Below are positions 1 to 64,000 of a DNA stretch of 64,000 bases, piece after piece (the first letter of the stretch is position 1; every line of letters starts with the position of its first letter). The notes beneath the pieces are model-generated. The model made no database searches and was not told the origin of the DNA. It saw only the letters and a program-made list of their open reading frames with translations. This stretch comes from Chondrosia reniformis (Eukaryota; Porifera; Demospongiae; Chondrillida; Chondrillidae): contig OX359189.1 in NCBI GenBank assembly GCA_947172415.1, forward strand, positions 8,632,501 to 8,696,500, in the 5' to 3' direction. Both the position numbers and the translations under genes were made by a program.

Positions 1-986
1 TAGATTAAGGTGCTTCCTATCCAGCAAGGAGTGGTCACTAGAATGGGATTCTCTGATGTACAGGGAAATATAGGAAGATATATACATGTACATAAGTATG
101 CATTATTGCTAATATGGATATATACATGCAAACATATACCCCTCACACACACATACAGTCTCCTCTTATAGTCTTATCCCAAAGGATATTAGGTAGTTTC
201 CAATTCTGCCAGATTTGGGTCAGTTTAGATGTATAATAGTGGAGGGTAAGTGTCTGGTATTTTCTACAAATGGCCCAAGCACAAATCCATGTTCCCTCTG
301 GTTGTTTGTAGTTGTCTGGTTCTCTAGATCTACAATAGGTTGTCTATAGATTCGTAATAATTTTGTTAACCAGGTTACCTACAACCAATGCATTACTACT
401 AACAAGATATAGAAAGATGGAGGACAATGCATAGGACACCATTCATTATTATAACACCAATGAAAGTTTATTGCCTTTTCTCTGATATACCTCCATATTA
501 CGAGTGATACTTGGAAAACAAACTTCTCTGGTCCAATTAGAAGATTAATTTACTCCTTCTCTACCAATAAGCATTTTAAGTATATACGTATGTTACATCA
601 TATAAATTAGTGCCCTTTTCGACAGGAGACAGTACAATATACTATTCACACACTACACCTATAAATTATTGATGTAAAATCTCAATGGAATTAGTATTAT
701 GATAACCATGGAAATACCACGAATAACCACATCTGCTATACATGTCAGTGTATATAGGATCAAGTTGATAGCTACTATCTCAATTCTTAACTGTATAGTA
801 TTTGTATATACTACAGTCATAGGAATAGGGAAATTGAAATTCAGAGGTGCTATGAAAATTAAATTAATATATACTCACAATATAAACTGCAATTACTTCT
901 TTCATTTAAGAGTATTCCAATTCAGATTAAACATTATCTTTCAATATACATACAGCAGGCAATGAATTATATGTGTACTCACTCAC
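1..986. other. Gene-free left edge
   Basis: AT-rich DNA with short CA-rich and TATA-rich runs. I see no exon with supported splice sites. Gene C reads leftward from 987 with an open phase-1 donor, so its remaining exons should lie in or beyond this stretch, but I could not find one here. Confidence 0.5.
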
Positions 987-1580
987 TAGGTGGATCTAGA
1001 GTAACTTCATTACTGATGACTCTATTTGGATCAGATAAACCAACATTGAGATCAAATGTAAAACATCTGTAAGTGTACACTTTATTCTCAAACTCTTCTC
1101 TGGTCACAGTGATAGTCAGAGTAGCAGTAGTTGGAGTATTACCACCTTCATCATCATGATTAGGAGTAGACTGAGGATTAAATCCAGTCCCATTTCTCTC
1201 CCATCTAACATTAGTATCAGCATCAAGTACAGGAAATGTACATGTTAACTTGTAGGTTTGACCAAAACAAGGAGGACTTGATGAAGCAGTGAGTGTAACA
1301 GTAGCTTCACCTAAGATCATTCAACAATGGTAGCAATACGTTATAAACTGTTAAAGAAAGCTAGGTTGCAGAGAAATCAATTACATACGCTGTGAAGTAA
1401 AATCGAAGGAAATCTGGAATTCGAAGCATTAATCTGCTATAATTATAACACACTATATCGTGTTATACATATAGACTATACGTTAACCTGTCTACATATC
1501 ATATATATAACTAACAATATTAATGACTCACTCTCTACTAAGAAGAGAAATTCGACTACTAATACTAACCAAAGAAACAT
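987..1580 (-). CDS. Gene C: 5' end of an Ig-domain receptor (signal peptide exon + Ig exon, partial)
   Basis: Two minus-strand exons. Exon 1 (1532-1580) starts with ATG and encodes a strongly hydrophobic leader beginning MFLWLVLVVEF, typical of a signal peptide, and ends in phase 1 at a GTGAGT donor. Exon 2 (987-1310) follows a TTAG acceptor in the matching phase. It encodes an Ig-like domain: first Cys in CFGQTYKLTC, Trp in VRWERNG, and second Cys in YTYRCFTF, ending in phase 1 at a GTGAGT donor (VTLDPP). The protein must continue to the left of the window. Close relatives of the Ig exon are the first Ig exons at 24943-25254 (gene B) and 62489-62791 (gene G), but the leader differs from theirs. 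It is therefore likely a secreted or membrane receptor of the same family. The function is not known. The phase match makes the two-exon join convincing; the tail is unseen. Confidence 0.75.
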
Positions 1581-1592
1581 CGTTGGCGCTAA

Positions 1593-1602
1593 GGGGATTT
1601 CC
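1593..1602. promoter_or_regulatory. NF-kappaB-like site just upstream of gene C start
   Basis: GGGGATTTCC fits the kappaB consensus GGGRNWYYCC and lies 13-22 bases upstream of the gene C ATG. The same site is kept in the broken copy at 4812-4821. One consensus match is weak evidence on its own, and the copy could simply share descent. Confidence 0.3.
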
Positions 1603-3063
1603 CTAGCTATCTTCCTTTTGCGGTGGCACAAGTTGAAAATTAAAGTAATCGTGATGCACAATCGAGTCATTATAAATGATGTTACAAAGGTATAACATTG
1701 TCCGGGCGGAAATTGAATAATATCCATGTTCATATACGTATATATTTATGTATAAAGAAAGATTATAGATGCAATCATTATTAACATTGGTCGTATAGCA
1801 GTTAGCATGTATGTGCAGTTTCCTGTATACATATAATATATATTCCAGTATCCAGATTAATATGATAATGTAAATCAAAGTAACTATAGAAACACTAGCA
1901 AGTTATACAGAGCACATGTACAGGTACCTCAAAATAAAGAATATACACTAGTACTAAATGTATACAGTGCGTACATGTCTTTGAAAAAAAAACAAGGTTT
2001 TAAAATATTGCAATTGATATACTATTTCTGCTGTACAGATTGATGTTATATATTGATGTATAAAATTATTTCTTTCAAGTCCATGCATGTTAAGGGGCTA
2101 TATATACTTGTTCAATTCCTAATCTGGCTGTTGAAATATATATATAACTCCAGTCCCTCTTTAATTTCTCATCCAGTTTGTATACAGGAAGTAGCTGTAA
2201 GCTGTATATATAATTTGGTGACAAAGATATACATATATACACTCCAGTATTAGATGACATAGTCAACAATAATTGAACAACACACTATACAATACCACAC
2301 CACTGCATGCTACTAATATACAAACTTTTGTTGCTTGAACTATATATGGGACCAGACTGACTGAAGAAATGCTACATTATCCTTAATTCCTCCTAGCAGA
2401 AGCTGGATAGTCCTTCCAGTCTGTGATGTGTACAGTTTCCCTGAGTGCTTGGCCTAGCATATGTACATTCTTACAAACCGGCAGCCATTTTGAATGGAGA
2501 GTGACACTCAAGGGAATTACCATCTTATTTAAAAATGGCTAATTATCAGAAATAGATACTTTCAAAAACCAATAGCCTAAGGAATTACTTAGTTTATTGC
2601 AGTTGTAATTATGCAAATAATATATAACAGGGTATGTTACCTGATTGATGCATATATACATGTTACATAAGTGTGTGGCTGGCTGAAAACTCAGAGCTAA
2701 GGCAGCTATGACCTATGATTTTCAGGCACTTTTTCAGTGGAATTGACTGTCTGTAATATTACAACTCCCATAAAAATAGGTACTAAATAAAGTCAGAAGT
2801 TTTTCTCCCAGATATATACTGATTTGCTAGAAATAATTGACACCTCATATATTCATATGCACTTAGGGGTTAGACCTTGACTGTTGGTCACATCCTGATT
2901 GGTCTGCATATATATATGAACTATGTAACAGTTACTGTTAATAGCAACAGCAAACCATATATTTAGATTTGCAAGATGCATGGATTCACTTCCTTAGGCA
3001 TAATTCTGAATACCAGCACATCATCAAGAAAGTAAATTAATAAAATATACATTGATTAGTTAG
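1603..3063. other. Intergenic, no gene seen
   Basis: About 1.4 kb between the start of gene C and the stop of the acetyltransferase gene. It holds TATA-rich runs and short open frames without recognisable domains or splice-site support. It should contain the 5' flank of gene C and the 3' untranslated region of the acetyltransferase gene. Confidence 0.5.
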
Positions 3064-4053
3064 CTACAGAACATCTGTTGAAGCTACACAAAAAATTATA
3101 TTTGATGCAACATTAGGAGGTAGCCCTTTTGAGAACATGCGGTTAAACACACGTTTCAAGGAACCTTTTAGTTCATTTTTCATTAGCTTAACAGCTTGAT
3201 CATTTGGTGTTGGAACGTCAACTGAGAAAGTAAGAACCTTTGAATTTCCATCCAGTGCTGTAGTAGCCGCTTTAGAGAGGAGGCAACTTGCAATGTCTGG
3301 ATTATTTGCGTAAAGAGGAGCTATTGCATGGCTGCTTGATTCAATTGGACGACAAACCACATAACCCACAATCGACTGACCCTGACTGACTGCCACCCAG
3401 CCATACCGACCTGGTAGATTGATCCACTTTTCCATAAATGATTTACGATGAAGACCAATAACCTTCTCTTCGTATTTACACAATTCCTCGCAATCGAAAC
3501 CTTTAATTGGCTGCAGATTGATGTTCGATGGGACCTCAGTATTTGGTATATTTACAACTTGGACAATATAACGATTAATTAGCCAACCGCAGTCCTTATA
3601 GCCCCAGTACTTCTCGTATGTTTGAGTCATGTTCAAGACCGCATCTCCACCACGATTGTAATCACCAGGAAACGTTTTCGAAGAAAAGTGCATCATTTCT
3701 CGTCCGTATCCTTTTCCACGATAGGCAGGATCGACAATAAATTGACCATCAACACAAATTTTCTTTTCAGGGTATTTCAGTGTGCTAAGAAAAGCAATTT
3801 TCTTCCCATCCAGTTCACCCACAAAGCACCCACTCGGGTCAATGGCATAAAACGCCTCAACGTCTCCAACAGCGGGAGTCCAGCCTTCTTTGACCATGTA
3901 GTCAAAGACGGGACTGAAGTCTTCAAGAGAATTGGCACATCGAACGCTAAATTCGGATAAAGAAGAATCACATTCTAAAGCAGAGTTTTCCATTGGTGGA
4001 AGGAAGCGGCTATAGAACGGAATGTTAACCGGAAATTGGCTTATAAAGCCCAC
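3064..4053 (-). CDS. GNAT-family N-acetyltransferase, intronless
   Basis: Uninterrupted 329-residue frame with no introns. The N-terminal half (about residues 36-165) is a GNAT domain. The acetyl-CoA pyrophosphate loop is visible as RGKGYG at residues 112-117, following the beta4 segment QFIVDPAY, with EKYWGY further on as the usual aromatic patch. The C-terminal part (about 180-300, with GRYGWVAVSQGQSIVGYVVCR) resembles the second domain found in YitH/HolE-like two-domain GNATs (Acetyltransf_18 type). It would transfer acetyl from acetyl-CoA to an amine substrate, which cannot be predicted. Translation may begin at the first ATG (4053) or at Met21 (3993); the first 20 residues look unlike the family, so the second is plausible. 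It is the only non-receptor gene in the window, and codon use is less AT-rich than in its surroundings. Confidence 0.85.
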   Translation of the reverse strand: MGFISQFPVNIPFYSRFLPPMENSALECDSSLSEFSVRCANSLEDFSPVFDYMVKEGWTPAVGDVEAFYAIDPSGCFVGELDGKKIAFLSTLKYPEKKICVDGQFIVDPAYRGKGYGREMMHFSSKTFPGDYNRGGDAVLNMTQTYEKYWGYKDCGWLINRYIVQVVNIPNTEVPSNINLQPIKGFDCEELCKYEEKVIGLHRKSFMEKWINLPGRYGWVAVSQGQSIVGYVVCRPIESSSHAIAPLYANNPDIASCLLSKAATTALDGNSKVLTFSVDVPTPNDQAVKLMKNELKGSLKRVFNRMFSKGLPPNVASNIIFCVASTDVL

Positions 4054-4489
4054 GCATACCGCGGCCGACTACCAGCATTAATAAGGTCTCTTACTAAATA
4101 AGCTTGCAAAGCAGCTAAGCGAAATGGCAGAAATGGCAGAAATGGTATCCTTCGAACTGGAATCCAGAAACAACTGGCATTTTACTTGGTAAAGGAGCGT
4201 GCAGTGAAGTGACTGAAGTAGAACGTTATGCGCCGCTAATTAAACAAATTCGCAGAGTCGATGATCACATCCTTTCCCAGGGTATCAATCAATCAATTCA
4301 TCATGCAGCTCATCTCCTCAGTAGGAGGTCGCTGTTGTATATAATAAAAATATTAAAAAAAATTATCAGCTACTATACCATTATGAACACAATAAATAAT
4401 CCAAATCACTTCAGGGAGCTTATATATGTTAATATAACCTGCCAGATCCACTGTAATGTTATTACTGTAAACTCTTTCATTAGTTATTT

Positions 4490-4835
4490 GATCATCAGTA
4501 TAACACCTGTAAGCTTACACTTTATTCTCAAACTCTTATCTGGTCACAGTGATAGTCAGAGTAGTATAGTAATAATTGGAGTAGTCTCTCCTTCATCATG
4601 AGTGGTTTTATATAGCTGCAGTATATACTAAGGAACACTCCATAGTAGAGACAGTCTTCCCCAAATTAACCATGCCATCTCCACATGTGTGGGATTTCTT
4701 GTACAATGAAGAACACTCCATCCCTCTCCCACAGAAGAATATATACTTGTCACAAGTACAGGATGTGAACATGTTAACTGGTAACAGTACGTTATCGTTG
4801 GTGCTATTAAAGGGGATTTCCCTAGCTATCTGGTG
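4490..4835 (-). pseudogene. Broken copy of gene C (Ig fragment and leader region)
   Basis: 4500-4600 closely matches the C-terminal half of the gene C Ig exon (same text for CTTATTCTCAAACTCTT and the codons for the TLTI strand), but it carries stops and lacks the first half. 4790-4830 matches the gene C start region including GGGGATTTCCCTAGCTATC. The material between is rearranged. I read it as a decayed partial duplicate of gene C. The frame from 4608 to 4856 is not a real protein. Confidence 0.6.
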
Positions 4836-5026
4836 GCAATCCAAAGTTTTTTTCAACCAGCCAAACTGGTTGCAGGAATAGGAAATAACTCAAGTCCCTC
4901 TTTCTGGTACTTACACCTTCAGTGAGTACACATGAGATCTGGTTTATACGTGTCCAGGTATAGCCCTGTGCCCCTTAACCAGAACTGGTTGGAATTTATC
5001 TATATACACGTACATGCATGGGCACT

Positions 5027-5029
<3 letters not shown>

Positions 5030-5101
<72 letters not shown>

Positions 5102-5105
5102 TAAT
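5030..5105. repeat. (TAA)n microsatellite
   Basis: About 25 uninterrupted trinucleotide units. No gene is affected. Confidence 0.95.
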
Positions 5106-5279
5106 ATGTAGGAAATTAAATGTATACTTAATTGACCAGATAACAAGCTTAAGACAGTATCATGCATGACACATTGATATAGAATCTACCTGCCTGGTGC
5201 ATGGTGATCATGAGGTTCTCATATTTCCACAAAGTTGTACTATGCATTGTATAATTAATTGATAATAGAGTAATAGGTC

Positions 5280-6000
5280 CACCCATTGCATACTACATAC
5301 GTACGTTGTGCATGTGTATATTACGTATACAAAAATCTGATGGATATTATTGCTGCAATTAATGACATTAAAAGTGAAGAGCAAATGCTCAGTCTCTGAT
5401 TTTGAAATTACCTATATATATATATAAAAGTAAAACGAAAGATTATCAAGTGCTGACACTATATAATAATAACATAGAGCAGTATCATGGTCAATCTTGT
5501 TTAGGGACTTGAGTATATAAGTATATATACTATACATACAAGGGAAGTTGTCCGTACAATTATTTAATATACTATCTACAATTTTACATACGTATATATA
5601 CTGAACAAGTTTTTTGTACAACACCTTCAGTGATTGAGGGGAAACAACAGAAGTGCCCATCTACGTACATACGTATATACGTACTTGCTTATACAGTGAT
5701 TATTTTCTTGTCAGTACTTCATCGTACACTCCATCTCCCAAGCTAGGATTAGCTATTGATCTAGGTCTATCTCCTTTTGAGTGGTCCAAGTCAGCATATA
5801 TGAAGTGGGTTGTTGCTGTGACTGTAGTAGAGGAAATGATATATGAGCAACAGGATACGTACATATGTATTATAGATTAGCAAAACAAATGTGTAAGATT
5901 TGCCTGTTTTAACTTGTTCATGCTGTATACCGTAGAATACCAGCTCGTTTCCATGGCAATGGGGTATATATACAAACTGTATATAGAAGGCCATACTAAC
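5280..6000. repeat. Segment duplicated at 31080-31790
   Basis: This segment, which includes the tail exon of gene A, recurs at 31080-31790 in the same orientation with small indels. The similarity stops at AAGGCCATA near 6000, one or two bases outside the short transmembrane exon of gene A. The distant copy therefore has the tail exon but no transmembrane exon. Confidence 0.85.
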
Positions 6001-8257
6001 TTGTACACTTGTAGTATAACACAACCACCATCATTGCGTTAATCAGAACCATTACTATTACTATTATTATTATTATTGGTAGCCAGACACACCACCAAAC
6101 GGGACAAGGTGGACCAGTTGGCACTAAATAATAAATGAGAAACAATTATCAGGAAAAAAAACAACATATTTTTAGCACATTCAGTGAAGCTATTAAAAGG
6201 AATTATGAATAAGTTGAGCATGAGGCACTGTGATGTATCCATTTTAGTATGTACAGTATATATGTAAATACAAAGAGACTGAAACTTTCACTATAATTTT
6301 AATGATGTTAGAAAGAGTAATTTAATTTACGTAGATGAAATAATGTCTTTACTTCAATTCAATATATTGTCCGAGCAAAGTGACCAGCAACTACAGTATG
6401 TTATCCTGTATTAGTATATGTGCACAATACGTATATATCCCTATGGAGAACTACAGCTACATATTATCTTGATGTTAAACCATAAATGGGGAAAATTGCA
6501 ATAACTCTGTAATAACATATGATTAACATAATAAAATGCTTAACATATGAACAAACTGACAAATGTTTGCAAAAATGGGATCTATAAATATATACGCATG
6601 TACCATTTAGTCTACATACATCAATTCATGTTATTGTACCTCATGATTATTTTTATCGGATGCTTGGGAAGTATGTAATGATTGTGTCTTCTCCTCAGTA
6701 TTACTTTCCAGTGATAGATTGTCTTTCATCTTGTTCACCTTACACTTGTAGTATAACACAACCACCATCATTACGATAATCAGAACCATTATTATTACTA
6801 TTACTATTGGTAGCCAGACACACCACCAAACAGGACAAGGTGGACCAGTTGGCACTAAATAATAAATGAGAAACAATCATTAATTGTCAGGAAAAAAAAA
6901 CATATTTTTAGCACATTCAGTGAAGCTATTAAAAGGAATTATGAATAAGTTGAGCATGAGGCACTGTGATGTATCCATTTTAGTATGTACAGTATATATG
7001 TAAATACAAAGAGACTGAAACTTTCACTATAATTTTACAACAAATGATCACTGTAGCTATAGTGTCATAAAATCTGATGGAATACGTACTACAAAAGATC
7101 ATAATGTGCATGTGCATACTGTTAATTTGATTATGTACGTATACATGTATTAACTTAAATTTTGAACACTACATTAATCACATTACTGAATATAGTTCTT
7201 GTTCTTGCTATTGTTACATTTCTGTTAATCTTAATACTTGGATCCTCTTTACAATAAGCTCCAACTCCAATCTCATAAGATGTACCAGGAGTAAGACCTT
7301 CAATAGTGTAGGATGTTTCATTAGTAGTTGTATTCCTCAAACTAGATCCATCTCCACTCTGTTGCCATGTTACCTCATACATGAAGGTACACTTCTCAAA
7401 ACACTCATCACTGTGGGACCACATCAGGGAGATACTTGTATCAGAAGGGATGGATGTGAGTGAGGTTGGAGGAAGGGGAGACTCTGAAGTAATACCAGCT
7501 ATAACAGAGTGTTATGTCAGATGATATACTTACGTATATAGTGACACACTAACCTTGAACTCTCACAGTCACAGGTTCACTCTCCTCCATACTACCATCA
7601 GCATATACAACAGCACAAGAGTAGTTAGCCTCTCCATTGAGGAAGACACTCTTTCTTGTTGTCACACTCACAACTGTCTCAGTATCACTCTGGGATACAA
7701 CCATATGGTATGTCTCAGGTAGATCAATCCTCTCTCCATCCTTCATCCACACTACAGGACTGGTCTGATTAAAGATGGGCCCACTTGATGTAGTATCAGT
7801 TATATCATGATGGTGACAGGTGAGTTGGACTAGTCTGTCATAACAGACTGTATGGGGCTGGAAGGTTACATTATGAGCCACTGCATGCAATAAAACATTA
7901 ACATTACATATAGTCAGCATTTCTCATTTTAATGAGCATCATTTTAGCAAAAATGCATTTTATAAACTCACTCAAAGTAAAGATATCCATTTCAAGTACT
8001 ACACTGACACTCTCAGGATACTGTACACTCGCAGCTTGTATAGTCACATGATACTGACTGTTTGGTATTAGAGGTTGGATGGTGAAGTTCTCTCTGTTAT
8101 ATACCATATCATTTACACATGATGGCATGTCTGCTACTATTATAGTGGGTGATTTTGTAAGAGATATTTGGAAAACAATCTGGATCTTTAACTTTCCAAA
8201 AGAGACTATTTGATTGGCTTCTGTTCTGATAGCTCACATTGGTAATAGCAACAGTTT
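5700..8257 (-). CDS. Gene A: FN3-Ig-FN3-transmembrane receptor with ITIM-like tail
   Basis: Minus-strand exons read 7972-8257 (FN3), 7554-7880 (Ig: VQLTCHHH, VVWMKDG, ANYSCAVVYADG), 7187-7498 (FN3: YEVTWQQ, GLTPGTSYEIGV), then a transmembrane exon, then a tail exon (5700-5815). Two transmembrane exons exist. The long one, 6631-6854, ends after a tyrosine-poor tail in HEVQ and a stop. The short duplicate, 6001-6123, ends in phase 1 and fits the tail exon exactly. The tail carries IYADLDH and VYDEVL, two SH2-type tyrosines 24 residues apart, as in gene B. Ectodomain exons are phase 1-1. The first FN3 exon is 286 nt, one more than the expected multiple of three, with a frame change near 8125-8135. 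The gene may thus be broken, polymorphic or mis-sequenced. No leader exon was found upstream of 8257. Confidence 0.7.
6001..6300. repeat. Tandem duplicate of the gene A transmembrane exon region (partner 6731-7030)
   Basis: The transmembrane exon and its upstream intron sequence (CACTGTGATGTATCCATTT and flanks) occur twice, at 6001-6300 and 6731-7030. In the left copy the ATT/ATA run of the membrane segment is longer and the exon is cut short, so only the first cytoplasmic residues after YYKC remain. Confidence 0.85.
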
Positions 8258-8503
8258 CTGTACAAACAAACAGATTTCTCTTAACCTGTTTAACACTAAG
8301 TATAGTGTATCTCAATATTTGAATGTACATTATCCAACCAATTATGCAACTATAAGAAAACATTTCGGAGATAAAAGGGTAGTCTCATTTTCATATCATT
8401 TTGATCCACTGCCATTTTCTGGTACCAAAAGGTTCTTCACTCATAAATCAAACTATACACTTTTGTACTAATTTTACAAATTACTTTCAATCTACATACT
8501 GTA

Positions 8504-9203
8504 CTGATTGAAAGTAATGTGAGAGTCCCCGCGAGGGTCTCCCACCCACTCGAGAGGCCTCGAGAGGCCTCGCGAGCGCTCGCAGCACGTTATCACCTCG
8601 CAGGGTGTATAAACGCTTTAAATCGTTCGCTACTACGTGTTAAAATAGGCATTTAGTCGTTAGATGTTATTCTGAAACGTTATGGCAGCGAAAAATTTAA
8701 TCTCCGTGGAGTGGCTCGAGTCGCGCGACCAAGGAAACATCAATAAAGTGAATATAAAACACGTAGTATAGAGACTGGTGTAGAAGATATCTCAGTGGGG
8801 TAATCGTCAAAGTGAAATTTGGCAACAAAATTTACAGCGCTAAAGTTTTAGACTTGCTTTCGTGGAAGCCTGGCAAGAGGAAAAGCAGGAAGAGGCCTGG
8901 AAAAGAGAATGTAAGTTTTCTTGAAATTTAAATAAGGGGTAAGCCTTTAGTAATAATTAATAATAGTAATAATTGTCGAACGTATGGATTTAAACAACGA
9001 GGCATTCTTCGAGAGCAAAGAGAGAGATTATTTTTTAGATCACACTAACGAAAACTAATAATATTTCACGCCTTATCGATAAAGAAGTGTGCTAACGAGA
9101 TGCCTTATCGATATAGAAACGTGCTAACGAGATGCGAGCGCTTGCGAGGCCTTTCGAGGCCTCGAGTGTGCTTGCGAGGGACACGCTTATTACTTTCAAT
9201 CAG
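8504..9203. mobile_element. GC-rich non-autonomous DNA transposon with about 100-bp inverted ends
   Basis: Ends are inverted copies beginning GATTGAAAGTAAT and continuing through a GC-rich block (GAGGCCTCG, GCGAGCGCTCGCA) quite unlike the AT-rich surroundings. The inner part has an open stretch from ATG 8682 (AAKNLISVEWLES) and another with VKVKFGNKIYSAKVLDLL followed by a Lys/Arg-rich run, which looks like the remains of a coding sequence. No transposase was recognised. The insert lies upstream of gene A. Confidence 0.7.
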
Positions 9204-9942
9204 CACTGTATATATACTAATTTTGGAAGTATTAATCAAGTTGCTGACCTATAGCTATTATGTAGGGATGAGTGGAGAAAGCTGTGCGATATTGTATCAT
9301 GACTTTGTTTGTGCTCTGAGAACCATTTGAACTATTAGTTATTGATACAGTGTTTGTACTTGTTGATTGATTGATTGATTGATAGCTATCATAAGGTTTC
9401 AGCAAATTTTGATTGAATTATTTATGAAAATTTGAAGGTAACTAATTATATAAATATTTCAGGTATATAGTATAAGATCAACCTATATACCCAACTGTAT
9501 AAAGCCCTGATCCTATATGGCCTATAGGGGCTTTGGGTATATATAATGACACAATTAAAACTAGCTGCCTGGTATCTATAGTTCATGAAAAATCCACAAA
9601 ATTGGGTATATAATATATAGCTTAGTGTTCACATACAGTAGGATTATAGTAGAGAGCACCATTCCGTATCCTTATTACAAATCATTCGTTGTTCATATAC
9701 GTACGTACACTATGTATACGTATGAACACAAACATGTCACTGAGTCATCAAATCTTATTGGTGTAGTGTTAATTACTCCTTGCCTTGCCTGAAGGATGGT
9801 AATGATAACTATCCAATATAAAAACACATTTCAAAAATAAAGTTTGCATCTATGAGCAAAAATCCACTGTATGCATTGGATTTATAAGATGATTAATACT
9901 TTATCATATCATGTATAGGTATTTAGCAGCTCATACAAGTAA
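9204..9942. other. Intergenic, no gene seen
   Basis: AT-rich spacer between the GC-rich transposon and the stop codon of gene B. It includes a short (TTGA)n run near 9364-9381. It should hold the 3' untranslated region of gene B. Confidence 0.5.
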
Positions 9943-12900
9943 TTACTCGTCCGGTGGACCCTAAAACAGAAAAATGCATTTTAATGTGAAACCTTTGTAG
10001 TATTTCAGGTTTAAAAATACTGAAGCATCATAAACAACAACTTACAAAAAAATCTTGAGAGAAATGTAGAGCTTTCTCATCCTGTATATGAAAAAAATAT
10101 ACATAGCATATAAGCTTTATTTTAAGAGTATAAAACATACCTTAGGCGACTCTCTTGAAAAGTTTGTAACCAATCTTTTCCTCTGAATTAAAAACCAAAT
10201 AATATATATCACTTGAAAACAATGCCTTGATATACGTATATATATATATACATTAAAAATAACAAGTAATTGGAATTAAAAAAAATCGTGGGTTCAGCCT
10301 CCCACACTTAAATTACTTGCCTACTTTGTTGGCCTGTGCATTGAAGTGTCTTTAAGACATAGAGATAATTTTAACCATTTCAGAAGTTAGTCAAGGAATT
10401 TAAGATTTCAAAGTAATTGGGTTAAAGAGTTAATATGTTGGAAGACTACAAGTTAATTTAAGTATATACTACAATAAACTCATTTTGAACATAAATGATT
10501 TGGAATCATTTTTAGGCATGCAAAGAAACATTTTATGACCTAAATTAGAATGATCACAATTAAGGAAGAAGTGTGTTTTGAAAGGCATTTGCTAACCATT
10601 AGTGTGGCACAAGTATACATTCAGCCTACCAGTTGTCTATTGGGGTCTTTTTCCTCTCTAGCATTTTCGCTGGAAGGCCCAGTCTGTAAGGATGCATGGA
10701 AAAGGAGAATATCATAAACTATCAAAGTATAAATACGTAGATAAATATGTACGTAGCAATGAAGGAATACTGGTGAACACCTATTAGAGTAATGCCTTCA
10801 TTCAACTAGATTTTCATAATACAGGGTCTCACTTAAGCAACTGCTAGCAGTAACAATCTCCAACTGAATGGAGGACCAAATATATATTACAGTGCAGGCC
10901 TCTATTATAAAATATACAATGGAACTTCTTATAACAATAAGGTAGCTACCCAAATCTTAAAAAATAGCCATTAAATTAACTTACGTACCTACAATTAGCA
11001 TGGCATAATAATGTATGATATTGTTAACAAATAGGGCTATGCAAATATTTGGCATACTCAGACAATCTAGAACACCATATTCCAAAAAAATTATGGTTAT
11101 ATATCATGTACGAGAGTTGTGCATTTATTACCAAATATGACAACACAACTTACATGTACATACTGGTTGCTATGCTCTTCCTCTGGGCGTTTTGGCTTGT
11201 CCTATATATCATGTAAACCATTACTTGAACATATATATACATATATCTACCAGTGATTATGTATTTCAGTATGACATACGTATACGTATATGTCACTGTA
11301 CATATTTTAACACAACTTCAAAGCTGGTGCGAAATATATGTATCTGTAACACTTTCAAAATGCCTAAAATGCAGTACAAGACAGAATTCTTACTACAGTT
11401 CAGTTTAAACATGAAAAGCCTACATACATACGTACGTACATTCTATGTATATACGTACGTATGTGAAACTGCATGTTTATGTATATATGTAGTTTACGTA
11501 TGTACATTCAAATTCTTAGGGGCATACACATACTAATCTTGTAGTTGTGTATAAATTATACGTTTACATACATGTATGTACATATACATATTAATCAAAT
11601 TAGTTGAGCTTTAGTAACACAGTAGAGTGTCTTCATATAAAATTATTGAGTATGTACAATTTACATACTTATGTATGTCTGCTAATGTTTGTTTATCCAG
11701 ACATATATAAATACGTATATACAGAGATGGGAAAATGTACCAGTCTACTAAATGTACATTCAAAACATTGGCGAAAGCAATTTAGGCTGTATATATGCAA
11801 ATTTTGCATGACTATATATAGTAGACATTCCTAGGCTATTATTTCTTTCTACAGTAGAACCTCGGTTATCCAAACCTCAGTTAACCGGCTACTCGGATTA
11901 TCCGGACTCGAAGGTCGCATACTCTTATTAACGCCCATCGTTTGTTTGCGAAGTGATGGCTAGTTTGAGTGGCTCTGCGAGGAAAAGGAAGCGCTTAGTT
12001 CTTCCCCTAGAGAGTAAGATAGCTATACTGGAGCGACTGAAGGCTGGAGCAACCCAAGCGCAGCTTGCGGAGGAGTACGGGATTGGAAGTTCGACCGTTG
12101 GCGATATCAAAATTACATATTCATTAAGATGATTCACATATCCGGCCGTTTCACTTATCCGGCCATAGCTTGGTCCCATTGAGGCCGGATAACCGAGGTT
12201 CTACTGTATATATAAATACGTATGTCCACTGTATATACGTACGTACATATGTATATACAAAAATTATTTGACAATACAGGACTTTAACTGTCTATAGATA
12301 ACTTACACATTTTATCTGGGTATATGTGGTCTCATTTATCATGGGATTATCCACACTTTCTGGCCCTTTGGATTTATTATGATCAATATCAGCATAGACT
12401 ATTGTTGCAGCATCTCTAGGCTGAAAATGTTTATGAAAGCAAACTGAAGGACTTACTCGTGTATAAACAAATAAAAATTCTAAAATTTGCCTATAGTAAT
12501 ATATACATTTTATATGTAACTAAATTGTTCTACACTTTTAACTAACTGTCACATCTTTATTTTTGCTTGTAATAACTTCACCGGATAACTATAGGTAGAG
12601 GGAAAAGTAATAATAAATGTGTGCAGTGAATAGGCAGAAACTATAAAAAGCATATCTATCTGTTCTATACCTACATATGCTGACTTAGCAAAGTTATAGA
12701 CCTGTAAGGACTTAAAAGAGAAGACAAGAAGACAAAACCTCCCAGGGCCACTAATGAAGGATGGAATTACCATAAACAGCCCAGTGAAGAAAATGAAAAA
12801 ATGGTATAAATTGTGTCCTCACTTCTATAGGTTTTCCCTATTATGGTAAGTCTAGAGAAATAGTCTGTTTCTATTTGCATTTTCTTAATCATGTCAAGCT

Positions 12901-15139
12901 TATCTTTTGGAAAAAGGTGATATATGTTTTTCATATTTATTTAAGTGTATGCTAAACACTTTATTAAAAATGTAACAGTGTATCTTATTATACTAACTGA
13001 TTCAGAAGGTGATTTTGGAACACTTTTCCTACTCTTCTTCTTGCAGTAGATGATCATAATAATCAGCATTACAAGTATTACAATTAAGCAGCAAGGGATA
13101 ACTACTATGGGTATGATTATGGTTTCCAGTCCAATAGATTTAGGCCTCTCTATATGCAATCCTAGATAAAAATAAATTAAAGATATACATGTATATATAC
13201 ATACGGTACAGGTCAAAAGAAACTTGGCGATTTCCGCAAGGGTTTGTACGGGAATCCGCAAATTTTCTGCGTACTGCTGTACAGCCATTTGCGGTTTGCC
13301 ATATCAGCATCTGCGGGTATCGTCAGCCATGTTTGTAAACAAACGAACAATACGTATGTACGTAGGGTGTCGATAGGGAAGCCATGCAATCTATGAAGAA
13401 AATGATACGTACGTATGTTGAGCATTTCGATCTTTATCTACGTATAAGTATCGTCAGAATTAATAATACGAAAGTATGTAGACAACAATAAAATAATAGA
13501 GTATTCAAAACAGTTTGCTTTGTTGTATAGATTCTTTCAATTGCTATAATTTTTAAAATATTGGATGCTGACCCTTTATTTTGGAGATGGAGAGACACAA
13601 TTCTTTCTCTTTGATACTTAGTTAATGGCATAGTATATTACTGGAAACTCATACGTATTATTCATTATCATTATTATTCATATTATTTATGTACGTACGT
13701 AAATCGCCAATCAAAACTCTACGATAAAACACTAAGGTCCGCCGAAAGAATCTGTGAAAATCCTCGGAATTTGTATAGATTCGCAAATTAACACCTATAT
13801 TCTGAGGATTTTCACAGATTCCTTCGGCGGACCTCAGTGTTTTATTGTAGAGTTTTGATTGGCAAATTAAATAATATGAGTATCCTGTAATATCCTACAT
13901 GCATTTGGACGTTATGAATCATTGCGATTAGAAGAAGCGATTAGGAATGAGATGGCAAGCAAAATTATGGTAGAATGGATCGAAGGAAGGGCAGCTGGCA
14001 AAAGATTGTATGTAACAAGAAACAGTATCAAAGAAGGAACTGTAGCTCCTGGAAAAACTGCTAGCGTGATTTGGGGAAAGTCAAGACTACGAATTGTAAT
14101 CGTCATAATATACTATGTACGCATACGTATACGTACGTACGTATACGCAAATTTCCGCACTTGCAGCTTTCCTCAGTTGCTCTCTCAAAAACCCTCAGAC
14201 AGCTGCGTGGCCAACTGCAGACGGTGGCATTGTCCAACAGCGGAAAAATGCAAAAATCGCCAAGTTTCTTTTGACCTGTACCGTACATATACGTATATCT
14301 CATTAGTTGTACGTATATGTATTCAACCTACGTACGTAATCACAATATTTTAAATTTGATCATTTAGAGAAATTTCTATGTATAAAACAGACTAAAAGGA
14401 AGTATACATATATTAAAAACAAATTATGAAATTCAAGGAGCTGTTTAGCTATCAATGATCACTGAAACTTCTGCAATTATGATTTCTGAAAGAATAATCA
14501 TTCACAATAGAGACTGACCAGTTACTGTTTTTGGTGTATCACTCATATCAGTCCAATTGTATTTTGATGCTTCTTGCGATAGGCTAATATTGATACCACA
14601 AGTATAAGTAGCATTTCCTGTAAATCTTGAAGTGAGATGCATGGAATTTTCATTTTGAATCATGACATCATCTTTCTTCCAAAAAACCAAAATCTTATAT
14701 CTTGTCATGTCATACGCATTTGTATAATTACAAGTTAAAGTAAACATATCATTTATATATAGCTCTTCATCTTTCTGAAACTCCACAGAAATTTTACCTA
14801 CAATATGTACATATAACAATTCAAATTATGACTTCTTATGTAGATGAGAAAAAGAACACTTACTTGTTGTTGCCATTTGCATTGTTGTATTACTAAAGGA
14901 TGAACCATCAAGTACAGCCCAATATTTAATAATATAGTTGGTACTAGCACTCAGATCTCTAGCCTTTGGCATGTCATCCCTGCCAGGTGTGGGAAAAGTT
15001 CCACTATCTATCTCATTTCCTTCTGTTTTATACAGTACTGTATTTAAGGTGTAATTGCCATGTTGCCATGATTCCTCTCTTTTCCATACACATCCAAAAG
15101 AGTTAGAAAGAGGCACGAGAACTATAACAGGATCAGGTT
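9943..15139 (-). CDS. Gene B (3' part): FN3-Ig-transmembrane receptor with ITIM and ITSM-like motifs
   Basis: Seven exons join in frame with consensus splice sites: FN3 14864-15139, Ig 14519-14797 (FTLTCNYTN, VFWKKDD, ATYTCGINIS), membrane segment 12998-13161 (IIIPIVVIPCCLIVILVMLI followed by CKKKSRKS), tyrosine tail 12307-12420, then three tiny exons 10141-10182, 10046-10081 and 9943-9960 ending GPPDE and stop. The 38-residue tail exon contains TIVYADIDH, a canonical ITIM ([ILVS]xYxx[ILV]), and TTYTQI, which fits the ITSM pattern TxYxx[VI]. Their tyrosines are 24 residues apart. This suggests recruitment of tandem-SH2 phosphatases such as SHP-type enzymes (inference from vertebrate receptors). 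Introns carry a Tigger MITE and a Tc1-like element. The 5' part is probably at 24943-25536. Confidence 0.85.
10263..10319. repeat. Short inverted repeat of the CAAGTA-TT family
   Basis: The ends CAAGTAATT and AATTACTTG enclose TCGTGGGTTCAGCCTCCCAC, which resembles the better kept hairpin at 19473-19534. It is probably a small palindromic element in a gene B intron. Confidence 0.45.
11852..12206. mobile_element. Tigger/pogo-type MITE (355 bp)
   Basis: Perfect ends CAGTAGAACCTCGGTTATCC and its inverse, flanked by a TA target duplication, as in pogo/Tigger elements of the Tc1/mariner superfamily. It keeps the first part of a transposase but not the catalytic domain, so it is a deletion derivative. 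It sits in the intron of gene B between the ITIM exon and the small exons. Confidence 0.9.
11956..12132 (+). pseudogene. Tigger transposase N-terminal fragment (CENP-B-type helix-turn-helix)
   Basis: A 58-residue frame starting MASLSGSARKRKR. It continues with ESKIAILERLKAG, AQLAEEYGIGSSTVGDIK, the N-terminal DNA-binding helix-turn-helix of pogo/CENP-B proteins. It ends at a stop after the first HTH. The second HTH and the DDE nuclease are missing, so it is not functional as a transposase. Confidence 0.85.
13434..13631 (-). pseudogene. Tc1-like transposase HTH fragment
   Basis: The frame starts MPLTKYQRERIVSLHLQNKG and continues with a helix containing TTKQTVLNTL, resembling the first helix-turn-helix of Tc1-family transposases. 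No DDE domain follows. Confidence 0.55.
13695..13866. repeat. Nested hairpin inside the Tc1-like element
   Basis: Arms of about 65-70 bp (left begins AATCGCCAATCAAAACTCTA, right ends GTAGAGTTTTGATTGGCAAA) around a loop of about 30 bases. It looks like a foldback MITE inserted in the larger element. Confidence 0.8.
13922..14106 (+). pseudogene. Unrecognised coding fragment in the Tc1-like element
   Basis: Open frame with MRLEEAIRNEMASK, VEWIEGRAAGKRLYVTR and GKTASVIWGKSR. Composition is protein-like and charge-rich, but I cannot name the family. The VxWGKSR region loosely recalls VKVKFGNKIYSAK in the GC-rich element at 8.8 kb. It has no start or stop context of its own and is likely a remnant. 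Confidence 0.35.
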
Positions 15140-15299
15140 CTTCAAATTTCATAAGTAAATGAAAAGAATTTAAAATCATACATTTACCCCTCGGCAGGCA
15201 TGCACCAGAGACTGCATAACAGTACATGTATGTATACGTACATACTAATAATCAAATTAATTAATATTTAGCTACTGTAATATTTGTACTTGGTAAACT

Positions 15300-18200
15300 G
15301 ACAAGCACAGTGTAATTCAATGCTTTTCTTGTTTCAGAAAAGATAATTACTAATAGATATTACCAGAAAAGGTTTGTCTTGCAGAAGAGCATATCACATA
15401 TACGTAGGTGTAACCCATTAAATATAGCAAGTAATTGGACTTACTTCACTAAAACTACAGTATGCTAAACATTGCAGCTGATCATAGTCACTATGCAATA
15501 TTGTGGATAGAATGTCTGAAATGAGTTGCTCAACCAGTGAAAGGAATGAAAATTTCAACAATGTAGCTTTAATGATACTATCTGGTTGTGCTGAAAAAGC
15601 AGTCAGTGCATGAAGTTCAAGCTACCAGGCATACAGTAGATGGGTCAAGATAGACAAAGGTCACTTGGAATGTCTCTCTACAGTGATTTTCCACATACGT
15701 ACGTAATACATAACATAAGACGTGAGATATATATTAAGACTGTTCATTCATATATATCCTCGAGTTATTACATATATTATCAAATCTCTGTCAGTTCCTA
15801 TGAAGTGTTGTTATAACATAACATATACGTATATAGACATCTTGATAACCTCAAAACATATTACCTACAGGTCGAAACGTCCTAATATTTTGATTAATAA
15901 CAAGTGTTGCTGATGCTCAAATTGTAACCAATTCATTATGAACGCAACAAGTACTCCTTATTACTTCACTTCAATACATGTACATATTCGTTGTCACTAT
16001 TATCAATGTTGTGACTTACTCTTAAATAACCAACCAAGATGCAGTGAATACACAAAAGTATGTCAGATACACATGTGAGATGAAGGCTTCTAATGACTAG
16101 TCCAATCTCACTGTTAATATGTCACTACTTATGTCATGGAGATAGGTTTAATAAAACACAGTACAATTTAACTATGGTAACAGGTGCATAACCTTTACAG
16201 TCAATAATGGTGCCAGCGCCCTAAATTGAATCCCCATAGGCTGAAGGTCACTTTTACATTTTACAAACGGAACTATAATATTATACATTTTCACAAAATA
16301 ACACGCCACTACAGGATATACAGTCTCTGTCAGGCTTCTAAACACAGTGTATATTATTAGATGTCAGTTAGATTCCCCAGTGGCCTAATATAAACCCTAT
16401 ACAATCATATATACTATGGGCGTCCTTGTATGTCTATGTAGGTGTATGCATATAATTCAGTGCCTACATTTATATGCTTGTGAACTTACCCCAACAACCT
16501 GTCATTAAGGGGTCGATGTCCATATGCAAGAAGTTGACACCCATACAACCTGGGTTATTTGTTTTGGAGGGTGGCACGGGACCAGGCAGGGCATCCCTAA
16601 TTAATTATTCTTTAACACTTAGCCATATATCCTCTACATCTCCATATTACATGCGTGAGCCTATATGTGAGCCTCTTTAATTGGCTTGGGTGGCAAAACA
16701 TAACAGATCCATATACCCTGCTGGACTGTTATGGCCAAACCTATAGGTATATTAACTGAGGATATATCCTGATTATATATTGGACCCGGCAATCTGACAC
16801 AAATATCATATAGCAATATTTTAGTTAAAACTGGTCCCGTGCCTTTCACACTGACAGTAGTCAGTGGAGACTTATATACATAGATAAACATAATACGACA
16901 AAAGGTACATATAACAACATAATGACAAATCTGGATTATAGAGGGGGTGGGGGGGGGGAAATTGACACAGGAGCTGTTTCTTTGTTGCGAGCCAAGAGTG
17001 GACGTGCACACAGTAATTAATGCTTTCCACATACGTAATCTAGCTCGGCGTCTCTTAAGCTAGACATATAACTTACTGATTTCATAGTTTGCTTCACCAC
17101 AAGTCAAATACGACTAAATTAACACTTAACCTATATGCGCATCGCTGGCTGGACAGGCGCTGCCCCACCTGGTCCCTCTAACTCTGTTTATGTAAACATA
17201 AACTTCAGTATTAACATTAAGGTATGAAGCCTATTACAGTGAAGGTGAGTGAGGAGGAGGACACTGGATGGGCTCAGGTAAACATTACTTATACAAGTAG
17301 ATATTTATGAACAAAACAAAATATGAAGGAAAATCTCAAGTGACTACCTGAACGTTCCTTAAGACTAGCAGAATGCAAATTTAACTAAAACACTTTAGTA
17401 ATGCACATAAGTGTGATACTTTAATCTAAAGAAATGGCGTACTTTTTCATGTGTAAAGATCTCAGAAACCATACAAAATGATATTGTCCTACATGAATGG
17501 GGTAACATGACCCCACACTGACTAAACTGGCTGTACTCTGACTTAAAGATTTGGTGCACACTGCATGTATATAAACTACGTACGTATATGGTGCAAGATG
17601 GATAGTCATTTCAATAACATTTCATTCTTACTACCACAAATAAGATTTACATAATACAGGCTACATACTTGGATGGTTTGACTTAATTTATTATCCTTCC
17701 TACAACTTGTGCAGTACATTTACACATGATACTTTAACCTATGTGTGTAGTTTAGTACGGTAGGCACGGAAATTATCTTTACGTGGGTAGTTGTAACTAC
17801 CTGAACATCGATTCAAAGTACCGGTATTTGAAAATGAAGTACCGGTATTTGAAAATAAGTACTGGTAGTTTTAAAAAGCTACCAGTACTGGCGTTTGCGT
17901 TGTAGCAACGATTAAGGTACTATCGGGGTAATATAGTATTACTTTTAAGGTAGGAACTGGGTAGTTTGAGACAGCCTCGGAAGGCTATTAAATACCAAAC
18001 TATTAACAGCTCACGTGTCATTGAGCCACCTAAGGCAACTAACTATTAACACATTGCGCTCGGTGAATACCGATCAAAAATATGGGTACTTTTTACGATC
18101 GTACGATCGAGGTACTTTCGAGGTACTTATCGGTCGAAAAGGTACTTTTATTTTAGTACGGGTACTTTACAATTACCCTCGCGAAGTACCCGAGTCCTAC

Positions 18201-19480
18201 AGGGTACTACCTGGTTCCTACCAAGTAGTACGTAAGGTAGTACCTTACGGAATGTAAAGATAATTTCCGTGCCTACCGTATGTACGGATGTAATGATTAC
18301 TTAAAAAGCTAACATTTAATAGACACATTTATGTTAAAAGAAGATCACATAAAACTATAGGTTTGAGAATAAATTGGTGCATTTGAATTAGTACCATTAA
18401 GGGGGAAAATATGTATTATTCAGTTATTTGATGTTTCAGATTGACATTCTAACAATTAGTCTCCTTCACATACGTACTACTTACTATATGACTGCATAAC
18501 AGTACATGTATGTATACGTGCATACTAATAATCTGGAACTGTAAGGAAACTCTATATAAACAAGGCATTGATAACTTACACCATCAAGCATCAAATAGAC
18601 TTTTGTTGAAATTTAAGAGAGCTACACACTCAGGAGAGAACTAAATGCCACACAGAAGTATTGCTATAGGTAACACCTCTTGGGATGATAATGGTTAATT
18701 AATATTTAGCTACTGTAATATTAGCACAGGATCAAATCTCAGGTATTATATGGCATGAAACCTATTAAAAATCTCTTGATCAAAGGGTCCTCAAGTATGC
18801 ACTAATACGTAGATCAATTTCACGGGTTTCAAGTTTTTAATAGCCCTTTTTCGCATACTTTCATAACTTTTGAAATCTGGCAGTTCAAAGAGTTTCAAAT
18901 AGGTAGGTAGGTAGGTGATAATTCAATGTTTGACTTACTCTTAAATAACCAATAACCATAAGATGCAGTGAATACACAAAAGTATGTCAGATACACATGT
19001 GAGATGAAGGCTTCTAATGACTAGTCCAATCTGACTGTTAATATGTCACCACTTATTAATTAAAATAGGTTTAATAAAACACACTACAATATTTAAAGTA
19101 TGGTAATTATACATATAAACTGTATTTTCACAAATTAACATGCTACTACACTGATATACAGTCTGTCAGGCTTCTAGACACAGTGTAGTATTAAATGTCA
19201 GTATTTAAGGTATGAATCATATTACAGTGAAAGTAAGTGCAGGAGGAGGATAGATTCAGTAACATAACTTATATACAATGACTACATACGTATATAAGGA
19301 CCAAGAGATTGGATGCATGATTGATAAGTTTTGCCTGAAACATCCCCTTAAGATGAGCACATTGTACCTATAGCACTTCAGTATGATATTCTTATCTACC
19401 TATAAAAGTGGTTAGTTTACAAATACACTTTCCCATGTACTGTATGACTGGCTATTTTTGACTATAATATAACAAGTAGT
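15300..19480. repeat. Gene B intron, duplicated in gene G intron (58340-60680) and partly at 61100-61800 and 23900-24480
   Basis: Long stretches match the intron of gene G, for example the 17421-17609 region against 59809-59997. A recurring sub-unit (ACTTACTCTTAAATAACCAA; CAGTCTGTCAGGCTTCTA; AAGGTATGAAGC) appears near 16.0-17.2, 18.9-19.3, 24.0, 59.1-59.5 and 61.3-61.8 kb. No exon is seen in this stretch. It supports genes B and G being paralogs that also share intron sequence. Confidence 0.8.
17758..18278. mobile_element. 521-bp TIR element with TA target duplication
   Basis: Inverted ends CGGTAGGCACGGAAATTATC and its inverse, flanked by TA. The paralogous intron near 60150 reads TTTAGTATGTAC with a single TA and no insert, which is the empty site. 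The inside is rich in tandem GTACCGGTATTTGAAAA-type motifs and GGTACTT words, with no transposase. This is a Tc1/mariner-type MITE by target site. Confidence 0.9.
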
Positions 19481-19534
19481 TCGAGTTAAAAAACTCGTGG
19501 GGCTGCCGCCCCCCGAATTAACTCGAACTACTTG
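19473..19534. repeat. Hairpin element
   Basis: Arms CAAGTAGTTCGAGTTA and its inverse, with a GC-rich loop GGGGCTGCCGCCCCCC. It is related to the hairpin at 10263-10319. Confidence 0.8.
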
Positions 19535-19791
19535 GCCGCATCGTTGGGATTTAATATATATATTCGTAATACTAACAATTGAGAACGCTTAAGTGTCCAG
19601 AACTTTATAAATAACGATGGAAAAGCTTCGTTAACTAAAACTTCCTTAACACCGCCATTTGCAAAAACGATGTATTGACGTATTAATTAAGTGTTACAAT
19701 AGTTGCGTATGAACTCGTATTATACATATATCAACGTATAAAATAAGTGTTATAACAGTTGCGTATGAACCTGCATTATATATATAGATAT

Positions 19792-20286
19792 AGTTACAAA
19801 TTTATACACGGATGCAAGTGACTCCCAAGATAATCACACTGAGGTAGATAATATAATACAGATGCAAATGACTCCCAAAATAATCACAATCAGGTATAGA
19901 ATTAAATGCTACAAGACTTTACCACACTGAAATTCTCAACTTCTGCATACAGAGTAGTAGTCTCTACAGATCATATAAGGTTAAACACATGGCCTTCCAA
20001 TTACCTTTTCACACCTTAGTATAGACTCAAGATGATGCATCTGCATGCCATTATCAGCAACAATTCCAGTCTCATGTAGGGGGGTTGGATGTGTTTAACC
20101 TTATATGATCTGTAGAGACTACTACTCTGTATGCAGAAGTTGAGAATTTCAGTGTGGTAAAGTCTTGTAGCGTTTAATTCTATACCTGATTGTGATTATT
20201 TTGGGAGTCATTTGCATCTGTATTATATTATCTACCTCAGTGTGATTATCTTGGGAGTCACTTGCATCCGTGTATAAATTTGTAAC
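19792..20286. repeat. Foldback element, about 198-bp arms and 100-bp spacer
   Basis: The left arm 19792-19990 and right arm 20089-20286 are near-identical inverted copies (AGTTACAAATTTATACACGG at the outer end). The spacer (ACCTTTTCACACCTTAGTAT) is shared with the 21.3-22.3 kb palindrome family, so they belong together. Ends carry the recurrent GTAACTTGCACTGTGTA word. Confidence 0.85.
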
Positions 20287-20504
20287 TTGCACTGTGTAGT
20301 ACTTGATTGTATTTAAACAAGCATAATATATAATAACACTCCTATATATATATACTAAGGTAATCTAATATATATAAATAAATACTCACTATATCTACTG
20401 TATGTACACATGGTATACGTAATGACACACATGAGCTTGCACGCACGCATATTTATCCAAATCCACCTCTACATATCCAATTACACTCCTGCACACGTAC
20501 ACAC

Positions 20505-21270
20505 ATGGATAAGTAACAGAAAACATAAGAAGAGATGACGGAGCTTAAAGTACTACAGTTTTACTACGGTCGTCTAAACGAATTTCTTTTATTTCTTTAC
20601 ATCAATATATATAGCAACAATTCTGGCTTAAACTTAACGTGAACGTATACAAATACGCTTTATCTATAACCTTCGCTATAACTCGCTTATTCGGTAGCTC
20701 CTTCTCATAGGAGAGCGTCGACTTGTCATAGCCGTTCTCGAAAGATGAACTTCTTTAGCAACGAGACGGTGACGTTTTCGCAACGTCACATGATTCTCAA
20801 AATGTGTACGGAGCGACATATACGAGGGTGTTGGTGACGCACTAGATAAACATCACAATACATCACCAGATTGCACAATCGCAACCTTGAATTCTTCATT
20901 ATATCTTGATTATTTTGCAATTTTAATTAAGCAATATTTCGCCACACGTTTGTCATACACATGTACCATGATATATGTTGATTTCAAAATGATCTGACCA
21001 ATTGATAATTTTTATTAATATAACACATTGTTTCAATATAAATTTCCCATAGGTTTTCTATAGTCCTATGGCTTTTTATATGCAGACTTTGTCCTCTGTT
21101 TTCTAACAAACGGAGGCCTCACTCAAAAATCCCTTAATTTAAAATGAGTTTTATACCCTAAACTTTATGATGATATGCCCATTTTGTTTCTAGGTCCTTT
21201 CTTGGAGCCATATGAATTATTTAATTATTTATATTATATTAATTAGATTACCTTAGTATATTGTAACTTG
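20505..21270. repeat. Dispersed repeat family R2, copy 1
   Basis: About 760-950 bp, also found at 22668-23430 and 51180-52110 and, inverted and partial, at 45240-45510. Shared words include GCGTCGACTTGTCATAGCCG and ATGATGATATGCCCATTTTG, ending at GATTACCTTAGTATATTGTA. No coding frame or transposase is seen. It abuts the palindrome family and may be one half of a composite element. Confidence 0.75.
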
Positions 21271-21296
21271 CACTGTGTATATATATATATATATTG

Positions 21297-22345
21297 CAAG
21301 TTACTAGCAAATATATAAAATATTAAATTACAATCAAGTACTACACAGTACAAGTTACAAATTTAAGAGATCCAAGTGACTATGTAATATTAAAATTACA
21401 ATCAAGTACTAGCTACACAGTGCAAGTTACAAATTTAAAGAGATCCAAGTGACCCCTAGGATAATCAGTATTTTAAACAGTACAAGACTTTAGTCACACT
21501 AGTACTGTTGCAGGCTTTGAAATCCTCAACTACTGCATAGAGAGTAGTAGTTGATACAGATCATCCAATTGCAAGGTAGAACACATGGCCTACCAATTAC
21601 CTTTTCACACCTTAGTATAGACTGAAGATGATGCATCTGCATGCCATATATCAACAAAGGCTTCAGTATTAAAGGGGTCTCAGCTAATAACCACAGCAGA
21701 TTTGATTTGCCTTGTGAGGGAGCTAAGAACACCGACGGTTGGTTGCATGCATTGGCATAATCAACAGGGTTAGAGACCATTTTGTAACTTGTACACAAGG
21801 GACATCATATACGTATATAAAGGCCTTGGCCTTTTATGTCCCTTGTGTACAAGTTACAAAATGGTCTCTAACCCTGTTGATTATGCCAATGCATGCAACC
21901 AACCGTCGGTGTTCTTAGCTCCCTCACAAGGCAAATCAAATCTGCTGTGGTTATTAGCTGAGACCCCTTTAATACTGAAGCCTTTGTTGATATATGGCAT
22001 GCAGATGCATCATCTTCAGTCTATACTAAGGTGTGAAAAGGTAATTGGTAGGCCATGTGTTCTACCTTGCAATTGGATGATCTGTATCAACTACTACTCT
22101 CTATGCAGTAGTTGAGGATTTCAAAGCCTGCAACAGTACTAGTGTGACTAAAGTCTTGTACTGTTTAAAATACTGATTATCCTAGGGGTCACTTGGATCT
22201 CTTTAAATTTGTAACTTGCACTGTGTAGCTAGTACTTGATTGTAATTTTAATATTACATAGTCACTTGGATCTCTTAAATTTGTAACTTGTACTGTGTAG
22301 TACTTGATTGTAATTTAATATTTTATATATTTGCTAGTAACTTGC
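21297..22345. repeat. Giant palindrome, about 510-bp arms
   Basis: The left arm 21297-21805 and right arm 21836-22345 are almost perfect inverted copies with a 30-base centre containing AAGGCCTTGGCCTT. The identical 90-residue frames read from each arm are a by-product of the symmetry and not genes. Half copies occur at 45527-46049, and a shortened palindrome at 50310-50880. Confidence 0.9.
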
Positions 22346-22461
22346 ACTGTGTAGTGTACTTGAGTGTAATTAGCTAACAAAGTATTTCACTATACTTATA
22401 GACATTCGCTATAAGCAATTTCGTTACTGTATGTAGTACACATGGAAAACGTACTAACATG

Positions 22462-22660
22462 GATAAGAATAAAGCCTAGTTGAAAGTCAGCAATATGAAT
22501 TTACTAATTCTGGACGTTTCGACCCAGAGGTCTTCATGCATCAGCAATATATGAGGAGTGGGAATACAATTCAGTATAAATAGGAAATTAGTAAATTCAT
22601 GTTGCTGACACTCAACAAAGCTTTATTCTCGTAATGATCGCAACAAACACTCCTAATTCC
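22462..22660. repeat. Inverted element carrying a GTCGAAAC motif
   Basis: Outer inverted pair GAATAAAGCCTAGTTGAAAG and its approximate inverse near 22600. Inside, on the minus strand, is the dispersed motif with GAAGACCTCTGGGTCGAAAC. Related copies lie near 15865, 41165, 48890, 51050, 58985 and 61105. Confidence 0.6.
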
Positions 22661-22667
22661 TACACAT

Positions 22668-23430
22668 GGACAAGTAAAAATATTAACAGATAACGTAAGA
22701 AGAGAAGGCAGAGCTTAAATTACCAAAGTAATACGGTCGACCAAACGAATCCAGTCTTTCGCATCAATATAGGAACAACTCTGCCTCAAACTTGACGGGA
22801 ACGTATACAAAAACGCTTTATCTAACCTTCGCTACAACTCGCCTGTTCGGTAGCTCCTTCTCGTAGGAGAGCGTCGACTTGTCATAGCCGTTCTCGAAGG
22901 ATGATCTTCTTTAGCAACGAGTCGGTGACGTTTACGAACGTCACATGATTCACAAAATGTGTGTACGGAGCGACATACGAAGGTGTTGGTGACGCAATAG
23001 AAAAACATCACAATACATCACCAGCTTGCGCAATCGTAACTTTGAATTCTTCATTATATCTTGATTATTTTGCTCATTTAATTAAGCAAAACTTCGCCAG
23101 ACGTTTCTTATACACATGTACCATGATATATGTTGATTTCACAGTTATCTGACAAATTGAAATTTTTTATCAATATAACACATTGTTTGCATATAAATTT
23201 CCCATAGGTTTTCTATAGTCCTATGGCCTTTTATATACAGACTTTGTCCTCCGTTTTCTAACAAACGGAGACCTGAATAAAAAATCCCTTCTTTTAAAAT
23301 GAGTTTTATACCCTAAACTTTATGATGATATGCCCATTTTGTTTCTAAGTCCTTTCTTGGAGCCATATGAATTAATTAATTATATTATATTATTTATATT
23401 ATATTAGATTACCTTAGTATATTGTAACTT
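22668..23430. repeat. Dispersed repeat family R2, copy 2
   Basis: Copy of the 20505-21270 repeat at high similarity. It ends GATTACCTTAGTATATTGTA and is followed by a small GC-rich hairpin (AGGGGCTGCC and inverse, 23495-23517). Confidence 0.75.
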
Positions 23431-23749
23431 GTACTGTATATATCTTTCCATAACATGAAGCCGTACAACGTAATCGGCAAATGAAAACAATATAAGGGGC
23501 TGCCACAGGCAGCCCCTAATAAATACCAGTTTATGGTATGCAGTATCTTGGAAACCATACTTGTCAAACAGATTGTCCTGTATGACCTCCAGTTGACTAT
23601 ACTGCATGTACTCTGACCTCATACAGGTTAGAATAAAGATTTGTGGCAGATTGACTTGGGTATAAGCACACACAATTATATAATCACTTTAATAGGAATC
23701 ATTATCTAATACATACAGAAAGTAAGGAATTACATGTCTATACACTCAC

Positions 23750-23960
23750 CAGGTGGATCTACAGTAACTCCATTACTGATGACTCTATTTGGATCATTGA
23801 AACCAACATTACCATCATAAATAAAACATCTGTAAGTGTAGTTCTTTTTCTCAAACTCTTCTCTGGTCACAGTGATAGTCAGAGTAGTAGTCCTAAATTG
23901 AATCCCTATAGGCTGAAGGTCACCTTTACATTTTACAAACGGAACTATATACACTTTCAC
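23750..23960 (-). pseudogene. Half Ig exon fused to intron repeat
   Basis: 23750-23890 matches the C-terminal half of the family Ig exon (TLTITVTREEFE, YTYRCFIYD) and keeps the GTGAGT donor. Upstream of codon TTT the sequence switches to a repeat also present at 16220 and 61480 (CCTAAATTGAATCCC). The first Cys and Trp are missing and the apparent acceptor is not in phase 1. It looks like a truncated exon duplicate in the gene B intron. Confidence 0.7.
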
Positions 23961-24942
23961 ATATTAACACGCTACTACACTGATATACAGTCTGTCAGGC
24001 TTCTAAACACAGTGTATATTATTAGATGTCAGTATTTACATTAAGGTATGAAGCATATTACAGTGAAGGTGAGTGATGGCTCAGGAAAATATTACTTATA
24101 CAAGTAGATATGTATGAACAAAACAAGATATGAAGGAAAAGCTCAAGTGTTTCACTTTTATTGATCAAGAATTGTCACTGTTTATAAAGGTGAATAGTTA
24201 GGAAAGGAAATATTATGCACATAAAGTAGTTATAGTTCAGTATATATAAAACCTTTCAGCTATTGAATAGCACAGACAATGACTAATGACTATATATGGA
24301 CCAAGAGATTGGATGCATGATTGATAAGTCACAGTGTCACCTGAAACATCCCTTTAAGACTAGCACATTGTAACCTTTAGCACTTCAGTAATATAGGTAT
24401 GATACTCTATATCTATAGGCTAGTTGAAATGCACACTTTCCCATGTACCGTATGACTGGTGATTTCTGAATACATTTTGTTTTTCTAAATGTAATGTTAC
24501 GTACATCAACTGTTTTACATAATAAAATTAATACTATTCTCTACAAGTCCAAATTAAGGTAATGGTAGGGACAGCACTGACTCCAGTTTACTCTGGTATG
24601 GGTAAGAAACAGGCTTAAAATATGTATATGATCAATAGACATCTTTTTCACGTATAGACTTGCAAAATACAGAAGAATACAAATGAAAATGCTCTAATTG
24701 TGCTTAGCCATTCACACGAATACTCAAAATAATAAATAAATAAATTAATAATGGGATAACATGACCTCCAGTTGACTACACTGGATGTACTCTGACCTCA
24801 AACAGGTAAAATAAAGATCTGTGGCACACTTACTTGGGTATACATAAGTACAAAAGATATACGTACTGTATATAATCACTTTAATATTTTAAAATACGTA
24901 CATATGTACATACAGCAAGCGAGGAATCACATGTATACTCAC

Positions 24943-25536
24943 CAGGTGGATCTACAGTAACTTCACTACTGTTGACTTTATTTGGATCATTTATGAAACC
25001 AAGATTACTATCAAATGTAATACATCTGTAAGTGTAGACTATATTCTCAAACTCTTCTCTGGTCACATTGATAGTCAGAGTAGTAGTAGTTTCAATAGTA
25101 GATGTGTCTTCATCAGGAGGATTAAATAAAGTTCCATTTCTCTCCCATCTAAGAAGGATACCTCCTTCAAGTACAGGATGTGTACATGTTAACTTGTAGG
25201 TTTGACCAAAACAAGGAGTACTTGATGGAGCAGTGAGTGTAACAGTAGCTTCACCTGTAAATGTATCAGAACCAATGAATTAAATTGTGTACAATGCTAT
25301 GCAAAATCAAACTTTGTTTTACTTGAATACCATGTACTTATAATTATAAAGTTAACATTCCCAACAAAGTGCAATATCTAGTTGACATTAAATCACACAG
25401 GTTAAGTGCTAATGTGTAAGGAGTATATGGTTAAAATATATAAGTACATATTACAATGTCCTGTTAAAATACATCCATAATCTTACCTTGTTGCAATGCA
25501 CCCAAAATGAGGCAAATGGTAACTGCAAGGTATAAT
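24943..25536 (-). CDS. Gene B 5' exons: leader exon and first Ig domain
   Basis: Exon 25487-25536 is 50 nt, hydrophobic (LYLAVTICLILGALQQ), with an acceptor on one side and a GTAAGA donor on the other, so the ATG must lie in an upstream exon I could not identify. Exon 24943-25254 follows in the same phase and encodes an intact Ig domain: CFGQTYKLTC, RWERNG and YTYRCITF, ending VDPPG at a GTGAGT donor in phase 1. That phase fits the FN3 exon at 15139 and the arrangement of gene G, whose leader and Ig exons are close relatives. I infer that these are the first exons of gene B, giving Ig-FN3-Ig-TM-ITIM with a 9.8-kb intron. The join over that distance is not proven. Confidence 0.65.
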
Positions 25537-26290
25537 CTACAGAAGGATATAAATAGACATAAACTATGACTTACGTTACTGACCTTCAGCAATCACAAGT
25601 AATCACAAAATGACCTGTCTCAAACTATGTCTTCTAATCAGGTAAACATTGTAGGGACTTATAACTGTATTGCAATATGTACACCAAGATGAGATTCATT
25701 GGGACGACTTTATCCTTACAAAAAGTAAAAAATCTATTTGTCACTTCCAAATGCTTCTACGTATGTAGCTTGTAAACTGCTGATTCATCATTTCGTTGAT
25801 ATTTAAAATTGCTGGCGAGTGAACAACAACATGCCAACAGACTAATATTTCCCCCTACAAATAGCTACACATGCCAAGAATGCAGTCTGTTTTGACTACA
25901 CCAACACACTAATCTCAGTTAGGCTTTGCTGCATTCACTAGTTTAGAAATTTGTGTAGTGTAACAATATTATAAAGAAGTACAAATAAACTGAAACTGAA
26001 GAGTGTCTATTACCTTTAGCTTGAAAATTAACACTTGTACTCCTTTTAATAGAATATTCTTTATAAAGTAGCATTTTAAAAGTTGTAAATCCTAGAAAAT
26101 GTTAATCTGTGTAACAGTGTGTAAATGTGTACATCTTAGGTAGTAACATCCATATACGTATGATAGGAGTAGTACCTGAGACTGCACCAAACTTAATCTA
26201 GCCTATGATATCTAACTACACAGCACAAAGCGGGCTTCTATTAGAACATAGACCATAAGTTTAGGGTAAGATACCACACCATGATATATT

Positions 26291-26358
26291 GTAGTGGTTC
26301 ACAGTGGTGATATACTGTATATATTGTAGTGGTTCACAGTGGTGATATACTGTATATG
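26291..26358. repeat. 35-bp tandem repeat, two units
   Basis: The unit starts GTAGTGGTTCACAGTGGTGA and continues TATACTGTATATATT. The same unit occurs at least 4.5 times at the homologous position 63843-64000. Confidence 0.9.
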
Positions 26359-28492
26359 GTATCAACTGCATGATGTTGGGCATGTGGGAGGTCCGAATTA
26401 AGAGAGTTTACTAACATTTTGCAAAGCATTCCTTGACCTTTAGAATAATCAGTAGTAATTGTGTTAAGTATGTGGTATACTGACTGGAACTGCTGAAATA
26501 TAATGACTAAGTTCTTAGCTTGTTATAATGACTATAGGCAAAGAAAGGTAATCGATAGCTACTGCACTAACTATCCTCCCCTTATCAATATGGACCATCC
26601 CCTTATGCTGAGTAATCACTTATAGGAAAGTTCAAGTACTAGAGCACCAGCCAACCAAATTATACCAGGAAAAAACACTTTGTACTAGGAATTACTTTCA
26701 ACAAGCTACTACACTAGTAACACATTATAATAATATATAATATGTAAAGTACTATACCCAATGCAGTATGACTACTATATATGCACCTACGTATGTATGG
26801 AGGTCTTACTACACAAAGTGTAATACATATGTACATATGAACACATTGGGTTAAGACTTTAATGTTAAGCATTCATGGAATTAGTAGGAGAACCTGTTAT
26901 GATACAGTCTACATGCACTACATGTCAACTTACAAAGGGTAAACTGACGATTGGATAGAGAGTCAGTTACTAGTAGATCACTTTCATTCATTATGTTTAG
27001 GTACAACATAAAACTCTGCAGTAAACATAGCTGCAGTACAGTGTTAACATTATGCTAATTGCATTTAGTGATAAGATTACTAATTACTCTAATATTAATA
27101 TCTCAAGGCCTCATGGGATCTACTTTATACAATTGACTATATACATATACGTAAGTATAGTGTATCTGGTGTTGTCAGTAATCACTGTACTGGAGTGACA
27201 TGTATTCTAGAATGGCTTATTTAACCAACACCTTGCTACATTCCCAGAAGTCAGTTGCTACGTATTCATAAATATAATATACTACTGTACATGCTCTGTA
27301 ATATACGTATAGTAGCCACCTGTTCATTATATTGTCATATCAGTAATGTATATGGTGTGCTAGTAATGTAATGTTGTCCAACATTGGTGTGCTATTACAA
27401 AACAATTTATCACTGGTTGGAAATCTTACAAGAGTGGGAAAAGCTACGTACATTGGTCTGGACGTTGCAAATTGGTCACTTATCCTATTACCAACTAAAA
27501 TACTTTATGTACATACATAAACTAATCAAACAAAACAAGCAGGTCAGGGGAGATAAGATTACAATATAGAGTTCATTATAAGTCATATAAAGTTAGTACA
27601 TACGTAAGGTGATAAAATGCTACAAACTAGTCACTGATCTGGGGATATACCTAAGTACATTAGTGTTATTCAATTAAGAAATGTGACAAGTTGCATAAAG
27701 AAACTTGTTTAAAGGACCTCACAGCAAAGTTTACATATCAAATGTACCTACGTACCTACTTCCTTTCTAGAACTTGCATAGTCAAAAAGACTCAACTCCT
27801 CAACAAGCACACATGTATGGGGGCCTTCCAAATTAGCAGGTGTTAGTAGGCATATATATAGGCGGTCCATATATTTGGTGATTTTAAATTTAGCAATTTT
27901 GTGCTAGACCGCCAACTTGCCAAATTTAATTCCTCACCAATAATTCTGGCTTTACGGTATGTTTGCTGCATTACGGTATGGTACACTCATTATAATAATA
28001 GCTAGTAGTCCGTATGTGTGGGAAAATCTATTCATTTCCTAACAATCAGTACAACATACTCTTTATCTATTCATGCACTGTATGCATTAGAATTCTTACA
28101 AATTAACACTATGACCACCATAGAAGCTGTAATAATTTACAAGAGAGATGTACATGGATAAGGTTTCCATAATTAGCTTTGTGTAATATATTTTCAATAA
28201 TAGCATTAGGAGTCTCAACTTGTGTACTGTATGCACACAATTAAATAAACAACACTACTTTTGTGTCAGTGATACTATATACCATAGAAATCCATATATA
28301 CTCTCATAAAGCAAGAGAAATGTATACACACATATTTAAACATTGTGTATAAAACCATTACCATTTAAGGTTTTAAGAATTATACAACATTGCTTGTGAA
28401 ATATTCTAATATAAGAAAATGTTAATGAAAATAAAAACTATAGTGAAGCCTTAGAAGGAAACTGTTTACAATGTTAAGCTATTCAAGTATTC

Positions 28493-28536
28493 AAAATGGT
28501 AGGCACAAAATGTGTACATTTTGTGCCTACCATTTT
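28493..28536. repeat. Perfect 20-bp-arm hairpin
   Basis: AAAATGGTAGGCACAAAATG and its inverse around TGTA. The duplicate at about 34823 keeps only the left half, so the palindrome was altered after the duplication. Confidence 0.9.
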
Positions 28537-28990
28537 AAATACTCAACATTGCAAGAATGCAGTTTGTCTTGACTGCACTAACACACTAATCTCAATTAGG
28601 CTTTACTGCATTCACTAGTTTAGAAATTTGTGTAGCGTAACAATATTATTATGGAGAAGTACGAGTAAACTGAAACTGAAGAATTTCTAGCTTGAAAATT
28701 AACAATTGTATACTCCTTTTAATAGAATATTCATTATAAAGTAGCATTATACGTGAATACTGGAAATGTACGTATATCAGTTATGCTCAGCATCTACGTA
28801 CGTACAAGTATCAGTCTATTGTCCAATGAGTTTATATGGTGTGCTAGTACAAAACAATTTATCACTGGCTGGACATCTTACAAGAGTGGACTTTGCAAAC
28901 TGGTCACTTATTCCTATTACCTAAAAATAATAACTAACACATCTGTACATACATATATGTACTAATCGAACAATAACAAGCAGGTCACGG

Positions 28991-31079
28991 CAGATAAGGT
29001 TACAATAATAGATCCAATTAGAGTTCATTATAAGCCATATAAAATTTAGCATATGGAAGGGGGTATTTTCAGTATATATTCCATATACTGAAACAGGGAA
29101 TGTGACAAGTTGCAAAAGAAACATTTTAAAAGGACCCACAGTAAAGGTTGCATAACAAATGCACCTACATGCATGAATAATCTAATACCTACATGTTATG
29201 CCTACTCTGTAAAAACACCTATAGGGTTGTATATAAACCTGGAGAGTCCAAGAGACTCCGCCTCCTCAACAAGCACACATGCTTTCCTTAGTACCTCCAG
29301 TGAGTGGAATATTATAGAGACAGTAAACAACAGCTTTTGAAAAAAAAATCAGTCATAAACATTAGAATCCCTACAAACGAAAGGGTCAAATTTTGATTAC
29401 TATATACACACAACTAAATTAAGAACGTTAGTCTTGCATCAATGATACCATATATATGAAGTTCATATTCAGCTCTTACAGAAATGAGGTTGTGCATGCT
29501 CAAATATTGTGTGTATAGAAACTATCACCATTCACTGTAGGTTGAAGATGTAATAAACATTGCCTGTGAAATACCTTTACAGAGAAAACTAAAAATATGC
29601 AAAGCTATATAAGGAAGCCCTAAAAGAGGCCTGCTTACTATAGAAGCTATTCAATTACTCACAAAGAATGTACGTAGGCACGAAAGGCACTGGGAAATAC
29701 CATACACATTACTGCACAAGGAAGTAGAGTACTGAACTATGTATACGCTTCATGCACTACACTCTATATAGGGACATCACTACTGAATATACATAAGAAT
29801 AAATCTAACACACCATTTCCAACACATGAAGAATTTATGTACTTTTGTGGGGGACTATAGAACTATGGATAGATTATATATAGTGCATTGTAACATTTCC
29901 AATATTTTAACTAAACAGTCAATTTCAAATTGAATATAATGTATCTGTTATAACTTCAGCTGCATAATTCATAAGGTTATAAGGTTACTAGTCTTGTTGG
30001 CTAGGTTAATCCCGCCCAGATGTGAATGTGACAAGTTAGTTCATCTACATAAATATTCATTATATGGGCAGACCAACGCATTGAGGGCCCTCCTATAAAA
30101 CATCCCACATCCTCCTATTTGAGATACAGTATAGAAGGAGTTAGTCATATACTATCTAGCTGACTGTAGTGTTACATATCAATTTGAGCTTTAGGTAGAA
30201 CGAAGAACGTACATAAATATGTCCTACTTTAACTTTATTGTATATAAAGTGAGCATATAAGTTTAGTCTCCATTTGATTATAATCTACCAAAACGTCCTA
30301 TCAGAGAGTACGGTAGTACTCTCTAAGTAGTATAGATAACAGCAGTTCAAGGATATATAATAAATACACTATTAGTCAAGTGCCAGTATGATTGTCTAAA
30401 AACCGCTTTAAACTTGGTGACATGAAAAAGGACCTTATTGTGACACACATTTATAAATTCGCTACTGATGAGATCATCGATTAGATGGCCCCTTTCTAAC
30501 CTTGCAATTAGGAGTTGACACGCCGTGTTTCGCATAACCTTCTAGACTCTCTCTTCAAAAACCTCTTCGAGATGTGTTAGATATCGGAGATCTACCGTAT
30601 TATCTCTGGCTGGTGCTTGTATTTTTAGGGCTTCATATTGTTTTCATAACGCGATTTATGTATGGCTTCATGTTACGGATATATATATAATATATTAACT
30701 TGCACTGTATATATATATCCGTAACATGAAGCCATACATTATATATATATAATAATTAATAACTTCTATATTATATTATATATTATATTAATAACTTGTA
30801 CTGTATATATATATAATACGAGTTCATACGCAACTATTGTAACACTTAATTTATACGTCAATACATCGTTTTTGCAAATGGCGGTCAGCTTTAAAATACA
30901 AGTATATTGCAACTGATTTATACTATCTCCACTGTACAGATTGATGTATATACGTATATTGATGTGTCATGTACAACACGTTGACATAGAATCTTCCTGC
31001 CTGGTGCATGGTGAGGTTCTCATATTTCCACAGAGTTGTACTATGCATTGCATAATTAAGATAATAGAGTAATAGTTCC
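28991..31079. other. Gene-free stretch with repeats
   Basis: No supported exon. 30200-30600 is diverged from 34950-35340. 30661-30736 is a foldback (TATGGCTTCATGTTACGGAT and inverse). 30810-30890 is the inverse of 19655-19720, so transposon fragments dominate. Confidence 0.5.
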
Positions 31080-31467
31080 ACCCATTGCATACTACATACA
31101 TACGTTGTGCATGTGTATATTACGTGTATAAATCTGATGGACATTATTGCTGACATTAATGACATTAAAAGTGAAGAGCAAATGCTCAGTCTATGATTTT
31201 GAAATGACCTATATATAAAAGTAAAACGAAAGATTATCAAGTGCTGACAGTATATAATAATAATAACATAGAGCAGTATCATGGTCAATCTTGTTTAGGG
31301 CCTTGAGTATATATGTACGTATATATACTATACACACAAGGGAAGTTGTCTGTACATACGTATATATACTGAACAAGTTTTTTGTACAACACCTTCAGTA
31401 ATTGGGGGGAAACAACAGAAGTGCCCATCTACGTACATACGTATATACGTACTTGCTTATACAGTGA

Positions 31468-31584
31468 TTATTTTCTTGTCAGTACTTCATCGTACACTCC
31501 ATCTCCCAAGCTAGGATTAGCTACTGCTCTAGGTCTATCTCCTTTTGAGTGGTCCAAGTCAGCATAATAGGAAGTGGGTTGCTG
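31468..31584 (-). pseudogene. Stray copy of the gene A tyrosine tail exon
   Basis: Matches the tail exon at 5700-5815 and would read SYYADLDH and VYDEVL, but it is 117 nt instead of 116. In the phase that fits gene A a stop appears at once. No transmembrane exon is next to it because the duplication ends before it. It could only be used from a phase-0 donor. Probably a duplication fragment. Confidence 0.65.
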
Positions 31585-32092
31585 CTGCGACTATAGTAGA
31601 GGAAATGATATATGAGCAACAGGATATGTATATAGAGTAGCAAAACAAATGTGTAAGATTTGCTTTACTTCCTGTTTTAACTTGTTCATGCTGTATACCA
31701 TAGAATACCCATATTATCAGCTTGTTGCCATGGCAATGGGGTATAAATAGATATATATACAAACTATATACGTAGAAGGCCATATTTCAAAGAATATGCA
31801 TGTCTAAATGAAGTTAAGGAAGCATAAAAGAGGATAGACTTACATTTTCTTAGATTAAACTTAGAAGTAAAAGTTATAATATATACCGAGGTGGCATACC
31901 TCATTACTCTTACTGACTTTGTTTTACTTGAATACCATGTACTTACAATTATAAACTTAACATTCCCAACAAAGTCACAATATCTAGTTGACATTAAATC
32001 ACACAGGTTAAGTGTTAATGTGTAAGGAGTATATGGTTAAAATATATAAGTACATATTACAATGTCCTGTTAAAATTCATCCATAATCTTAC

Positions 32093-32142
32093 CTTGTTGC
32101 AAAACACCCAAAAGGAGGCAAATGGTAACTGCATGGGATAAT
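32093..32142 (-). pseudogene. Stray leader exon of the B/G family
   Basis: A 50-nt exon with acceptor and GTAAGA donor, reading LSHAVTICLLLGVLQQ, homologous to the leader exons at 25487 and 63031. No Ig exon follows: the duplicated segment ends near 31900 and is joined to the gene A-like segment. It is likely non-functional, or the start of an unrecognised transcript. Confidence 0.6.
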
Positions 32143-34870
32143 CTACAGAAGGATAGAAATAGATAGACATAAACTATGACTGACACTACTGACTGACACT
32201 ACTGACTTTCAGCAATCACAAGTAACCTCAAAATGACCTGTCCCAAAACTATATCTTCGAATCAGGTATACATTGTAGGGACTTACGTATAACTGTATTG
32301 CAATATGTACACCTGGATGAGATTCATTGGGACGACTTTATCCTTACAAAAAGTAAAAAATCTATTTACCACTCCCCAAATGCTTCTACGTATGTAGCTT
32401 GTAAACTGCTGATTCATCATTTTGTTGATTTTAAAAAAATTCTGGCTGAGTGAACAACAACATGCCGACTGACTGATATTTCCTCCTACAACTGGCTACA
32501 CATGCCAAGAATGCAGTCTGTTCTGACTGCACTACACACTAATCTCAGTTAGGCTCTGCTGCATTCACCAGTTTAGAAATTTGTGTAGCGTAACAATATT
32601 ATTATGAAGAAGTACGAGTAAACTGAAAGTGAAGAGCTTCCATTACCTTGAACCTTGAAAATTAACAGTTGTACTCCTCTAAATAGGATATTCCTTATAA
32701 AGTAGCATTTTAAAAGGTTTAATGTAACAGTGTCTAATTGTGTACATCTTAGGTAGTATCATCCATATACGTACGTATGATAGGAGTAGCTCCCGAGACT
32801 GCACCAAATATAATCTAACCTATGATATCTAACTACTAACTTACTAACATTTTGCAAAGCATTCCTTGACATTTATAATAATCAGTAGTAATTGTATTGA
32901 GTATGTGGTATACCGGCTGGAACTGCTGAAATATAATGACTAAGTTCTTAGCTTGTAATAATGACTACAAGCAAAGAAAGGTAATCAGTAGCTACTGTAC
33001 TAACTATCCTCTGGATATGGACCATCCCCTTATGCTGAGTAATTACTTATAGGAAAGTTCAAATACTAGAGCACCAGCCAATCAAATTATACTAGGAAAA
33101 GAAACACCTTGTACTAGGAATTACCTTAAACAAGCAACACTAATAACACACGATAGTAATATGTACACATGTATATATACCCAATGCAGTACAGTATATC
33201 TGCTACATATATATGCACCATGTATGGAGGTCCTACTACACAAAGTGTAATACATGTACATATGAACACATTAGGTTAAGATTTTAATGTTAAGTATTCA
33301 TGGAACTACATATCAACTTACAAGATGACTATATAGACTATATACTAGTAGATCACTTTCATTCAATATATATAGTTACAATATTCAACACTCTACAGTT
33401 AAAAATAGCTGCAGTACAATGTTAACATTATGCTAATTGCATTTAGTGATAAGATTACTAATTACTCTGATATTACGTAATATCTCAAGGCTTTATGGGA
33501 CCTATTTTATACAATTGACTACATATACCTAGATATAGTGTATCTGGTGTTGCCAGTAATCACTGTAATGGACTGACATGTATTCTAAAATGTAACTTCA
33601 GGCTCATTCAACCAACACCTTGCTACATTCCCAGAAGTCAGTTGGTATGTATTCATAAACATAATATACTACTGTACATGCTCTGTAATATATATTAGCC
33701 ACCTGTTCATTATATTGTCATATCAGTAATGTATAGGTATATGGTGTGCTATTACAAAACAATTTATCACTGGTTGGACATCTTACAAGAGTGGGAATAG
33801 CTACAATGTCGACCTTGGTCTGGACTTTGCAAATTGGTCACTTATTCCTATTACCAACTAAAATACTTTATGTACATACATAAACTAATCAAACAAAACA
33901 AGCAGGTCAGGGGAGATAAGATTACAATATAGAATTCATTATAAGTCGTATAAAGTTAGTACCATATGTAAGGTGATAAAATGCTACAAACTAGTTACTG
34001 GATCTAGGGATATGCCTAGGTAGGTAAATTAGCCTTATTCAATTATGCATAATGAAACATTTTAAAAGGACCTCATGGTAAAGTTTACATATCAAATGTG
34101 CCTACCTACCCACTTCCTTTCTAGAACATGCATACAGTCAAAAAGACTCAACTCCTCAACAAGCACACATGTATGGGGGCCTTCCAAATTTAGTAATTTT
34201 GTGCTAGACTGCCAACTTGCCAAATTTAATTACTCACCAATAATTTTGGCTATACAGTATATGTATGCTGCATTAGGTAACACTCATTATTATAATAATA
34301 GCTAGTACTACGTATGTGTGGGATAATCTATTCATTTCCTAACAATCAGTACAACATACTCCCTTAATAAGGACCTGAATTCCCACCAGTTTCTAGTGCT
34401 CTTGGGTAATTATCTATTCATCTTGCACTGTATGCATTAGAATTCTTACAAATTCCTTTTAACCACCATAGAAGCTGTAATAATTTACAAGAGAGATGTA
34501 CATGGATAAGGTTTCCATAATTAGCTTTGTGTAATACATTAGGAGTCTCAACTTGTGTACTGTATGCACACAATTAAATAAACAACACTACTTTTATGTC
34601 AGTGATACTATATACCATAGAAATCCATATATACTCTCATAAAGCCGGAGAAATGTATACACACATATTTAAACATTGTGTATAGAACCATTACCATTTA
34701 GGGTTTTAAGAATTATACAGCATTGCTTGTGAAATATTCTAATACAAGAAAATGTTAATGAAAATAAAAACTATAGTGAAGCCTTAGAAGGAAACTGTTT
34801 ACAATGTTAAGCTATTCAAGTATTTAAAATGGTGGGCACAAATGTACTGGCATGTAGTTGGCAAAGGCTT

Positions 34871-35602
34871 CCAAGCTGTGAATACCAAGTTCCTACTGAA
34901 GCATGAGTGTAGCATAGGACTGAAGACACCACGTGGTACTACATTAGTACCAACTTAATTAGGTGTAGGTGTATAACATGACCGCAGTACAATCAGACTA
35001 GTCTCTACTCCATCTCCATTTGATTATTGTTATTGTACCAAAACCTTCAATATTAGTAGTTCAAGGATACGTTCACTTATTATTCAAGTGTAAGTGTGAC
35101 TATCTATCGATTTAGGACGATTTTGAGGATATCGTAAAAATACTTAGGGCCTTACAGTACATGCGACGGTAAATGTGAAAAAATGAGACTATCCATACGC
35201 GATAGCTGAAGAAGATGATTTCATTACTGATGAGAAATTCTCAATCAGTTTGAGTCCAGTTCTAACCTTTTAGTCAAAAGTTGACACCCCATGTTTCGAA
35301 GATCTAGAACCTTCTAAAATTCTTCCTTTTTCAACAACGGACTGACTAATTGTAATGCATGTGGGAGTCACCAAAGCTTTAACCTTTGGGGTGCGCCCAA
35401 TGCAACAATTATAATATTATTCATAGTCCTTGTAATTCGTATATAGCAAAATGGCAGCTTATATGATACGTATCCGTCCCTTAAATCTCATCTACATAGG
35501 TATTATATACAAGCACTTAGGTACTCGATTCTCCAGAATTAGTTTATCAGAAGTATGCATTCTATTTCCTATTATATGCGTAACTTACTATGGATTCTGT
35601 CT
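34871..35602. other. Intergenic, no gene seen
   Basis: Contains a diverged relative of 30200-30600 and the word GGTGCGCCCAA near 35390, which recurs in the hairpins at 36001 and 62168. No supported exon. Confidence 0.45.
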
Positions 35603-36426
35603 TTATAGGTTTCCATCTTTTAATTGGTAATAGAACCTGTTGTATATACAAACATGAACCCGAAGTAGGCAGGGCCAAACTATGTACAAAACTAACAGCA
35701 TTATAGCTAGATAGCCAATAATTGTTTTTGTATCTACATGTAGTATGGAAACAACAAATACAACATGATTACATCTACAGAATATATAGATATAAAGATA
35801 TAAATTTAAAATAATAACATTAGACATGTATATATATACACACATGTAAAGACTGGAAAAATAGGGAAACTTTAAGATCATCCGATCAATATCATCATCA
35901 TTGAAGTTGATGTTATCCCTGCCCACTCATGTCTCCTGAGGTGCGCAATGAGTTTATAATGGGCAGAACTGAAGTTCACTTGATGGGAATCAGAGTCTCT
36001 CCATGTTTGGGCGCACTATCCCTACTTCAGCCATCATGGTGCGCCCAAACATGGAATTAGACCACCTGAAAAGGTAGTTGGTTTAGTCTCCAGTGGACTC
36101 TTATTTGTCTCTGTGCCTGTATGTAAGTATAGAATTTTAAGGCAGTTACTCTGATGGTTCTATATATTATATAAAAGTTACAGTCAATTACATATAGTTA
36201 CCTGATTTTTCAATAATAACATACACCTGTTATATGTACATTGTACCTTTAGTTTTTATAGATATGTTAGTAACTACAGCTGGTTGACTTCTTTTAGCTC
36301 CATCCACTGCCATTACGCAAATATTAAATTTAGTATTTTTGTCATCTAGTTTTCTATCTGATTCAGAAACATTATTTTCAATTTTCACTCTATTGTATGT
36401 GTCACTGCTTGCATAAACATTTCTTA
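35603..36426 (-). CDS. Gene H (tentative): FN3 half-exon plus terminal transmembrane exon
   Basis: Exon 36247-36426 (180 nt, phase 1-1, consensus ends) encodes the C-terminal half of an FN3-like domain (KFNICVMAVDGAKRSQPAVV). A following exon 35603-35733 fits by phase and encodes a hydrophobic segment (TIIGYLAIMLLVLYIVW) with a very short tail ending KDGNL. The N-terminal half of the FN3 domain and a leader were not found, and a different gene (E) ends 550 bp upstream. It could be a decayed receptor or a chance reading. Supporting evidence is splice phase only. Confidence 0.3.
36001..36054. repeat. Hairpin with GGGCGCAC core
   Basis: CCATGTTTGGGCGCAC and its inverse around a 22-base loop containing CCTACTTCAG. 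The same core and loop type is at the centre of the long hairpin at 62018-62352, so both belong to one foldback family. Confidence 0.85.
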
Positions 36427-36974
36427 CTATAATTACTTAATAATCAAAGCAGGGATATATACTTATTTATTACTTGTGTTCAAGAGTATTGAATCAAATA
36501 TCTCTGGATTATATTGACCCTTACCACTGTAATCACAGATGATTAGTTCGTTATACTGTATACCTCTAGAATTGAACTGTATATACGTATTATATATGAA
36601 GCTACTTGTTTCCCTATAAGGGAAGCATTTAGTAATGTATACTCTGTATGTAGGTAAAACCTTGATACTTAATAGCATCCATAAAATCACATGCAGACAC
36701 TTGCAGTTCAAATTTTATAAATTTTGTGAGACTGTCTTGCATAGCCAGATACAACTGGTGCTGTTTCAATACATTTACACACATTGGTTATAAGACAAGC
36801 TAAGATTTATTGACTAAACTGTTAGATATAGTACAATAATTATTTGGCCAATTTACATGGATTAAAAGGTGAATATTTACATAATGTGTATGTCAAAAAG
36901 CTTTCAGTCATAAAACATATCTTAACTATACATATATATAAGTGCATGTGTATCAGTCTTGTAATGTACATTCC

Positions 36975-39621
36975 TTAATTTGAGCCTCTTGCTGTTGCTG
37001 CGAGACCTGTGGCATTTTGAGCAAATGGGCTTTTATACGTATGAACATCTGCTGAAACACTGTTAAGGGGGTCTACTTGAGGAGAACCCTACAATTTTAA
37101 ATACATATAGTGGTTTTATTTATTGAGCTATATAAGTACATAGAAAATTCAAAAAAGACACTTGAATACATAACAAGGTCCATCCTCGTCAAAACTAGAA
37201 GACTCGTAATATAGTTATAAGCTACCGAAATTGTCCTCTTCCATGCTACTAACGTATACTATACCACACTTCCGTTCCTGATGTGACGTCACAGCCTTCC
37301 AGGCGAAAAATTGTTTTTTTATTGCGGTTGTGTTTCGCCCATGTAAATATGACAAATATTTATCTTTATTTAGGTAAAACTAAAGTGATCTGACCATTTT
37401 AATTTGCACTGCTAGAGTACTCTATATTATACCTAACTTTTAAGCAAAAAAAAAATAGCACGTCAGTGGCCCTTTAAAAAGATTCAAAATAAATCCAGAT
37501 GATATAATATGGATAGCATTATAGCACATACCATACATATATAATATATACGTATATATACTCTTGGAATGACACTCACAAGTTCAGTTATGCTTTCTTC
37601 TTTAGCATTCTACATTTAAAAGAAATATGAATCATTCGATATATACTTTTAAAAGAGCAAATGTGTACAATTAAAAAAAACTATGAGTGATCATATAAAA
37701 TGATGTCATATTCTTTAATTAGATGATATCAAAAATCAAAATCTGTTGGATATATACGTACATCCCTTTTCACTTGAATGGCCACATGTCTAACTGTACA
37801 TGTAATAAGCTTACTTTCAAGTCCAATTCTTTATTTGTAGTAGGAAATGAATGAGGACTACAATCTATATCTCCAGGCCTCATAGGCTAAATGCATAATA
37901 GGCATATACGTAGATTATAAATTATACACAAAACACAAAAGAGGAAAATGTGCAAGTGAATATCAAAACTGTTGTATAGTGATGTGTATGTTAAAGATAG
38001 ATTTAATAACACAACATGTACGTATTAAATCAGTAGTTGGATGCTTCAACCCATCATCAACCACTTATTATTATGAATATTACCGAATAAGATACTAAGG
38101 ACAAAATGTCCAATCATTGATCATGAGGTGTTAACATTGTTGATGTTTAATATTCAATATATTATAGTAAATGTTTATGTAAAGTGTACTTGTACACTTA
38201 CATGTTTGCACTTCTGATACCATAACTTAAGCCTCTCTCCAAATTTATTTTGTATAATAACAGTGAGGATTACAGTGAGGATTACTGTTATTAATATGGT
38301 TGGAACCATTGTGATGAACACAGTCGCAGTCATAGACACAGCCATGGGAAGGTGATCTATGGCTAATTAAAAGAACTTGGTTTATTGTCTATCTTTTGTC
38401 GCCTTTGTAATATAGCATATATACATATAGGTATAATGCAATATATAGATTTGACATAACACTCGTGTATATACAGCATCCATACTCTTCTGGAATGTAT
38501 TTGGCATGCTCATTCCAGTTGACTCACAGTCTTTTTTGTTATTTCTGAATGTACATGATAAATCTCACAAGGAGTGAAACATTAACAATTTATTTGTTCA
38601 AGTGTGAAAATATGCCAAAATTATGAATCACATGTGATGAAACATTGGTACGTATGTATTCACCCCTAGGTGAGATTACCTCATTTTTTAATTAATACCT
38701 TATACATAAGTGAGAAAATCTCAATTCTTGTATTTTAACAGTACCACTGTCTATATACATATATGCTATAAATATTCATAGATACCTTGGAAGGATTCCA
38801 ATTTTGGACAAATGTCTGCTTTCATCATTTCAGGAACTATATTAAAAGTATAACAATAGTTCATATATATGATGCCATATATATAAGGCAGATCAATGCA
38901 TTTGTATATACATGTATGAACACTTATATATATACAACAGAACTTTGCTTACTTGTGGTCTCCTTGCTCAAGTGAGATTTGCTCTTTGAAGTCAGCCTTA
39001 CACTTCCCACATGTGGTGGTATAATAACACCTTCATCAACGAAGCATGACTTCTGGGGTAAGTTAACCTCTATAGGGCATCGGTTAATGACTTCTTGTTC
39101 CACCTCCATATACATATCATTGTCAATTTGACAAACAGAGTAATATGTACAGTTTCTATGGACAAACAGTACGTTGGATATTTAGTTAGGTGCTTTCAAA
39201 TTTATTCAACTCACCTAGGCTCCACATTTGTGGGCAATGCTGTGCAATATTTGTATAATGTGTGCAACAACACACAAATAAATACAGCAATGAATACCTA
39301 TAAAAATGTATACATGTACACTGTATATACATAGTGGCATATTTAAACACACTATATATATATATTTTAAACTATAGTGTCGTATATCTATGATTAAACA
39401 TTATATATATACTGACTGAGCTCAGAATGTACATAATATCAGAGCGTTGTTCTGTGATTATACTAAACGTCACGTGGAGATTAATTAGGCTCGCTAATAT
39501 ACTAATAGCTATTTAGCTAATACATCCTTTAATAGATCGGTGCGTTATCAGCTCCTCTCAAGCAGTTTATCAAAACTTAAAAAGAAACGTTATTACAGAT
39601 ACCTACCTTCATGAAAACCAT
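36975..39621 (-). CDS. Gene E: small single-pass membrane protein, head-to-head with gene D
   Basis: Eight exons join in frame with consensus sites: 39607-39621 (ATG, MVFMK), 39215-39297, 38953-39155, 38786-38815, 38202-38362, 37815-37886, 37580-37609 and 36975-37088, giving 235 residues. The leader MVFMKVFIAVFICVLL is a clear signal peptide. The ectodomain (about 100 residues) has five or so cysteines (NCTYYSVCQ, NRCPIE, KSCFVDEG, ICPKL) and fits no family I recognise. The membrane segment is VFITMVPTILITVILTVILT, followed by a basic stretch and a tail of about 80 residues with VHTYKSPF as the only clear tyrosine site. The ATG is 130 bp from that of gene D on the other strand. The pairing is duplicated at 46-50 kb. 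A role with D as ligand, partner or co-receptor is possible but unproven. Confidence 0.75.
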
Positions 39622-39751
39622 TTCTAAACTGGAAACCACAGAGTGGTAGTTTCCCTAAAAAAGTACCTTGGGCTAAATTTAGCACACACGCGCATGTCAT
39701 CGATTTGTTTTCTTGACGTCATCATGCTGTTGTTGTAACAGTCGATTAGCA
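39622..39751. promoter_or_regulatory. Shared bidirectional promoter of genes E and D with a CRE palindrome
   Basis: 130 bp between two divergent start codons. It holds a perfect cAMP-response-element/ATF palindrome TGACGTCA at 39714-39721, 31 bases upstream of the D ATG. It is conserved in the second copy (47405-47412). No TATA box is obvious in a fixed position. Confidence 0.6.
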
Positions 39752-41704
39752 ATGCAGGATAGAAGTATTCACAAATGCTTTCTTCTCGAATATCTTCTAA
39801 TCAGTTTTACCACTAGCAGTTAGTATAATGTGCATAGCCTATATATATATATTACCAGTCGGATTATTATAAGCTAAGAGCATTAAGTTTTCTTATAATA
39901 TTATATATAAGTAATTATAAGATTTATAATATTCCACCAGATCCAATTCGGCTGACTGTCGACCCAAGCAGTGCACTCCCCAGCAGTACTGTCAGAGCTA
40001 TATGTACATACAGTGGAAATTTCAACGGAATTCTTCCAATTGTGAAAATAAATGGCACTCCTTATCTCCATGATCGAATAAGACAAGACCCAACTTTAAA
40101 AACTTTTGACTATAATTTTGTAGAGAGCAGTAATATTACTATTTTTGAACTCATTCACTCACAAGTGCACCTGTGGGAATCAGGTACAACTTATCAGTGT
40201 TGCTTTCAAGATGAGGAACGCTATGAGGTCTGCAGCAACACTGGAACACTTCTTGTGGTCCCAATACTCAGTGAAGTAGGACCCAGTTCTACTGGACTGC
40301 AATCAGATCCATCTAATGGTGGGTCAGGTTGACTACGTATATATATGTGAGCTTAATGTGCAACTTGCATCCATATTTACCTTTATATACTCTATATATA
40401 CCATATAGTCATTGAAAAATTATTCTTCTATCTTAGTATTTTATAAATCTATAGAACCTGTTATATCTCTGAGTCTAACAAATGACAAAGGAAATTATAC
40501 AATACTTTTCACATCTTCATATGAATCAACTCATCCACCAGTTAAGGTACACATATGTTCATCCATTCATTTAGATAAGATATGAAAAATTTAATATGTA
40601 CATTACATTATATACAATTAATAGTTCAACCACTTGATGATGCACATCTATATACGTATATATATATATTTATAGTTCAATAGTTCGTACACACACATAC
40701 GTATACTGAAAGCTCTGGTCCTATTAGGTCTGAATAATAACTTGAATGACCTATATTATATAGGTTCAGGAGACAAAGGCAACCTATTTAAGTACTATAG
40801 CTAGTGTCAATAATATGAAAACTGGAAATGAGAATAATAGGACCAGAACACACAAAAGACGAGAGGGAACAACAGCTATTTTCAGTGTGTTATATTATAT
40901 TTATCTGTATCAATTGTATATTTATACAAATTTCCATCTTGAATACTTTGGTCAATTATAATGACATATGCAGGTTTGCAAGTGGTTGCAGGATCTGCTG
41001 GAGGACTGTTTATCATAATACTTCTTGGAGTTATTGGTTTGGTAATATGCTGCTATGTATGCAAGAAAGGTATATATATACATACATAAAACAGGCCATG
41101 CAAAAACATCCATTAATTATATGCATACTGTATTTAATGTTTTCCCAATCCTAATACGTATAATGCTGATGAAGACCTCCAGGTCGAAATGTCCTAAACT
41201 AGTAAATCAATGTTGCTGATGCTCGATAAGGGTTTATTCTCATGCATACTGTTTTATGTATGTATACTTATACTATACATTATTTGCATATAAAATAAAG
41301 TATATATAAACAGAAGACCCTCGAGCTCATGATCAGATTTAAGAAACATTTTGGTAGTTAATAGTATTGTAGTGGCTCAATTTTGCATCTGACAATGAAA
41401 AACATTGCAGTTAAATTCATGCAACAGGATCAACAAATTAATAACTTAAAGGTCTTCATCATGTGTATAACTGTTAGGCTAACGGAATTATGGAAGTATA
41501 TTAATCCTAATCATTTTATGTTTAGTGAGACCAATTGCAAAGTACACAAATTCCAACAATGGGAAGGTAGAGAAAGTAAGAAAAAGAGAATCTGAAGTTC
41601 ATGATACATGTACAGTTGTGCGTATGACTCCAAATCCTGTATATGAAGATATCAATCTTGGCTTACCTCAAGATGAACACATTTATGACAATGCCTTTAA
41701 TTAG
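39752..41704 (+). CDS. Gene D: single-Ig membrane receptor with NPxY/SH2 tyrosine tail
   Basis: Four exons in matching phase: 39752-39818 (leader, MQDRSIHKCFLLEYLLISF), 39941-40318 (Ig-like domain: VRAICTYSGN as first Cys region and TTYQCCFQDEE as second, the Trp position being replaced), 40974-41069 (membrane segment GGLFIIILLGVIGLVICC), 41526-41704 (tail). The product is 239 residues. The tail has NPVYEDI, which is both an NPxY PTB-type site and a YxxI SH2-type site, and HIYDNAF. A further possible exon at 40455-40546 has good splice sites, but its inclusion shifts the frame and ends before the membrane segment. Head-to-head with gene E and convergent with gene F. Probably a signalling surface receptor. 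Confidence 0.85.
40455..40546 (+). other. Possible alternative exon of gene D giving a soluble form
   Basis: 92-nt open segment between a TATAG acceptor and an AAG/GTACAC donor, beginning in phase 1 and ending in phase 0. It reads PVISLSLTNDKGNYTILF. Joined to the membrane exon it produces a stop (DCLS, stop) before the hydrophobic segment. Length, splice sites and reading are kept in the second copy (48169-48260). It could instead be a relic of an FN3 strand. Confidence 0.4.
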
Positions 41705-42234
41705 AGGTACGTATAGCAATGCTGCATGGATGATTCACAGACCTTCTGAATCAGTTTGTTGCATACATACAGTATATATGCAAAATATACATTACACTGT
41801 GCATAAAGTATCTTCCTACAGACATATAATAATAATTGAAGCTTTAAATATATACAATGGCCACAGTAAACTAAGCGAATTGAAATTGAGCAACTATGTA
41901 TACTATATTTTACATATGGCCTATACAGTACTAATATTCAGTATATATATATTTTTAATTTTCATAATGAACTTCTACGCATTATTTTTCTTTTTCTTTA
42001 GTATTCAAATCACAAAATTCACATATTAAAGAAAGCTTGTTCTAACAAACTACATATACGTATGTATACTAGCACACGTACATTCAATCATTAACATATA
42101 AAGCTTCTACATTGTATACGTACCTATATGTACGTATATCTTATGCTATGTATTATATCTCATACTATACATAAAGAATAACTAATTAATGCAGCATAGC
42201 CTAATGGGAATTGCAATCTCAAAGCCAATCCATT

Positions 42235-43977
42235 TTAAGCATTAACATATTCTTTCTTAAGGTCGTCAGATGGAATCTTTACTTCAAGAGGAATGTAGGA
42301 TGGATTTTCTTGTTCCACCATTACAGAACCACGGTCTTCATCCTCGTCTTCGTTAGTAGGTTCTTCATGTCCATCCTTCTCTATGTCCTGATGGACACCA
42401 CTTCCTAAATAGAAACACTCTCAAATCACTTTAAAAATTGAGGTGGCTTTAAGGAATTATGTAAATCTGCCACAAAAAGGAGACACATCAGCACAAAGGC
42501 ACTTAGATAGTATGGTGGGGTTTAAACACACAGATAAAATGGCTGCCTTCATATCTATATAGTGGAATGAATGTATATACGTACATCTAGTGGAATGAAT
42601 GTATACATCTAGTAGAATGCAGCTGGAATGGGTATACATATGTATAGATAATATCAGATGAAAAACATGTATATACCTTGGCTGTTATTCCTTTTCCTAT
42701 ACAAACATGTACTCATGATCATCAAAATGATGATGAGTAGAACAACAGTAGTTCCTAAAATTCCATTTCCAATAAGTGCTCCAATAAAACCGGAAAATGG
42801 TTCTACTAAACAAATTGGAAATGGTATGAATAACTTTACCACAATTCTTTAAAACTTAAAATTATTAGTACAATTAATAATAATTCCATGCAACATACAC
42901 TTGACTTTGTATAAAATAGAGAATATGGTTTATGTAATAGTTATATATACACTCCGCCCCTAGGCTTTTTGTGGGATAACGCAAGCTTTTAAATTAAACA
43001 ACAATTTCTGTGTTATTGGCAGTTATACAACAGTTGTGGAATATAATTTGCCTTGGTTGCCCCAGCAACATGCTAGAGTGTATACGTACGTATACACAAT
43101 AATGCAAACCCTATATATACACTTTCAGCTGACCATTCTTGCAGTCCATAACTTCCACATTAACAGGTCTACTCTCCTGCATAGCTCCATCGGCTAGAGT
43201 AACAGAACAGGAGTACACTGTATTGCTACCTACACTAAGTGTCTTCAGTACAGTTATAAACATGATCAAAGTTGTTCCAGTTGAAGATAATCTTATTCTG
43301 TAGTCAGAATTGTTTCTTAAATCTTCAATTACTTGACCATCTTCCTTTATAATGGCTTCTTGATTATTTAGTAGTGAAGCAGTGGTACCGGTAGCATTAC
43401 AATCGGACATGATTCTATTATAAGAGCACACTAGAATTGGATGATCTCCTTCACAGACCGGAGAATTCAGCACTTCAAGAGTGGTAGTAGCTATTATAGA
43501 ACAAAGTGGATAAAATTACATACACATAACAATATGTGTACTATTTAGATCTTTGGAATGGTTTAAACGCTCAAAATCGAAGGATGTACCATCCCAAAGA
43601 TAAGTTCGACACAGTTATTAGGAATCCTTCTTCTAGATATTATAATTTAGATACATGTATATATACAAAGCTTTAGACAATACATGCATGCTCACCTGAT
43701 GTGGCAACTTGTCTTTGTAGAGGTAAACTTGAAAAATTATTTGGTGTAACAATTTGAATTGAAATGTCATAACAAGTCTGAGGTTGCAATCCCTCTATTG
43801 TGAATACAGTTATATTTGTGATTGCTTTGATGTAGTCATAATCAGCGGAAGATTTCCATGTAATTATATATGAGAATACTACATTTTCAAAACACCCAAT
43901 TGATGAAGAATTCCATTCTAGAGCAATCTCTTTACTTCCTTGCTTTAGTTGTAAAAGAGTTAATGTACCTGGTCTCT
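42235..43977 (-). CDS. Gene F: FN3-Ig-transmembrane receptor with acidic tail
   Basis: Exons 43696-43977 (FN3: IALEWNSS, SYIITWKSS, GLQPQTCYDISI), 43134-43490 (Ig: HPILVCSYNR and NTVYSCSVTLADG), 42677-42805 (membrane segment LIGNGILGTTVVLLIIILMI then YRKRNN) and 42235-42404 (tail) join in phase with consensus sites. The 56-codon tail is acidic (NEDEDEDRG) and has PSYIPL and KEYVNA as tyrosine sites. The ectodomain resembles the FN3-Ig part of genes A and G, including the ADGAMQESRPV strand also seen in A as ADGSMEESEPV. No leader exon was found upstream within 44-45.2 kb, so the 5' end is incomplete. Convergent with gene D. Confidence 0.8.
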
Positions 43978-44169
43978 CTATAAAATTAAAGAGAACAGAA
44001 ATTAAATCCTTCAAAATTAATTCTGTATATACATAATATTAAAAATGAAACTGATCATGAAGGTTTGATAACTTGAATAATATACACTGAAACTGTATGT
44101 TCTTAAATATTATATCTACTGAATGGCACATATGAAAAAGTGAAAGGCATATAATGAATAATATGAATA

Positions 44170-44600
44170 TATATGATCAATCACTTCTGGATGTAAACAT
44201 TATCTGTACATATTGTATCTACCAACAAGATCATTATAATTAAACCATAAAACACAATGCACTTAATTGATTGACTGATTAGAGGCTGCTATTTACTATT
44301 CGCACAACACATCAATTTAATACAGTTTACACCATCTGAACATACATACCATAACTGTTCACATTATTAACACATGCAACATTGTATGCACCTGCATATA
44401 CATGATCAATCACTTCTGGATGTAAACATTATCTGTACATATTGTATCTACCAACAAGATCATTATATTAAACCATAAAACACAATGCACTTAATTGATT
44501 GACTGACTGGTGGTTGTTATTTACTATTGCACAACATCATTTTAATACAGTTACACCATCTGAACATACATACCATAACCGCTCACAGTGTTAACACAAC
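44170..44600. repeat. Tandem duplicate of about 229 bp
   Basis: TGATCAATCACTTCTGGATG begins a unit that repeats 229 bases later with few changes. A related single copy follows gene F2 near 53790. Upstream of gene F; no exon. Confidence 0.85.
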
Positions 44601-44610
44601 ATTGCTGAAT

Positions 44611-44720
44611 TTAAGCTCCCAAAACAAACTATACAGCTACATACACCACAGCACTTTATAGTAATTTAAGCTCCCAAAACAAACTATACAGCTACATACA
44701 CCACAGCACTTTATAGTATC
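44611..44720. repeat. 55-bp tandem duplicate
   Basis: Two nearly identical 55-bp units beginning TTAAGCTCCCAAAACAAAC. Only one unit is recognisable at the homologous place near 53990. Confidence 0.9.
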
Positions 44721-45239
44721 TTGTATTGCTGGACAGAACTATCTACATAGCTAAACCATCAGATCAACACTACTTGACAATTGCTGCAATTTAAGTCAGA
44801 GAGTGAATTTTTTCCCACACTTGTTGAATTCAAGTTTAAAACTGCACATATATTATAGTACTACTACTGTACAAGTACATTAGTATATACATGCGATATA
44901 AACCGAGATACTTAACTTCGCAGTTATAGTACCATCGTACGAATATACTTATCTGACAGAGTTCAAATTCGATTCTTAACTAGACGATATGTTGCCCTTA
45001 TCCTCTATTAATACAATGTACTTGGAACTGAATTTTGTGAAGGTATAAAAAACTTTACAAGCAGTACTTCACTGATCAAATTAAAAAACAGTTAGTAAAT
45101 ATAAATGAAGGTGGTATATAGCCCATAGGCACTGCCTTAGGAAGTTAATGTTTTCGACATCGATCATGCAGTAATCCACCATCTTTATGCACGTGACTAA
45201 TTATTATTTAACCATATATCACTGAAGAATTCCGATCAC

Positions 45240-46049
45240 TCTAAAGGAATATATACAGTACAAGTTACAATATACTAAGGTAATCTAATATAAATAAAAT
45301 TTAGGGTATAAAACTCATTTTAAATTAAGGGATTTTTAATTTAGGCCTCAGTTTGTTAGAAAACAGGGTTATATTGATAAAAAATTTCAATTTGTCAGAT
45401 AACTGTGAAATCAACATATATCATGGTACATGTGTATAAGAAACGTCTGACGAAGTTTTGCTTAATTAAATGAGCAAAATAATCAAGATATAATGAAGAA
45501 TTCAAAGTTACGAATATATATATATATATAATATATAAAATATTAAATTACAATCAAGTACTACACAGTACAAGTTACAAATTTAAGAGATCCAAGTGAC
45601 TATGTAATATTAAAATTACAATCAAGTACTAGCTACACAGTGCAAGTTACAAATTTAAAGAGATCCAAGTGACCCCTAGGATAATCAGTATTTTAAACAG
45701 TACAAGACTTTAGTCACACTAGTACTGTTGCAGGCTTTGAAATCCTCAACTACTGCATAGAGAGTAGTAGTTGATACAGATCATCCAATTGCAAGGTAGA
45801 ACACATGGCCTACCAATTACCTTTTCACACCTTAGTATAGACTGAAGATGATGCATCTGCATGCCATATATCAACAAAGGCTCCAGTATTAAAGGGGTCT
45901 CAGCTAATAACCACAGCAGATTTGATTTGCCTTGTGAGGGAGCTAAGAACACCGACGGTTGGTTGCATGCATTGGCATAATCAACAGGGTTAGAGACCAT
46001 TTTGTAACTTGTACACAAGGGACATCATATACGTATATAAAGGCCTTGG
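45240..46049. repeat. Composite repeat at the duplication junction (inverted R2 end plus half palindrome)
   Basis: 45240-45510 is the inverse of the end of family R2. 45527-46049 equals the left arm and centre of the giant palindrome (21313-21829). It stops within the centre, at AAGGCCTTGG, and passes directly into the second E-D-F copy. Five bases, CTTGG, are shared by both partners at the junction. Confidence 0.85.
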
Positions 46050-46455
46050 TTTATTGTCTATCTTTTGTCGCCTTTGTAATATAGCATATATACATATAGG
46101 TATAATGCAATGTATAGATTTGACATAACACTCGTGTATATACAGCATACATACTCTTCTGGAATGTATTTGGCATGCTCATTCCAGTTGACTCACATGC
46201 AGTCTTTTTTGTTATTTCTGAATGTACATGATAAATCTCACGAGGAGTGAAACATTAACAATTTATTTGTTCAAGTGTGAAGATATGCCAAAATTATGAA
46301 TCACATGTGATGAAACATTGGTATGTATTCACCCCTAGGTGAGATTACCTCATTTTTTTAATTAATTCCTTATACATAAGTGAGAAAATCTCAATTCTTG
46401 TATTTTAACAGTGCCACTGTCTATATACATATATGCTATAAATATTCATACATAC

Positions 46456-47311
46456 CTTGGAAGGATTCCAATTTTGGACAAATGTCTGCTTTCATCATTT
46501 CAGGAACTATATTAGAAGAAATGTAGCACAACATAATGGCAATAGTTCATATATATGATGCCATATATATAAGGCAGATCAATGCATATATATGTATATA
46601 TATATATGTATGAACACTTATATATATACAACAGAACTTTGCCTACTTGCGGTCTCCTTGCTCAAGTGAGATTTGCTCTTTGAAGTCAGCCTAACACTTC
46701 CCACATGTGGCGGTATGATAACACCTTCATCAACGAAGCATGACTTCCAGGGTAAGTTAACCTCTATAGGGCACCGGTTAATGACTTCTTGTTCCACCTC
46801 CATATACATATCATTGTCAATTTGACAAACAGAGTAATATGTACAGTTTCTATGGACAAACAGTACGTTGGATATTTAGTTAGGTGCTTTCAAATTTATT
46901 CAACTCACCTAGGCTCCACATTTGTGGGCAATGCTGTACAATATTTGTATAATGTGTGTAACAACACACAAATAAATACAGCAATGAATACCTATAAAAA
47001 TGTATACATGTACACTGTATATACATAGCGGCATATTTAAACACACTATATATATTTTAAACTATAGTGTCGTATATCTATGATGAAACATTATATATAT
47101 AATGACTGAGCTCAGAATGTACATAATATCAGAGCGTTGTTCTATGATTATACTAAACGTCACGTGGAGATTAATTAGGCTCGCTAATATAATAATAGCT
47201 ATTTAGCTAATACATTCTTTAATAGATCGGTGCGTTATCAGCTCCTCTAAAGCAGTTTATCAAAACTTAAAAAGAAACGTTATTACAGATACCTACCTTC
47301 ATGAAAACCAT
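46456..47311 (-). pseudogene. Gene E2: second copy of gene E, lacking membrane and tail exons
   Basis: Exons 47297-47311, 46909-46991, 46647-46849 and 46456-46485 are intact and in the same phases as in gene E, with a few substitutions (for example NLPWKSC for NLPQKSC). The duplication begins 14 bp from where the membrane exon should be, and palindrome repeat sequence stands there instead. The product can only be a short leader-bearing, probably secreted peptide ending in whatever sequence is read on, or a dead gene. The shared promoter with D2 is kept. Confidence 0.75.
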
Positions 47312-47442
47312 TTCTAAACTGGAAACCACAGAGTGGTAGTTTCCCTAAAAAAGTACCTTGGGCTAAATTTAGCACACACGCGCATGTCCATCGATTTGTT
47401 TTCTTGACGTCATCATGCTGTTGTTGTAACAGTCGATTAGCA
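47312..47442. promoter_or_regulatory. Second copy of the E/D bidirectional promoter
   Basis: 131 bp between the E2 and D2 start codons. TGACGTCA is preserved at 47405-47412. Confidence 0.55.
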
Positions 47443-49428
47443 ATGCAGGATAGAAGTATTCACAGATGCTTTCTTCTCGAATATCTTCTAATCAGTTTTA
47501 CCACTAGCAGTTAGTATAATGTGCATATCCTATATATATATATTACCAGTCGGATTATTATAAGCTAAGAGCATTAAGTTTTCTTATAATATGATATATA
47601 AGTAATTATAAGATTTATAATATTCCACCAGATCCAATTCGGCTGACTGTCGACCCAAGCAGTGCACTCCCCAGAAGTACTGTCAGAGCTATATGTACAT
47701 ACAGTGGAAATTTCAACGGAATTCTTCCAATTGTGAAAATAAATGGCACTCCTTATCTCCATGATCGAATAAGACAAGACCCAACTTTAAAAACTTTTGA
47801 CTATAATTTTGTAGAGAGCAGTAATATTACTACTTTTGAACTCATTCACTCTCAAGTGCACCTGTGGGAATCAGATACTACTTATCAGTGTTGCTTTCAA
47901 GATGAGCAACGCTATGAGATCTGCAGCAACACTGGAACACTTCTTGTGGTCCCAATACTCAGTGAAGTAGGACCCAGTTCTACTGGACTGCAATCAGATC
48001 CATCTAATGGTGGGTCAGGTTGACTACGTATATATATGTGAGCTTAATGTGCAACTTGCATCCATATTTACCTTTATATACTCTATATATATATATATGT
48101 TGCCAACTATTATACCATATAGTCATTGAAAAATTATTCTTCTATCTTAGTATTTTATAAATCTATAGAACCTGTTATATCTCTGAGTCTAACAAATGAC
48201 AAAGGAAATTATACAATACTTTTCACATCTTCATATGAATCAACTCATCCACCAGTTAAGGTACACATATGTTCATCCATTCATTTAGATAAGATATGAA
48301 AAATTTAATATGTACATCATTATGTACATTACATTATATACAATTAATAGTTCAACCACTTGATGATGCACATCTATATACGTATATATATATATTTATA
48401 GTTCAATAGTTCGTACACACACACATACGTATACTGAAAGCTCTGGTCCTATTAGGTCTGAATAATAACTTGAATGACCTATATTATATAGGTTCAGGAG
48501 ACAAAGGCAACCTATTTAAGTACTATAGCTAGTGTCAATGATATGAAAACTGGAAAGGAGAATAATAGGACCTCAACACACAAAAGACAAGAGGGGACAA
48601 CAGCTACTTTCAGTGTGTTAATTATATTATATTTATCTGTATCAATTGTATATTTATACAAATTTCCATCTTGAATACTTTGGTCAATTACATATGCAGG
48701 TTTGCAAGTGGTTGCAGGATCTGCTGGAGGACTGTTTATCATAATACTTCTTGGAATTATTGGTTTGGTAATATGCTGCTATGTATGCAAGAAAGGTATA
48801 TATATACATACATATAACAGGCCATGTAAAAACATCCATTTATTATTATGCAAACTGTATTTAATGTTTTCCCAATCCTAATACGTATAATGCTGATGAA
48901 GACCTCCGGGTCGAAATGTCCTAAACTAGTAAATCAATGTTGCTGATGCTCAATAAGGGTTTATTCTCATGCATACTGTTTTATGTATGTATCATTATAC
49001 TATACATTATTTGCATATAAAATAGAGTATAAAGCAGAAGACCCTCATGGTCAGATTTAAGAAACGTTTTGGTAGTTAATAGTATTGTAGTGGCTCAATT
49101 TTGCATCTGACAATGAAAAACATTGCAGTTAAATTTATGCAACAGGATCAACAAATTAATAACTTAAAGGTCTTCATCATGTCTATAACTGTTAGGCTAG
49201 CAGAATACTATACATGGAAGTATATTAATCCTAATCATTTTATGTTTAGTGAGACCAATTGCAAAGTACACAAACTCCAACAATAGGAAGGTAGAGAAAG
49301 TGAGAAAAAGAGAATCCGAAGTTTATGATACATGTACAGTTGTGCATATGACTCCAAATCCTGTATATGAAGATATCAATCTTGGCTTACCTCAAGATGA
49401 ACACATTTATGACAATGCTATTAATTAG
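47443..49428 (+). CDS. Gene D2: intact paralog of gene D
   Basis: Exons 47443-47509, 47632-48009, 48700-48795 and 49250-49428 have the same lengths and phases as gene D, with no stop or frameshift. The Ig exon differs by five amino-acid changes (S to R, I to T, G to D, E to Q, V to I) against about two silent ones. The tail keeps NPVYEDI and HIYDNA and gains a further tyrosine (SEVYDT where D has SEVHDT). The optional 92-nt exon is at 48169-48260. The duplication looks young, and the coding changes are not biased towards silent sites. Confidence 0.85.
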
Positions 49429-49961
49429 AGGTATGTATATAGCAATGTTGCATGAATGATTCACAGACCTTCGAATTCTGAATCAGTTTGTTGCATACAT
49501 ACAGTATATGTATATTGCAAAATATACAGTAAATATTACAAATGTTCTGATGCATGTATTATGCTACAGTGACTTCCTATAGACATATAATAATACTTGA
49601 AGCTTTAGTTATATACAATGGCCACGGTAAACTAAGGGAATTGAAATTGAACAACTATGTATACTACATTTTACGGCCTATATACGTACAGTACTTATAT
49701 TTATGAACTTCTAGGAATTACAGCAAATAAGCATTATTTTTCTTTTTCATTCAAATCACAAAAATTCACATAATAAAGTTTGTTCTAACAAACTACATAT
49801 ATGTATGTATACTAGCACATTCAATCATTAACATATAAAGCTTCTACATTGTATACCTATACGTATATCTTATGCTATGTATTATATCTCATACTACACA
49901 AAGAATAACTAATTAATGCAGCATAGCCTAATGGGAATTACAATCTCAAAGCCAATCAATT

Positions 49962-52900
49962 TTAAGCATTAACATATTCCTTCTTAAGGTCGTCAGATGG
50001 AATCTTTACTTCAAGAGGAATGTAGGATGGATTTTCTTGTTCCACCATTACAGAACCACGGTCTTCATCTTCATCTTCATCTTCATCTTCATCTTCATCT
50101 TCGTCAGTAGGTTCTTCATGTCCATCCTTCTCTATGTCCTGATGGACACCACTTCCTAAGTAGAAACACTCTCAAATCACTTTAAAAATTGAGGTGGGTA
50201 AGGAATTATGTAAATCCGTCACAAAAGGAGGCACTTAGATAGGATAGTGGTTTAAACACACAGATAAAATGGCTGTCTTCATACGTATATATATATATAT
50301 ATATTAGAATCAAGTACTACACAGTACAAGTTACAAATTTAAGAGGGCCAAATGACTGTACAATATTAAAATTACAATCAAGTACTAGCTACACATGCAG
50401 TGCAAGTTACAAATTTAAAGAGATCCAAGTGACCCATAGGATAATCAGTATTTTAAACAGTACAAGACTTTAGTCACACTAGTACTGTTGCAGGCTTTGA
50501 AATCCTCAACTACTGCATAGAGAGTAGTATATACGTAGTTGATACAGATCATCCAATTGCAAGGTAGAACACATGGCCTACCAATTACCTTTTCACACCT
50601 TAGTATAGACTGAAGATGATGCATCTGCATGCCGTATATACTACTCTCTATGCAGTAGTTGAGGATTTCAAAGCCTGCAACAGTACTAGTGTGACTAAAG
50701 TCTTGTACTGTTTAAAATACTGATTATCCTATGGGTCACTTGGATCTCTTTAAATTTGTAACTTGCACTGCATGTGTAGCTAGTACTTGATTGTAATTTT
50801 AATATTGTACAGTCATTTGGCCCTCTTAAATTTGTAACTTGTACTGTGTAGTACTTGATTGTAATTTTAATATTGCCAGTAACTTTCACTGTGTAGTGTA
50901 CTTGAATGTAATTAGCCTTCACTATACTTAATTAAGACATTCACTATGAGCAATTTCGTTATGAGATTCTACTGTACACATGGAAAACGTACACACATGG
51001 ATAAGAATAAAGCCTTGTTGAACATCAGTAACATAAATTTACTAATTCTGGATGTTTCAACCCGGAAGTCTTCATCAGTAATACAGGAATGGGAATATCA
51101 AGTAGGAAATTAGTAAATTCATGTTGCTGAAGCTCAACAAGGCTTTATTCTCATAATGATCACTCCTAATTCCTACACATGGACAAGGAACAAAGCGTAA
51201 GAAGAGAAGACAGAGCTTCAATTACCAAAGTTTTATTAAGGTCGACTATATATATACAGTGCAAGTTAATATATATATATTAATGATCGCAACAAACACT
51301 CCTTATTCCTACACATGGACAAGTAAAAATATTAACAGATAACGTAAGAAGAGAAGACAGAACTTAAATTACCAAAGTAATACGGTCGACCAAACGAATT
51401 CAGTCTTTCGCATCAATATAGGAAAAAATCTGCCTCAAACTTGACGGGGACGTATACAAAAACGCTTTATCTAACCTTCGCTACAACTCGCTCGTTCGCT
51501 AGCTCCTTCTCGTAGGAGAGCGTCGACTTGTCATAGCCGTTCACAAAGGGATGATCTTCTTTAGCAACGAGGGGGTGACGTTTTCGTAACGTCACAAGAT
51601 TCACTAAATGTGTACGGAGCGACATACGAGAGGTGTTGGTGACGCACTAGAGTACATCACAATACATCACCAGATTGCGCAATCGTAACCCTGAATTCTT
51701 CATTATATCTTGATTATTTTGCTCATTTAATTAAGCAAAACTTCGCCAGACGTTTGTCATACACATGTACCATGATATATGTCGGTTTCACAGTTATCTG
51801 ACAAATTGGAAATTTTTACTAATATAACACCTGGTTTCAATATAACTTTTCTATAGCTTTTCTATAGTCCTATGGCATTTTATATGCAGACTTTGTCCTC
51901 TGTTTTCTACCAAACGGAAGCCTAAATGAAAAATCCCTTAATTTAAAATGAGTTTTATACCCTAAACTTTATGATGATATGCCCATTTAGTTTCTAAGTC
52001 CTTTCTTGGAGCCATATGAATTATTTATTTATTTATTTATATTATATTATATTATATTATATTATATTATATTATATTAGATTACCTTAGTATATTGTAA
52101 CTTGTACTGTATATACATACGTACAGTACATCTAACATATACATCTAGTGGAATGAATGTATACATCTAGTGGAATGAATGTATACATCTAATGGAATGA
52201 ATGTATACATCTAGTAGAATGCAGCTGGAATGGGTATACATATGTATATAGATAATAACAGATGAAAGACATTATACATATACCTTGGTTGTTATTCCTT
52301 TTCCTATACAAACATGTACTCATGATCATCAAAATGATGACGAGCAGAACAACAATAGTTCCTAAAATTCCATTTCCAATTAGTGATCCAATAAGAACAG
52401 AAAATGTTTCTACTAAACAAATTGGAAATGGTATGAAAATCTTTACCACAATTCTTTAAAACTTAAAATTATTAGTACAATTAATAATAATTCCATGCAA
52501 CATACACTTGACTTTGTATAAAATATATAGAGAATTGGTTTATGTAATAGTTATACACTCCGCCCCTGGGCTCTTTGCAGGATAACGCAAGGCGTTTACT
52601 GAGTTATTGGCAGTCATACAACAGTTGTGGAATATAATTTGCTTTGGTTGCCCCAGCAACGGAGTGTATATATGTATGTATACACAATAATGCAAACCCT
52701 ATATATATACACTTTCAGCTGACCATTCTTGCAGTCCATAACTTCCACATTAACAGGTCTACTCTCCTGCATAGCTCCATCAGCTAGAGTAACAGAACAG
52801 GAGTACACTGTATTGCTACCTACACTAAGTGTCTTCAGTACAGTTATAAACATGATCAGAGTTGTTCCAGTTGAAGATAATCTTATTCTGTAGTCAGAAG

Positions 52901-53595
52901 TGTTTCTTAAATCTTCAATCACTTGACCATCTTCCTTTATAATAGCTTCTTGATTATTTAGTAGTGCAGCAGTGGTACCATTACAATTGGACATGATTCT
53001 ATTATACGAACACACTAGAATTGGATGATCTCCTTCACAGACCGGAGAATTCAGCACTTCAAGAGTGGTAGTAGCTATTATAGAACAAAGTGGATAAAAT
53101 TACATACACATACAATATGCGTACATACTATTTAGATTTTTGGATGGTTCATCCTTCGACTTTTTGAGCATTTTAAACGCTCAAAAAGTCAAAGGATGTA
53201 CCATCCCAAAGATAAGTTTGACACAGTTATGAAGAATCCTTATACTATTACTATTTAGATATTATAATTTAGATACACATATACAAAGCTTTAGACAATA
53301 CATGCATGCTCACCTGATGTGGCAACTTGTCTTTGTAGAGGTAAACTTGAAAAATTATTTGGTGTAACAATTTGAATTGAAATGTCATAGCACGTCTGAG
53401 GTTGCAGTTTCTCTATCGTAAAGACAGTTATATTTGTGATTGCTTTGAGGTAGTCATTATCAGCGGAAGATTTCCATGTTACTATATATGAGAATTCTGC
53501 ATTTTCAAAACACTCAATTGATGAAGAATTCCATTCTAGAGCAATTTCTTTGCTTCCTTGCTTTAGTTGTGAAAGAGTTGGAGTATCTGGTCTCT
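49962..53595 (-). CDS. Gene F2: paralog of gene F with a repeat-filled intron and expanded acidic run
   Basis: Exons 53314-53595 (FN3), 52724-53074 (Ig), 52284-52412 (membrane) and 49962-50155 (tail) are open and keep the phases of gene F. The tail is 64 codons instead of 56 because the Glu-Asp run is expanded by a (GAAGAT)n array at 50065-50105. PSYIPL and KEYVNA are kept. The last intron has grown from 0.27 to 2.1 kb through insertion of a palindrome copy and an R2 repeat (50290-52130), which should be spliced out if the gene is active. No leader exon was found. Confidence 0.75.
50290..52130. mobile_element. Repeat insertion in the F2 last intron
   Basis: 50310-50880 is a shortened version of the giant palindrome (arms about 50320-50530 and 50637-50870). 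51000-51170 has the inverted element with the GAAAC motif. 51180-52110 is an R2 copy. Gene F lacks all of this at the same place, so the insertion is later than the duplication, or F lost it. Confidence 0.8.
52021..52079. repeat. (TTTA)n and (TATAT)n microsatellite
   Basis: Simple repeat run at the end of the R2 copy. The same place in copies 1 and 2 has only short ATTAT runs. Confidence 0.9.
53142..53206. repeat. 28-bp-arm hairpin between FN3 and Ig exons of F2
   Basis: GGATGGTTCATCCTTCGACT and its approximate inverse. In gene F (43555-43600) only the right arm is kept, so the palindrome differs between the two copies. Confidence 0.85.
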
Positions 53596-55516
53596 CTATA
53601 CAATTAATTAAAGAGAACAGAAATTAAATCTTTCAAAATTAATTCTGTATATACATACAGAAGAAACTGAAGGTTTAATAATATACACTGAAACTGCATA
53701 CAATATTGATTCTACTGAAAGGTGCATATGAAAAAGTGAAAGGCGATATCAATAATATGAATATATAGGTATGCACTTGCATATGTATGATCAATCACCA
53801 CTGGACCATAAACATTATCTATTATACCTATCAACAAGATCATATTATATTAAACCATAAAACACCATTTGATTAACTGGCTGTTGGCTGTTATTCACTA
53901 TTGCACAACATCATTTTAATACAGTTACACCATCTGAACATACATACATACCATAACCGTTCACAGTATTAACACAACATTGCTGAAGCTCCCAAACAAA
54001 CTATACATAGCTACATACACCACAGCACTTAATAGTAATTTTGAAACAAAATTGCTGGACAGAACTACGTAGCTAAACCATCAGATCAACACTACTTGAC
54101 AACTGCTGGCTGTCAATACACAATTAAAGTGAATGAAGTTTTTTCACACTTGTTGTTAAATCCGATATACATTTATCTTCGCCGTTATAGTAACATATTT
54201 ATCTGATCGAGTTCAAATTCAATTCTCGACTGCAGACGTTATGTCGCCCCTATCTTCTGTACCATGGAACTGATTTAAGAAATGTAGCTAATCTACTTAA
54301 CAACTACTTGCAATTCAAAACAAATTTCCGCACTTTTCAAAATTATTAATGCGTGTTACAATTGCACGTATAGACGCTACTTATCTGACAGAGTTCAAAT
54401 TAGCTGTAGACGTTGTGTTGTCCCTATCTTCTATTAATTAATCCGAATACACTGTACATGGAACTGAATTTCGTGCAGGAAACAAGCGGACAGTTCACTG
54501 ATTAAATAAAAAACAAAACAGTATATAAATGAAGGTGGTAGCCTATAGGCACTGTTTTATTAGGAAGTTACACATCAATATCCATATATGTAGCCTGTTT
54601 TTGACCACAATCGATCGTATATATACATCGATCGATCAAGCACTAGCTACTGATCATGATCAGCAATCCACCATCTTCATGCACACGTGACTATTATTAT
54701 TAAATGGATGCCAACCTTTACATCGTTGATCATGAAGAATTCCGATCATCTAATTAAAGGATGGCACTATATAGCCATAATGCATGCATAGTTAAGATAA
54801 TATAGTAGTTGCATGTACGACTTGCAATTGATTAATTACATAAGTTGTTGAGTTTGAGTGCGTGAGCTGCACAAAGCTAAATACTTAAAAGTGAAAACTG
54901 CAATTCTAATAAATTTGAGCATGCAGACATTTAAACATTACAAGCAAAAGTTATAGACATTTAAAACATTATTATTGACAGTTTAGTGGTGTGTGAAATT
55001 GCATCCTTTGACTAATTAATATATATTAAATGTAGTGGTTAATAATAGACAATCTATCACATGTTTCAGCTATATAAGAGATAAAGGAAGGGTTGCACTC
55101 TCATGTCATGTGCATGAACTTTTAAAAGCTGTAATTCTTCCACTTTATCCTGTATAACGGAAAAGAGGTGCATTGTCATTCTGTTGCGAAACCTCTGATG
55201 TACATGTAATTCCATGCCTCAGCAGCACTTTACTTTTCAAAAATATTACAGCATAATTCACTGATAAATTACTGTAGCCTGGGAAGTTTCAATTGTAGTG
55301 ATTGTATCCCAGTCATTCAATATAAGACATCCACAGAGAGCTTTATCCCCTTTAGGCTTAGGACTATCTTTACCTCAACAACTTGAAGTGAAATGATAAG
55401 AAAAAAGAATTAATTAAGGATGTCACTTATTACAGGAAGAGGAAATCTCGAAAAAGGATTGATTGGGCAGATGTCTAGGTGCATGCCACAAAGGGTTAAC
55501 TTACACTTACATAGCA
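53596..55516. other. Gene-free stretch between F2 and G
   Basis: The first kilobase is homologous to the region upstream of gene F (44000-45200). The remainder, 54560-55516, has no supported exon and ends at the stop codon of gene G. Confidence 0.5.
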
Positions 55517-58500
55517 TCAAGCTTGGCGAGTGGTAGCATATTCAACTTTATACATTTCATTATCACTATGCACTGGCTCACGTCCAGTGAAAGTCAAATC
55601 TGCATAATTTAACTTATCAGTAGCCAGCTAGAAAATGGAAATACAGATAATACTTGTATACATGCATTGAGCAAAATTCAACTTGAGTAATTACAAATAA
55701 CTCTATGTAATTATAAAACCCATTACCATACTAAGTAGTGTAAATATTCAAGTGTTAAATTATAATATGTACAATTGTATTCAAATATAGTTAAAACAAT
55801 GCTCAATATCCAGCAAGAATTGCAAAACAGGGTATTATTAGACATTACTACTGCTAATAGCTATATATAGTCAATACTTACAGCTTTGTCCACAAGCTTT
55901 GGGTTATTGATTTCCATCTGATAGGAAATAAAGTAAAATGCAATATCACAATAGACACAATTGCATGGACAAAACCATGTATATACGTATGTACATGTAT
56001 GTATATACCTAATAATTTGTCCTCACTATGTATAAGGTATACATTAAGGGGGGTCAATATGCTTACATCCTTTGTTTCACTGTCACTTTCTGGTTGACAC
56101 TTTTGGTTCTTCTGATAGCACTTCTTATAGTATACAATTATTATAAGAACTGTAGTTACAATCACTATGAGCACAACAACAGCTATTCCAATAATGAGAC
56201 CTATGTTGGCACTCTCGGATGGGATAACTGAATGTACAGTAAGTAAAGAGATTACAAACATAATTAATATGTATAGAATAAAGCATATATACGTACTTAT
56301 TACTGATACTATATAATATGCTTAAAGTACACATTCATGAATTATCTAAAACATACTATTTTAATAACACCATATTCCAAAATCAATAACTATGTATATA
56401 TATATAAAGCTAAGTAAAAGCATGTACTAACCCGTAACTGGATATTGAATTTCTATCTAATCAAAGCAAAACAATCTATTAGCAAACAAATATACAGTTC
56501 AAAAGCTGTGAATTTACTTTTAGGTCTTACAGAAACTGCAACAGTATTACTTTCTTCAATTATTCCATTCCTTAATTCCATGGCACACTTAATCTCAACT
56601 GTACCTTCACCATTAACAGATACTACCTCAGAATTGTCATTAGTCTGGATAGGACTTTCGTTGAATGAATCATCATCATGAATCCATAGTGTATTTGATT
56701 TAAAAAAAATTGGTTTGTTTTGTTCATCCTTTCCATTTCTGTTATGATGTTGACACATTAGTTTTACATTTTCAGGTGTAGAGTCCATAACTTCTAAAGT
56801 TATATTGGCTATAAGGAAAGAATGATATTATATGTACATATCTTAATATTCAAAAGATCCACTTTGGCCAAGCTTCACTTACATAAAGTAGTAAATTGCA
56901 TCTCTTTAGGACTACTTTTCATAGCCTCACCATCAACAGCAGATATAGAGATGTTGTATGTAGTCTGGGGACTCAGTCCAGTAAAATTCACAGACGGTCC
57001 AGAAACATTGTGCATCTGCACTACTGATCCATTGTTTTTAATAACACATTCATAGCCAGTAATGTTGAAACAAGTTTCATTACTTTTTGCCCAATTACAG
57101 TAGATAGCATTACTACCTTTCACATCTTCAGTCACAGGACCAGTAGGCAATTCTAACAAATGAAAACCCTTACGTATGTACACATTTCAGATTTTGTAAA
57201 CACGCATATAAAGTGTTTGTGTATACAAATACAGTACTCCACATTAAGAGAGGGCGCTTTATTTTATAGAGAAAAAGGGCTCATTAAGCCACAGGGAATT
57301 TCAATTTACTACTCTTTGGCATGGAATAATGAAAGTAAATAACCAAAAAATAATGAGTGGCAATCAATCCAGAATACTTTTAGAATGATCTGCTTGCATC
57401 ATGTCATTCCACTATTCAATCATTATTCCAATAATTTAAACACATGTAGATACATAATCATGTACTGAATTATAGTTCTAATCAGCCTTCCTGGAATAAA
57501 ATCCACTATTTTGGTGCATGCAACATTGGGCATGTAAAACTCAGGTGACACTCAGCAACACTTCAAGATAAGCTCATATGCAGTTAAAGTGAAAATTGGA
57601 AATGGTTTTATCAAATTTGCAATCACAGATGCTGGATGCTTATATACTGAGGCAAGATGTGGCATATACAGTTTCTGCACGCGCTACACCCTAATTTCTA
57701 ACCCAGATAATGGTCGTGGGCAGGACATACGTAGATTAAGCAGTACCACTATAATTGGCATGTGACAAGAATTTTTTTAATATTCACACAAATCACTCTA
57801 CAGAAATCTTCCATTATAAAACTTTGAGAGGTGGCATGGATTGAGGCTATTCATTGACTCTTATCCTAAAACTATTAATTTATCAAATCTAGCAATTGCT
57901 GTTATACAATTACATATATGCACATACAATGTACATACATATACTGATCCACGAATCCTTTCAGCTGTGCCCGTGAAACATCTTTACATAAACCCTTATA
58001 GGGTGCCTTATTCATTCCTAGTCCTCTTTCATTTGGTAGAATTATATCCCCCAGCTCAATCTCTCATGACTGTGATTGCAAACTCTGAAGGTTCATTCAT
58101 ATCACATTGATTTTACATACATAATACATAACATAAATACTGTAACTATAAGGAACCTCTAAGTAAAACAAGGCATGGATAACTTATATCAAGGTACATC
58201 AAATAGAGTTTAGAATATCTTTCTTAAAATGGCTGTATTGTCAAAGAGAACTATGTAAATGGCACAATGAAATAATGTCTCTTCGGATGATAGCTGTTGT
58301 CAGTAAACTTGCCAAGCTCAGTAATTCAAGGCTTTTCTTGTTTTAGAAAAGATAATTACTTATAGATATTACCAGAAAAGGTTTGTCTGCCAGAAGAGCA
58401 CATCACATATACGTAGGTGTAACCCATATAGCAATAATATATACAGTAGGCGTCAAAATAAACTTCCCATACCGTTGCCGTACAACGTTGGTTCTACGTA

Positions 58501-61500
58501 AATGCCGTTGCAGTTTTCACACCTTTCTATAACGTTGTTTTTTAGCACCGTTTTCTGGTTAGTTTAAACGCCGTCTTAAGAAAACGCTGAATAAACGTTG
58601 GCTAAGTAATAATGTAAGTTAAATGGGCACCAGCACCTGAAATCTATTCTATGCCACTTAGACATAATAACAACACCTGTAGCTTCTTATGAAACTACCT
58701 TATACTAGTAAACGTCGTCATAAAGCTTGACAAACGCCCAAGAAAATGCCATCTGCAAGCTTTAAGCTGTGCAGTTTAACTGCATGTGTAAGCATCCAAA
58801 GGAATATGATTCTCTACCCTAATCCTAACCCAACAGCAAAGCAATCATTACAAGCTATATACGTAAGTATTTTAACATAATGATTCTCTATGGGTCGAAA
58901 ACCTCAAACACTTATGAAATTTTAAAGGCTGTTTCAAGCAATCATGATTCTTCAATTGCATTTGAATTAGAATGGCATAAAAAGACCTACGGGTTGAAAC
59001 GTCCTAATACTTTGATTAATAATAAGTGTTGCTGATGCTCAAATTGTAACCAATTCATTATGAACGCAACAAGTACTCCTTATTACTTCACTTTATTACA
59101 TGTACGTATTTGTTGTCACTATTATCATTGTTCTGACTTACTCTTAAATAACCAACCAAGATGCAGTGAACAACACAAAAGTATGTCAGATATGTACACA
59201 TGGGAGATGAAGGCTTCTAATGACTAGTCCAATCTCACTGTTATTAATATGTTACCACTTACATACGTATGTCACGAAAATAGGTTTACATTACAATTAA
59301 GGTATGGTAATTACACAAATAGGAATTATATTTTCACTAATTAACACGCTACTACACTGATATACAGTCTGTCAGGCTTCTAAACACAGTGTATAGTATT
59401 AGATGTCAGTATTAACATTAAGGTATGAAGCCTATTACAGTGAAGGTGAGTGTAGGAGGAGGACACTGGATGGGCTCAGGTAAACATTACTTATACAAGT
59501 AGGTAGGTATGAACAAAACAAGATATGAAGGAAAAACTGGAGTGTTTCACTATTATTGTTCAAGAATTGTCACTGTTTATAAAGGTGAGTAGTTAGGAAA
59601 GGAAATAGTGAACATTATACACACTGTTAGTTCAGTGTATACGTACAACTTGTCAATTAGAGAGTTGTGCTAGTGGATAGGACATACAGCATACACTGAT
59701 TAAATACCAAGAGATCAAGGATGATGTAGTAGTGACTACCTGAATGCTACTTAGAACTAGCAGAATGCAAATTTAACTAAAACACTTTAGTAATGTGAGT
59801 GTGATACTTTAATCTAAAGAAATGGCATACTTTTTCATGTGTGAAGATCCCAGAAACCATAAAAGTTGATATTGCCCTACATGAATGGGGTAACATGACC
59901 CCACACTGACTAAACTGGCTGTACTCTGACTTAAAGATTTGGTGCACACTGCATGTATATAAACTACATACGTATATGGTGCAAGATGGATAGTCATTTC
60001 AATAACATTTCATTCTTACTACCACAAATAAGATTTACATAATACAGGCTACATACTTGGATGGTTTGGCTTAATTTATTATCCTTCCTACAACTTGTGC
60101 AGTACATTTACACATGATACTTTAACCTATGTGTGTAGTTTAGTATGTACAGATGTAATGATTACTTAAAAAGCTAACATTTAATAGACACATTTATGTT
60201 AAAAGAAGATCACATAAAACTGTAGGTTTGTGAAAAAAATTGGTGCAATTGAATTAGTGCCATTAAGGGGGAAAATATGTATTATTCCGTTATCTGATGT
60301 TTCAGATTGACATTCTAACAATTAGTCTCCTTCACATACGTACTACTTACTATATGATTGCATAACAGTACATGTATGTATATGTACATACTAATAATCT
60401 GTAACTGTAAGGAAACTCTATATAAAACAAGGCATTGATAACTTACACCAAGGGAGCATCAACTAGACTGTTGTTAAATTTAAAATGGCTACACTGTCGT
60501 CAAAGAGAACTAAATGTCACACTGAAGTATTGCTATAAGTAACACCCCTTGGGTTAATTAATAGCTTTATAATAGTTGGACAGGATCAAATCTCAGGTAT
60601 TATATGACATGAAACCTATTCAAAACTTCTTGATCAAAGGGTGCTAGGTATCTGGTTGCGTCAAAGGAACCGAAAGAGCAGTCAGTGAAGTTCAAGCTAC
60701 CAAGTGTACGTACAGTAGATGAGTCAAGATAGACAAAGGTCACTTGGTAAATCTACAGTGATTATCCACATACAACATAACATAAGATGTGAGAATGTAT
60801 TGAGGCTGTTCATTCACATTTATATATTCTAAAGTTAATATATTATCCAATCTCAAGTGCTGGTATACCATAACATATATAAACATCTTGATAACCTTAA
60901 CACATATTTTATACTACCTTACATAGAACACCTGTAGACATGTGTCAAGCATTGTGCTATATACATACATACTGTAACTGTATATATACTGTGTACACAC
61001 ACTACAACTACAATGTGGTACTATACCAGGTATATATACGTACTTCATTACAATCAGCAACACTTATTACAAATACTGGTTGTATGTCTTCCTCCTCATT
61101 TATTGCTGAGGAAGACCTACGGGTCCAAAGGTCCTAATACTTTCTAATTGATTAATAATAAGTTATTGCTGATGTTCAAATTGTAACCAATTCATTATGA
61201 ACGCAACAAGTACTCCTTATTACTTCACTTCATTACATGTACGTATTTGTTGTCACTATTATCAATGTTCTGACTTACTCTTAAATAACCAACCAAGATG
61301 CAGTGAATACACAAAAGTATGTGAGATACACATGTGAGATGAAGGTTTCTAATGACTAGTCAAATCTCACTGTTAATATGTCACCACTTATTCATGAAAA
61401 TAGGATTAATGAAACACATTACAATTTAACTATGGTAACAGGTGCATGACCTTTATAGTCAATAATGGTACCAGCGCCCTAAATTGAATCCCCATAGGCT

Positions 61501-63080
61501 GAAGGTCACCTTTACATTTTACAAACGGAACTATATACATTATCACATATTGTCAGATACACATGTGAGATGAAGGTCACTTATTCCTGAAAATAGGTTT
61601 AATAAAGCACATTACAATTAAGGTATGGTAATTACACAAATAGGAACTGTCACATATTAACACACTATACTACACTGATATACAGTCTGTCAGGCTTCTA
61701 AACACAGTGTATATTATTAGATGTCAGTATTAACATTAAGGTATGAAACATATTACAGTGAAGGTGAGTGAGGAGGAGGACACCGGATAGGCTCAGGAAA
61801 ACATTACTTATACAAGAAGATAGGTATGAACAAAACAAGACATGACGGAAGAGCTCAATTGTTTTACTGATTGTTCAAGAATTGCCACTGTTTATGCAGG
61901 TGACTAGCTAAGAAAGGAAATATTATGCACATTGTTATAGTTCAATGTATAACCTGTCAATTAGAGATGTGTGCTAGTGGATAGTACAACATACACAAGT
62001 AAATAAAAAACATTTACAAAAATGATGTTAGAAATAGGAATGGTAGTGTTCACTAATACATCTACAAAAAGTATCGAAACAAGACAGTGATTATATGATA
62101 AGGCTAATCATACAGAAGTTGCATGTATACTGAAATTTAAGTAACTTGACCATACACTTCTGTGTTTGGGCGCACTAAACTGAAGTAGGAATGGTGCGCC
62201 CAAACACAGAAGTGTATGGTTAAGTTACTTAAATTTCAGTATATATGCAACTTCTGTATGATTAGTCTTATCATATAATCAGTGTCTTGTTTCGATACTT
62301 TTTGCAGATGTATTAGTGAACACTGCCATTCCTACTTCTAACATCATTTTGTAGATGCTTAAAAGTTCCTAGCAGAATGTAAAACACTTGTAAGTGCAAT
62401 AATTTAAAGAAATGCATTTCAATTTTCATATTGCATAGTATGTGCCAATCTGTAAGCTAAGCAGTTCCAGGAGTCAGAAAGTACTTACCAGGAGGGTCTA
62501 GAAACACTTTATTACTATTGGTTGTAGTGAGTGTTCTTCTATTAAATGTGTAGCATTGATATGAAATATTCTCATTTCCAAACTCTTCTTTTATGAGAGT
62601 AATCATTAGAGTAGCAGTAGTTGCATTATCATCACTATTATGAGAAGTTAACGTAGGATCCAATCCAGTTCCATTTCTCTCCCATCCAACAAAAGTATCT
62701 CCATCACGTACAGGGTAGGTACAAGTTAACTTGTAGGTTTGACCAAAACAAGGAGGACTTGATGGAGCAGTGAGTGTAACAGTAGCTTTGCCTGTAAAAT
62801 GTATCAAAACTTTTAATAAATAAAATTGAGTACAGTGCTATGCAAAATCAAACTTTGGTTTCCTTGAATACCATGTACTTATATACATATAAACTTAAAA
62901 TTTCAAACAGAGTACATACGTATATACAATGTCACATGTTTAATACATCCATAATTTTTTAGCTTCGCCCGAAGGTGCCGATGAAGACCACATAATGACA
63001 TATGTTTAAATATGTAATTTGTAATCTTACCTGGTTGCAACACAGACAAAATGAGGCAAATGGTAACTGCAAAGTATAAT
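55517..63080 (-). CDS. Gene G: Ig-FN3-Ig-transmembrane receptor with canonical ITIM
   Basis: Exons in matching phase: leader 63031-63080 (LYFAVTICLILSVLQP), Ig 62489-62791 (CFGQTYKLTC, GWERNG, ISYQCYTF), FN3 56883-57152 (YCNWAKSN, GLSPQTTYNISI), Ig-like 56518-56808 (VKLMCQHHNR, TLWIHDD, VEIKCAMELRNG), membrane 56067-56227 (GLIIGIAVVVLIVIVTTVLI then YYKKCYQ), 55882-55917, and tail 55517-55627. About 407 residues without the ATG exon, which I did not find. The tail has LNYADL, a textbook ITIM, and VEYATT 22 residues later, close to an ITIM. Inhibitory signalling through SH2 phosphatases is the likely role by analogy with vertebrate receptors. The 5.3-kb intron between Ig1 and FN3 is homologous to the gene B intron, which is the main argument for both long joins. 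Confidence 0.75.
58340..60680. repeat. Gene G intron segment, paralogous to 15300-18800
   Basis: Same order of sequence blocks as in the gene B intron but without the 521-bp TIR insertion (empty TA site near 60150). No exon seen. Confidence 0.85.
61100..61800. repeat. Further copy of the B/G intron sub-repeat
   Basis: Contains the ACTTACTCTTAAATAACCAA and CAGTCTGTCAGGCTTCTA blocks a second time within the same intron, partly rearranged (the block with CCTAAATTGAATCCC lies between). Confidence 0.75.
62018..62352. repeat. Long hairpin, about 158-bp arms, near-perfect
   Basis: Left arm 62018-62176 and right arm 62194-62352, a 17-base loop, and the inner core GTTTGGGCGCAC. It starts 137 bp downstream of the first Ig exon of gene G, so the pre-mRNA would fold into a long duplex beside a splice donor. 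Confidence 0.9.
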
Positions 63081-63842
63081 CTACAGAAGGATAGAAATAG
63101 ATAGACATAAACTATGACTGATGTTACTGATTTTCAGCAATCACAAGTAACCACAAAGTGACCTGTCTCAAACTATATACTCTGATCAGGTAGGGACTTA
63201 TAACTGTATTGTAATATATACTATACACCTACGTAGATGAGATATCATTTGCACATACGTATGTATGTACATACGAGTTTTACAAAAAGCAAAAATCTAT
63301 TTGTTACTCCCCAAATGTTTAAGTTTGTAAACTGCTGATTCATCATTTTGTTGATATTTAAAATTGCTGGCAGAGTGAACTACAACATGCCGACAGACTG
63401 ATATTTCCTCCTACAAATGGCTACACATGCCAAGTATGCAGTCTGTTTTGACTACACTAACACCCTAATCTCAGTTAAGCTTTACTGCATTTACTAGTTT
63501 AGAAATTTGTGTAGCATAACACCGTTTTATGAAGAAGTACAAGTAAACTGAAAGTGAAGAGCTTCTATTACCTTGAACCTTGAAAATTAACAGTTGTACT
63601 CCTTTTAATAGAATATTCATTACAAAGTAGCATAAAAGTTGTAAATCCTAGAAAATGTTTATCTGTGTAACATGTGTACATCTTAGGTAGTAACATCCAT
63701 ATAGGTATGATAGGAGTAGTACCCGAGACTGCACCAAACATAATCTAGCCTATGATATCTAACTACACAGCACAAAGCGGGCTTCTATTAGAACATATGT
63801 AGTCCACAAGTTTAGGGTAAGATACCACTATATACATGATAA
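63081..63842. repeat. Upstream region of gene G, homologous to 25540-26290 and 32140-32830
   Basis: Upstream flank of the leader exon, present three times in the window. It should hold the missing ATG exon and promoter, but no candidate is conserved with good splice sites in all three copies. Confidence 0.7.
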
Positions 63843-64000
63843 GTAGTGGTTTACAGTGGTGATATACTGTATATATTGTAGCGGTTCACAGTGGTGATAT
63901 GCTGTATTTATTGTAGTGGTTCACAGTGGTGATATACTGTATGTATTGTAGTGGTTCACAGTGGTGATATACTGTATATATTGTAGTGGTTCACAGTGGT
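63843..64000. repeat. 35-bp tandem repeat, at least 4.5 units, running off the right edge
   Basis: Units begin GTAGTGGTTCACAGTGGTGA with few changes. The homologous place at 26291 has two units. Confidence 0.95.

What the first reader, a model, noticed from the sequence alone, without database searches (positions are those of the whole stretch)
12307..12420. ITIM plus ITSM-like motif in one tail exon of an early-branching animal receptor
Seen: the exon reads TIVYADIDH and, 24 residues after that tyrosine, TTYTQI. These match the ITIM and ITSM patterns. Known: in vertebrate PD-1 the ITIM and ITSM tyrosines are 25 residues apart and bind tandem-SH2 phosphatases. Inference: the logic of Ig-type inhibitory receptors may exist in this lineage, with an Ig/FN3 ectodomain, a membrane helix and an ITIM/ITSM pair. 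This would be the most interesting system in the window.
Basis: partly seen in the sequence, partly recalled or inferred. Interest (0 to 1): 0.85.

Follow-up and report, generated by a model that had tools for sequence, protein, structure and literature searches.

The report
Sponge receptor tail with paired tyrosines
A sponge cell-surface receptor gene carries, in its inner tail, two tyrosine signalling motifs 24 residues apart that look like the off-switch of vertebrate immune receptors; the paired tyrosines recur in a sponge receptor family, but the off-switch reading is unproven.

Summary
Window 12420-12307 (minus) is an open phase-0 exon with canonical splice sites. It encodes IVYADI (ITIM) and TTYTQI (ITSM), tyrosines 24 apart, within a nine-exon frame-consistent chain: FN3-like exon, Ig-like exon, membrane helix, six tail exons. 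The genome fits the demosponge Chondrosia reniformis. The exon belongs to a tandem-tyrosine module: in 17 open copies on two chromosomes both tyrosines are YxxPhi sites, 24 residues apart in 14 and 23 in three. Between the window exon and six of seven paralogues, YADxDH and the second tyrosine change mostly silently. Against the strong reading: the -2 residue that makes an ITIM or ITSM is not conserved. ITIM fits site 1 in 9 of 17 copies; ITSM fits site 2 only in the window gene, about what composition gives. The Ig assignments are below Pfam cut-offs. Best reading: a phosphotyrosine docking tail, perhaps SHP2-recruiting. Inhibition and immune function are inference; no expression evidence was available.

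The parts
14864..15139 (-). Ectodomain exon D1, FN3-like, phase 1-1
   Evidence: Splice sites; AF2 pLDDT 68.6; Foldseek's 50 listed hits are mostly FN3-type, best 5n48 fibronectin ED-B TM 0.74, E 1.3e-3, none at E 0.001 or better; no fn3 hit in Pfam
14519..14797 (-). Ectodomain exon D2, Ig-like (Cys..Trp..Cys), phase 1-1
   Evidence: Pfam ig 13.9 bits, below cut-off 21.8; AF2 pLDDT 75.3, beta strands only; Foldseek best E 8.5e-3, mixed beta-sandwich folds
12998..13161 (-). Transmembrane helix and KKK exon, phase 1-0
   Evidence: (mean hydropathy 2.79 over 19 residues)
12307..12420 (-). Tail exon with tandem-tyrosine module: ITIM IVYADI and ITSM TTYTQI, Tyr-Tyr 24
11154..11201 (-). Tail exon 2, DKPKRPEEEHSNQYVH
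   Evidence: Phase-0 exon, AG/GT; by sequence only
10630..10683 (-). Tail exon 3
   Evidence: Phase-0 exon, AG/GT; by sequence only
10141..10182 (-). Tail exon 4
   Evidence: Phase-0 exon, AG/GT; by sequence only
10046..10081 (-). Tail exon 5
   Evidence: Phase-0 exon, AG/GT; by sequence only
9943..9960 (-). Tail exon 6, GPPDE and stop TAA
   Evidence: Phase-0 exon, acceptor AG; by sequence only
31483..31587 (-). Paralogous module, SYYADL..24..GVYDEV, open
5715..5821 (-). Paralogous module, out of frame in phase 0 (broken copy)
   Evidence: early stop in phase 0 after the acceptor; homologous peptide readable only in another frame
55520..55627 (-). Different ITIM-like tail exon, LNYADL..MYKVEYATTRQA, of a neighbouring receptor gene

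Best explanation
The exon encodes a phosphotyrosine docking module in the tail of a type I FN3-Ig receptor of a demosponge. When the ectodomain meets its ligand, an SH2-kinase of the Src kind would phosphorylate the two YxxPhi sites. Their near-fixed spacing of 24 residues lets one tandem-SH2 protein bind both, most likely one of the two SHP2-type phosphatases encoded in the genome, which is thereby opened and acts near the membrane. Shown: exon, frame, motifs, spacing, conservation within the genome, presence of SHP2-type and SH2-kinase genes. Inferred: phosphorylation, SHP2 binding, and the sign of the signal (inhibition).
For: Both sites are YxxPhi in 17 of 17 open modules. Spacing 24 in 14 of them (which also lists a 15th, excluded copy), 23 in C1:8726763 and 8784138 and C1:8419565 (read). 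Invariant columns of a 12-row alignment: Y9, P20, N25, Y33. Against six of seven paralogues compared, the window exon keeps the residue in 6 of 7 codons (YADxDH plus second Y), four of these by silent changes (three in one copy); between the motifs 5 of 18 codons keep it in three copies and 4 of 18 in one; the copies with other spacing were not counted there (Fisher p 0.021, one comparison of related copies). Exons upstream of modules: Ig-FN3-Ig-FN3-TM like at C4:2560k, FN3-Ig-FN3-TM like at C1:8432k, labels by likeness to the window's exons. A second tail type has LNYADL and LHYADL. SHP2-type copy A: SH2 163 bits over two stretches, PTP 274 bits; PTPN11 608 bits ahead of PTPN6 552. Copy B lies alongside. 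SH2 and kinase in one ORF at C9:6665-6700 kb. ITAM readers need tyrosines about 10-12 apart, SHP-type readers over 20 (recalled).
Against: The -2 residue, important for SHP SH2 domains (recalled), is not conserved: I, S, V, M, C, G at site 1 and G at site 2 of the 16 other open copies; ITIM at site 1 in 9 of 17 (4 of 10 distinct pairs), ITSM at site 2 in 1 of 17, ITIM at site 2 in 0 of 17. Given the module, at least one T at -2 among 8 lineages has P 0.33 and at least three S/I/V/L P 0.18 (with residue frequencies from 445 tail residues that include the modules). In the paralogue C1:8703457 the DH after the first motif is VL. Sites such as YAEI and YDEV resemble Src-SH2 ligands as much as SHP ligands (recalled). 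No transcript, phosphorylation or binding data. No other sponge genome could be searched.
Confidence: 0.45

Rival explanations
1. A general tandem phosphotyrosine scaffold: each site binds a different single-SH2 protein (Src-type kinase, Grb2, PLC-gamma or PI3K class), so the receptor activates or adheres rather than inhibits.
For: The conserved core is YxxPhi, often with acidic residues (YDEV, YAEI, YADL, YVEV), not the -2 residue; 102 SH2 matches, exon pieces included, in the genome.
Against: Near-fixed spacing over diverged copies is not needed for independent sites.
Confidence: 0.35
2. YxxPhi sorting signals for AP-2 endocytosis or lysosomal targeting, not phosphotyrosine signalling.
For: Both sites of the 17 open modules have I, L or V at +3.
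Against: Conservation extends to a spaced pair with P and N invariant and D, H, R, G nearly so, more than sorting signals need (recalled); SH2 machinery is present.
Confidence: 0.12
3. The window gene is an unexpressed relic of the array and its ITSM is a neutral change.
For: Its D1-D2-TM has no close paralogue (next best E 0.12); no convincing signal-peptide exon; broken module copies exist.
Against: Nine exons open and frame-consistent with canonical splice sites; silent changes concentrate in the motifs.
Confidence: 0.08

Closest known systems
Hydractinia Alr candidate allorecognition receptors (cnidarian) with ITIM/ITAM motifs
   Same: IgSF-type receptors of an invertebrate with tyrosine motifs in the tail (passages of the review PMC12065747; the primary paper was not held)
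   Different: The sponge genes mix Ig-like with FN3 exons and share a tandem-Tyr module of near-fixed spacing; no allorecognition evidence; Alr sequences were not compared
Botryllus fester co-receptors (FcoR)
   Same: Type I receptors with ITIM, hemITAM or core YxxPhi tails encoded in one locus
   Different: FcoR have Ig and sushi domains; sponge genes Ig-like and FN3
PD-1 (PDCD1) and other ITIM/ITSM receptors of vertebrates
   Same: ITIM then ITSM, 24 against 25 residues (PD-1 value from the finding and recalled)
   Different: PD-1 has a single IgV domain (recalled); here two domain exons; ITSM shared by none of the 16 other open modules
SHP2 / PTPN11
   Same: Two adjacent sponge genes with SH2-SH2-PTP order, GIGRTG and FLVR-type segments
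   Different: Binding to the receptor untested; copy B was read but not assembled

Membership tests
ITIM-bearing receptor | [SIVL]xYxx[IVL] in the tail after a membrane helix | tested here: met
   IVYADI in the exon after the TM exon; exon chain by sequence only
ITIM-bearing receptor | The full motif, -2 residue included, kept in relatives | tested here: not met
   ITIM at site 1 in 9 of 17 open modules, 4 of 10 distinct pairs; YxxPhi in 17 of 17
ITIM-bearing receptor | Phosphorylated, binds SHP-1/SHP-2/SHIP, inhibits | not testable with these tools
   SHP2-type genes exist; SHIP was not searched for
ITSM-bearing receptor | TxYxx[VI] | tested here: met
   TTYTQI; in none of the 16 other open modules
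PD-1 / CD28 family | Single IgV ectodomain and sequence relation | tested here: not met
   Two domain exons before the helix; no PDB sequence match better than E 0.029, CD22
ITAM-bearing receptor | Two Yxx[LI] with 6-12 residues between them (recalled) | tested here: not met
   Tyrosines 24 apart in the window gene and 13 other open modules, 23 in three
IgSF/FN3 receptor | Recognisable Ig and FN3 domains | tested here: inconclusive
   of three neighbouring FN3 exons two pass the fn3 cut-off of 25 bits (32.2, 49.9), one does not (23.8); none of the four neighbouring Ig-like exons passes an Ig cut-off (best ig 14.9 of 21.8, Ig_2 20.7 of 27); window gene ig 13.9, no fn3. Fold evidence moderate

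The most novel reading that the evidence does not exclude
A large demosponge Ig/FN3 receptor family, with fast-changing distal Ig-like domains and a shared tandem-phosphotyrosine module of 24-residue spacing read by SHP2, is a sponge self/non-self or microbe-sensing system with inhibitory signalling of the ITIM kind, older than the split of sponges from cnidarians and bilaterians, or its independent invention.
Probability: 0.25. Interest if true: 0.88.

Novelty: new variant of a known kind. Interest (0 to 1): 0.55.

Why it matters
Sponge self-recognition receptors are not known with certainty (recalled). ITIM/ITAM-type tails on allorecognition receptors are described from cnidarians to mammals (passages of PMC12065747). 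A sponge Ig/FN3 array with a conserved tandem-Tyr tail plus SHP2-type phosphatases would carry this logic to an earlier branch, and it gives a defined peptide and two defined enzymes to test. Among the listed titles and abstract starts of seven searches I saw no sponge ITIM receptor: 25 of 2,423 papers listed; 12 of 21; 9 of 9; 4 of 4; 12 of 133; 4 of 4; 6 of 6. The library lacks most subscription papers, so this is no proof of absence.

Tried and rejected
PD-1 homology: rejected, no sequence relation found. ITAM reading: rejected by spacing. PF15330 SIT (SHP2-interacting adaptor) 12.6 bits, E 0.2: taken as chance; TMEM154 27.1 bits, under its cut-off 30.3: not followed, probably helix composition. 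Signal-peptide scan: two weak candidates. Pfam with four tail peptides: no hit; PDB with the module profile: three matches, best E 0.96. In one search segment C1 of SHP copy A is shifted by one residue, so its 12 of 41 was not used. Foldseek matches of D2 do not separate Ig from FN3-like folds. Of the 20 module matches, three were left out of the count of 17: window 5821-5715 (frame broken), C1:7665511 (stop) and C4:2693538 (other sequence after the second Tyr). Upstream exons QQPTSYFAEINEEE with F or L in the Tyr position at 8784829, 8767258 and 8727446 were not counted either. In one search the script failed to find the second Tyr of C1:8703457; its spacing of 24 comes. Splice sites of the diverged copies were not checked one by one. 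SHIP and Syk were not resolved.

Full report
1. Where it is. The window is C1:8632501-8696500 of a 117,379,552-base genome in 15 contigs. The size (117.37 Mb in 14 chromosomes and a mitochondrial genome) and the lengths of chromosomes 1 (10.41 Mb; C1 is 10,409,357), 3 (9.42 Mb; C3 is 9,415,654) and 4 (8.96 Mb printed; C4 is 8,954,400) fit the kidney sponge Chondrosia reniformis (abstract and passages of PMC12181767).

2. The observation. Exon 12420-12307 (-) encodes PRDAATIVYADIDHNKSKGPESVDNPMINETTYTQIKC. IVYADI fits the ITIM pattern, TTYTQI the ITSM pattern, tyrosines 24 apart. The nine exons from 15139 to 9943 have AG/GT borders and compatible phases: 1-1, 1-1, 1-0, then 0 (boundaries set by eye). 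Shuffling gives the ordered pair in 0.01% of 200,000 trials; of 3341 open phase-0 AG..GT stretches of 30-50 aa in 214 kb, both strands, only this one has it.

3. The receptor. D1 has no fn3 hit in Pfam; its model (7-row alignment, pLDDT 68.6) finds mostly FN3-type domains, best TM 0.74, E 1.3e-3. D2 has the Cys-Trp-Cys pattern, an ig score of 13.9 bits under the cut-off of 21.8 and a beta-strand model (pLDDT 75.3) with weak, mixed matches. Neither model has a match at E 0.001 or better. A 54-residue exon carries helix and KKK. The start of the gene was not found. The three exons have no close paralogue: next best match E 0.12. The neighbouring genes are better marked for FN3 (two of three exons over the cut-off) but not for Ig (none of four over a cut-off), so 'Ig-like' rests on the Cys-Trp-Cys pattern and weak scores throughout.

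4. The family. Six paralogous tail exons were found first, on C1 within 150 kb: SYYADL..GVYDEV or GVYNEV in five; the sixth, at window 5821-5715, is out of frame. A search with that form gave 20 matches on C1 and C4, the window exon among them; a further query gave 18, all among those 20. Reading them shows adjacent pairs of diverged modules such as CNYVEVDHSKGAKPRHIPNKIYGDGNYDEV and GQYVTVDHSKGENPRHQPNPNLGDGKYAEI. In a 12-row alignment the invariant columns are the two tyrosines, one P and one N. Of 17 open modules 14 have spacing 24 and three 23 (L060 read). Upstream of C4:2560k the exons read Ig-FN3-Ig-FN3-TM like; upstream of C1:8432k FN3-Ig-FN3-TM like; the labels are by likeness, not by a family search. 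The second Ig-like exon of these genes has 92 matches genome-wide, fragments included, with 150 of 159 candidates scored, so the module is on a minority of the family.

5. Selection. Between the window exon and six of seven paralogues, YADxDH plus the second Y keep the residue in 6 of 7 codons, four by silent changes (three in one copy); in the seventh, C1:8703457, DH is VL. Between the motifs 5 of 18 codons keep the residue in three copies and 4 of 18 in a fourth; Fisher p 0.021 for 6 of 7 against 5 of 18, one comparison of related copies. In the 214-kb cluster mean dN over mean dS is 1.12 for the distal Ig-like exon (15 copies, 105 pairs, 67 with dN above dS), 0.65 for the second Ig-like exon (13 copies, 78 pairs, 9 above) and 0.42 for FN3 (13 copies of a mixed set, 64 usable pairs, 7 above). 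Copies were picked by similarity thresholds and gene conversion was not excluded: a hint of diversifying or relaxed evolution, not a test.

6. Result against the strong reading. Over 17 open modules YxxPhi holds at both sites in 17, ITIM at site 1 in 9 (4 of 10 distinct pairs), ITIM at site 2 in 0, ITSM at site 2 in 1, the window gene. With tail frequencies T 0.049 and S/I/V/L 0.191 (445 residues, modules included), at least one T at -2 among eight lineages has P 0.33 and at least three S/I/V/L P 0.18. The pair of tyrosine sites is conserved; the ITIM/ITSM signature is not.

7. The machinery. Two adjacent SH2-SH2-PTP genes lie at C3:9105-9117 kb. Copy A with approximate junctions: SH2 163 bits, Y_phosphatase 274 bits; PTPN11 608 bits, PTPN6 552 bits. 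Copy B shows FLVR-type and GIGRTG segments; its exons were read, not assembled. ORFs with SH2 and tyrosine kinase lie at C9:6665-6700 kb.

8. Conclusion. What it works like: a tandem phosphotyrosine docking tail, of which SHP2 recruitment is the likeliest reading for this gene; about 0.9 that the module is a real conserved unit, 0.7 that it binds SH2 proteins, 0.4 that an SHP2-type phosphatase is the main partner. What it is: not a PD-1 relative; an ITIM/ITSM receptor by pattern, not by constraint. Known comparison: Hydractinia and Botryllus receptors with ITIM and ITAM or hemITAM motifs (passages of PMC12065747; the primary Hydractinia paper was not held). Recruitment of SH2 phosphatases by ITIM and ITSM: one passage of PMC6823243. 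On sponges, passages of PMC11999971 tie IgSF to adhesion; passages of PMC8242945 describe TIR receptors with Ig domains and many other receptors; the term ITIM does not occur in PMC8242945 or PMC12723187, nor the terms immunoglobulin and tyrosine in PMC5450542. The seven listings named under Why it matters showed no sponge ITIM receptor, four of them complete and three capped.

Noticed in passing
window and C1:8.36-9.45 Mb, also C3, C4, C5, C10, C11, C14: Expanded family: 92 matches, fragments included, to one Ig-like exon; distal Ig-like exon has dN/dS near 1.1 against 0.65 for the second.
   Followed up: partly
window 55627-55520; C1:8706841-8706737; C1:8817k, 8830k: A different tail type with ITIM-like LNYADL or LHYADL and a second cluster MYKVEYATT; two further weak matches carry a TAG.
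   Followed up: partly
C1:8784829, 8767258, 8727446: Extra upstream tail stretches resembling the module start but with Phe or Leu in place of the tyrosine, QQPTSYFAEINEEE type.
   Followed up: no
window 13189-14298: About 1.1-kb element with 50-nt terminal inverted repeats, 86% complementary, and an inner 71-nt inverted repeat, in the intron between D2 and TM exons.
   Followed up: no
window 11840-12218: Short element with 32-nt inverted ends CAGTAGAACCTCGGTTATCC, of the kind known from Tigger/pogo MITEs (family name recalled), in the intron after the motif exon.
   Followed up: no
G000 C9:1355380-1356363 and C9:1359696-1360658: Two ORFs each with three SH2 matches in about 1 kb, unusual multi-SH2 proteins.
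   Followed up: no
C1:8806129 and 8813334: Array members with a different short stretch after the helix, YRRNHKIPPQRSKG type, without a tyrosine motif in the part read: possible short-tailed partners.
   Followed up: no
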